Assembly: GCA_015711955.1 (NCBI GenBank)
Contig: JACVJK010000017.1
Coordinates: 1-35,409, forward strand
DNA: 35,409 bases
Direction: 5' to 3'
From: Actinomycetota bacterium
GTDB taxonomy: Bacteria; Actinomycetota; Geothermincolia; Geothermincolales; RBG-13-55-18
Shown: piece after piece, positions 1-35,409 of the stretch
Layout of the letters: every line of letters begins with the position of its first letter
How positions within the stretch are numbered: position 1 is the first letter of the stretch
Notes under the pieces: model-generated
Seen by the model: the letters and a program-made list of their open reading frames with translations, nothing else
Told to the model about the DNA's origin: nothing
The model's database searches: none
Made by a program: the position numbers and the translations under genes

Positions 1-1
1 C

Positions 2-1573
2 AACAATGCTGCATTTGTCCAAACTCTCCTCGCCAATTTGGATGAAGATCTTGGAAAACATCTGGCCCAGGGCCTCAACTCCAACCTGGGGATGCTGGAT
101 GCCCTGCTCGCCCACCTGAGCGGCGCGGTGGGGGCCCGTCTGGCCCAGGGTCTTAACAACAACGAGGAGCTGCTTCCGGCGGTCATCGCCAACCTGAACT
201 CCAACACCGGAAGGCTTCTGGCCCAGGGCCTCAACTCCAACCTGGGGATGCTGGATGCCCTGCTCGCCCACCTGAGCGGCGCGGTGGGGGCCCGTCTGGC
301 CCAGGGTCTTAACAACAACGATCTCGGCCTCGTTCAAGCGTTGGTGGACAACCTGGATCCACTGGTATTGGCCGGTACAATAAACTCCAATTCCGCCAAG
401 GGGACAGGGAACACGCTCATAGAAAGACTGATGCCCGCTCTGAACTCCAATACCGCAGGGGCCGTGGCCAGAGGACTTAACGGTAGCGTCAGCTTTTTGA
501 GCGCTCTTCTAACAAATCTCGAACCCTCGGTCCTCGCATCGGCCCTGAACGCCAACCAGTCCTTCCTCATCGGCTTCCTGGGGAGCCTCGACCCATTGGT
601 GCTGGCCAACGCGATAAACGCCAATCAGGAAATGCTCTCTAGGCTGTTGGGGCATCTCAACCCCACCGTCTTGGCCAATGCCATCAACAACAACGGAACC
701 TTCATCAACCAGCTGTTGGGCGCATTGAACCCGGCAGTGGTGGCCGGAGCTGTCAACGCAAACCAAGGGTTCGTCACCGCCCTCATCGGAAACCTCAATC
801 CTCAGGTGCTTGCCAACGCCATCAACTCCAACGGGACCTTCATGACCAATCTATTGGGATACCTGAACGCCTCGGTGATAGCCGGGGCGGTCAACGCCAA
901 CCAGGCCTTCGTCACCAACATGCTGACCAATCTCTCGCCTTCCGTCCTGGCCAACGCTATCAACTCCAACCCCTCTTTTCTCACCAACCTGATTACAGGG
1001 CTGGACGCCCAAGTGGTGGCGGGGGTTATCAATTCCAATTCCGTGAGGGATTGGGTCAACAACCTTGTCTCCAGGCTTAACGCGGCCCAAGTAGCGTACA
1101 TAATCAACAACAATCAGACGTTCCTAACCAACCTGGTGTCAAACCTTAACCCGACGGTGCTGGCGGGGGTAATAAATTCCAACCAGACCTTCTTGACAAA
1201 TCTGATAGCAAACCTCAACGCCACGGTGTTGGCTAGAGCATTAAACTCCAACCAGACTTTTATAACGAACCTATTGGGAGCCCTAGACACAAATGTCTTG
1301 GCTGCGGCCTTGACCAGCACCAACGGGCAGAATTTCATCACCAATCTAATATTGAACTTGGGGGGACCGAACCACAATGCCAGGGGGCAGGCTTTGGTCA
1401 ACGCCTTGAACGCCACGGGAGTGGATAGGGATAACGATTCACCACCCATCACCTTCTTCGACCAGTTCATACTGCGGATGCATACCGACCTCAACGTGCT
1501 CGGTTTGGGACATCACATCAACTGTAAGATTGAGGGATTCGGTTGGGATCCCGATGGTGGTGATCCCTTCTGA
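2..1573 (+). CDS. Asn-rich 23/26-residue tandem-repeat protein, 5' end outside window
   Basis: The reading frame is already open at base 2 and ends at TGA 1571-1573, so the ATG at 38 in the ORF track is internal and the gene is cut by the window edge. About 523 residues are visible and nearly all are tandem repeats. The first ~110 residues follow a 26-residue period ending in LAQGLN(S/N)N. From about residue 175 a 23-residue period takes over, of the type PxVLANAINSNxxFLTNLL followed by xxLN, at least 11-12 times, with two 25-residue variants. The last ~60 residues are non-repetitive and contain one Cys (HHINCKI) and an acidic WDPDGGDP tail. Each unit looks like two short amphipathic helices separated by Asn-containing turns, suggesting a regular solenoid. 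I do not recognise the family. Signal peptide and localisation cannot be judged. A hairpin terminator follows. Confidence 0.85.
   Translation, partial: NNAAFVQTLLANLDEDLGKHLAQGLNSNLGMLDALLAHLSGAVGARLAQGLNNNEELLPAVIANLNSNTGRLLAQGLNSNLGMLDALLAHLSGAVGARLAQGLNNNDLGLVQALVDNLDPLVLAGTINSNSAKGTGNTLIERLMPALNSNTAGAVARGLNGSVSFLSALLTNLEPSVLASALNANQSFLIGFLGSLDPLVLANAINANQEMLSRLLGHLNPTVLANAINNNGTFINQLLGALNPAVVAGAVNANQGFVTALIGNLNPQVLANAINSNGTFMTNLLGYLNASVIAGAVNANQAFVTNMLTNLSPSVLANAINSNPSFLTNLITGLDAQVVAGVINSNSVRDWVNNLVSRLNAAQVAYIINNNQTFLTNLVSNLNPTVLAGVINSNQTFLTNLIANLNATVLARALNSNQTFITNLLGALDTNVLAAALTSTNGQNFITNLILNLGGPNHNARGQALVNALNATGVDRDNDSPPITFFDQFILRMHTDLNVLGLGHHINCKIEGFGWDPDGGDPF
61..321 (+). repeat. Exact 105-bp direct repeat inside the repeat-protein gene
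   Basis: Bases 61-165 and 217-321 are identical over 105 bp and are offset by 156 bp, which is two 26-residue protein units. The other units have diverged in DNA sequence, so this is a recent in-frame internal duplication or a gene-conversion tract. Confidence 0.95.
524..1363 (+). repeat. Tandem array of ~69-nt coding repeats
   Basis: This stretch codes for about twelve consecutive 23-residue units (two carry two extra residues). The consensus hydrophobic/Asn pattern VLAxAINSNxxFxTNLL is kept while synonymous and conservative positions vary. The DNA units are diverged, unlike the 105-bp exact copy upstream. Confidence 0.85.
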
Positions 1574-1586
1574 ACCACCAACCTGG

Positions 1587-1624
1587 GGGTCTTGCCCGCA
1601 AGGGCAAGACCCTTCAGCTTTTTG
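1587..1624 (+). terminator. Intrinsic terminator after the repeat-protein gene
   Basis: GGGTCTTGCCC pairs perfectly with GGGCAAGACCC across a GCAA tetraloop (1587-1612). A short T-rich run (TTCAGCTTTTTG) follows. It lies 14 bp past the stop codon. Confidence 0.85.
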
Positions 1625-1753
1625 TAAGGCGATTGTAGTAAAAAAGAAGTGTCCTCACTGCGAATGACAGGGAGATTTCGACCCCATGTTCAGTGAAAAC
1701 AGGCAAACGAGGCAGGATGGAAGTTATAACAGTTTATAAAGCCGCACGCTCTC

Positions 1754-2245
1754 ATGGGAGGTCTACTTGCGCAAGCAATAAGGATCCTTCTGTTTCCGAT
1801 CTTGCTTACGGCGTTTGCGCTTTTCCTGTTTTCATGGTTGGGGTGTGGAAAGAGGAGCCTAAAAGAGGTGCAGGAGATAGACAGGCTTCACGGGACTCTG
1901 GTGGAAAGCTTGGAAAAGATATGGTCGGTGAAGGATGCCCTGAAAGGTTTCGATTTCGAGGATGCTTCTTTCCTGCCCAGAGTAAATGCCGCCATGCACC
2001 AGTCACGCCTGGCGCTGGAAGAGTTAGACGGCATATTAGTTGAGTTGGAGATAAAGGATTACGGAGGTCAACTGGAAGGTCTTGGCCCGCTTGTTCACGA
2101 GCTCATTGATCGCTGTCGGGAGGGCAAGAGTCAGGTAATCCAGGCTCTGGGGGAGCTGGCGAGGATGATTGAGGCCATTGAGCCGGTGATGATGGAGGAA
2201 GCCGTCATCACGCAGTTGGAAGCTCCTCGCTCCGATCAAGAGTAG
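1754..2245 (+). CDS. Membrane-anchored helical protein, probably the 5' half of a TAG-split gene
   Basis: This 163-residue ORF starts at ATG 1754; the frame upstream closes at 1727 and no clear Shine-Dalgarno is visible. Residues ~4-30 form one hydrophobic segment ending in WLGCGK, a weak lipobox lookalike, so it is either a TM anchor or a lipoprotein signal. The rest is charged and strongly helical. The ORF ends in TAG (2243-2245) and the same frame continues open into the next ORF. A segment here (Y..QLEGLGPLVHELIDRC) resembles one in that downstream ORF (YLKGLKTNLLEIFTLLHEMVDRL), as if two related helical domains were once one protein. No family recognised. The STAS gene downstream suggests a regulatory operon. 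Confidence 0.6.
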   Translation: MGGLLAQAIRILLFPILLTAFALFLFSWLGCGKRSLKEVQEIDRLHGTLVESLEKIWSVKDALKGFDFEDASFLPRVNAAMHQSRLALEELDGILVELEIKDYGGQLEGLGPLVHELIDRCREGKSQVIQALGELARMIEAIEPVMMEEAVITQLEAPRSDQE

Positions 2246-2254
2246 CTGGGTAGG

Positions 2255-2584
2255 TTGATCAGACTGAGGGATGCCTTGGAACCTTCGCTGCAGAGGCTGA
2301 AGAGCGATGCGGAGGACGGAGTTTATCTGAAAGGCCTAAAGACAAACCTGCTGGAGATATTCACGCTGCTTCACGAGATGGTGGACCGCCTTATATCGGT
2401 CTTGAAGGGGGGAAAGGGATGGCAGGGCGTTTCCATAGCCGACCGCTTTGACCGCATGCAGGCGCTCATAAAGGGTTGGGAGGGGATGGTTGAACAAGAG
2501 TTCTTGGAACTTTCCCTTTTCCGGATGGACCCATGGCTGGAGCGGGTGGACCTAGAGTTAAACGAACTCTTGCTTCGCAACTAA
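2255..2584 (+). CDS. Helical protein, same frame as preceding ORF after a TAG stop
   Basis: A 109-residue ORF that could initiate at TTG 2255, only four codons after the TAG of the preceding ORF and in the same frame. There is no convincing ribosome site of its own. It is soluble, charged and helical, with no signal or TM segment, and contains LLHEMVDRLISVLK, which resembles LVHELIDRC in the upstream ORF. It is best read as the C-terminal half of one ~275-residue protein interrupted by a single nonsense codon. Alternatives are a separate TTG-initiated, translationally coupled gene, or stop-codon readthrough. Function unknown. Confidence 0.45.
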   Translation: MIRLRDALEPSLQRLKSDAEDGVYLKGLKTNLLEIFTLLHEMVDRLISVLKGGKGWQGVSIADRFDRMQALIKGWEGMVEQEFLELSLFRMDPWLERVDLELNELLLRN

Positions 2585-2662
2585 TAGAATGTGTTTGCGA
2601 CTCTCAGCGGTAGCGCGGCTACCATTTGTAAAAGAGTATGCCCGGGAACAAGGACGAATACT

Positions 2663-3031
2663 ATGGCATGGAGCGCAGAACCCCTCGCATCCCTCAAAGA
2701 CGCCTTTCTGGCGAGGGTGGAGGGGGTGGTGGATTCCACCAACGTGGAGGATTTCTTCTCCCTCTTGAACGCCGCCTTCAAAAAGGGCGCCAGGGCCATA
2801 ATCGTGGACCTTTCCGAGCTCAGTTACATTTCCAGCGGCGGCCTCTCCGTTTTAGTCGACGCCTTCAAAAAAGCGGTTAGGGCGGGCGGCACCCTGGTGA
2901 TTTTCGGGGTAAATGACCTGGTCAAGGAGTCTTTTGAGGCAGTCAGCTTGGAAAAGATGATTCCTTTCGCCAGCGATCTGGATGAGGCCCTCGATGAAGC
3001 GAAGGGCGTTTTGGGTGTGGAGAACGGGTGA
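2663..3031 (+). CDS. STAS-domain anti-sigma factor antagonist
   Basis: The protein fits the SpoIIAA/RsbV-type STAS fold: a first strand FLARVEGVVDSTNVEDF, the strand AIIVDLSELSYISSGGL carrying the conserved serines that partner anti-sigma kinases phosphorylate, then LVIFGVND and a C-terminal helix. Family members bind or release an anti-sigma factor depending on Ser phosphorylation. The ORF track extends to GTG 2591, but those 24 residues do not match STAS. ATG 2663 has an AAGGA nine bases upstream and gives 122 residues, a usual size. It lies 78 bp after the split helical protein on the same strand. No kinase or sigma partner gene is in the window, so the specific pathway is unknown. Confidence 0.85.
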   Translation: MAWSAEPLASLKDAFLARVEGVVDSTNVEDFFSLLNAAFKKGARAIIVDLSELSYISSGGLSVLVDAFKKAVRAGGTLVIFGVNDLVKESFEAVSLEKMIPFASDLDEALDEAKGVLGVENG

Positions 3032-3147
3032 TCGGCAAGGTTGTGAGCGGACGGGAGCCCTCCCGCATTGACATAAGATTGCCGGGCCTTTCACTATCCG
3101 TCAGTCGGAGAGTCAGGAAGGCACATTCGGCGAACTCATGAGGTTTT

Positions 3148-4830
3148 TCAGATGGCCACCACCCGCATGACCTCCTCGATGGAGGTTATTCCCATTTTTA
3201 CCTTTAAGAATCCGTCATCCCTCATGGTGATGAGTCCCTCTTCTTTCGCCTGTTTCATGATGGTGGTGGCCGAGGCCTCTCTCACGGTGAGTCTCTTTAT
3301 CTCCTCGCTCATGGGCATTACCTCATAGAGGCCGATCCTTCCCTTGTAACCGGTCCCGTTGCACTTGGCGCAACCGGTTTCGCTGGCCTTGTAAATGATG
3401 AGGCCCTTTTCCTCGCCTTCCGCCAGTGGAAAGCCTAAGTTCTTCAGGATCTCCGGATCTGGCTCATAGGGTACTTTACAGTTGGGACAGAGTTTTCTCA
3501 CCAGCCTTTGGGCCATCACGCAGGAGACTGCCGATGATACCAGGTAAGGTTCCACGCCCATCTCTATGAGGCGGGGAAGGGCACTCGGTGCGTCGTTGGT
3601 GTGGAGGGTGGAAAGGACCAAATGGCCGGTGAGGGCAGCCTCAATGGCCGTCTTGGCCGTCTCCCGGTCACGGATCTCGCCCACCATGATGATGTCGGGA
3701 GAGGTGCGAAGGATGTTCCTCAAAGCCGTGGCGAAGGTGAGTCCCGCCTTGGGGTTGACCTGTACCTGGTTTATGCCGGGGAGCCTGTATTCCACCGGGT
3801 CCTCCACGGTGGTGATGTTGCGGTCCTCGGTGTTGAGGACGTTGAGGGTGGCGTACAGGGAGGTGGACTTTCCGCTACCAGTGGGCCCGGTGACCAGGAT
3901 GGCCCCGTAGGGCTGAGTATAAGCCTTTCTGTACTTCTCCAGCGCCTCGGGCAGGAAGCCCAAGTCTTCCAAGCGCAAGAGGATGCTGGACTTGTCCAGG
4001 ATCCTCAGCACCACCTTCTCCCCATAAACTGTCGGCAAGACGGCCACGCGGAAATCGATGGCTTTTCCGTTGTGCACCATTCCGAAATGGCCGTCCTGGG
4101 GGACCCTGTGCTCGGCGATGTTGAGGTCGGATATGATCTTTATCCTGGAGATAATGCCGGTGTGGACGTTCTTGGGGACCCTTTTTATCTCCTGGCAGAC
4201 CCCATCGATCCGGTAGCGGATGAGCACCTCGTCCTCCCTGGGATCGATGTGGATGTCGCTGGCCCCCCGATTGACAGCTTCCGTAATGATAGTAGTGGTG
4301 AACCTCACCAATGGGGTGTCGTCCACCACCCCTCCCAGCTTTTCCTCCTCCAGGTCTTCTTCTTTGCCTTCCAGGGCCTCCTCCACCACGTCGGTATCCA
4401 GGTGGTAATACCTCTGAATGGCGTGGAGAATGTCCTCCTTTGCCGCTACCACCGGTTTCACCTGGTAACCGGTGGTCAGCCGGATGTCGTCCAGTGCGTA
4501 TATGTTGGTGGGATCCGCCATGGCCACCACCAGCTTGCCGTCCTCGAAGTCGATGGGGATGCAGAGATAACGGTTGGCCATGGCTTCAGAGATCATATTG
4601 GTGGCCTGGATATTGATCTTGTACTCCAGCAGGTCTACGTACTCCAGGCCCAGCTCCCGAGCGATGAGCTCCGCCAGCTGGTTTTCCTTGACGAACCCCA
4701 GCTCCAGAAGCACCCTCCCCAGAGAGGAACCGGTTTCCTTCTGTCTCTCAAGGGCTGCTTGGAGCTGCTTTTCGGTGATGACGCCGTGCTTCAAAAGAAG
4801 CTGCGATAGTCTGTCCGTCGAGGTGGGCAT
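3148..4830 (-). CDS. pilB: Type IV pilus / type II secretion assembly ATPase (PilB/GspE family)
   Basis: A full-length 560-residue hexameric extension ATPase. Residues ~1-145 are the MshEN-type N-terminal domain (KLVVAMADPTNIYALDDI). The core has Walker A GPTGSGKST at 315-323, Walker B with the family Asp/Glu (DIIMVGEIRD, 379-388), a His box (HLVLSTLHTNDAP, ~403-415), and a zinc tetracysteine site (CPNC at 448-451, CAKC at 487-490). These features distinguish PilB/GspE from the retraction ATPase PilT. It would power pilin polymerisation at the inner membrane. The start ATG has GAGGTG seven bases upstream. No pilin, PilC or PilT gene is visible nearby, so its partners must lie elsewhere. PilB versus GspE cannot be settled by sequence alone. 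Confidence 0.93.
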   Translation of the reverse strand: MPTSTDRLSQLLLKHGVITEKQLQAALERQKETGSSLGRVLLELGFVKENQLAELIARELGLEYVDLLEYKINIQATNMISEAMANRYLCIPIDFEDGKLVVAMADPTNIYALDDIRLTTGYQVKPVVAAKEDILHAIQRYYHLDTDVVEEALEGKEEDLEEEKLGGVVDDTPLVRFTTTIITEAVNRGASDIHIDPREDEVLIRYRIDGVCQEIKRVPKNVHTGIISRIKIISDLNIAEHRVPQDGHFGMVHNGKAIDFRVAVLPTVYGEKVVLRILDKSSILLRLEDLGFLPEALEKYRKAYTQPYGAILVTGPTGSGKSTSLYATLNVLNTEDRNITTVEDPVEYRLPGINQVQVNPKAGLTFATALRNILRTSPDIIMVGEIRDRETAKTAIEAALTGHLVLSTLHTNDAPSALPRLIEMGVEPYLVSSAVSCVMAQRLVRKLCPNCKVPYEPDPEILKNLGFPLAEGEEKGLIIYKASETGCAKCNGTGYKGRIGLYEVMPMSEEIKRLTVREASATTIMKQAKEEGLITMRDDGFLKVKMGITSIEEVMRVVAI

Positions 4831-5269
4831 AGCTTTTCACCTCATCAAGTTTCCCTTTCGTTTAGAGTAATCGACACAGTGTCTGTTTATCTATAGATGC
4901 TATCTGTGGTTGAGCGGGGCGAAATGCCCTGATTGACCCCCGGGAAACGCAAGAGATAAGGGCTCGATCAAATCGGTCCTCGATGTCGCTCGAAAAGGCG
5001 GGCTTTTGGGTATGGGGTTGGGTCATTTGTTCGGTCGGAGGTTTGTGGTTGATCACGCCTCCCCGATCAGAAACGGCCTACTGGTTTTCACCGGTTTGGG
5101 GAAAAGGACGAGAGTCATTTGGTTTTAAGGGGTATTGACATGGGTCGGTTCGGGATGGCACTTATCCCACGGTGAAGCGGGCGAGGAATCGTGGTTTCGA
5201 CGGAGGCGTGACCCAGGGGGGGCTGAAGGGAAGATGGGCCACTGTACTGGAAGACTCGAGCCCCCCGAT
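4831..5269. other. Intergenic region upstream of pilB
   Basis: About 440 bp between two minus-strand genes with no credible gene. Near pilB it holds two short perfect palindromes, GACACAGTGTC (4873-4883) and ATCTATAGAT (4889-4898), 43-68 bp before the start codon, which could be operator sites. A lone TTGACA lies near 5134 on the plus strand with no matching -10. Confidence 0.4.
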
Positions 5270-6226
5270 TCATTGGCCGGGAGGGTGCGTCTTTTTCAGG
5301 GAACGAGCGAAGTCTGCGTAGACGCATTCCGCGTTCCCGCAGCTGAAGCAGTCAGTGCTGAGGTATCTATCGCCTCGATCGGGAAGGATCACCACTATCT
5401 TCCCCCGCCCCATCCGCTCCGCTACCTGCAAGGCTGCATGCACCGCTGCTCCCGAGGAGATTCCCACGAAGAGGCCCTCAACCCTGGCCAGCACTCTCAC
5501 GGTGTTGAAAGCGCATCCGTCCTCCACGTTTATCCTCTCGTCTATGAGGGACAGGTCCATGATGGGGGGCATGAACTCTGAGAGGTTGCGGAGCCCCTGG
5601 ATGAGAGACCCTGGATAGGGTTCCACCCCCACAATTCGCAGATTTGGATAGGCCTCCCTCAGCCTTTTTCCCACCCCCATGATGGTGCCACCAGTGCCTA
5701 TCCCGGCCACCAAAACGTCTATGTCGTCCACTTGATGGAGGATCTCCTCGCCAGTTCCCTCGTAATGAGCGCGCACGTTGTCGGGATTAGCGAACTGGTT
5801 CGGATGGTAATAGGAAGGGTCCTCACTCATCTCCAAGGCTTTCTGGATGGCGCCGTTCATCCCTAGTTCTGCTGGGGTGAGGATTACCTCTGCCCCGAAA
5901 GCCTCCATGGCCCTTCGCCTCTCCACGCTCATCGATTCGGGCATCACGATCTTGAGGCGATATCCTTTATAAGCACATACCATCGCCAACCCGATACCGG
6001 TGTTGCCGCTGCTGGCCTCTATGACGGTCTTTTCCGGAGTGAGCTCCCCCCTGGCTTCTGCGCCCTCGATCATGTACTTGGCTATGCGGTCTTTCACCGA
6101 GCTGCAGGGATTGAAGCCTTCCATCTTCGCGTATATCTCCACATCAGGGTTGGAAGGCACCACCTTGGTAAGGCGCACCAGCGGGGTCCTGCCTATCAGT
6201 TCCAGGGGATTGTTGGCAGTGAACAT
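5270..6226 (-). CDS. cysK: Cysteine synthase (O-acetylserine sulfhydrylase family)
   Basis: A PLP-dependent fold-type II enzyme of 318 residues that makes cysteine from O-acetylserine (or O-phosphoserine) and sulfide. Visible motifs are the PLP lysine in NPCSSVKDRIA (K45), the substrate loop SSGNTGIG, the phosphate-binding GIGTGGT, and SSGAA near the C-terminus. Start ATG 6226 has AGGTG nine bases upstream. The C-terminus departs from the usual: after DRYLST comes DCFSCGNAEC, a C-x2-C-x4-C cluster close to the chain end, followed by a basic tail. No serine acetyltransferase is adjacent. CysK, CysM or a beta-synthase-like specificity cannot be separated here. Confidence 0.9.
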   Translation of the reverse strand: MFTANNPLELIGRTPLVRLTKVVPSNPDVEIYAKMEGFNPCSSVKDRIAKYMIEGAEARGELTPEKTVIEASSGNTGIGLAMVCAYKGYRLKIVMPESMSVERRRAMEAFGAEVILTPAELGMNGAIQKALEMSEDPSYYHPNQFANPDNVRAHYEGTGEEILHQVDDIDVLVAGIGTGGTIMGVGKRLREAYPNLRIVGVEPYPGSLIQGLRNLSEFMPPIMDLSLIDERINVEDGCAFNTVRVLARVEGLFVGISSGAAVHAALQVAERMGRGKIVVILPDRGDRYLSTDCFSCGNAECVYADFARSLKKTHPPGQ

Positions 6227-6617
6227 CCTTCTTCACACCTGGCCCGTCGCTCTGGATCTCCTTTTCAGGACTCGGCCTTCCCTTCCGCCTCTATTTGAGG
6301 GATCGAACCTTTTTAAAGGATCGATCCTAAAGGGCTATCCAATTATAGAGCATGGCCAAAAGGCCGCGGAAGCGAGACCATCTTCGTCAAAAAGCTTCTC
6401 CCAGACTTCTTTGCTCCCCCCGATCGTTGAGGATGAAATTGTACCAGCGACACGGGAACAAGGTCGATCCGACGAAAGTCATCTCTTCGCCCTTGTTGGA
6501 GGTCATTTAGCCTCGACTTTCCGCCGTGGGGTTCTAACCAAGCCATGGGACGGTACATTGCACGTGGTGCTTTCAGGTTGTTTGTCCATCATTCAGCGGG
6601 GTGGGGGAATCAATGGG
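6227..6617. other. Intergenic region upstream of cysK
   Basis: About 390 bp with no credible gene. It holds a TATAAT hexamer on the minus strand (6342-6347) and a GGATCGATCC palindrome near 6318 between that hexamer and cysK. Confidence 0.4.
6342..6347 (-). promoter_or_regulatory. Possible -10 element for cysK
   Basis: Perfect TATAAT on the minus strand 116 bp before the cysK start. No good -35 hexamer is found at 16-18 bp spacing, so this is tentative. Confidence 0.3.
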
Positions 6618-7646
6618 TCAGTTAACCCGAAACCGATAAGAGGCCTCCTTCATGATCCGTAGGTTGGCGAAAGGGGTGTCGATCCCAAGTCCACAGGGTG
6701 GTGAGATGAGCGATGCCCCCCGCTTCACGGTGAGCAGCACCTCCTCCAGAACCATTTCCGGCGGGAAGTAGCGCACCAGAGATGGGGGTACGGTTCCCAC
6801 TACCGGTTTGGAGAGCAAGGCCCTCGCATCCCCCGGGTCCACCTCCGGGTCGAACGAAAAGGCGTCCACGTGGGCCTCGCGACAAGCTGTTATCATCTCC
6901 TTCCGGGAGCCACATAGGTGGAGTATCAGATAGGCACCTCCCAGATGGGCGTAACGAGCCACTTCGTTGAGGTAGGGGAGGACATTGGAAAACAGGTCAA
7001 TCCCCACGTACGAACTCATTTTCCCCACTGGTTCGTGGATGAAGATAACTTCCGCCCCGTGGTCCACCAAGGCCTCGACATAAGCACAGAGGAAGGAGAC
7101 CAGTTCCTCGAGGAAATTGTGGAGGAAGCGGGGATCTTGGCGCATGAGCTCTAAGAGGACGGTGGGGCGCACTAAGTAGGAGACCAGAGTGGCGGGGCCG
7201 GTGATGTTGGCTACTACGGGGACGTGGGGCCTCATCTTCTTCAGGAGCTCCACTGCCCTGACCACTTGGGGTATTCTTCCCCTGTTCAGCGGGGTAGGGG
7301 GGACGCTCTCCGCCAACTCCCGGGGTGATAGGTCTGGATAAGCCGATATTCGGGGCAAGGTGTTTCCGTTTCCCAAGTCCACCTTCGCCCCCAATATCTC
7401 GGCCTCCACCGTGAGGCAAAAGGGCACCCCATTTCCATCAAAGCCCAACATGTCGCCAGCGGCTGCCGCCAACTCTGCCATGAGCGCTCCGCTGTAATGA
7501 GCGGAAGGGAGAGCCACCCTGAACCTATCCAGCACGTGCCGGGTGAGGACGTTTATGGATCCTCCCGACCCTACTACCGGGAACCTGGGAGTGGGCTGAT
7601 CGTTAAGAGCCGCCAAGAGAACTTCTCTTTTATCCAAACGGCCCAC
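6618..7646 (-). CDS. Uroporphyrinogen-decarboxylase-fold corrinoid methyltransferase (MtaA/MtbA-like)
   Basis: A 342-residue TIM-barrel protein of the UroD family, on the methyltransferase side. It has the zinc-thiol activation motif H-x-C in LILHLCGS (H243, C245) and a third ligand Cys in SPPCGLGIDTPFANL (C318). MtaA, MtbA and related enzymes use this site when moving methyl groups from methylated corrinoid proteins to a thiol or tetrahydrofolate acceptor. True HemE lacks this zinc site. Start is GTG 7646. No corrinoid protein or MtaB-like partner is adjacent, so the methyl donor is unknown. The Co transporter further along the window would fit a corrinoid requirement, but that link is inferred. 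Confidence 0.83.
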   Translation of the reverse strand: MGRLDKREVLLAALNDQPTPRFPVVGSGGSINVLTRHVLDRFRVALPSAHYSGALMAELAAAAGDMLGFDGNGVPFCLTVEAEILGAKVDLGNGNTLPRISAYPDLSPRELAESVPPTPLNRGRIPQVVRAVELLKKMRPHVPVVANITGPATLVSYLVRPTVLLELMRQDPRFLHNFLEELVSFLCAYVEALVDHGAEVIFIHEPVGKMSSYVGIDLFSNVLPYLNEVARYAHLGGAYLILHLCGSRKEMITACREAHVDAFSFDPEVDPGDARALLSKPVVGTVPPSLVRYFPPEMVLEEVLLTVKRGASLISPPCGLGIDTPFANLRIMKEASYRFRVN

Positions 7647-7998
7647 CTTCTCTCGCCGTTCGCCGCTTCGGTTTCCCCACCTTCTGCCAAGGACTCTTCA
7701 AGATATTCTTCGGTTCGGTTCCATGGCGATTTGACCATTGGAATGCTCAGCTTCAGGGAGCAAGCGATGGTGGCCTTGTGGCGTTTTAGAAAAAGCGTGA
7801 GCGAAGCGGGTAATAGGGCTGTTTGCCCTCTCCGAGAACGGCGGCTTTTTGGGATATCGGACAGTCGCTGTGGAGGTGTCGGCGGTGAAATTCGCGCTCA
7901 TCTCGGGAAGGCGTCCGTTTCATCGGGGGCGAAGAATTTGTTGATCCAAAACCCGGATGGATTTCCATGGTTGGGGTTCGAGACCGAAGGAGGTCGAG
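7647..7998. other. Divergent intergenic region, methyltransferase / LUD gene
   Basis: About 350 bp between divergently transcribed genes. ORFs overlapping it in the track are low-complexity shadows. I see no consensus promoter or hairpin. Confidence 0.4.
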
Positions 7999-8652
7999 AT
8001 GAGCTATTCCACCGCGGGCGAGGCTTGGGAGAGATATTTGAGGAACCGTTGTCAAAGCGCCGTGGAAGCCCTCATGAAGGCGGAGTTCGATGCCCGTTTC
8101 TTTGAAAGATCCGAGCAGGCCGTGGAGGCGGTGTTGGAAGTCATTCCCCCTGACGCTGAGGTGGGTTGTGGCGGTTCCTGGACGCTCCGCCAGATTGGAA
8201 TCCTCGATGCGCTCAGGGTAAGAGGTAATTTGGTCCACGCTCACGAAGCGGGCATGGAACTCGAGGAATCCATCGCGGTGCGTCGTCGCGCTTGCACTTC
8301 ACCCTACTATCTATCCAGCGCCAATGCCATAACCATGGAGGGCGAGATCGTGAACGTGGATGGAATCGGCAACCGGGTGGCGGCCCTTTCCTTCGGGCCC
8401 TCCACGGTGGTCGTTGTGGCGGGTTACAACAAGCTGGTCCCTGACTTGAGTTCCGCCTTGAAGCGTATAAAGGAGGTGGCCGCTCCCGCCAACGCGTTGC
8501 GCTTGGGGATACCCACGCCTTGTGCCGAGCATGGGCGATGTGTCGAATGCAAGAACCCAGCAGGCATTTGCCGGATCACCACCATAATATCCCGCAGGCC
8601 CATGTTGACCGATTTCAAAGTGTTCATCGTCGGGGAAGAATTGGGGTTCTGA
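7999..8652 (+). CDS. LUD-domain (LutC/YkgG-like, former DUF162) protein
   Basis: Start ATG 7999 is chosen because AAGGAGGT sits five bases upstream; the ORF track start at 7957 adds 14 unsupported residues. The 217-residue protein has the LUD signature VGCGGSWTLRQIGI, then ITMEGEIVNVDGIGNRV and GYNKLVPDL. It ends with a cysteine cluster of the kind CAEHGRCVECKNPAGICR, typical of stand-alone LUD proteins of anaerobes. LutC-type proteins take part in lactate oxidation, but most stand-alone members have no assigned reaction. No LutA/LutB genes are adjacent. It diverges from the corrinoid methyltransferase, which may hint at shared regulation. Confidence 0.85.
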   Translation: MSYSTAGEAWERYLRNRCQSAVEALMKAEFDARFFERSEQAVEAVLEVIPPDAEVGCGGSWTLRQIGILDALRVRGNLVHAHEAGMELEESIAVRRRACTSPYYLSSANAITMEGEIVNVDGIGNRVAALSFGPSTVVVVAGYNKLVPDLSSALKRIKEVAAPANALRLGIPTPCAEHGRCVECKNPAGICRITTIISRRPMLTDFKVFIVGEELGF

Positions 8653-8831
8653 GTCAAGGACCTTGCCGAAAGCGGCCTCGCCACTAAAGGCGAGCGATGG
8701 GCAAGCGAATAGGCGGAGCGAGGCGGGGACGTAGATTTGGGGTTGGAAAGGGGGCGATGGCCTCGACCTGATGCCGCATAACGCCGATCATCCAGGCGGG
8801 TTAACCGCCCAGTGGAGAGGGTAAATCCACC

Positions 8832-10466
8832 TCAACAGCCTTTCAACAGTCTTATGAGCCGATAGGCTTCCCCGTGAAGGTCCTTTCCTGAATGGATATC
8901 CTCTCCCAGGATCAGGTACTGCGGTTCCTCCAATGAGTAGCGAGGCCAGAAAGGCAAGCCTTCCCTGTTGGGGTCGCCTTGGAGAGCAAAGGTCGTCCAG
9001 TAGCCTGCCATCACGGTGGAGAGGCGCATGTCGATCTCGTTTGCGGAAAGAGAGCTGGCCAGATCAAGGTTGTCGAAGACGTATATGATCTCTAGGCCGT
9101 GGAAGGCACCCCATTTTTTCGCCCGAGGATCATCGGGGATCCTACGGAACAGGTATAGGAAAACCGGGGAACCCGCTGCCGAGCAGCTGTCCGCGACGAA
9201 GCGAGAAGTGGCCGAGAAACCCAATTGGGTTATGAGGCGTGAGAGGGCATTTTTTACCTCTTTTTGGGATTTAGCTGGAAACATTTCCAAGACCTTATCC
9301 CCGAAAGACCCATAGCCCAGCGAGACTAAGAGCCGGTACTTCTCCAGGTCTATGTCCGGAGCGAACAAGGTACCTTCATCGGCGTTGACTCCTATTATCA
9401 TGGGTAATCGGTGCTGGGCTCCCCGGGCAAATGCTTGCACGGGATTTTGGGGTAGCACGTGGCCATCCACGATGGGCCCGAAGCCCACCACGGAGAGGGG
9501 GTCGAAATCGGACGATGCCCTTATTATGTCTTCCGCCGGGATGGCTCGGAGGCGTTCCAGCGATTCCTCGGGTTTATCCGAGTCGGTCAGGTCCACCCCC
9601 AGTCTTTTCACGAACTCCACGCCCTTTCTCTCTGCCTCCTCCAGGCTTAGCATCCTCAAGGTGGGAAGCCCCCAGTCGGGCAGGGGTCCGCTCTCTACGA
9701 TGGCCCGATGGAACAGGCCCGTGGAGATTGGACTGGTCAAGAGGTAAAGGATGCTCATCGCGCCCGCCGATTCCCCGAAAACGGTGACGTTGCCGGGATC
9801 GCCGCCGAAGGCCTTGACGTTGCGGTTTACCCACGATAGAGCGGCCAGCTGGTCCAGAAGCCCATAATTGCCGGATGCCCTCCTGGGAGATTCATCGCTC
9901 AGCAGGGGATGGGCCAGGAAACCCAGGGGCCCTAACCGGTAATTGATAGTCACTACCACCACTCCCCGGCGGGCCAGATTGGACCCTTCATATAGCCTTA
10001 AAGAACCTGAGCCCGAGCGGAAAGCTCCTCCGTGAATCCACACCATGACCGGAAGCCTGTCCGAGGGATGCGCGGCAGGGGACCATATGTTGAGATAGAG
10101 GCAGTCCTCGTCGGTTCTGTCCACTCTGAGGTAATCAGCCCATCCTCCAAGAGGCTGGGGGCAAGAAGGGCCATATTCAATGCACTCTTTGACCCCTTCC
10201 CATGGGGAAGGCGGTCTCGGTTCTCTCCAGCGAAAACTACCCACCGGTGGCGATGCGTAGGGAATGCCCAGATAGGTCCAAATACCGTCGCGGCACTGTC
10301 CTTTTATGAGTCCTCCGTCCACCCGGGGTGTTTCCATCGATTCGTGGGGTTTTCTCCCGCATCCGACGGAGTTGACCGCTGAACCCAAGCAAAGAAGGAG
10401 GATCAACGCGGCCGAGATGGCCGTAATTGTCCTGGATTGGGCTTTTTCCAAGGAGGGTTTTGTCAT
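8832..10466 (-). CDS. Type-B carboxylesterase, probable lipoprotein
   Basis: An alpha/beta-hydrolase of 544 residues in the carboxylesterase/cholinesterase family. Visible signatures are EDCLYLNIWSP, the oxyanion-hole region WIHGGAF, the nucleophile elbow GESAGA (Ser233 from this start), an acidic residue in NADEGTLFAPD, and the catalytic His region GAFHGLEIIYVFDN. It would hydrolyse carboxylic esters outside the membrane. ATG 10466 is preferred because GAGGG lies five bases upstream and it gives a clean N-terminus: basic n-region, the hydrophobic stretch ALILLLCLGSAV, then SVGC, an acceptable though not ideal lipobox. The ORF track extends 25 codons further to 10541 through a repeated sequence. 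No operon partners. Confidence 0.88.
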   Translation of the reverse strand: MTKPSLEKAQSRTITAISAALILLLCLGSAVNSVGCGRKPHESMETPRVDGGLIKGQCRDGIWTYLGIPYASPPVGSFRWREPRPPSPWEGVKECIEYGPSCPQPLGGWADYLRVDRTDEDCLYLNIWSPAAHPSDRLPVMVWIHGGAFRSGSGSLRLYEGSNLARRGVVVVTINYRLGPLGFLAHPLLSDESPRRASGNYGLLDQLAALSWVNRNVKAFGGDPGNVTVFGESAGAMSILYLLTSPISTGLFHRAIVESGPLPDWGLPTLRMLSLEEAERKGVEFVKRLGVDLTDSDKPEESLERLRAIPAEDIIRASSDFDPLSVVGFGPIVDGHVLPQNPVQAFARGAQHRLPMIIGVNADEGTLFAPDIDLEKYRLLVSLGYGSFGDKVLEMFPAKSQKEVKNALSRLITQLGFSATSRFVADSCSAAGSPVFLYLFRRIPDDPRAKKWGAFHGLEIIYVFDNLDLASSLSANEIDMRLSTVMAGYWTTFALQGDPNREGLPFWPRYSLEEPQYLILGEDIHSGKDLHGEAYRLIRLLKGC

Positions 10467-10518
10467 TGTTTCCCTCGTTAGGCTGCGGCATCGCTCACCG
10501 CGATTTATTTCGCTCCGC

Positions 10519-10616
10519 GCCCACAGCTTTTCGTCCATCATCCATCCTTTCTCGAGTCCACCCCTCGTGGAACCAGCGAGTGATTCCCACTGCCCACAGC
10601 TTTTCGTCCATCATCC
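10519..10616. repeat. 25-bp direct repeat upstream of the carboxylesterase
   Basis: GCCCACAGCTTTTCGTCCATCATCC is identical at 10519-10543 and 10592-10616 (73-bp offset). Read on the minus strand each copy begins GGATGATGGACG, so a tandem duplication of an upstream segment or paired protein-binding sites are both possible. Confidence 0.85.
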
Positions 10617-10987
10617 TGCTTTTATTGGGAAGGCGTCCTCCGCCACTGGCCTAGGCTCGCCGTCATGGGGTTTTTCCCGCAGATCCCCACCTCGGCTTTT
10701 GCCGTTCTGAGCACGGAAAGGCTTCCAACTTTTCGGTTGAGCAAGGCCGTGCTGGGATTCAGGGGAGGTCCCTTTGATGCCGAGGGTTCTACCCCAAAAC
10801 CCTTGTCCCTCAGGTTCGCTTTTCTCGTCCCATGTCGCACTGGTTACCCGATCGGTTTTCCTTGTCCGTGTCTCAAGAGCTTGCCGTGCTCGCTACCCAA
10901 GGTAGTTTATCCATTCGAATCGCCAACCGACCTCATGCTCGAGGTTTTCATTCGATCGATGCCGCTTCATCTTGACCCCTGATGGGA

Positions 10988-10996
10988 TGTTATAAT
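10988..10996 (+). promoter_or_regulatory. Extended -10 promoter for the pabA leader
   Basis: TGTTATAAT matches the extended -10 consensus (TGnTATAAT) exactly. A TTGACC lies 13 bp upstream of the hexamer, too close for a standard -35. Transcription would start near 11003 and run into the terminator at 11036-11067. Confidence 0.6.
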
Positions 10997-11008
10997 CTTC
11001 TCGCCGGT

Positions 11009-11067
11009 ATGTCAGGCGACCTTCGTGGTCGGCACCCAGCCGGGATTTCCGGCTGGTTTTTCTTTTT
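11009..11067 (+). terminator. Leader with intrinsic terminator upstream of pabA (putative attenuator)
   Basis: A perfect 8-bp stem CCAGCCGG/CCGGCTGG (11036-11056) is followed by TTTTTCTTTTT. A smaller hairpin, CGACC/GGTCG with a TTCGT loop, precedes it. The leader also holds a 28-codon ORF (ATG 11009 to TGA 11093-11095) with a WFFFL run encoded across the terminator T-tract. It lacks a ribosome site, so a leader peptide is doubtful. With the promoter just upstream and pabA 160 bp downstream, regulated readthrough is the simplest model. Confidence 0.65.
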
Positions 11068-11227
11068 GAATGGTGAGGCGGACGGAGGGTTCTGATGTGA
11101 GCGTGGCCTTGCGGGAAACGAGTGGTTCGTCCCTCGGGAGAAGATGATCCGTGGAATTGATCCTTTCCCTCTGTGGGCGGGGCCGAGTTCGGATAGAAAA
11201 GGACTTTGACTGGGAGGTAGAAGCCCG

Positions 11228-11923
11228 ATGAAGGATAAAGACCCGGATAGGATCAAGGGTTTGAGGATTCTCATGGTGGACAATTACGATTCCTTCACCT
11301 ACAACCTGGTCCAATTCTTGGGGATTTTAGGCGCTGACCTCCAGGTTCTCCGCAATGACAACGCCAGGCTGAGGGACGTGGAAAGGCTCGAACCCAGGGG
11401 AATAGTGATCTCCCCAGGACCCAAAGCCCCACGGGACGCTGGGTTGTCGAAGGAGATCATCCTGAAGTTTGGAGGAGTGGTGCCCATTCTTGGAGTTTGC
11501 CTTGGTCACCAATGTATCGGTGAGGCTTTTGGTGGCAGGGTCGTCCGAGCTCCCTATGTGATGCACGGAAAGACCAGCTTGGTCTATCACGACGGGCAGA
11601 GCATCTTCAAGGGCATTCCCAATCCCTTCCAAGCTGCTCGTTATCACTCCCTGGTGGTGGAAGAGGAGGGGCTTCCCTCCTGCCTGACGGTTACCGCCCG
11701 GACGGGAGATGGCATAATAATGGGCTTACGGCACCGGGAGCTGCCAGTGGAAGGGATTCAGTTCCACCCCGAGTCCTTCATGACCCCCCAGGGCCTGGAG
11801 ATGCTCAGGAACTTCCTTTGCCTTTGCGCTGATTGGCCGGCAGCCCCCTCGCGAGGACGGAGAAGAGAGGGTGCTACCCTGAGGGGAGCAGCCTCAGCCG
11901 GAGCTGGAAGGATCATGATGTGA
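11228..11923 (+). CDS. pabA: Aminodeoxychorismate/anthranilate synthase glutamine amidotransferase subunit
   Basis: A class I glutamine amidotransferase of 231 residues that supplies ammonia from glutamine to the chorismate-binding partner. It opens with the TrpG/PabA signature MVDNYDSFTYNLVQ and has the nucleophile Cys in GVCLGHQ (C91), the MHGKTS loop, and the catalytic pair H180/E182 in FHPES. GGAGGT lies about nine bases before ATG 11228. The last ~30 residues form a basic Gly/Ala/Arg-rich tail absent from the family core. It lies 44 bp upstream of pabB. Because the partner has the PabB-specific lysine, a folate role is likely, although such subunits can also serve tryptophan synthesis. 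Confidence 0.9.
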   Translation: MKDKDPDRIKGLRILMVDNYDSFTYNLVQFLGILGADLQVLRNDNARLRDVERLEPRGIVISPGPKAPRDAGLSKEIILKFGGVVPILGVCLGHQCIGEAFGGRVVRAPYVMHGKTSLVYHDGQSIFKGIPNPFQAARYHSLVVEEEGLPSCLTVTARTGDGIIMGLRHRELPVEGIQFHPESFMTPQGLEMLRNFLCLCADWPAAPSRGRRREGATLRGAASAGAGRIMM

Positions 11924-11967
11924 GCTTGTGTGGCGAACAAGAGACATCAATATACGGAGGTGGGAAG

Positions 11968-13380
11968 ATGCAAGGGTTGGCCACCAAGTTCTCATTGGAA
12001 GTCGAGGAGCTCGATGGGGCACCACCCATGGACGAGATCTTTCACCGTTTGGCCCACCTCCCCTACTCTTGCTTCCTCGACTCAAGCCTCGTCATGCCCC
12101 GTTTGGGGCTTCATTCCTTCATCGGATATCGACCTTTCCTGGTACTCGCCACCCGGGGGAGGAGATGGGTCAAACTGTATAGGGATGGGAGCAGAGAGAC
12201 GGGAGAGGGGAACCCATTTGACGTGTTGAGGTGGACGCTCAAAGGCTATGCCTTGGAAGAAGTCGGGAAGGAAGAGGATCTGCCGCCCTTGAAAGGGGGT
12301 TGTATGGGATACCTCGCCTACGAGCTTGGCAGACACATAGAAAGGCTTCCCGGGAGGGCCGTGGACGACCTGGGACTCCCCGAGATGTGTATGGCCTTTT
12401 ACGATCGACTGATAACCCATGACCACACCTCTGGGAGGACTTTCGTGGTTGGTCTTGATCCCTGCCGTCCCGACAAAGTGCTGGAAGAAGTGATTACGGA
12501 TCTGGAGACTATCGAGCCGGATTATTCCTTTACCAGGTTCGGTGAAGACGTGGGGTTCAGTTCCAATTTCACCCGAGAGCAGTACCTCGAGGCGGTGCGG
12601 AAGGTAAAAGAGTACATCTTCGCTGGGGACATATATCAGGCCAACCTGACCCAGCGCTTTCAGGTCTCGTTACGAGAGCACCCTTGGGACGTATACAGGC
12701 GCCTTCGATGCCTCAATGCCGCTCCCTTCGCGGCATATCTCAATATCGTGGAGGCCCAGGTGCTCTCCTCGTCGCCGGAGCTTTTCCTGAGGAGCGATGG
12801 CAAAAGGGTGGAGACCAGGCCGATTAAGGGGACTCGACCCCGTTCGCGCGACCCGGTCATGGACGAGCGGTTGAAAGAGGAGCTCCTGTCCTCCCCTAAA
12901 GACCGGGCGGAACTGTCCATGATCGTTGACTTGGAGAGAAACGATTTGGGCAGGGTGTGCGCTTACGGGACGGTCAGGGTGGAAGAGCATGCGGTGGTGG
13001 AGTCCTACGCCACCGTCCACCATCTGGTCTCCACGGTGGTGGGCGAGCTCCATCCAGAAAGGGACGCGGTCGACCTTCTGAAGGCCACATTCCCCGGCGG
13101 CTCCATAACCGGGGCCCCCAAAATAAGGGCCATGGAAATCATAGACGAGCTGGAGCCCAATGCCAGGAGCGTCTACACGGGAAGCATAGGCTATTTGGGA
13201 TATGATGGAAGCCTGGAATTGAACATAGCTATCAGGACGGTCATCGTGAAAGGAGGCAGAGCCTATTTTCAAGTGGGCGGTGGAATAGTGGCCGATTCGG
13301 TTCCCGAGGACGAGTACCAGGAGACCCTGGACAAGGGAAAGGCAATTTTTCAGGCTTTGGCCTCAAGTGATGGCATTTGA
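11968..13380 (+). CDS. pabB: Aminodeoxychorismate synthase component I
   Basis: A chorismate-binding enzyme of 470 residues that converts chorismate and ammonia to 4-amino-4-deoxychorismate. ATG 11968 is chosen because GGAGGT sits six bases upstream; the ORF track start at 11833 overlaps pabA. Conserved segments are PIKGTRPR, SELS-like RAELSMIVDLERNDLGRV, PGGSITGAPKIRAMEII, and YFQVGGGIVADSVPEDEYQETL. The lysine in PIKGT is the mark of PabB; anthranilate synthase TrpE has alanine there (PIAGT). It lacks a fused PabC domain, in keeping with a separate pabC gene downstream in the opposite orientation. It is co-transcribed with pabA. Confidence 0.92.
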   Translation: MQGLATKFSLEVEELDGAPPMDEIFHRLAHLPYSCFLDSSLVMPRLGLHSFIGYRPFLVLATRGRRWVKLYRDGSRETGEGNPFDVLRWTLKGYALEEVGKEEDLPPLKGGCMGYLAYELGRHIERLPGRAVDDLGLPEMCMAFYDRLITHDHTSGRTFVVGLDPCRPDKVLEEVITDLETIEPDYSFTRFGEDVGFSSNFTREQYLEAVRKVKEYIFAGDIYQANLTQRFQVSLREHPWDVYRRLRCLNAAPFAAYLNIVEAQVLSSSPELFLRSDGKRVETRPIKGTRPRSRDPVMDERLKEELLSSPKDRAELSMIVDLERNDLGRVCAYGTVRVEEHAVVESYATVHHLVSTVVGELHPERDAVDLLKATFPGGSITGAPKIRAMEIIDELEPNARSVYTGSIGYLGYDGSLELNIAIRTVIVKGGRAYFQVGGGIVADSVPEDEYQETLDKGKAIFQALASSDGI

Positions 13381-13715
13381 ACCTCCAAGGAAGCCTCCCG
13401 GGTTCTACATATTCGCGGACAAAATTCGATAACGCTTTCGGACAGCGAATCGGACGCCGGCGCCTAAGACGACCATGAGGGCGAAGGTAATTCAAATCTT
13501 ATGACGCTCAGGATCGGATCTCATCCGAGCCCTCATCACAGACCAGAGCAGATAAGTGAAGGGAAGCCCATGGTTAGTCGAGGAAGGAACTTCTGGGCAA
13601 ATCGGCGGTTCTGGCCTTTGCGTGCCGGCAAATTCATATAGACGTTCTCGCGCGGGTTTCGGTGCATCTTTCGATGAGCGAGCCTACCCTTTGCATTCAC
13701 ACCTACCCTTTGCAT
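13381..13715. other. Intergenic region between convergent pabB and pabC
   Basis: About 335 bp with no gene and no clear terminator hairpin. It holds one copy of a 17-bp tandem repeat whose second copy overlaps the pabC stop codon. Confidence 0.4.
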
Positions 13716-13718
13716 TCA
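13683..13718. repeat. 17-bp tandem repeat spanning the pabC stop codon
   Basis: CCTACCCTTTGCATTCA occurs at 13683-13699 and 13702-13718 (19-bp period). The second copy contains the pabC stop triplet at 13716-13718, so this is a small local duplication. Confidence 0.85.
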
Positions 13719-14588
13719 TATTTCCTTGGCGCCGAGCTCCTTTCTCACCAAATCGCGATAAGCCTCATGAACCGTTTTTGTGATGGGCCCGGGACATTGG
13801 GGCAATGACCGGCCCTCGACCTCGCGCACGGGGATCACCTCCGCCACGCTGTTGGTGAGAAAGGCCTCGTCGGCCTGAAGAAGATCGTCGAGCACCAGGC
13901 AATCCTCGCGGGCGGGAATAAGAAGCTCCCTACAGAGCTCCAGGACCGTCTCCCGGGTGATTCCGGGAAGAGGGCCACACTTCAATCCGGGCGTGAAGAC
14001 TCCACCTTCCCTTATCAGGAAAAGGTTTGAGGTGGTGGCCTCGCAAAGATGGCCTTCTTGGTTGAGGAAAAGGGCATCGTCGTAGCCCTTATCGGTAGCC
14101 TCCTGGCGGGCCCAAAGGAATTCCAGGTAGTTGGCAGACTTTATCCTCGAGAGTGGGGAATGGGAGTTTCTGGGAAAGGATGCCAAACACAACCTGATGC
14201 CCTTATCTTTGGGACTGAAGTGCACCGGGGGCAGAGGTGTGACCAAGATGAACGTCCTGGGTTGGCCACTTCGGGTCAGGGTTCTGCCCCCGTCGTGAAG
14301 CCCCCCGGTGACGGTTATTCGTACGTAGGCGTCTCCAAAGCCCACGTTCTCCTCGTATAGAAGGGATATGGCCCTCGAGAGCTCAGCTTCATCGGCGGTG
14401 ATACGCATTCTCAGGGCTTGGCAGCCCTTTTCCAGACGCCGCAGGTGTCGGTCTAAGCGGAATGGGATTCCGTCGTAGGCCCTCAGGGTCTCGAAAACCC
14501 CGTCTCCGTATAGCACGGATCGATCCATCACGTTGATGAGTGCCTCTTTGTCATCGAGGATCTCGCCGTCCAACCATATCTTGGACAA
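13716..14588 (-). CDS. pabC: Aminodeoxychorismate lyase / class IV aminotransferase
   Basis: A fold-type IV PLP enzyme of about 290 residues. It has the N-terminal DRSVLYGDGVFETLRAYDG, the PLP lysine in SRIKSANYLEFLWARQEA, the CEATTSNLFLI segment, and the C-terminal PGITRETVLEL and FLTNSVAEVIPV motifs. PabC, branched-chain aminotransferases and D-amino acid transaminases share this fold. Proximity to pabA-pabB favours PabC, which releases p-aminobenzoate and pyruvate for folate synthesis. TTG 14588 is taken as the start because AGAAGG precedes it at a good distance. The ORF track start (GTG 14621) has no ribosome site, and GTG 14597 is a third option. Confidence 0.82.
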   Translation of the reverse strand: MSKIWLDGEILDDKEALINVMDRSVLYGDGVFETLRAYDGIPFRLDRHLRRLEKGCQALRMRITADEAELSRAISLLYEENVGFGDAYVRITVTGGLHDGGRTLTRSGQPRTFILVTPLPPVHFSPKDKGIRLCLASFPRNSHSPLSRIKSANYLEFLWARQEATDKGYDDALFLNQEGHLCEATTSNLFLIREGGVFTPGLKCGPLPGITRETVLELCRELLIPAREDCLVLDDLLQADEAFLTNSVAEVIPVREVEGRSLPQCPGPITKTVHEAYRDLVRKELGAKEI

Positions 14589-14857
14589 CTTTCTCACCCT
14601 TCTTTGACGAGAGCCTTTCACCGCTATCGAAAAGATGCGCGAGCGTCCTTCGAAGTCCTTCTTCGCTCATGATTTACTCCCCTGCCCCGCTATTCGGAGC
14701 GGTCGATGGCATTCCCGAAGTGCCCTTCGAGTCGGCCTCCTTGAAGTTCCAACCCTGCCTCGCGCTAGACTTAAGAGGCCCGATTTTTTAGGGACCTTCT
14801 CCGCTTTTCTTGAAAAACCTGTGGTTTCGGCGATTCTGAATCGATTTTGGACTGCGC

Positions 14858-15070
14858 TCATGATCCGCGGGATATTATGAGCCACAGCCCTGCCGCCGGC
14901 AGCAAGATCAAGGACAGATAAACCGCCGTCCGCAGGAAGCGGGGATTTCGCCAGCCTCGCGAACCCTCCCGGGCCAACTGCATGATCTCCCCTCTGGCCA
15001 GAAATATGACCAGGGCCCAGACGAGCGCCAACGAGCCCATGACCACTTCTTCCCACCTCATAGACCCCAT
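14858..15070 (-). CDS. Small two-TM membrane protein of unknown function
   Basis: A 70-residue ORF from ATG 15070 (next ATG at 15061) with two hydrophobic segments, GSLALVWALVIFLA and TAVYLSLILLPAAGLWLII, joined by a basic loop (REGSRGWRNPR). That pattern is typical of a genuine small membrane protein and unlikely in a shadow ORF. No family recognised and no strong ribosome site. It lies 269 bp upstream of pabC on the same strand and diverges from the pseudokinase operon. Confidence 0.5.
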   Translation of the reverse strand: MGSMRWEEVVMGSLALVWALVIFLARGEIMQLAREGSRGWRNPRFLRTAVYLSLILLPAAGLWLIISRGS

Positions 15071-15102
15071 GATTCCATCAGTGAGGGAAAGGGGCAAGTT
15101 CT

Positions 15103-15142
15103 AACATATTAATGTTGACATACTTGAATAAGTTAATATAAT
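15103..15142 (+). promoter_or_regulatory. Near-consensus sigma-70 promoter of the pseudokinase operon
   Basis: TTGACA (15115-15120) and TATAAT (15137-15142) are both perfect and 16 bp apart, in a strikingly AT-rich patch. An inverted repeat AACAT-ATTA-ATGTT (15103-15116) touches the -35, and ACTT-GAAT-AAGT lies in the spacer; either could be a repressor site. GGAGGTGA then precedes ATG 15164. Confidence 0.88.
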
Positions 15143-15163
15143 TAAACTGATCGGAGGTGAACC

Positions 15164-16879
15164 ATGGGAAGGGTCTTGAAAGACAGATGGGTCGTTCGGG
15201 AGACCCTGAGAAGCGGAGAGTTCTGGTCCGTTCACTTAGCGGAGGACGTCATTTCTGGGATTGAGGTAGAGGTGGACGAGATCAAGCTGGGACGCGTCAC
15301 TGCCCAGGATGGGGATCGGTTGGTCGAGCTTTTGGAAATTAGCGCCTCTCTCTCCTCTCCATGCTTCCTTCCCCTTTTAGATTGGTGGACGGAAGGCGAT
15401 CGGTTGTTCGCAGTCAGTAGGAGGGTCAAAGGTTTAAGTCTCTGGGAGTGGATGGACTCGAAAGGCTCGACTGAGCCATCCTTGGCATTGCACCTTGCCA
15501 GGACCGTTAGCGAAGCCGCTTCGGAGCTTTATGGGAAAGGGTGTTCCTATCTGGGTATCAGCCCGCTTCGAGTACTCATCTCCGAAGGCATGGAGGTCTA
15601 TTTGGGAGGAGGAGCTCATGGATGGTTGCTCGAGGATCTTGAGCCTGACGTCTTCAGGCTTGTGGAGAGGTACCGTGCTCCTGAGACCGAGAGGAAAGTG
15701 GAAGGAGGCAGGCCCGCCGATGTATACACCCTGGCGCTTTTAACCCGCGAGCTTTTGCCTCCCGGACCTCTTCCGCCCCGCCTTTCCGGATTCTTGGATT
15801 CTTGTTTGAGCAAGCTCCCCGGAGGCCGGCCTACCTCACCTCGATTGCTGTTAGAGATTCTCGCAGAGGAGTGGAAGGGCTTTGGCCCCGGATTTCCGAT
15901 GGAGAACGGGAAAGGTGTTGGGCAGGTTTATGGTCGTTTCTCTCGGTCCGACCCTCGCTTGGATCCGCCCCACGAAAATGGCAATGTTTACCACCGCTTT
16001 GCGAAACGTATTGCAAAACGACGTCATACCGAAGGCCATGAGGTAGAGGAAGGAATTTGCGATGGACTTGACGCTAATAGAAATCGTAGCCTCAAGCCCC
16101 TGTGGCTCATCCTGGCGATATTTCCGGCTATTTTGCTAGCGCTTTTGGCCGTTTTCTCTGGGGGGAGGAGGAGTGAAGGAGAATCGGGATCGACGACGGG
16201 GATCGGTGAACGTGATTCTCGAATTAAGCTACCTGACTTGGTGGGCCTTCCTAAGGAAAAGGCTGCTGAGCTCCTATCTGATATGGGATTGCGGTTCACC
16301 TTGCGAGAATCGCCCTCCTCTTTATGGTCCGAGGGCACTGTTTGCGCCACCGAGCCCCCATCGGGTGCCATGCTTTCTCCGGGTGAACAAGTGATCCTTT
16401 CCGTGAGCAAAGGTTGGCCGCGGGATGCGCTTGCTGGGTCGACCACGTCTGTCGAACGAGACGGCACCTCGTCGCAAGCGCTCAACGGACGGGAAGGTCG
16501 AACCGTAGGCGCGGAAGAGGATACGAGTTTTGTTTCCAGTGGCACGCAAAGCGGGATCGGATCTCCCTCGTCAGGTGGAGGTAGAAAGGGGGTTTTGGAA
16601 AAGCAGTCAAACAGGGCACCTGTGGCTCGGCTATCGGTTAACCCATCAAAGGGCGCTGCCCCATTGACCGTGGTCTTGAGCGCCCGGGGATCCTTCGACC
16701 CTGACGGGAAGATAGTCAAGTATCAGTGGGATTGCGGTGACGGAACCACCCTTTTTGGGATGGTGGTTAGCCACGTCTACGATGCCGATGTGTTGCCTTG
16801 TGTCTTCAACATCACCCTTAAAGTCGTGGATGACAAAGGCTCAGAGTCGCATAGCAGGACCACGGTGACGGTTCTTTGA
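15164..16879 (+). CDS. Membrane pseudokinase with extracellular PASTA and PKD domains
   Basis: A 571-residue protein starting at ATG 15164 after GGAGGTGA. Residues ~1-240 have the layout of a bacterial Ser/Thr kinase: a glycine-loop relic (LRSGEFWSVHLAED), hinge (RLFAVSRRVKGLSLWEWM), and APE-like YRAPET followed by PADVYTLALLTREL. The catalytic residues are gone: the VAIK Lys is D, HRDxKPxN reads YLGISPLR, and DFG reads GGG. A basic linker leads to one TM (~311-331), one PASTA domain (~352-416), a Ser/Gly-rich stretch, and a PKD domain (~482-571; RGSFDPDGKIVKYQWDCGDG). PASTA domains sense peptidoglycan or lipid II in PknB-type kinases; PKD folds bind proteins or glycans. It is probably a scaffold or sensor at the wall. 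It heads an operon with the M23-like gene. Confidence 0.85.
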   Translation: MGRVLKDRWVVRETLRSGEFWSVHLAEDVISGIEVEVDEIKLGRVTAQDGDRLVELLEISASLSSPCFLPLLDWWTEGDRLFAVSRRVKGLSLWEWMDSKGSTEPSLALHLARTVSEAASELYGKGCSYLGISPLRVLISEGMEVYLGGGAHGWLLEDLEPDVFRLVERYRAPETERKVEGGRPADVYTLALLTRELLPPGPLPPRLSGFLDSCLSKLPGGRPTSPRLLLEILAEEWKGFGPGFPMENGKGVGQVYGRFSRSDPRLDPPHENGNVYHRFAKRIAKRRHTEGHEVEEGICDGLDANRNRSLKPLWLILAIFPAILLALLAVFSGGRRSEGESGSTTGIGERDSRIKLPDLVGLPKEKAAELLSDMGLRFTLRESPSSLWSEGTVCATEPPSGAMLSPGEQVILSVSKGWPRDALAGSTTSVERDGTSSQALNGREGRTVGAEEDTSFVSSGTQSGIGSPSSGGGRKGVLEKQSNRAPVARLSVNPSKGAAPLTVVLSARGSFDPDGKIVKYQWDCGDGTTLFGMVVSHVYDADVLPCVFNITLKVVDDKGSESHSRTTVTVL

Positions 16880-16890
16880 GGGTTTTGGGA

Positions 16891-18693
16891 ATGAGGACGT
16901 CGGGGAAAGAAAGAGGACGGCACACTCCAACTCCCATTCCGGGGATCGTTGGCCGGAGATCTCGATCATTTCCAATGACAAGAGAAGGAAAGCAAAAAAA
17001 CGATATAGCAGATCTGCTCCTCATTTTCCTGCCTCTCCTAACCCTCCTTATCTCCTTCCACCCTTGGCTCTCCCCGGCCCTCGCGGTCGGGGAGAGCCCA
17101 CCCCGATTCGATTGGCCGTTGAGGGGAAGGGTGAGCATGCCCTTCCGGCCACCGACGGGCCCTTATTGGGAAGGGGGGCATGCGGGACTGGACATCGAGG
17201 CCCCCAGGGGGAGTGAGGTGAGGGCCAGCGCTTTTGGCGTGGTGGCCTTTGCGGGCTTCACCCCCTTGGGTCTATGTGTTTCCATCGATCACCAGATGGG
17301 TTTTAGATCCACTTATGTGTCCCTTAAGAGGATTTACGTGAAAAAGGGGGATAAAGTCGAGCGGGGGCAAGTGATAGCCCTAAGTGATGGCTCTATGGAT
17401 CGGTCTTCGAGTTCTCCCCACTTGCATTTCGGGTTGTATCTAAACGGGAAGCCCGTGGACCCTTTTCCTTACCTTTCCGACGTCGATCCAGATCCGGGCA
17501 AATGCCTTTTCTTAGGGCCATGCCAAGAGGATTCGGGCAGGGTGGGAGTTTCGTCGTCGGACAGCCAGGAAAGTAACCCATCTTCCACGCCGGGAAGGGA
17601 GATCGTGAACGGGGAGATCTCAACTTATCGGATCGGGGACTCTGGAGGACGGGACGAAAGAGGGATCTGGGATAGGGCCACGGACTCGGTAAAGAGGTTC
17701 TTTCGGGAGCGCCTGGTGGGGATATTTATGTCCGCTGGAAAGGGCATATCTGCTGGAGTGAGATCATTGCTCTCCAACTCCTATGTCAAGGGAGCGTTGG
17801 CAGGACTTTTGGCCGCCCTGGTGGTTTGTTCCCTCGTCGTCGCCGGCGGTCTGGCCATGGGGATGTCCGTGGTTGCGCTCTCGGTGGCATGTTTGGCCGG
17901 CGGCCTGGCCTCCCTTGGATATTCCGTTTACTTAGCGGGAGCAAGAGGGGGAGGGATTTCTTTTTGGGGTTGTTTCGTATCTGGTCTGATTTTAGGCTTG
18001 TCGGTTGGTGGATCGGTCCTGTTGCTTGGCCAGCTGACCCCTATTTTATCATCGGGATTTGTTTCCTTAGGGTCGATGGGGTTTATCAAGAGTTTCATGG
18101 CCCATGGGGCATCCGGGTGTTTAGCTCATTGGCTCACTTCCCACATAAATGGAGAGCCCCTAGACCTTCGCTGGGCATTGTTGCTGTTTTTGACTTTTGG
18201 AGCCACCGGATCCTTAGGTAAAGCCCTGATAAATGGTCTTTCCCTTGCCAACCCCTACTTAACGACCGGCGTGAGGGCATTGACAGGAAAAGGCCTCGTT
18301 GTCGTCGCCCCCTACGTACTTGGAGGAGGTTTGCATAAAGTGCTTTCATTGGTGCTCCTTTCTGGTTGCTTTGGTGTACTTTCAGATATCTCCATAAATC
18401 TCGCGCTAGGAACATTTCCCAGTACCGAGGAAGTGGCCCTCTCCTTTTTGGGTGGTTGTCTCGCCGGAGCTATTGGCATCACGGTGAAATTGAGGTTTTC
18501 CGGGAGATTGGGGGGCAGAAAAGGTATTTTCGCTCGCCTGAGCAAAAGCGATTTCGTAAAGGGATTCACCGGCAAAGGCTTGGGAGGCACAGCCAGGGAA
18601 ATGTCAAGGAAATGGGCGAGGACGAAAAGAGGAGCGGAATCAGGGAGTTCAGCTGATCCAAACCCGTTCGTCTTTCGCGGTACTTTCGAATAA
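16891..18693 (+). CDS. Secreted M23/LytM-like domain fused to a multi-span membrane region
   Basis: ATG 16891 follows GAGGG by eight bases, 11 bp after the pseudokinase stop. ATG 16975 is an alternative giving a shorter signal sequence. A hydrophobic signal (LLLIFLPLLTLLISF ... SPALA) leads to an M23 domain (~residues 70-200) with the zinc ligands H97 and D101 (GGHAGLDIE) and the H177-L-H179 pair (SPHLHF). The usual YxHL motif reads YVSL, so one conserved catalytic His is missing. LytM-type enzymes cut peptidoglycan cross-bridges; degenerate members regulate amidases. After ~80 polar residues come roughly seven Gly/Ala/Ser-rich hydrophobic segments (~300-530) and a basic tail. A membrane tail this large on an M23 domain is unusual. 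Confidence 0.8.
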   Translation: MRTSGKERGRHTPTPIPGIVGRRSRSFPMTREGKQKNDIADLLLIFLPLLTLLISFHPWLSPALAVGESPPRFDWPLRGRVSMPFRPPTGPYWEGGHAGLDIEAPRGSEVRASAFGVVAFAGFTPLGLCVSIDHQMGFRSTYVSLKRIYVKKGDKVERGQVIALSDGSMDRSSSSPHLHFGLYLNGKPVDPFPYLSDVDPDPGKCLFLGPCQEDSGRVGVSSSDSQESNPSSTPGREIVNGEISTYRIGDSGGRDERGIWDRATDSVKRFFRERLVGIFMSAGKGISAGVRSLLSNSYVKGALAGLLAALVVCSLVVAGGLAMGMSVVALSVACLAGGLASLGYSVYLAGARGGGISFWGCFVSGLILGLSVGGSVLLLGQLTPILSSGFVSLGSMGFIKSFMAHGASGCLAHWLTSHINGEPLDLRWALLLFLTFGATGSLGKALINGLSLANPYLTTGVRALTGKGLVVVAPYVLGGGLHKVLSLVLLSGCFGVLSDISINLALGTFPSTEEVALSFLGGCLAGAIGITVKLRFSGRLGGRKGIFARLSKSDFVKGFTGKGLGGTAREMSRKWARTKRGAESGSSADPNPFVFRGTFE

Positions 18694-18719
18694 GTCATGA
18701 ACGGGAAAGGAGGGTTGTA

Positions 18720-19088
18720 ATGCAGGAAAGGAGCGACCTGGATGTTAACCTGATGGATGACTCCGAGAGGGGAATCAGTGAGGATGGATCGGGAAAACCA
18801 CCGATCTGCACGGGTGGCCATCGGTCCGCACAAATGACCTGGTTTCAGCTTTTTGTCCTCGTGGGGGTGGGACTCATCTTATTGGCCATGACCTATCTTT
18901 TTATGCCCCTTATACGGGGAGAACAGGGTTGGGTTCGTTATGCCCTCGTCTCTATCTTGTCCTGCGTAAGCTTGCTTTACTTGGTCCTTTTTTATACTTG
19001 GGAAATCAGGCCCTCCTATGGGAGATTCAGCATCCTGGCGCTTGCCGGTTATCTCCTCTTCTACTTCCTTCTCTCGTTACTCGTCTGA
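18720..19088 (+). CDS. Three-TM small membrane protein, third gene of the pseudokinase operon
   Basis: A 122-residue protein starting at ATG 18720, preceded by AAGGAGGG five bases upstream and 26 bp after the M23-like gene. The first ~38 residues are polar and acidic. Three hydrophobic helices follow (about 41-60, 72-92 and 104-121), separated by RGEQGWVRY and EIRPSYGR loops, with the chain ending inside or just after the last helix. I recognise no family. Its tight linkage and strong ribosome site argue that it works with the two preceding gene products in the membrane. Confidence 0.75.
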   Translation: MQERSDLDVNLMDDSERGISEDGSGKPPICTGGHRSAQMTWFQLFVLVGVGLILLAMTYLFMPLIRGEQGWVRYALVSILSCVSLLYLVLFYTWEIRPSYGRFSILALAGYLLFYFLLSLLV

Positions 19089-19279
19089 CGGTCGTGAAGG
19101 CGTTTGTGAAGGGAGAGAAATTCGCTCTGGGAAGTCGTGAAAAATGAACCACGTGCCACGTTATTCCTGCCGGTAGGGGAAGCGGTGAGAAGGGGAGCGG
19201 TCATATTGCTACGTGGAGGAGTGCAGACACGCAAGCGCCTCCCTGGGTCATAGTAGTGGTTTGGCTGAAAAACGGAATT

Positions 19280-19837
19280 TCATGGAAGTTGCACACTGGC
19301 GTCTTTCTCTTTTTCCAGGGTTTCCGCAAAAACCTCCGAATGCGATTTCTCGATCCTGTCTCGCCGATAGGAAGGGTTTGTCAGGGATATGACGGCCAGC
19401 CAATAGAGGGCGAACATCGAAGACGCAAGGGTGAACAGAACCAGGGCCCAGAACTCGGTCGTGAAGAGGGCGAGCGAACCCCATAGCAGAGAATTGAGAA
19501 GGAGCGTGGCCATTATTCTGTTTCTCCTGATCTCTGCTTTGCTCGTCCTTTTCGGTCGTCCTGCCGCCCGATGGTCGCGATGGCGCATTACCAGAGATCC
19601 CTCGTGGCTTGCCGTACCGTATCTGGGGGTTGAAGTGGGCATCCCACGCCTTGTGATGTTAATTCGACTGTCTCGACGGGGGTCGCCCATGTTTAACGAC
19701 CTTCCCAGCTCGCTCATGCTCTTCTGGAAGTAATCGGCCGTTGCCACAGGGGATTCCTCAAGCCTTCCCCGAATCAGGGAGGGGATCACCAAAAGGACCG
19801 CCGCAAACCCCAAGAGGAGAAACACTAGGAACTCCAC
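19280..19837 (-). CDS. Three-TM protein with SepX/GlpR-like layout
   Basis: A 185-residue protein from GTG 19837, with GAGGGG seven bases upstream. It has an N-terminal TM (FLVFLLLGFAAVLLVIPSLI), then a juxtamembrane segment (SPVATADYFQKSMSELGRSL), a basic polar stretch (~50-105), and two closely spaced TMs (MATLLLNSLLWGSLALF and WALVLFTLASSMFALYWLAV). A charged tail follows. This order, and the short 'ADYFQKSMSELGRSL' helix after TM1, resemble the actinobacterial SepX/GlpR divisome proteins. The match is by layout only, so the assignment is tentative. It converges on the pseudokinase operon, with about 190 bp between the stops. Confidence 0.6.
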   Translation of the reverse strand: MEFLVFLLLGFAAVLLVIPSLIRGRLEESPVATADYFQKSMSELGRSLNMGDPRRDSRINITRRGMPTSTPRYGTASHEGSLVMRHRDHRAAGRPKRTSKAEIRRNRIMATLLLNSLLWGSLALFTTEFWALVLFTLASSMFALYWLAVISLTNPSYRRDRIEKSHSEVFAETLEKEKDASVQLP

Positions 19838-20730
19838 CAGTGCACCCCTCTCATTAAAGATCCGTCACACCATTTACTGCCTCTAGCCGGTTATTCGATG
19901 GAAGGGGCATTTCCTCCTTCAAGGAGAAAACATTTTCCCGTGAGCCCTTCGCTCTCCTCTAAGGCCCTCGCGAAAGGAATCGCCATTTTCCTGTCAGGCC
20001 TGGCAAAACGGGTATCCTGTCCCATTTGCTGTCCCGGTTAAAAGTCCAGCCGCATCCCCGTCAGGGAAAATCTAAACCGGGGGGGTGACATCTCGGGATC
20101 CCGGGGGGCTTCTTGGGCAAGCCGGTTTTCCTCGTATTATTTCTTATCCAAGATAGGCCTTGAGGCGAATAGACGAGTTGTGGTGCTGAAAGGGAATTCA
20201 GCCCAGGACAGGCCTAATAATAGCTGATTCACCCGTTTTATGTCGGTGATCCATTCCCGGGGGAGGTCTCACCGCCGCACAATCCCCCTATAGCCCCATT
20301 TGACCAAAGGTGCTCGTCATCGCGGCTGCTTTCTCGAACCTGAGCGACGTTTTTGGCGTGTCGGCGGCGAGCAGCTTATAATCTCTTTGTGACGCCAGAT
20401 AACCGTATTATGGATGGAATCGCCTTGTTTCAGCGCGTTCATAAAAGATCGAGGGAAGGGTTTTTCCGGGCAGGGAGTTCGAGCCCTTCAGGGTTCCAAA
20501 TCACCGATGAGAAGTTGGTGGTTTGACTCGTCGGGATTAATGCATCTCCGTTGCGAGATGAAAGCCGTGACTCCAAAAAAGCAGGGGTACATTTGACCTG
20601 TGAACGCCAGTGAACCTCTCTTGGGCGCGCATCGACTTGTGGTCATTGTCATGGGAGCCAGAAGCATATGGGATGAAAGGGCAACGGGCCTTCCGGAACG
20701 GCGGGACACTCCTGATCGTCAAACCCGAGT
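19838..20730. other. Long intergenic region upstream of the LCP gene
   Basis: About 890 bp with no convincing gene. A promoter-like TTGGCG-18-TATAAT lies at 20353-20382, about 350 bp before the LCP start. The 60-codon ORF at 20414 lacks a ribosome site and protein-like composition. A GTTCGAG near 20480 recalls a tRNA T-loop but no cloverleaf forms. A long leader or an unannotated small RNA is possible. Confidence 0.4.
20353..20382 (+). promoter_or_regulatory. Candidate promoter upstream of the LCP gene
   Basis: TTGGCG (20353-20358) and a perfect TATAAT (20377-20382) with an 18-bp spacer. If used, the transcript carries a ~340-nt leader before ATG 20731. Confidence 0.45.
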
Positions 20731-22047
20731 ATGGAACGAGCGGACAGAATGCCTCTGATTAGGAGGAAGAAGTGGATAGGGCGGCTGAAGCTGGCCGTTT
20801 GCTTGGCCCTTTTGGGCGGTCTGGTAGCTGGCTTACTCAACTTTAGCCACATAAAGGTCTGGGCCGCCAAGCATTACCTGAAGTTCCGCTTCAACCCTGC
20901 CGTGATAAGACCGGAACAGGAACCCGATCTCTATGCCCGACTCTCGTCTTGGCACAATCCAAAACAGCTGCTCAACGTCCTTTTCATTGGCATCGACAAG
21001 GGGAGCATTCCCGACGAGGACATGAAGTACTATCGTTCTGACGTGATCATGCTGGCATCGGTGAACGTGGACAAAAAGAAGGCGGTGGTGGTCTCCATCC
21101 CCCGGGATACCAAGGTGAGAATAGAAGGTCACGGTTACCAGAAGATAAACGCGGCCCATGCCTATCACGGCCCAGCTGGGACGGTGGAGGTGGTGGAGGA
21201 GCTCACCGGGATGGAGGTGCACCACTATGCCGAGGTGGACTTCGAGGCTTTCAAGAACATTGTCAACGCCATTGGGGGCGTCCCATTCCGATTGGAGGCG
21301 ACCATCAACGATCCCTTGGTAGGATATCTCCCCAAAGGGGAGCACCTCCTCAACGGCGACCAAGCCCTCATCTTGGTGAGGAGCCGAAAACTGCCTCGGG
21401 GCGACCTTGACCGCATCGAGAACCAGAAGAGGTTCCTCAGGGCTTTGATGGAGAAAGCCCTGTCCATCAGGGACACAAGGACCTTGCTGAACCTCCTCGA
21501 CGCCACCGTTCGCTACCTCAACACCACCATGCAGCCCGAGATGATTTTCGCCTTGGCCGAGCTCATGCAAGGGATGAAGGTGGAGGACGTGGAGTTCGCC
21601 ACCATCCCCGGGGATTCGCCTAAACCGGCGCCGGGGCAGCCGTGGTATTTCGTTCACGATGTCAATGAGACCAAAAGGCTTTTCGACAACATCAGGAGAT
21701 ATTGCAGCGTTCGGGAGCCAGGAGAGGAAAACGTATCGATGGTGGTGCAGGAGATGGCGGAAAAGGCCGCCGTGGCGGTGCTAAACGGGTCCAAGGTGGA
21801 CGGGTTGGCGAGGAGGACTTCAGATTACATCAAGGACTACGGATTCGTCGTGACCAAGGTGGGTGACGCCAGTCAGGTTTATTCCAAGACAAGGATCTTT
21901 TACCGGGAAGATAGCAGGTCGACGGCCGAGAAGCTGGCTTCCCTGCTTAACATAGGAAAGGGAGCTCTAAGTGAAGATAGAGCGGTGTCGGAGAAGCACC
22001 AAGCCGGGGTGGTGCTGGTGATCGGAAAGGATTTCCGGCTTCCGTGA
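20731..22047 (+). CDS. LytR-CpsA-Psr (LCP) family protein with LytR_C domain
   Basis: LCP proteins transfer lipid-linked glycopolymers (teichoic acids, arabinogalactan, capsule) to peptidoglycan on the outer face of the membrane. This 438-residue protein has a short basic N-terminus and one TM (AVCLALLGGLVAGLLNF). The LCP domain follows with LNVLFIGIDKG, RSDVIMLASVN, the arginine motif VVSIPRDT, KINAAHAYHGP, and the GDLDRIENQKRFLRAL region. The C-terminus (~350-438) is a LytR_C domain starting AAVAVLNGSKVDGLARRTSDY. Start ATG 20731 has no obvious ribosome site, and ATG 20749 is a possible alternative. The LCP plus LytR_C pairing is common in actinobacteria. It stands alone as a transcription unit. 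Confidence 0.9.
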   Translation: MERADRMPLIRRKKWIGRLKLAVCLALLGGLVAGLLNFSHIKVWAAKHYLKFRFNPAVIRPEQEPDLYARLSSWHNPKQLLNVLFIGIDKGSIPDEDMKYYRSDVIMLASVNVDKKKAVVVSIPRDTKVRIEGHGYQKINAAHAYHGPAGTVEVVEELTGMEVHHYAEVDFEAFKNIVNAIGGVPFRLEATINDPLVGYLPKGEHLLNGDQALILVRSRKLPRGDLDRIENQKRFLRALMEKALSIRDTRTLLNLLDATVRYLNTTMQPEMIFALAELMQGMKVEDVEFATIPGDSPKPAPGQPWYFVHDVNETKRLFDNIRRYCSVREPGEENVSMVVQEMAEKAAVAVLNGSKVDGLARRTSDYIKDYGFVVTKVGDASQVYSKTRIFYREDSRSTAEKLASLLNIGKGALSEDRAVSEKHQAGVVLVIGKDFRLP

Positions 22048-22579
22048 GGCTACCATGGATTCCCTTCTCGTTCGGTCATGGCTGCGGGACACCTCTGTTC
22101 GGCTCAGAGAAAGCTTTCGAAAAGCGATTTACCTAAGGTGAAGTGGGTGAGACGGCGGGTATGCCGCCGTTGTGTGGAAGAACCTCTTTGATCGGGGAGA
22201 GTTGTAGTTCCTTTCCGGGTGGGCCACGAAGTTGGAGCCTCGTCACCGGCCTTTTGGTGGCTCATTGAACGAAAGGGATGAGATAGAACCGCTAAGACTT
22301 CCAAATTTAGCATATCGAGGACGGGATTCAGGCTGACTCCGAATCGCGTGCGGCTCGAAGATGCGAAGCACTTCCCCTAACGTGATAATGCTCCGGGGAA
22401 CCTTGATCGGAGGGGAGTTCTACGCCAAGCCCTTCGGCGGTTGATCGATCGACTCTCTTCTTTGGCCGTTAGGGCCCCGGTTCGCTCCGGTCACTCACGA
22501 GCACTGTGGCTATGTCAACATTGCGGGCGGGTATAATTAAGTAGGCGTGGAAAGACCTTCCCCGAAAGGAGAACCGGAC
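22048..22579. other. Intergenic region upstream of hsp20
   Basis: About 530 bp without a gene. ACGGCGG-GTATG-CCGCCGT (22152-22170) is a perfect 7-bp hairpin but lacks a T-tract, so it is at best a Rho-type or processing structure after the LCP gene. The hsp20 promoter lies at the right end. Confidence 0.4.
22512..22537 (+). promoter_or_regulatory. hsp20-lon promoter region
   Basis: TATAAT at 22532-22537 places the transcript start near 22544, which supports GTG 22580 as the hsp20 start. No good -35 is seen. ATGTCAACAT (22512-22521), just upstream, is the reverse complement of the 10-mer at the pseudokinase promoter (15112-15121) and may be a regulator site. No CIRCE or HAIR heat-shock operator is seen. 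Confidence 0.55.
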
Positions 22580-23044
22580 GTGTACGATGACTTTTGGACC
22601 CTGTACGATTATCAGGATCCCTTGAACCTCCGCAGCGATATGGAGAGATTCTTTCGAGAGTTCTCTCGCTGGAAGAAACCCTCTGCCGTCTTCGTCAGGG
22701 CTTGGGAACCGAAATGCGACATATACGAGTCCGGGGATGGGCTCTACGTGATCGTGGATTTAGCGGGGGTGGACGAACACGAGGTGGAGTTGGTCGTACA
22801 GGGCAGATTGCTCACCATCAGAGGCCAGAGACACCAGAAAAGGCCGGCGGACATATCCAACACCCATCTCCTGGAGATCGATTACGGAGATTTTCGACGC
22901 GACTTCGAGCTTCCGGTGGAAGTGGACTGCGAAGCGGCCAGAGCGGTCTACCGCAAAGGTTTCCTGGAAATCTATCTTCCCAAGGCCTCAACCCAAAAGG
23001 AGATGGAGGCTGCGGGGAGGAACGAGGAAGAGCGGAGTTCATAG
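22580..23044 (+). CDS. Small heat-shock protein, Hsp20 family
   Basis: An ATP-independent holdase chaperone of 154 residues with an alpha-crystallin domain: PKCDIYESGDGLYVIVDLAGV opens it, LLTIRGQR is strand five, and AVYRKGFLEIYLPKA closes it with the G-x-L/I-x-I/L-like motif. An aromatic-rich N-terminal arm (YDDFWTLYDYQDP) is typical of oligomerisation. GTG 22580 is chosen because AAAGGAG lies nine bases upstream and the promoter -10 at 22532 puts GTG 22547 almost at the transcript start. It is followed 39 bp later by lon, so unfolded clients may be held for refolding or degradation by co-expressed proteins. Confidence 0.9.
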   Translation: MYDDFWTLYDYQDPLNLRSDMERFFREFSRWKKPSAVFVRAWEPKCDIYESGDGLYVIVDLAGVDEHEVELVVQGRLLTIRGQRHQKRPADISNTHLLEIDYGDFRRDFELPVEVDCEAARAVYRKGFLEIYLPKASTQKEMEAAGRNEEERSS

Positions 23045-23083
23045 GGCCACTGGAATCTCGCGGAAGAGTACAGGAGGTAAGCC

Positions 23084-25501
23084 TTGCCCAATAATCATCA
23101 TCCTTCGGGAATGCAAGAACCGTATGTACCGGAGGTACTTCCGGTGCTCCCCCTCAAGGACACGGTGATATACCCCCACATCATCGTGCCTTTGCTGGTC
23201 ACCAGGGAAGAGCTGGTGAAGATGATCGACGAGGCTCTCACCTCGGATCGCATGGTGGCGGCGGTGGCCGCTCGGGAAGAGGTGGAGGATCCCCAGCCGG
23301 AGCAGCTTTACCAGGTGGGAACGGCGGCGGCCATCATCAGGATGCTGAAACTCCCTGACGGCTCCATGCAGCTCTTTGTGCAAGGGGTGCACCGCATACG
23401 CATAGTGGACTACGTCCAGACCCATCCTTTCCTCAAGGCAAGGGTGGAAAAGGTCAGGGAGAAGGTGGAACGGACCATCGAGGTGGAGGGCTTGGCCCGC
23501 AACATCCTGGCGCAGTTCAAGAACATCGTGCAGATGGCGCCCTACCTTCCCAACGAGATCTTCATCGCCGCCATGAACATTTCCGAGCCCCACAACTTGG
23601 CCGACTTCATAGCCTCCAACATCAACTTGAGCCTGGAGGAAAAACAGGAGCTGCTGGAGGCCTTGGACGTCAAGGAGAGGCTGGAGAAACTCACCATTTA
23701 TCTCAACCGGGAGTTGGAGATCCTGGAGATAGGCTCAAAGATCCAGTCCCAGATCCAGACGGAGATGTCCAAGAGCCAGCGGGAATATTGGCTCAGGGAA
23801 CAGCTAAAGGCCATCCAAAAGGAACTCGGCGAGATCGACGAGCGCACCATGGAGATAAACGAGTTCCGGGAGAAGATCGAAAAGAGCGGCATGCCGGAGG
23901 AGGCGAGAAAGGAAGCAGAGAGGGAGCTTGATCGCCTGGCCAAGATGCCGGTGGCTGCCGCCGAGTACACCGTGGCCCGGACCTACCTGGAATGGCTCAC
24001 CAGCTTGCCCTGGAACGTGAGCACTGAGGACAACCTGGACATCGAGAGGGCCAGGAAGATCCTAGACGAGGACCACTACGACCTGGAGAAAGTCAAGGAC
24101 CGTATTTTGGAATATTTGGCGGTGAGAAAACTCAAGCAGAACATGAAGGGTCCCATCCTGTGTTTCGTGGGACCACCGGGGGTGGGCAAGACCTCGCTGG
24201 GCCAATCCATCGCTCGGGCCTTGGGGAGGAAGTTCGTGCGGGTATCCTTGGGCGGGATGCACGACGAGGCGGAGATCAGGGGCCACCGCAGAACGTACAT
24301 AGGTGCCCTTCCCGGTCGCATTATCCAAGGAATACGCAAGGCGGGTTCCAACAATCCCGTGTTCATGCTGGACGAGGTGGACAAGATAGGGGCGGATTTC
24401 CGAGGCGATCCGGCAGCAGCCCTTTTGGAAGTGTTGGACCCGGAGCAGAACCACTCCTTTTCTGACCACTACCTGGACGTGCCCTTCGACCTCTCCAAGG
24501 TCATGTTCATAACCACCGCCAACACCTCGGTGACCATCCATCCTGCCCTTCTGGACCGCATGGAGGTGCTGGAGCTCCCAGGATATACCGAGGTGGAGAA
24601 ACTGCACATAGCCCGGGATCACCTGCTCCCCCGCCAAATGGAGGCTCACGGGCTCAAGAAGAACCAGTTGACCATCACCGAGGGCGCCCTGAGGGCCATA
24701 ATCCGCAATTACACCCGGGAGGCTGGCGTCCGTAACCTGGACCGCGAGATTGCCACCATCTGTCGCAAGGTGGCCAAGGAAATCGCCATGGGCAAGCGCA
24801 AGAGCAAGAAGGTGAGAGAGCAGGACCTCCACGACCTCCTGGGCCCCCCCAAATACCGCTTTGAGGTCTTGGAGGAGGAGGACGAGGTGGGGGTGGCCAC
24901 CGGACTGGCTTGGACCGAGTCGGGTGGCGACGTGCTCTTCGTGGAAGCCCAGGTCATGCCGGGAGAGGGAAATCTCATACTCACCGGCAAGCTGGGAGAG
25001 GTAATGCAGGAGTCAGCCAGGGCCGCCCTCTCCTACGTGCGGAGCGTGGCCGATAGGTATGGGGTTGATCCTGAGTTCTTCAAGAAACACGACCTGCACA
25101 TCCACGTACCGGCCGGCGCTATACCCAAGGACGGGCCCAGCGCCGGCGTGACCATGGCCACCGCCCTTCTTTCCGCCATCACCCGGAGGAAGGTGAGGAA
25201 GGAAGTGGGGATGACGGGGGAGATAACCCTGCGAGGAAAGGTCCTTCCCATCGGCGGCCTCAAGGAGAAGGTGCTGGCGGCCCATAGGGCGGGAGTGAAG
25301 GAAGTGATAATACCTGAGGAGAACATGAAGTTCCTCGAGGAGATACCGGAATTCATAAGGAAAGACCTGAAGTTCGTTCCCGTCAGGCACATAGACGAGG
25401 TCTTTCAGGTGGCCATCCACCCCGATGGCCAGGGGCCCAATTGCGAGGCCGGTGTGGGAGGGCCTGCTGGCGAGGCGAAAAACAGGAAGAAGGGAAGCTG
25501 A
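23084..25501 (+). CDS. lon: ATP-dependent protease Lon (LonA)
   Basis: A full-length 805-residue LonA: an N-terminal substrate-binding LON domain (VLPVLPLKDTVIYPHIIVPL), a coiled-coil linker (~190-290), and an AAA+ module with Walker A GPPGVGKT (363-370) and Walker B VFMLDEVDKIG. The protease domain has catalytic Ser686 in PKDGPSAG and Lys729 in IGGLKEK, the 43-residue spacing expected for LonA. It degrades misfolded and regulatory proteins in the cytoplasm. The start is TTG 23084, supported by AGGAGGT five bases upstream. It is downstream of hsp20 in a likely two-gene unit. The extreme C-terminus (ANRKKGS-like basic tail) is short and unremarkable. Confidence 0.97.
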   Translation: MPNNHHPSGMQEPYVPEVLPVLPLKDTVIYPHIIVPLLVTREELVKMIDEALTSDRMVAAVAAREEVEDPQPEQLYQVGTAAAIIRMLKLPDGSMQLFVQGVHRIRIVDYVQTHPFLKARVEKVREKVERTIEVEGLARNILAQFKNIVQMAPYLPNEIFIAAMNISEPHNLADFIASNINLSLEEKQELLEALDVKERLEKLTIYLNRELEILEIGSKIQSQIQTEMSKSQREYWLREQLKAIQKELGEIDERTMEINEFREKIEKSGMPEEARKEAERELDRLAKMPVAAAEYTVARTYLEWLTSLPWNVSTEDNLDIERARKILDEDHYDLEKVKDRILEYLAVRKLKQNMKGPILCFVGPPGVGKTSLGQSIARALGRKFVRVSLGGMHDEAEIRGHRRTYIGALPGRIIQGIRKAGSNNPVFMLDEVDKIGADFRGDPAAALLEVLDPEQNHSFSDHYLDVPFDLSKVMFITTANTSVTIHPALLDRMEVLELPGYTEVEKLHIARDHLLPRQMEAHGLKKNQLTITEGALRAIIRNYTREAGVRNLDREIATICRKVAKEIAMGKRKSKKVREQDLHDLLGPPKYRFEVLEEEDEVGVATGLAWTESGGDVLFVEAQVMPGEGNLILTGKLGEVMQESARAALSYVRSVADRYGVDPEFFKKHDLHIHVPAGAIPKDGPSAGVTMATALLSAITRRKVRKEVGMTGEITLRGKVLPIGGLKEKVLAAHRAGVKEVIIPEENMKFLEEIPEFIRKDLKFVPVRHIDEVFQVAIHPDGQGPNCEAGVGGPAGEAKNRKKGS

Positions 25502-25922
25502 GGATCTCTCGAGGCCCCCTTTTCCAGGACCCCTTTCCCCAATGATATGGTTCCGGCGATCCTTGCGGCGAACCACACTAGACGATCTTGCGAAAAAGGG
25601 CGCCCCTGCACCCCCTCGTTCGTGGACGGGGGCTACCGAGGCTTCGCGCTGAGGGGCACGGTCTCGCCTAGGTTTGGGTCCGGGGGCAGGAAACTGCCGA
25701 GAAGGCGCATTTTGGGCTCATGGGCGGATCCTCGTTCCCATCGCGAAGCGACCTCGAAGAGAACGACGCGGGCGCCATGACGGGCATGGGAAGAAAGCGA
25801 TCTTTGCTCAGGGGAAGGTGTTGGCGGGATCGGGACCCTTTGGTATCTAGCCGCGTCGTTCTGAATGGGACGCGGTCATCATGGATGGAGGGCGAATAGG
25901 CCGAGACTCCAGGTATTCGTGC
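25502..25922. other. Intergenic region between convergent lon and lipoprotein gene
   Basis: About 420 bp with no credible gene. I see no strong terminator hairpin after lon. ORFs listed across it are Arg/Pro/Gly-rich shadows. Confidence 0.4.
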
Positions 25923-26318
25923 TCAGATTCCCTCTTCCCAAGCCCTCATGGTTTCCCGCAGGGCGACCTTCCACTTACCACCTCTTCGCATGCACACGTA
26001 AGGTATTTCAACGCTCTCACCGCTCACCTCGAACTCCACCACCGCCACCGCGATCCTCTCTTCCATCCTGAAGCGTTTGACTTGGAATCTTGCTCCCCAT
26101 TGGGAGACAAAGCGTTCCCCGCCCCGGTAATCCGTGATGGTGCCCTCCCACGTCCAGCGAGCCATCTTCTTCTCGTTACCTTCGTAGGCGGCTTCCAGAA
26201 ATCCCTTTACCGAGTTCTCCGGGGAGGAAGAGGTACATCCGTGGAGGGTGGCGAACAACGCCGAAAGCAGGAAGATAGAGATCACCAGTTGAAAGGCAGA
26301 CCTTCGCCTGTGGTCCAC
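25923..26318 (-). CDS. Probable lipoprotein with NTF2/SnoaL-like domain
   Basis: From GTG 26318 the 131-residue protein has a basic n-region (DHRRRS), a hydrophobic core (LVISIFLLSALFATL) and HGC at the cleavage site, a non-canonical but plausible lipobox. The mature part (SPENSVKGFLEAAYEGNEKKMARWTWEG ... WKVALRE) has the look of NTF2-like/DUF4878-type extracytoplasmic domains. GTG 26285 is an alternative that overlaps the upstream stop as GTGA, a classic coupled arrangement, but it loses the basic n-region. It overlaps or abuts the next gene, and the two form one transcription unit. Function unknown. Confidence 0.65.
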   Translation of the reverse strand: MDHRRRSAFQLVISIFLLSALFATLHGCTSSSPENSVKGFLEAAYEGNEKKMARWTWEGTITDYRGGERFVSQWGARFQVKRFRMEERIAVAVVEFEVSGESVEIPYVCMRRGGKWKVALRETMRAWEEGI

Positions 26319-26851
26319 TGGGTTATATCTTGGTTCACGTCCTCCACCAGCCAATTGCCATCCTTCCTTTCCAGGTAGAAGACCAGCCCCGAATCCCTCA
26401 GTCCCAATGACGCCACAGGAACGTCGGATCCGGAGCGGGCATAAACCCTTACCGTACCACCAGTCACCTCCACTTCGGCCCTGTTCTTTTCCGAACGTAC
26501 CCGAAAGGTGGGGGACGAGATCTCCAGGCGGTATCTCTCCAGGAATTCTTCGAGAGCCTTTTTCAGCGCGTCATCGTTTTGCCTCAACAGGGTACTCAGG
26601 GGACCTTCGGGGTCGAGTAGGGCAGCGATCCCCTCGAAGTCCCCCTTTTCCGCCATCCGAAAGGCTTTCTTGAGGGTGGCTTCGGCGGGATGTCCCCTGA
26701 AGAGCACCAGATAGCCCCCCACCCCGGCCATAATCGCCAGCGCCAAGGCGAAGGCGATTTTAAACCTGCGAACGGCTTTTCTCGCCCCTTCCAGATGGGC
26801 TTCATATTCCGAGGCCATGAAGCCGCCCCGCTCCAGCCCTTTCTTCTCCAT
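26282..26851 (-). CDS. Membrane-anchored NTF2-like protein
   Basis: A 189-residue protein with a polar N-terminus (~1-30), one TM (KIAFALALAIMAGVGGYLVLF), and an extracytoplasmic domain beginning PAEATLKKAFRMAEKGDFEGIAALLDPEG. This is the typical opening helix of NTF2/DUF4878-like folds. Beta-rich segments (FRVRSEKNRAEVEVTGGTVRVYA) and DGNWLVEDVNQD follow. ATG 26851 or ATG 26818 may be the start; neither has a strong ribosome site. It precedes the lipoprotein gene of similar fold, so the pair may be a duplicated or heteromeric surface unit. No catalytic residues recognised. Confidence 0.65.
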   Translation of the reverse strand: MEKKGLERGGFMASEYEAHLEGARKAVRRFKIAFALALAIMAGVGGYLVLFRGHPAEATLKKAFRMAEKGDFEGIAALLDPEGPLSTLLRQNDDALKKALEEFLERYRLEISSPTFRVRSEKNRAEVEVTGGTVRVYARSGSDVPVASLGLRDSGLVFYLERKDGNWLVEDVNQDITQWTTGEGLPFNW

Positions 26852-27496
26852 GCCTTAACTAAAGAGCAAGAGAGCCTGGGGGTCAAGGGCAAACCCTGGG
26901 GAGGTCAGGTTAACCGACGCTCCGGGATTACCTTCATATTCCCCGAAGGAAGTTGCATATCGCTTAAAATGCGGCGTTTTGACGGTATGGACAACACGTG
27001 TATTGTGTGACGGCGCGGTACCTTACCCTGCGCGTTTTCTCGGGGCTACCTCATAGGTGAATCATTCCATGGTTTCAGGATGGTAGCTCATCGGTCTTAT
27101 TTAGGTGGATCTCTGATCCTCGCGCAGACCCCTTTTCTCGCCACATTGCTTTCATCACCACTTTCGTCTCATGCCATATGCATTACAGGCTTGTGGGAGA
27201 GAAGGAAATGATGGTCATGTCGGGCTTCAGGGCTCTCGCCCCCGTTCAGGATAGAGGTTAACCCCTCTTCATCGTTGATCTCGGCCCATGGCGGACGCAG
27301 CTTTTCTGTCGAGAGGAACACATGTTTCCGTCAACCCGGCGAATGCCCTATTTTGATAGATGAGAAAGCGGGGAGATAATGAGAAAGGATATCAGGCTCT
27401 CATCAGGGGCAGCTCGTCGACCATGGACATGAGAGGCCTCTGTGGTCGCGGCTCATGTCGTTAGAGGATGGTGTGGATAATGGGAGGTGAGCCGGG
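26852..27496. other. Divergent intergenic region before the radical-SAM gene
   Basis: About 645 bp with no credible gene. A promoter-like TTGACG-16-TATTGT sits at 26979-27006 on the plus strand, overlapping a CACGTG-centred imperfect palindrome (26991-27006). It is ~490 bp from the next plus-strand gene, so its relevance is unclear. Confidence 0.35.
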
Positions 27497-28570
27497 ATAG
27501 AGAAGAAAAAGGTCCGTTGCAAGGGTTGCGGAAGGGATTCGGTTACCGTCTCGGCGGTCCTTGAGCAGTGCGTTTTTTGTCTCCTCGAAAAAGGCATGGA
27601 TGCCGAGACGGAAGAAAGGGCACGTGCGCGTTTCAGATTCCCTTTCGGTTTGCCAGCATATCCTCCCCGGACTGAGGGCGGGGTGCGCTGTCGAATTTGT
27701 GGCAATCTTTGCCAATTAGGGGAAGGGGAAAGGGGCTACTGTGGTATCAGAACGGCGGAAAGGGGAAAATTGGTACACTTGGCGGGGGATTCCCGTCACG
27801 GATTGGCGGAATATTACTATGACCCCCTTCCCACCAATTGCGTGGCCGCTTGGGTTTGTCCGGGAAGCCGGGCAGTGGGGAGGCGTAATCTCGCGGTTTT
27901 TTTGGGCGCTTGCAGTTTCGACTGCCTTTTCTGCCAGAACTCCCAGTTTCGGTTACTCACTGCCTCCTTGGCCCCGGTGGTCGCTCCCGAGGAGCTGGCC
28001 GAGGCTGCAGACGATACCACGGAGTGCATATGTTATTTCGGGGGTGACCCGTCACCGCAAATGCCCTTCGCCCTGAGGGCGTCCCAACTGGCTCTAAGGA
28101 GGAGAGGAGGGAAAGTCCGCATCTGCTGGGAAACCAACGGCAGCATGCACAGAGGCCTTTTGAGGCTGGCCATGGATCTCTCCCTGGTTAGCGGAGGTTG
28201 CGTGAAGTTCGATCTCAAGGCCTTTGACCCCGCATTACACCGAGCTATCTGCGGGGTGGACAACCGCCAGACGTTAGAGAACTTCGAGTACGCAGCTTCT
28301 CGCGTGTCGGAAAGGCCGGATCCTCCCCCACTGGTGGCTAGCACCCTCCTGGTACCCGGTTACGTGGAGGCGGAGGAGGTGAGCAAGATAGCCACCTTCA
28401 TCGCGGAGTTGGATCCGGAGATACCCTATTCGCTGCTGGCCTTCTATCCTCGCCACGCCATGCGGGATCTACCGGTGACCTCCCGCAAGCAGGCCGAGGA
28501 GTGTTTGGAAGCCGCCCGGGGAGCGGGCCTGAGGCGGGTTCACCTGGGAAACGTGCACCTGCTTTGTTAG
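27497..28570 (+). CDS. Radical SAM protein (PflA-activase-like) with N-terminal zinc ribbon; likely ATA start
   Basis: The ORF track starts at ATG 27596, but the frame is open back to 27491. The extra 33 residues encode a C-x2-C-x13-C-x2-C zinc ribbon (CKGC ... CVFC), which related radical-SAM proteins carry at their N-terminus. No ATG, GTG or TTG exists in frame there. ATA 27497 sits nine bases after a perfect GGGAGG. A second Cys group (CRICGNLC ... YCGIR) precedes the [4Fe-4S]-SAM motif C-x3-C-x2-C in GACSFDCLFCQN (C139, C143, C146), followed by YFGGDPSPQ. It would cleave SAM to activate a glycyl-radical enzyme or modify a substrate. The target is unknown and no glycyl-radical enzyme is nearby. 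It ends in TAG. Confidence 0.82.
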   Translation: MEKKKVRCKGCGRDSVTVSAVLEQCVFCLLEKGMDAETEERARARFRFPFGLPAYPPRTEGGVRCRICGNLCQLGEGERGYCGIRTAERGKLVHLAGDSRHGLAEYYYDPLPTNCVAAWVCPGSRAVGRRNLAVFLGACSFDCLFCQNSQFRLLTASLAPVVAPEELAEAADDTTECICYFGGDPSPQMPFALRASQLALRRRGGKVRICWETNGSMHRGLLRLAMDLSLVSGGCVKFDLKAFDPALHRAICGVDNRQTLENFEYAASRVSERPDPPPLVASTLLVPGYVEAEEVSKIATFIAELDPEIPYSLLAFYPRHAMRDLPVTSRKQAEECLEAARGAGLRRVHLGNVHLLC

Positions 28571-28654
28571 GCGCAAAAAAGAAAGACCCAGCGCCACACG
28601 GATTCCGCAGTGCCATCGGGTGCACCAAAAACCGTGACCCACGAACCGGCGGCG

Positions 28655-29404
28655 TCAACGAGTCTCCTTGGGCAACGGATAGTATCCGTATGGGAGCTCC
28701 AGTCCATATTTTTCCAGCAGTTTGCCGTCGGACAGGATGTTGAAAACGTCTCCGTCCGCTACGACCTTACCCTCGCTCATCACCACCACGCGCTCGCAGT
28801 TTTCGAACACGAAGGGAAGGTCATGGGTGACGATGACCTTGGTTATCTTCAGGGACTGGAGCAATTCGGAGAGTTCTCGGCGCGCCCTGGGATCCAGGTT
28901 GCTGGAGGGCTCGTCGAGAACCAGAAGGTCAGGGTTCATGGATAGGACGGTGGCGATGGCGGCCCTTTTCTTCTGGCCGTAGCTGAGGTGAAAAGCGGAT
29001 CGCCTTTCGAAACCCTCGAGCCCCACCTGGCGCAGGGCCTTTTTCACCGCCGATTCCACTTCCTGCTGGGAAAGGCCCATGTTCATGGGGCCGAATGCCA
29101 CGTCGTCGAAGACGGTGGGAGAGAAGAGCTGATCATCGGGATCTTGAAAAACGAGGCCCACTCTACGGCGTATGTCCCTGAGGTTCGCCTTTATCACCGG
29201 CATTCCAAAGATCTTCACCTCTCCGCGACCCATCAAGATGCCGTTCAGGTGAAGTAAAAGGGTGGATTTACCCGCTCCGTTGGGCCCGACGATACCCACC
29301 GATTCGCCTTCCTCGATGACGAGGTCGATGCCCCTGAGGGCCTCGGTGCCATCGGGATAAGAATAGCGAAGGTCCTTGACCTCTACCGCGGGTCTGTGGT
29401 GCAC
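28655..29404 (-). CDS. cbiO: Co/Ni ECF transporter ATP-binding protein
   Basis: An ABC ATPase of 249 residues. Walker A is GPNGAGKST (40-48), the Q-loop reads GLVFQDPDDQLFSPTV with the family FQ(N/D)PDDQ feature, the signature is LSYGQKKR as is usual in CbiO/EcfA, and Walker B is LLVLDEPSSNLDP with VTHD as H-loop. It energises metal uptake with CbiQ and CbiM. The start is GTG 29404 with GGAGG and AAGG upstream. It is the last gene of the cbiM-PDGLE-cbiQ-cbiO set, all on the minus strand, with a 155-bp gap after cbiQ. Confidence 0.92.
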   Translation of the reverse strand: MHHRPAVEVKDLRYSYPDGTEALRGIDLVIEEGESVGIVGPNGAGKSTLLLHLNGILMGRGEVKIFGMPVIKANLRDIRRRVGLVFQDPDDQLFSPTVFDDVAFGPMNMGLSQQEVESAVKKALRQVGLEGFERRSAFHLSYGQKKRAAIATVLSMNPDLLVLDEPSSNLDPRARRELSELLQSLKITKVIVTHDLPFVFENCERVVVMSEGKVVADGDVFNILSDGKLLEKYGLELPYGYYPLPKETR

Positions 29405-29559
29405 TGTCCTTCCCTCCGCTATCGTACAGCAAAGCTGCTCGCTTTTCCGAAGTTAGATTCTAACCCAATACCGATCGCACTCCAATGATTCCATGGATCT
29501 CGCCGATGAGCGCAAAGGTTAAACGACATTTAGCCTAACGAGGAAAATCACTGAATCGC

Positions 29560-30321
29560 TTAAACATTGGCCAGTATCCTGGCAGCCAGCGGCACCAAGA
29601 CCGTTAGACAGAGGAAGGCGATCTCCTCCACCCCAAAAGCGAGTTCGTATATTAACCTCACCTCCCCATCGTAGCCCCGGGCCATCATCGCCGCGTAAAC
29701 CCTTTCTCCTCTTTCGTAGGAACGGAGGAACAGTGAAGCTATCATGTTCCCTATGACGCGGGATTGCCATAGCCAACGACCGTTCCAACCTCGTGAGTCC
29801 CGAGCCCTGAGCATGCGTTGTGCTTCGTCCACCAAGACGAAGATGTAGCGGTAAGCGAAGGATAGCAGGTTTATCAGGAGCGATGGCGCGCGCAGTTTTC
29901 TCAGGGCCTTGAGGAGGTCGGGGAAGGGAGTGGTGGAGGAGAGAAGGACTACCGCCAGCACACTCACGGAGGACTTGGCGGCCACGTTCCAGAGGGTCAA
30001 TAATCCCCTTCCGTGGAGGTGCAGGGGACCCAGATTGTAGCTGCCGCCCCCTTTGGAGAGAAATGGGACCACCAAGGCCACCGCGGCTATGAAGGGCAGC
30101 ACGATCATCCATCTTTTCAAAACATGTCGCCATGGCAGCCGCGCCAAGACGATGAAGGTGATTTCCAACGCGAAAAATGCCGCGAAGGCCTTCCACAGCG
30201 TGGGCGGGGTGGTAACGCAGATTACGACCAGAAAAACGGTGCCCAACACCTTGGCGCGAGGGTCCAGCCGGTGAATGGGGCTGTCGATCCCGCTGTACTT
30301 GTCCAGGAAAGCGTGCTCCAC
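29560..30321 (-). CDS. cbiQ: Co/Ni ECF transporter transmembrane protein
   Basis: A 253-residue EcfT-type coupling protein with several TM helices. It has the family opening DSPIHRLDPRAKVLGTV and the two Arg-containing coupling helices near RMLRARDSRGW and YAAMMARGYDG, which contact the ATPase. It starts at GTG 30321, three bases after GGGAGGT. An overlapping antisense-frame ORF of 341 codons in the track is a shadow. It transmits ATP-driven motion from CbiO to the metal-binding CbiM. Confidence 0.92.
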   Translation of the reverse strand: MEHAFLDKYSGIDSPIHRLDPRAKVLGTVFLVVICVTTPPTLWKAFAAFFALEITFIVLARLPWRHVLKRWMIVLPFIAAVALVVPFLSKGGGSYNLGPLHLHGRGLLTLWNVAAKSSVSVLAVVLLSSTTPFPDLLKALRKLRAPSLLINLLSFAYRYIFVLVDEAQRMLRARDSRGWNGRWLWQSRVIGNMIASLFLRSYERGERVYAAMMARGYDGEVRLIYELAFGVEEIAFLCLTVLVPLAARILANV

Positions 30322-30431
30322 GTAACCTCCCTTCCGATGAGGATCCGTGCGGGAGCAACCTCACGGCGCCTGTGTGCTGTTCCGTGATTGGCCTTTTTCT
30401 TGACTCCTCCACCTTCCGTGGTCGCCGATGT

Positions 30432-30821
30432 TCAGGTGGAGACCACCTCAGTTTTCTCTTCCTCCCGGCTTTCGGGTTTTTTGAGGAGCACGGCAAGACC
30501 CCAGGCCACGAAGAAAATTCCCACCGTGCCCAGAAGGCCGGCAAGGCCGGTACTCCATCGGGTAGGCTCCTCTACCTCTTTGCCCGTTTCCTCGTCCACC
30601 TTTTTTTCGTTGAGTCCCGGCACCGTGTAGTCAGGAAGAGGGGCGTTTTTCCAGGCTGGTTCTGTCTCCTCGGCTTTCTCGATGAACCCCTGGTCCTCTG
30701 CTACCCTTTCCAACCCGTCGGGATGCGTGGAGGCGAAAGGGGAGACCAACAATGCCAACGCGGCAGCGAAGGCCAGTCCCGCCAGGGCGAATATGGTGAC
30801 GCTTTTCTTGCCTTTCTCCAT
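30432..30821 (-). CDS. PDGLE-domain protein, CbiN-like transporter subunit
   Basis: A 129-residue protein with an N-terminal TM (VTIFALAGLAFAAALALLV), the PDGLE signature (STHPDGLERVAED), a polar extracytoplasmic loop, and a second TM (TGLAGLLGTVGIFFVAWGLAVLL) before an acidic tail. This two-TM topology is that of CbiN/NikN-type small subunits that support metal loading of CbiM. It lies 19 bp after cbiM, with AAAGGA before ATG 30821. PDGLE proteins stand in for CbiN in many Co/Ni ECF systems; whether the metal is Co or Ni cannot be told from this gene. Confidence 0.85.
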   Translation of the reverse strand: MEKGKKSVTIFALAGLAFAAALALLVSPFASTHPDGLERVAEDQGFIEKAEETEPAWKNAPLPDYTVPGLNEKKVDEETGKEVEEPTRWSTGLAGLLGTVGIFFVAWGLAVLLKKPESREEEKTEVVST

Positions 30822-30840
30822 ATCCTTTCACCCCCTTAGA

Positions 30841-31500
30841 TCACGCGAGATTTTCCGCCCCTTGTGGCCTGTAGGTCCTTACCAGGTCAGGTCGGACGGC
30901 CATGACCAGGGACAGTACCGCCACCGTTATTATCGCCTCGCCGATGCCGATGATGGCGTGAATCGCCAGCATGGCGGGAAGCGCGACCCCCATGGGAGTG
31001 GTGCCCGATATGCCCAGTTCCACCGCGCATGCTCCGGATGCCATAACCACGGACAGCCAGGCAGCTGCCGCGGCGGAGATCAAGTAGGATCCCCGACCGC
31101 TCGGTAACGCCCTTTGCAAGAATCGAAATATGTAGTAGACCAGCACGGTTCCGATGATGCCCATGTTGAGGATGTTGGCTCCCAGGGCTGTGAGCCCGCC
31201 GTCGGCGAAGCCCAGACACTGGACCAGCAAGACCAATGCCATGACCAAACAGCCCAGCCAAGGTCCCAATAACAAAGCTGCCAGTGCCCCTCCTAAGAAA
31301 TGTCCGCTGGTTCCGCCGGCCACGGGGAAGTTGAGCATTTGGGCGGCGAATATGAAGGAAGTGACCATAGCCATGAGCGGTACCGACTTTTCATCCAATT
31401 CCTCCCGGGCTTTTCTCAGCCCGTAACCTACTGCACCCGCGGCGACGATCCCGGTCGCCACGCTGACCCCAGTGTTCAGGAAGCCATCGGGTATATGCAT
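30841..31500 (-). CDS. cbiM: Co/Ni ECF transporter substrate-binding membrane protein
   Basis: A 219-residue S-component with the exact family N-terminus MHIPDGFL, whose His2 and free N-terminus bind the metal. Conserved segments MLNFPVAGGTSGHFLGGALAA and the helical GANILNMGIIGT follow; about six to seven TM helices are evident. ATG 31500 has AAGGAGGT six bases upstream. It leads the operon and has a structured 5' leader with a terminator (31624-31659), so uptake is likely regulated at transcription. Cobalt is favoured by the corrinoid-type methyltransferase in the window, but nickel is not excluded. Confidence 0.93.
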   Translation of the reverse strand: MHIPDGFLNTGVSVATGIVAAGAVGYGLRKAREELDEKSVPLMAMVTSFIFAAQMLNFPVAGGTSGHFLGGALAALLLGPWLGCLVMALVLLVQCLGFADGGLTALGANILNMGIIGTVLVYYIFRFLQRALPSGRGSYLISAAAAAWLSVVMASGACAVELGISGTTPMGVALPAMLAIHAIIGIGEAIITVAVLSLVMAVRPDLVRTYRPQGAENLA

Positions 31501-31528
31501 AGCTGGACCTCCTTTCCTCTTCCCGTTA

Positions 31529-31599
31529 CGTTTGGCTGCTGTTCTCCACCCACTTCGCTCACCGATAGAGTCAGATGATCCCGAGGGTCAAGCCAAACG
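31529..31599 (-). promoter_or_regulatory. Long-range helix in the cbiM 5' leader
   Basis: CGTTTGGCT and AGCCAAACG (31529-31537 and 31591-31599) form a perfect 9-bp helix closing a ~53-nt domain just upstream of the cbiM ribosome site. It lies downstream of the leader terminator, so it might act on translation or stability. It does not match any riboswitch consensus I can recall with confidence. Confidence 0.5.
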
Positions 31600-31623
31600 A
31601 CCCCAGCCCAGATAGCGATCTGG

Positions 31624-31659
31624 CCAAAAACAAGGAGGCTCGGGTGAGCCCAAGCCTCC
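31624..31659 (-). terminator. Intrinsic terminator in the cbiM leader (putative attenuator)
   Basis: On the minus strand GGAGGCTTGGG pairs with CCCGAGCCTCC (11 pairs, one G-T) across a CTCA tetraloop, followed by TTGTTTTTGG. It sits ~40-75 nt after the inferred transcript start and 120 bp before cbiM, with no gene in between, so it would block cbiM unless antiterminated. Confidence 0.85.
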
Positions 31660-31703
31660 GTGGCTTTCATCAAGAACAAAACGGGTCTTCTTGACCCATC
31701 CTC

Positions 31704-31733
31704 ATACTATTTAGCGCGAGGTCGTGATGTCAA
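31704..31733 (-). promoter_or_regulatory. Promoter of the cbiM operon
   Basis: On the minus strand TTGACA (31728-31733) and TAGTAT (31704-31709) are 18 bp apart. No other promoter-like pair lies between here and cbiM. Confidence 0.65.
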
Positions 31734-31750
31734 TGATCCCTCAGCTCGGG

Positions 31751-32152
31751 AAACACGATCAAGCCGGCGGAAGGCTGCTTACCTTTTTTCGTAAAAACCA
31801 GATTTGGTTCTGAGGCGGCCCTGGAACGCAGGTGGTCGATTTTAACCAGAAAACCAGGGTTTCAAGAGGTAAGCGGGTTTCAAGCGCATCGTTATTGTGT
31901 GCATAGCTCTGAATGCCGCTTATTATGACGGCACACATGTGAATGTGCAGCCCACGGCGAGGTCGCTGATCTAAGACGCACCGGGGTGACCCTTTCAGTT
32001 TCCTCGGCTGAAACGGTAAGCACGTCCTTTTGACCCCCGTCAACCCACACGACGATTGGAATGTAGGGGAGCTCTTTGGCGAGAGCGAGGAGTGGTCCGA
32101 TACGAGGCAGCTCTTATCGGTTCTTTTGGGTTTGACCGATGTGAGGTCGAAT
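31751..32152. other. Divergent intergenic region, cbiM / rrm
   Basis: About 400 bp between the two divergent promoters. The plus-strand frame open from 32030 is an accidental upstream extension of the RRM gene; no independent gene is seen. Confidence 0.4.
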
Positions 32153-32181
32153 TTGCCTAATCTCGGGAAAACATGTATAGT
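32153..32181 (+). promoter_or_regulatory. Candidate promoter of the RRM gene
   Basis: TTGCCT (32153-32158) and TATAGT (32176-32181) with a 17-bp spacer. The predicted start (~32188) gives a ~72-nt leader that contains the terminator hairpin. Confidence 0.5.
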
Positions 32182-32212
32182 TGAGTCGTTGGTCCGATAC
32201 CTGGAGAACGAT

Positions 32213-32244
32213 CCCGGGGAGACCGACTCCCCGGGAGTTTTTTT
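32213..32244 (+). terminator. Intrinsic terminator immediately before the RRM ribosome site
   Basis: CCCGGGGAG pairs perfectly with CTCCCCGGG over an ACCGA loop, followed by AG and seven T. It ends only about five bases before the GGAGGT of the RRM gene, so it belongs to that gene's own leader or ends an unseen small RNA. Confidence 0.85.
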
Positions 32245-32260
32245 GAGAGGAGGTGAGGAT

Positions 32261-32533
32261 GTGAGAATCTACGTGGGAAACATGAGCTACTCGACGAGCT
32301 CCGAGGATCTGCGGGAGGCCTTCGAGCGCTTCGGCACCGTGGAATCCGCCGAGGTGGTCATGGAGCGGGGAACCAGCCGTTCACGCGGCTTCGGTTTCGT
32401 GGAAATGCCCGACGAGTCGGAGGCGAGGAACGCCATCGCCCAACTTAACGGCAGGGAGCTGGATGGCCGTACCTTAAAGGTCAACGAGGCCAAGCCGAGG
32501 CTTGCAGAGACCAGGAGCAATTACCGCTTCTAA
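32261..32533 (+). CDS. RRM-domain RNA-binding protein
   Basis: A 90-residue single RNA-recognition-motif protein. RNP2 is IYVGNM, RNP1 is RSRGFGFVEM with the aromatic residues that stack on RNA, and LDGRTLKVNEAKPR closes the fold before a short basic tail. GTG 32261 is chosen because GGAGGTGAGG lies directly upstream and the RRM fold starts there; the ORF track start at 32030 runs through a terminator and is not real. Bacterial RRM proteins of this size bind single-stranded RNA, often in cold or stress response. The terminator in its leader suggests autoregulation. Its own terminator follows at 32559. Confidence 0.93.
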   Translation: MRIYVGNMSYSTSSEDLREAFERFGTVESAEVVMERGTSRSRGFGFVEMPDESEARNAIAQLNGRELDGRTLKVNEAKPRLAETRSNYRF

Positions 32534-32558
32534 TAGGCCGATCGAGCAGCGCAGAACT

Positions 32559-32597
32559 GGAACGGGTGGGCCTTACCGCCCGTTCCTTTTCCTTTTA
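32559..32597 (+). terminator. Intrinsic terminator after the RRM gene
   Basis: GGAACGGG pairs with CCCGTTCC (32559-32586) around a 12-nt loop, followed by TTTTCCTTTT. It is 25 bp past the stop codon. Confidence 0.85.
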
Positions 32598-33111
32598 GGG
32601 TCATGGAATCTTTTTCCTACGGGTCCAAGATGCCGTTCCTCTTCCCAACCGTGACCTCGCAACCTCGAAACCCACGTTGCGGCGGAGGCTTTTTGCCCTT
32701 GCTTTTCGGGGGATTTCGCTGGCTTTAATCTCCTGTTTTTCCCCTTTGCCCTATAGGGGTTCAGCCTTGAGCTCCACCCAGCTCATGGGCTCGAGTTCAT
32801 CTGTCCTTGGTTTCCCCGCGATGGTGCTCGGGATGAAGGAACCCGCTCGCCCGAAAGAGGTTGGACTTTTCTCCTCTCCCAAACTATGGTATTTATTTTT
32901 AAGAGGCGGTCGGCATCAAAGATCCAAGGGGTATCGGGAGCACTGCGGCGCATATTAGGTTAACAAGTACATCTAAAGCTGGAACTGCGCACTCAACCAC
33001 GTCTTCGTACTACTGGTTTCCATATAATTGTTCTTTCCCGCGAAGACTTTTCCGGCATATCTGATGTAAGTGATGGTGTAGGACAAGGTCAGGGAGGGAG
33101 GAGGTAACCAG
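32598..33111. other. Intergenic region upstream of the acyl-CoA synthetase
   Basis: About 510 bp without a credible gene. TATAAT at 33023-33028 lacks a good -35. GGCGGTCGGC at 32905-32914 recurs in the terminator after the synthetase. GGAGGAGGT precedes ATG 33112. Confidence 0.4.
33023..33028 (+). promoter_or_regulatory. Possible -10 element of the acyl-CoA synthetase gene
   Basis: Perfect TATAAT 83 bp before the start codon, but no recognisable -35 at 16-18 bp. Confidence 0.35.
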
Positions 33112-34809
33112 ATGACGGACATCTACTCTCAAAAGCCGTGGCTCAAGAATTACGACGACCACGTGCCGCCTAACCTGGAGTACGAGGACAAGACCTTCGC
33201 GGAGAAGTTCCGGGAGACAGTCGAGAAATACGCTGACAAGACCTGCCTCATCTACTTGGGAAAGGAGATAACCTATCGGGAGATCGACCGCCTTTCAAAT
33301 CGGTTGGCCCATTACCTCATCAAAAATGGCCTAAAACCCGGGGACGTGGTGGGCATGCACATGCCAAATATACCCGCCCACTATATCGGGATCGTGGCGG
33401 TCCAGAAAGCCGGTGGAGTGTCCACCGGTTTGAGCCCCCTTCTCACTCCCCGCGAGATGGAGCATCAGCTTAACGACTCCCGGACCAAGTTCATCATGAC
33501 GGTGGACGTTCTCTTCGAGAAGATCGCCGAGGTTGCGGACAAGACCGCCTTCGAGACCGTGATAGTCAGCGAGATAGCTGATTTCCTACCGGGAATAAAG
33601 CGGGTTTTGGGCAAGGCCCTCAAGAAGATCCCCACCGGCGAGGTGAAGCCCTTGCCGGGCAAGAAAGTGGTACGCTTCATGGACGCCATAAAGGGAATGC
33701 CCGAGGACCCGGTGATGGTGAAGAGGAGCATGGACGACATCATCTTCCTCATGTACACCGGGGGGACCACGGGCCCCTCTAAGGGTGCCATGCTCACCCA
33801 GCGCAGTTATATGTGTAACCGGAAACAGGTCCTCACGTGGTTGGACCTCAGGCCCGACGAGGTGGCCCTTTCCGCCTTCCCGCTCTTCCACATCGCCGGG
33901 CTTGCCCTGGGAGGGTTCACCATGACCAACGGGGCCACCCTCATATGCGTTCCGGATCCGAGGAACGTGGACTTCCTGATAGAGTGCGCCAAGAAATACA
34001 AGCCCACGGTGATCATCAATGTGCCCACCATCTTTTACGAGCTGATGAAGCGCGAGGAGTTCAAGAGGCTCGATTTCAGCAACCTGAGGTTTTGTCTGAG
34101 CGCTGCCGCTCCTTTCCCGGTGGAGAACATAGCCGAGCTGGAGAGCGTTATCGGGAAGAACCGCTTCATCGAGCTGTACGGCATGACCGAGACCTCTCCG
34201 GTCACCTGCTGCAACCCTCGGTACGGGAAAAAGAAACCGGGTTCGGTGGGCATGCCCCTTTCGGACACCGAGTTCAAGCTGGTGGACCCGGAGACTGGAG
34301 AGCTGGTTCCGCAGGGCGAGCCGGGGGAGATCGCCATTCGTGGCCCTCAAGTCATGAAGGGATATTTCGGCAAGGCGGAGGAGACGGCCAAGGCCATAAG
34401 GGACGGCTGGATGTACACCGGGGATGTGGCCTACATGGACGAGGACGGGTACTTCTACATCGTGGACCGGGTTAAGGACATGGTGAACGTTTCCGGCTTC
34501 AAGGTATTCACCCGGGAACTGGACGACGTAATCATGAAGCATCCCGACGTGGACTTGGCCGCGTCCATCGGGGTTCCTGACCCCGAAAGGCCTGGTTCGG
34601 AGAGGGTTGCCTCCTTCATCATCCTGAAGCCGGGAGTGGAGAAGAGCGAGGCGGAGAAGGAGAAGATACTGAAATACTTGCGCGACAACGTGGCCCCGTA
34701 CAAGGTGCCCAAGGTCATCGAGTTCGTGGACCAGCTGCCCACCAGCGGGGTGGGAAAGATCCTAAAACGGGAACTGAGGGAGATGGCTCAGGAATTGCTG
34801 AAGAAGTGA
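33112..34809 (+). CDS. fadD: Long-chain fatty acid-CoA ligase (AMP-binding superfamily)
   Basis: A 565-residue adenylate-forming enzyme that activates a carboxylic acid with ATP and then transfers it to CoA. Core motifs are the phosphate loop YTGGTTGPSKGAM (A3), ELYGMTETSP (A5), YTGDVAYMDEDGYFYIVDR (A7-A8 with the adenosine-binding Asp), VNVSGFKV, and the catalytic lysine in PTSGVGKILKREL (A10). Start ATG 33112 follows GGAGGAGGT. Length and the N-terminal KPWLKNYDDHVP segment are typical of FadD-like long-chain ligases, but chain length and substrate cannot be fixed from sequence alone. It is monocistronic, bounded downstream by a strong hairpin terminator. Confidence 0.9.
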   Translation: MTDIYSQKPWLKNYDDHVPPNLEYEDKTFAEKFRETVEKYADKTCLIYLGKEITYREIDRLSNRLAHYLIKNGLKPGDVVGMHMPNIPAHYIGIVAVQKAGGVSTGLSPLLTPREMEHQLNDSRTKFIMTVDVLFEKIAEVADKTAFETVIVSEIADFLPGIKRVLGKALKKIPTGEVKPLPGKKVVRFMDAIKGMPEDPVMVKRSMDDIIFLMYTGGTTGPSKGAMLTQRSYMCNRKQVLTWLDLRPDEVALSAFPLFHIAGLALGGFTMTNGATLICVPDPRNVDFLIECAKKYKPTVIINVPTIFYELMKREEFKRLDFSNLRFCLSAAAPFPVENIAELESVIGKNRFIELYGMTETSPVTCCNPRYGKKKPGSVGMPLSDTEFKLVDPETGELVPQGEPGEIAIRGPQVMKGYFGKAEETAKAIRDGWMYTGDVAYMDEDGYFYIVDRVKDMVNVSGFKVFTRELDDVIMKHPDVDLAASIGVPDPERPGSERVASFIILKPGVEKSEAEKEKILKYLRDNVAPYKVPKVIEFVDQLPTSGVGKILKRELREMAQELLKK

Positions 34810-35409
34810 AGCTTCACCCTCGAGCTCCCCATCGGGTCCACGAAGCGAGCAATCAAGCCCGATGGACTGAGTGATGGCCTCCTCGGGGACGTTTGATGGG
34901 GCGGTCGGCCTCAAATGAAGATTTGGCTATGTGCCGACCGCCCCCTCTTTCATTTTGCACGGGTATTAGCCAAATCGAGGTCCTCGCTTTACCGCCACGT
35001 TGAAGAGAAGCTCAGGTCGAATGAGGGGCTACGGATCCCTTTTCGTCGGCGTAACGCTGAGGTTCTCGATGAGGGTTGGGTTTTGGGTAACCGCGCCTCT
35101 CACGGAAAGTTATGAGCTCGTATATGTTTGTCGGCGAAAGGGATGAAGAGCTCGACTTTTTTCGCCCGGCGGCCGTTGTCCCCAATGTAAGAATCCTTGT
35201 GACATGACCTAAAGCTGGCTCAGAAACGATGAAGTGTCGATTATATGCGGGGCCGTGAAAGGATGAGCTGCTCGGAGGATGTAAGCCGTCTTCCGCTCGA
35301 TTTTGGGAGGAACCGGCGGGATCGACCCTGCACGATCACGGCACGAAAGACGCGGCGATCGTTTTCTTCTCCTTCGATGAGATCAAGGCGTCTCGGGATT
35401 CCGACTTCT
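34810..35409. other. Intergenic tail after the acyl-CoA synthetase
   Basis: Apart from the terminator at 34898-34957, these ~600 bp show no gene. The 66-codon ORF at 34915 lies partly in the terminator and has no ribosome site. The last ~130 bp might be the end of a gene continuing outside, but no frame is persuasive. Confidence 0.4.
34898..34957 (+). terminator. Intrinsic terminator after the acyl-CoA synthetase
   Basis: GGGGCGGTCGGC pairs perfectly with GCCGACCGCCCC (12 bp). The 23-nt loop itself holds a CAAAT-GAAG-ATTTG hairpin, and CTCTTTCATTTT follows. It is 88 bp past the stop. Confidence 0.8.

What the first reader, a model, noticed from the sequence alone, without database searches (positions are those of the whole stretch)
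15103..19088. Candidate undescribed envelope system: pseudokinase-PASTA-PKD, M23-membrane fusion and 3-TM protein in one operon
Three tightly spaced genes (gaps 11 and 26 bp) sit under the best promoter in the window. One has a dead kinase inside and PASTA plus PKD outside, the next a degenerate LytM domain joined to about seven membrane spans, the third is a three-TM protein. Seen: domains, spacing and promoter. Known: PASTA modules bind wall precursors, and degenerate LytM proteins can act as regulators. Inferred: a signalling or scaffolding complex that couples wall state to a membrane channel-like part, built from inactive versions of active enzymes.
Basis: partly seen in the sequence, partly recalled or inferred. 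Interest (0 to 1): 0.8.

Follow-up and report, generated by a model that had tools for sequence, protein, structure and literature searches.

The report
Conserved cell-wall operon of inactive enzymes
A three-gene set, kept side by side throughout one order of uncultured actinobacteria, encodes a dead kinase with cell-wall-binding parts, an altered zinc peptidase fused to a membrane domain of unknown kind, and a small membrane protein; it looks like a non-enzymatic sensor or scaffold linked to cell-wall growth and division, but its function is untested.

Summary
The three genes are real, as described, and conserved. The genome is an incomplete MAG of the class Candidatus Geothermincolia. Pseudokinase–TM–PASTA(–PKD), M23–polytopic-membrane and 3-TM genes lie in the same order in every testable genome of its order: 17 of 17 for all three genes, counting one across a contig break. 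A TTGACA-type promoter precedes the first gene in all 16 members aligned. The kinase has lost the VAIK, HRD and DFG residues in every member, yet is under strong purifying selection (dN/dS about 0.13–0.21), while a canonical PASTA kinase sits elsewhere in the same genome. The M23 domain is only partly degenerate: all zinc ligands and the HxH catalytic histidine are invariant, but the second catalytic histidine (LytM H260, Pgp3 H216) is missing in all 29 sequences. The membrane domain is class-wide, absent from 272 other actinobacterial genomes, and matches no solved fold. The operon faces a SepX/GlpR-like divisome gene and lies near an LCP gene. Best reading: a non-catalytic or weakly catalytic wall-state scaffold. 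A channel role is unsupported, and replacement of the flippase MurJ is rejected. I found no published description. Function is inferred, not shown. New variant of known kinds.

The parts
15115..15142 (+). sigma-70-type promoter TTGACA-N16-TATAAT
   Evidence: 12 of 12 consensus matches; -35 TTGACA/TTGACT kept upstream of the orthologous gene in 16 of 16 aligned order members
15164..16879 (+). gene 1: membrane pseudokinase with PASTA and PKD outside (571 aa)
   Evidence: ordered kinase, PASTA and PKD domains in the AlphaFold2 model
15164..15883 (+). pseudokinase domain (aa 1-240): beta3 Lys, HRD and DFG lost, APE kept
   Evidence: closest solved folds Stk1/PknB and PknA; dN/dS 0.13-0.21 in relatives
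16094..16159 (+). transmembrane helix of gene 1 (aa 311-332)
   Evidence: hydrophobic helix in the model
16223..16411 (+). single PASTA domain (aa 354-416)
   Evidence: Pfam PF03793, E 2.8e-12
16610..16873 (+). PKD domain (aa 483-570), present in family f1 only
   Evidence: Pfam PF18911, E 1.3e-15; absent in f2 and f3 orthologues
16891..18693 (+). gene 2: M23 (LytM) domain fused to a polytopic membrane domain; the frame is open from TTG 16876 (605 aa from there)
   Evidence: homologues in 30 of the 31 genomes of the class held, counting the window's own
17011..17067 (+). signal or anchor helix of gene 2 (aa 46-64)
   Evidence: averaged hydrophobicity over 22 homologues
17104..17481 (+). M23 domain (aa 77-202): zinc ligands H102, D106, H184 and catalytic H182 kept; second catalytic His replaced by S149
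17776..18495 (+). class-specific membrane domain of gene 2 (about aa 301-540)
   Evidence: absent from 272 other actinobacterial genomes; AlphaFold2 pLDDT 79.7; no PDB fold match
18720..19088 (+). gene 3: 3-TM protein (122 aa)
   Evidence: orthologues follow gene 2 in all 17 testable order genomes
19280..19837 (-). neighbour, convergent: SepX/GlpR-like 3-TM divisome protein
   Evidence: 13 of 13 orthologues hit the NCBIfam SepX_GlpR models, below cut-off; single copy in 30 of 31 class genomes
20731..22047 (+). neighbour: LytR-CpsA-Psr (LCP) family protein
   Evidence: Pfam PF03816, E 3.8e-41

Best explanation
The operon encodes a membrane-embedded, largely non-catalytic sensor or scaffold for cell-wall state, acting with the division and wall machinery of Geothermincolales. 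Outside the cell, the PASTA and PKD modules of gene 1 and the zinc-bearing but catalytically altered M23 groove of gene 2 bind wall peptides, wall precursors or a wall hydrolase (inferred). Gene 2, with its lineage-specific membrane domain, is the ancestral core, and the 3-TM protein is its small partner (inferred from linkage). Inside, the pseudokinase cannot phosphorylate (shown at sequence level only) and acts as a docking platform. It may be phosphorylated by the genome's canonical PASTA kinase and recruit an FHA protein, as the MviN pseudokinase does in mycobacteria (analogy only).
For: Same gene order in every testable order genome. The pseudokinase lacks all three catalytic motifs in every member yet has dN/dS 0.13-0.21. 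The second M23 catalytic His is lost in 29 of 29 while zinc ligands are invariant. PASTA domains of PknB bind lipid II and muropeptides (PMC6428115). M23 folds lacking catalytic motifs act as interaction hubs (PMC9662197). The MviN pseudokinase recruits FhaA after PknB phosphorylation (PMC12599244). A canonical PASTA kinase and FHA genes are in the same genome. A SepX/GlpR-like divisome gene and an LCP gene are neighbours.
Against: No physical or expression data. The zinc site and the HxH catalytic His are intact, so peptidase activity is possible. Only one PASTA domain is present and one family lacks both PASTA and PKD. No conserved juxtamembrane phosphosite was seen. Gene 2 exists without gene 1 in f4-f7.
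Confidence: 0.45

Rival explanations
1. Gene 2 is a working, tightly gated zinc endopeptidase. The first His of HxH suffices for catalysis, and the pseudokinase and 3-TM proteins are its membrane regulators.
For: HxxxD and HxH are invariant in 29 of 29. The first HxH His is proposed to activate the water, and the extra His only 'might' take part (PMC9662197). C. difficile SpoIIQ, with intact zinc motifs, needs them for its full role (PMC4982068).
Against: The second His is called strictly conserved and core to catalysis in M23 enzymes (PMC6978369) and is absent in all 29 homologues. A second M23 protein of the same genome keeps it.
Confidence: 0.27
2. Gene 2's membrane domain moves or flips a wall component, and the pseudokinase regulates this transporter in the way the pseudokinase regulates MviN/MurJ function in mycobacteria.
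For: Polytopic membrane domain, confidently modelled; MviN precedent for a pseudokinase tied to a membrane wall protein (PMC12599244).
Against: No transporter fold match. MurJ is present in 19 of 19 high-quality class genomes, so no lipid II flippase is missing. No conserved charged or polar residues beyond glycines, one Lys and one Asn stand out in the membrane domain.
Confidence: 0.12
3. The three genes are merely co-transcribed envelope genes without a shared complex or pathway.
For: The unit is composite: gene 2 is class-wide, gene 1 only in one order, PKD only in one family. No physical data.
Against: Identical order with short or overlapping junctions in most members, across three families.
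Confidence: 0.16

Closest known systems
PASTA Ser/Thr kinases (PknB / Stk1 / StkP)
   Same: Cytoplasmic kinase fold, one TM helix, PASTA outside; closest solved folds are Stk1/PknB
   Different: All catalytic motifs lost, single PASTA, added PKD, operon partners differ; NCBIfam PknB_PASTA_kin 47 bits against a cut-off of 450
MviN (ActPs3) and other actinobacterial pseudokinase families ActPs1-3, GLW
   Same: Actinobacterial membrane pseudokinase with all three motifs lost (PMC12599244)
   Different: Not fused to MurJ. Motifs VxVD/YLG/RVG differ from ActPs3 (VALT/Lsidhpsr/Y--), from the Arg and Asn replacements of ActPs2, and from GLW. The review does not describe PASTA or PKD on any of its families
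Degenerate LytM factors (EnvC, NlpD, SpoIIQ, Csd2)
   Same: M23 fold with altered active site in a wall or division setting
   Different: Those named lack zinc ligands; here all zinc ligands stay and one catalytic His is lost, as reported for LECT2 (PMC9662197). Fused to a polytopic membrane domain
rpsB/tsf-linked short M23 proteins of actinobacteria (Rv2891-like by recall)
   Same: Zinc ligands kept and no His at the LytM-H260 place in L090 and L091
   Different: No membrane domain, different neighbours; that these are Rv2891 orthologues was not tested
C. difficile SpoIIQ-SpoIIIAH
   Same: Membrane-anchored LytM protein with zinc site used in a complex (PMC4982068)
   Different: Sporulation engulfment channel; no SpoIIIAH partner seen, no pseudokinase

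Membership tests
Active PASTA Ser/Thr kinase | beta3 Lys, HRD Asp and DFG Asp present | tested here: not met
   Lost in every order member; canonical paralogue in the same genome keeps them
Active PASTA Ser/Thr kinase | Kinase fold, one TM helix and extracellular PASTA | tested here: met
MviN-type (ActPs3) pseudokinase | Pseudokinase fused C-terminal to MurJ, or ActPs3 motifs | tested here: not met
   Different architecture and motifs
Active M23 peptidase | HxxxD and HxH zinc and catalytic motifs | tested here: met
   29 of 29 homologues
Active M23 peptidase | Second catalytic His (LytM H260 / Pgp3 H216) | tested here: not met
   S, A, C, D or G in 29 of 29
Active M23 peptidase | Peptidoglycan hydrolysis | not testable with these tools
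   needs biochemistry
Degenerate LytM factor of EnvC/SpoIIQ type | Loss of zinc ligands | tested here: not met
   ligands invariant
SepX/GlpR (neighbour gene, not the operon) | 3 TM helices with a cytoplasmic disordered region | tested here: met
   3 hydrophobic helices around a basic, low-complexity stretch, as described for GlpR
SepX/GlpR (neighbour gene, not the operon) | NCBIfam model match over cut-off | tested here: inconclusive
   13 of 13 members hit, best 7.3e-8, all below cut-off as far as shown

The most novel reading that the evidence does not exclude
An undescribed wall-surveillance complex whose kinase and peptidase parts have both lost catalysis: a PASTA/PKD pseudokinase and a zinc-binding but non-cutting LytM protein with a new membrane fold together report wall state to the divisome of Geothermincolales.
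Probability: 0.35. Interest if true: 0.72.

Novelty: new variant of a known kind. Interest (0 to 1): 0.52.

Why it matters
If true, it would be a natural case in which a wall-sensing kinase and a wall peptidase were both turned into binding proteins and joined in one conserved operon. It would give uncultured, deep-branching actinobacteria a wall-to-divisome signalling route that does not use phosphotransfer by the receptor itself. Even if gene 2 proves active, the class-wide M23-membrane fusion is, as far as I could find, an undescribed architecture with a membrane domain of unknown fold.

Tried and rejected
(1) MurJ replacement: the window genome has no MurJ hit, but relatives do, 19 of 19 high-quality genomes, so the gap most likely reflects an incomplete MAG (79%). 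(2) Known fold for the membrane domain: none in PDB. (3) Homology of gene 3 to the small 3-TM ORFs that follow gene 2 in f4 and f6: not shown by profile comparison (probability 2.5%); only position and topology are shared. (4) Phage or mobile origin: PHROGs hits of gene 2 are to its M23 domain only (one reaches just past its end), none for genes 1 or 3. (5) Alignment error behind the kinase motif losses: canonical kinase paralogues in the same alignment read correctly. (6) Conserved juxtamembrane phosphosite: none seen. (7) A promoter motif unique to this operon: similar TTGACA-TTATATAA sites occur elsewhere, a few per genome. (8) Known operon in the literature: searches for pseudokinase/PASTA/LytM and PASTA/PKD gave no such system.

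Full report
What is there. Three ORFs lie head to tail on the + strand at 15164-16879, 16891-18693 (open from TTG 16876) and 18720-19088. Each has a purine-rich ribosome-binding site. A perfect TTGACA-N16-TATAAT lies at 15115-15142. The window belongs to G000, a 2.1-Mb, 79% complete assembly. Named relatives found by sequence are Candidatus Solincola, Geothermincola and Geohydrothermomicrobium, which places it in the class Candidatus Geothermincolia of the Actinomycetota. Family labels f1-f7 are those of the genome tool; f1-f3 form one order.

Gene 1. Pfam finds PKD (1.3e-15), PASTA (2.8e-12) and a sub-threshold kinase (4.6e-6). AlphaFold2 gives a confident kinase domain whose closest solved folds are Stk1/PknB and PknA. 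Across all order members the beta3 Lys is replaced by Asp or Glu (V-x-V-D type), HRD by Y-L-G type and DFG by R-V-G or G-G-G type, while the APE motif and the helix-F Asp remain. In the same alignment the canonical PASTA kinase of the same genome (L137:1406-3313) shows VAVK, HRD and DFG, which controls for alignment error. dN/dS of the pseudokinase domain is 0.13-0.21 in seven within-genus pairs, as low as or lower than that of gene 2, so it is not decaying. The outer part varies: PASTA plus PKD in f1, PASTA only in f3, neither in f2.

Gene 2. The M23 domain (1.5e-24) follows a signal or anchor helix and precedes a linker and about 6-7 membrane helices with a basic tail. In 29 of 29 homologues with the region, H102xxxD106 and H182xH184 are kept, and the residue at the place of LytM His260 / Pgp3 His216 is S, A, C, D or G, never His. 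The best PDB hit is a Pgp3 chain in which this His is itself mutated to Ala. Another M23 protein in the same genome keeps the His. The literature says that the three ligands bind zinc and the first His of HxH activates water, and that the extra His may take part (PMC9662197) or is core to catalysis (PMC6978369). So zinc binding is expected, and catalysis is doubtful but not excluded. Short M23 proteins near tsf and pyrH in other actinobacteria (L090, L091) also lack the His, so the loss may be older than the fusion; this was not tested with a tree. The membrane domain is found in all 25 class genomes of a 297-genome phylum sample and in none of the other 272. Its model is good (pLDDT 79.7, core above 90) but matches nothing solved (best E 0.82).

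Gene 3. A 3-TM protein with a conserved R-P-x-Y-G region after the second helix. It matches no known family and is found only within the order in a 150-genome phylum sample. In f4 and f6 a small 3-TM ORF often overlaps the end of gene 2 by 4-16 bp, but homology was not shown.

Linkage. Gene 1 followed by gene 2 is present in all 18 genomes of the order held (G006 across a contig break). Gene 3 follows in all 17 where the contig continues. In f4-f7 gene 2 is kept without gene 1, among unrelated neighbours such as a PEPCK-like and a ferredoxin-like gene (names by reading the sequences). The unit was therefore assembled stepwise: an M23-membrane core in the class, the pseudokinase joined in one order, PKD added in one family. 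This order of events is inferred from the distribution.

Context. Convergent to the operon lies a 3-TM protein whose 13 orthologues all hit the SepX/GlpR divisome models at sub-threshold scores. GlpR is a 3-TM receptor that links FtsZ-bound Glp with Wag31, and its sequences are noted as very divergent (PMC10522489). The gene is single-copy in 30 of 31 class genomes. An LCP gene follows, and the GlpR-like/LCP adjacency also exists in f4 where the operon is elsewhere. In most f1 relatives xseA- and xseB-like genes lie between. FHA genes are present in all 13 relatives searched.

Mechanism. Shown: the gene set, its conservation, selection on the pseudokinase and gene 2, motif losses, retention of the zinc ligands, and context. 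Inferred: that the proteins form a complex, that PASTA, PKD and M23 bind wall material, and that the pseudokinase passes this on as a docking platform, possibly after phosphorylation by the canonical PASTA kinase, as for MviN (PMC12599244). A channel is unsupported. A flippase role replacing MurJ is rejected, since MurJ is present across the class.

Verdict. A real, conserved and apparently undescribed operon; a new variant of known kinds (PASTA kinase and LytM factor) with one orphan membrane domain. Its mechanism is partly supported, with the LytM degeneracy corrected.

Noticed in passing
window 19280-19837 (-): SepX/GlpR-like divisome membrane protein, universal and single-copy in the class (30 of 31 genomes), next to the operon in f1-f3 and elsewhere in f4-f7.
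   Followed up: yes
L182:5458-7867: In an f4 genome the GlpR-like gene sits next to an LCP gene although the operon is elsewhere, so the GlpR-like/LCP pairing seems older than the operon's arrival beside it.
   Followed up: partly
L137:3695-5509 (same genome, contig C4), also L138:2107-3648, L139:2120-3706, L140:1304-2938: Further PASTA pseudokinases in f1 genomes (HRD replaced by HGS/HGG types), beside the canonical PASTA kinase in L137, L138 and L139; a second, separate set of dead PASTA kinases.
   Followed up: partly
L090 about 4627-5001, L091 about 5459-5824: Short M23 proteins near tsf/pyrH-like genes in other actinobacteria keep the zinc ligands but lack the LytM-H260 His (F or W instead).
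   Followed up: partly
upstream of gene 1 in order members (window 15115-15160): The promoter region carries AT-rich, partly palindromic stretches (AGTTATATAACT, TTAAGTTA) that recur in many members and at a few other places per genome; an operator is possible.
   Followed up: partly
window 19838-20730: The XseA/XseB-like genes found between the GlpR-like and LCP genes in most f1 relatives are absent here in the window.
   Followed up: no

What the first reader, a model, noticed from the sequence alone, without database searches (positions are those of the whole stretch)
15164..16879. Kinase fold with every catalytic motif lost, carrying PASTA and PKD outside
VAIK Lys reads D, HRDxKPxN reads YLGISPLR and DFG reads GGG, while the hinge and APE regions persist, so this is a wholesale pseudokinase and not a single-site mutant. 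PknB-type kinases carry PASTA but I know of none that adds a PKD domain. The only other pseudokinase-wall link I recall is the actinobacterial MviN-FhaA pair.
Basis: partly seen in the sequence, partly recalled or inferred. Interest (0 to 1): 0.75.

Follow-up and report, generated by a model that had tools for sequence, protein, structure and literature searches.

The report
Dead kinase paired with wall-cutting enzyme
This gene encodes a membrane protein whose inner half is a protein kinase that lost all its catalytic parts long ago, whose outer half carries a PASTA and a PKD domain, and which in one order of little-known actinobacteria always sits directly before a gene for an intact-looking cell-wall-cutting enzyme, so it is probably a non-catalytic partner of that enzyme.

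Summary
ORF 15164-16879 (+, 571 aa) encodes pseudokinase–TM–PASTA–PKD. The VAIK Lys reads Asp, HRD Asp reads Gly, DFG reads GGA (149-151). This is not decay. Orthologs occur in 18/18 genomes of the order, share the losses (17/17 alignable: Lys→Asp/Glu, HRD Asp→Gly/Ala, DFG Asp→Arg, or Gly in the window's genus), lack the αG region, and the kinase domain evolves at dN/dS 0.16-0.19. PASTA+PKD occur in every genome of the window's family; one sister family has PASTA only, the other neither.

That peptidase is class-wide but stands alone outside this order, so the pseudokinase was added to it. The order also holds three further pseudokinase lineages (one with PKD, two with PASTA) around a normal PknB; its MurJ has no fused pseudokinase.

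Best explanation: a membrane-anchored, non-catalytic partner that senses wall material and positions or gates the M23 peptidase. The genetic link is well supported; direct contact and direction of control are inferred. Verdict: a new variant of a known kind.

The parts
15115..15142 (+). sigma-70-type promoter match TTGACA-16-TATAAT (12/12)
   Evidence: the only promoter-like site found in 4.8 kb (shuffles give 2.1 sites of at least 9/12), but with all 12 positions matched
15153..15160 (+). Shine-Dalgarno GGAGGTGA
   Evidence: sequence
15164..16879 (+). pseudokinase-TM-PASTA-PKD gene (571 aa)
   Evidence: orthologs in 18/18 genomes of the order
15164..15883 (+). pseudokinase domain, residues about 1-240, cytoplasmic side; alphaG region deleted
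   Evidence: dN/dS 0.16-0.19 in related pairs
15275..15277 (+). Asp38 in place of the VAIK Lys
   Evidence: D 16/17, E 1/17
15548..15571 (+). YLGISPLR in place of HRDxKPxN (residues 129-136)
   Evidence: HRD Asp is Gly in 16/17, Ala 1/17
15608..15616 (+). GGA in place of DFG (residues 149-151; RVG, RAG, RSG or RPG in the 16 other aligned orthologs)
16100..16156 (+). single transmembrane helix, residues 313-331
   Evidence: Kyte-Doolittle scan; basic residues on the N-terminal side
16223..16411 (+). PASTA domain (residues 354-416)
   Evidence: Pfam PF03793; only region with confident AF2
16610..16873 (+). PKD domain (residues 483-570)
   Evidence: Pfam PF18911
16891..18693 (+). partner gene: signal/TM, M23 peptidase domain (about 17176-17463), then polytopic membrane domain
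   Evidence: 11 nt after the pseudokinase stop
19280..19837 (-). small membrane protein weakly like divisome SepX/GlpR; conserved neighbour, not claimed as part of the pair
   Evidence: 22-24 bits, cut-off 150
20731..22047 (+). LytR-CpsA-Psr wall glycopolymer transferase; conserved neighbour, not claimed as part of the pair

Best explanation
The protein is a membrane-anchored, catalytically dead kinase that works as a dedicated partner of the M23 peptidase encoded directly after it. The PASTA and PKD domains outside bind cell-wall material or wall proteins; the dead kinase domain inside is a docking platform, toward the peptidase protein's cytoplasmic parts and/or the PknB/FhaA phospho-signalling proteins. 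Together they place or gate the peptidase at sites of wall growth or division. Shown: loss of catalysis by sequence, strong purifying selection on the dead domain, constant gene pairing and close junction, conserved M23 catalytic residues, and that the pseudokinase joined a peptidase that is older than the pair. Inferred: physical contact, the ligands, and whether the effect is activation, restraint or localisation.
For: Orthologs in 18/18 genomes of the order, all checked with the same residue losses and the same alphaG deletion (alphaF Asp to alphaI Arg spacing 35-37 against 64 in PknB). dN/dS of the kinase domain 0.16-0.19, like PASTA (0.18-0.25) and PKD (0.11-0.27), against 0.37-0.79 in linkers. 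The M23 gene lies next to it in every locus where the contig permits; in 13 of 14 window-family loci a start codon for the M23 frame lies between -4 and +12 nt of the pseudokinase stop. M23 HxxxD, HxH and a further His are invariant 17/17. The peptidase is class-wide (31/31) but stands alone in the other orders, so the partner was recruited to it. PASTA kinases are known wall-precursor sensors (e.g. PMC6428115 on PknB and lipid II, abstract seen).
Against: No interaction data. Gene adjacency could reflect shared expression only. A distance-correlation test was not decisive: partial r between the pseudokinase and the M23 membrane domain was 0.70, but an unrelated control pair (LCP and aminotransferase) gave 0.71 with fewer controls. 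Two deeper-branching lineages do without the PKD or without both outer domains, so these are not essential for the pairing. The peptidase exists without the partner in sister orders.
Confidence: 0.5

Rival explanations
1. It is a decoy or allosteric partner of the active PASTA kinase PknB: the dead kinase domain pairs with PknB, or its PASTA competes for PknB's ligand, tuning PknB output.
For: In the tree it groups with the PknB-type kinases of the class rather than with pseudokinase lineage B; the PknB residue R10 is kept in 16/17 and L33 is Leu/Ile in 13/17; it shares PASTA with PknB.
Against: The salt-bridge Asp of the PknB back-to-back dimer (D76) is kept in only 4/17. The gene is linked to M23, not to pknB, whereas lineage C pseudokinases sit beside pknB. 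A single PASTA with a PKD differs from PknB's four.
Confidence: 0.2
2. It is a phosphorylated docking scaffold like MviN-FhaA: PknB phosphorylates its juxtamembrane linker, FhaA binds, and wall work at that site is adjusted.
For: PknB, a PP2C phosphatase and FhaA (FhaA_N + FHA) are encoded together in this genome, while MurJ in the order lacks the fused pseudokinase that FhaA binds in mycobacteria.
Against: The linker between kinase and TM is poorly conserved (24-45% identity, dN/dS 0.37-0.75), with no obvious fixed phospho-Thr motif. It does not match the ActPs3/MviN motifs.
Confidence: 0.15
3. The outer PASTA-PKD part is the working piece (a wall anchor for the operon's peptidase) and the kinase fold is only a cytoplasmic plug or stability domain.
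For: PASTA and PKD are as constrained as the kinase domain.
Against: The kinase domain is the only part kept in all 18 genomes: the f3 genome has no PASTA or PKD and the f2 genomes have no PKD. A mere plug would not need dN/dS 0.16-0.19 and a fixed residue set.
Confidence: 0.1
4. A repurposed enzyme of kinase fold (AMPylation or glutamylation, as in SelO or SidJ).
For: Such conversions exist in bacteria (PMC12599244).
Against: SelO and SidJ keep the Lys and the DFG Asp (PMC12599244 Table 1); here both are replaced by residues of opposite or no charge in every ortholog, and the alphaG region is gone.
Confidence: 0.02

Closest known systems
PknB/Stk1/PrkC PASTA Ser/Thr kinases
   Same: N-terminal kinase fold, one TM, extracytoplasmic PASTA; best profile match in the PDB
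   Different: all catalytic residues lost, alphaG deleted, one PASTA plus PKD, gene paired with M23; NCBIfam PknB_PASTA_kin 47 bits against cut-off 450
MviN (ActPs3) pseudokinase of mycobacteria with FhaA
   Same: actinobacterial pseudokinase tied to the cell wall, all motifs lost, membrane protein; FhaA present in this genome
   Different: not fused to MurJ; motifs VEVD / YLGxxPxQ / RVG against VALT / LSIDHPSR / Y-- (PMC12599244 Table 1); has PASTA and PKD
ActPs1 pseudokinases (actinobacteria)
   Same: all three catalytic residues replaced; alphaG helix missing in about 60% of ActPs1 (PMC12599244) and in 17/17 here
   Different: many ActPs1 carry a PQQ_2 domain; here PASTA and PKD
EssB/YukC (T7SSb)
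   Same: membrane pseudokinase with all motifs lost that acts as a scaffold (PMC12599244)
   Different: different motifs, different outer domain, secretion role
M23 endopeptidases with separate membrane regulators (EnvC/FtsEX type systems)
   Same: wall-hydrolase control through a membrane partner (analogy, from general knowledge)
   Different: no kinase fold in those; here the M23 protein carries its own polytopic membrane domain

Membership tests
PASTA Ser/Thr kinases (PknB/Stk1, NF033483) | active kinase domain with Lys, HRD Asp, DFG Asp | tested here: not met
   NF033483 47.1 bits, cut-off 450
PASTA Ser/Thr kinases (PknB/Stk1, NF033483) | one TM and extracytoplasmic PASTA | tested here: met
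   (one PASTA)
Pseudokinases | kinase fold by homology with catalytic motifs degraded and the domain under selection | tested here: met
   by sequence only, the AF2 models are too poor to show the fold
ActPs3 / MviN | VALT, LSIDHPSR, deleted DFG | tested here: not met
   against PMC12599244 Table 1
ActPs3 / MviN | MviN itself: pseudokinase fused to the MurJ flippase | tested here: not met
   stand-alone gene; MurJ of G004 is 563 aa without a kinase domain, and most MurJ frames of the order are 554-659 aa, too short for one
ActPs1 | all three motifs replaced; alphaG missing (about 60% of members) | tested here: met
ActPs1 | ActPs1 sequence logo / Act1 ancestry | not testable with these tools
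   logos are in a figure that is not held; no ActPs1 sequence set at hand
ActPs1 | C-terminal PQQ_2 domain (many members) | tested here: not met
   one search shows PASTA and PKD only
GLW pseudokinases | GLW in place of HRD and LLLL/W at the beta3 Lys | tested here: not met
   YLG and VEVD here
PKD domain (PF18911) | score over the curated cut-off | tested here: met
   57.6 bits against 27
M23 peptidase (partner gene) | HxxxD and HxH metal/catalytic residues | tested here: met
   86.5 bits; invariant 17/17

The most novel reading that the evidence does not exclude
A new two-protein device for controlling a cell-wall peptidase across the membrane: a dead PASTA kinase, whose pocket in most orthologs has the charges of the beta3 Lys and the DFG Asp swapped (Asp and Arg, able in principle to lock each other), translationally tied to an M23 peptidase with its own membrane domain. 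It would belong to a wider pseudokinase radiation (four lineages) around a PknB in this order.
Probability: 0.35. Interest if true: 0.75.

Novelty: new variant of a known kind. Interest (0 to 1): 0.57.

Why it matters
Bacterial pseudokinases are almost unstudied and only a few have a known partner; a 2025 review (PMC12599244) lists seven bacterial families and its text mentions no PASTA or PKD member. Here a whole order keeps a dead PASTA kinase in fixed company with a wall peptidase, which names a concrete partner and a testable role. If right, it would show the PASTA-kinase architecture being reused without phosphorylation to control wall cutting.

Tried and rejected
AlphaFold2 with a two-row alignment and with the domain alone gave low confidence except for PASTA; Foldseek of the latter gave no match below E 0.3, so structure adds nothing. 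The pseudogene/decay idea was rejected by conservation and dN/dS. Read-through of the pseudokinase stop into the M23 frame was considered, since a few genomes have gap 0, and rejected because the frame relation differs between genomes. Mirror-tree correlation was inconclusive. MurJ-fused pseudokinase in this order: none found; MurJ itself was not found in the window's 79%-complete genome. Plasmid search found nothing. Two phylum-wide searches for the PKD-only paralog failed technically; the class-wide one worked. Whether kinase+PASTA+PKD exists outside Actinomycetota was not tested.

Full report
OBSERVATION. The ORF at 15164-16879 (+) is 571 aa. Its upstream region has a perfect -35/-10 match, TTGACA-16 nt-TATAAT at 15115-15142, then GGAGGTGA and ATG. 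Pfam finds PASTA (354-416, 2.8e-12), PKD (483-570, 1.3e-15) and a sub-threshold kinase match (12-198, 4.6e-6). One hydrophobic helix lies at 313-331 with basic residues before it, which places the kinase half inside and PASTA-PKD outside (inference by the positive-inside rule).

IS IT A KINASE FOLD WITH ALL MOTIFS LOST? Yes, by profile comparison. The ortholog profile reaches S. aureus Stk1 (4EQM/9YMT, 7e-27) and Mtb PknA (8e-27) in the PDB, and hhalign against active kinases of the class (eight PknB plus this genome's second active kinase) gives 99.9% over 240 columns. In these alignments VAVK reads VEVD, HRDIKPHN reads YLGISPLR and DFG reads GGA. Over 17 orthologs the beta3 Lys is D (16) or E (1); the HRD Asp is G (16) or A (1); the HRDxKPxxN Asn is Q (15), R (1) or N (1); the DFG Asp is R (16) or G (1, the window). 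The same-genus relative, which lacks the N-terminus, has G there as well (sequence). APE, the alphaF Asp and the alphaI Arg are invariant. The stretch between alphaF Asp and alphaI Arg is 35-37 residues against 64 in PknB, so the alphaG region is deleted, and the activation segment is 23 residues in all 17 against 26. The charge swap (Asp at the Lys site, Arg at the DFG Asp site) is conserved outside the window's genus; that the two form a salt bridge is only a suggestion.

IT IS NOT DECAY. Orthologs are present in 18 of 18 genomes of the order. In six pairs of related genomes the dN/dS of the kinase domain is 0.16-0.19, similar to PASTA (0.18-0.25) and PKD (0.11-0.27) and well below the linkers (0.37-0.79). 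A kinase-domain tree puts the family in one fully supported clade (100/99), beside the PknB group and a second pseudokinase clade; several long branches meet in that tree, so deep placements are unsure.

ARCHITECTURE. PASTA plus PKD is present in every genome of the window's family. The two genomes of a sister family have PASTA without PKD, and the third family's genome has neither. The closest PKD domains outside the family are in a paralogous pseudokinase-TM-PKD protein, so the PKD was probably acquired by shuffling within the order (inference). The full architecture was not found in 13 genomes of other orders of the class; among 397 genomes of the phylum at E<=1e-40 the only hits outside the order are three whose match ends at the PASTA region. 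No paper in the held library has 'PASTA', 'PKD domain' and 'kinase' together. Other phyla were not searched.

THE PARTNER. The next gene (ATG 16891, 11 nt after the stop) encodes an M23 peptidase domain followed by a polytopic membrane domain. It is adjacent in every ortholog locus where the contig allows; in G009 the pair is split between two contig ends. In 13 of 14 window-family loci a start codon for it lies from -4 to +12 nt of the pseudokinase stop, which suggests translational coupling. HxxxD, HxH and an additional His are invariant 17/17, so the peptidase looks active. The peptidase is found in 31/31 genomes of the class, but outside this order no kinase gene stands next to it. So an older peptidase gained a dead-kinase partner at or before the base of the order; loss of the partner in the other orders is the less simple alternative. 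This is the main reason for the proposed function. A distance-correlation test for co-evolution did not discriminate from a control pair. Downstream neighbours conserved across the order are a small membrane protein weakly like SepX/GlpR and an LCP glycopolymer transferase, both consistent with a wall or division setting.

WIDER CONTEXT. The genome has a normal PknB with four PASTA domains in an operon with FhaA, a PP2C phosphatase, FtsW/RodA and a PBP, and one further active kinase. It also has a PASTA pseudokinase at the PknA position (HRD reads HGS, DFG reads DPG) and a pseudokinase-TM-PKD protein without PASTA (Lys and a DPA Asp kept, HRD reads HLF). Two other genera carry a fourth lineage that derives from PknB. 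Lineage B is confined to the order within the class. MurJ of the order lacks the fused pseudokinase of mycobacterial MviN.

MECHANISM. Most likely a non-catalytic membrane partner of the M23 peptidase, reading wall material by PASTA/PKD outside and docking by the dead kinase inside. Shown: inactivity by sequence, selection, gene pairing, recruitment to an older peptidase. Inferred: contact, ligands, direction of control. Rivals (PknB decoy, MviN-like phospho-scaffold, pure anchor, new enzyme) are set out with tests. For the PknB-decoy rival, the dimer-interface Asp (D76 of PknB, position from general knowledge of that structure) is kept in only 4/17, while R10 is kept in 16/17.

KNOWN FAMILIES. 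The 2025 review of bacterial pseudokinases (PMC12599244) describes ActPs1-3, GLW, CP1, DYD and DLHK. The text of that review does not mention PKD, and names PASTA only in a reference title. ActPs3/MviN motifs are not met; the alphaG loss is shared with ActPs1, whose sequence logo could not be tested. Membership in ActPs1 is therefore open; the architecture and partner are new to the sources searched.

LIMITS. Structure prediction failed for lack of an admissible deep alignment. The window's genome is 79% complete, and its A-family protein is the fastest-evolving of the set. All functional steps beyond the genetics are inference.

Noticed in passing
L063:3468-5189 (-) (window genome contig C31): Paralogous pseudokinase-TM-PKD protein without PASTA; Lys and a DPA Asp kept, HRD reads HLF; conserved in most genomes of the order and absent from the rest of the class.
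   Followed up: partly
L070:4692-6509 (-) (window genome contig C4): Second PASTA protein beside PknB, at the PknA position, is itself a pseudokinase (HRD reads HGS, DFG reads DPG); relatives seen in nine genomes of the order.
   Followed up: partly
L119:3117-4706, L120:2607-4151, L122:3304-4941: A fourth pseudokinase lineage with PASTA (HRD reads HGG) derived from PknB itself in two genera; in L119 and L120 it lies between lineage C and PknB.
   Followed up: partly
window 15275-15277 and 15608-15610 (residues 38 and 149; alignment A3): Charge-swapped kinase pocket: Asp at the beta3 Lys and Arg at the DFG Asp in most orthologs; the Arg is lost in the window's own genus.
   Followed up: partly
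window 16891-18693 and loci L096-L108: M23 peptidase with a Gly/Ala-rich polytopic membrane domain not covered by Pfam; class-wide family of unknown membrane function.
   Followed up: partly
window 19280-19837 (-): Small membrane protein weakly like divisome SepX/GlpR, conserved near the pair in at least 14 loci.
   Followed up: no
genome G000 (window's assembly): No MurJ found in the window's genome (79% complete) or its 62%-complete congener, while the other 16 genomes of the order have it; probably missing sequence.
   Followed up: partly
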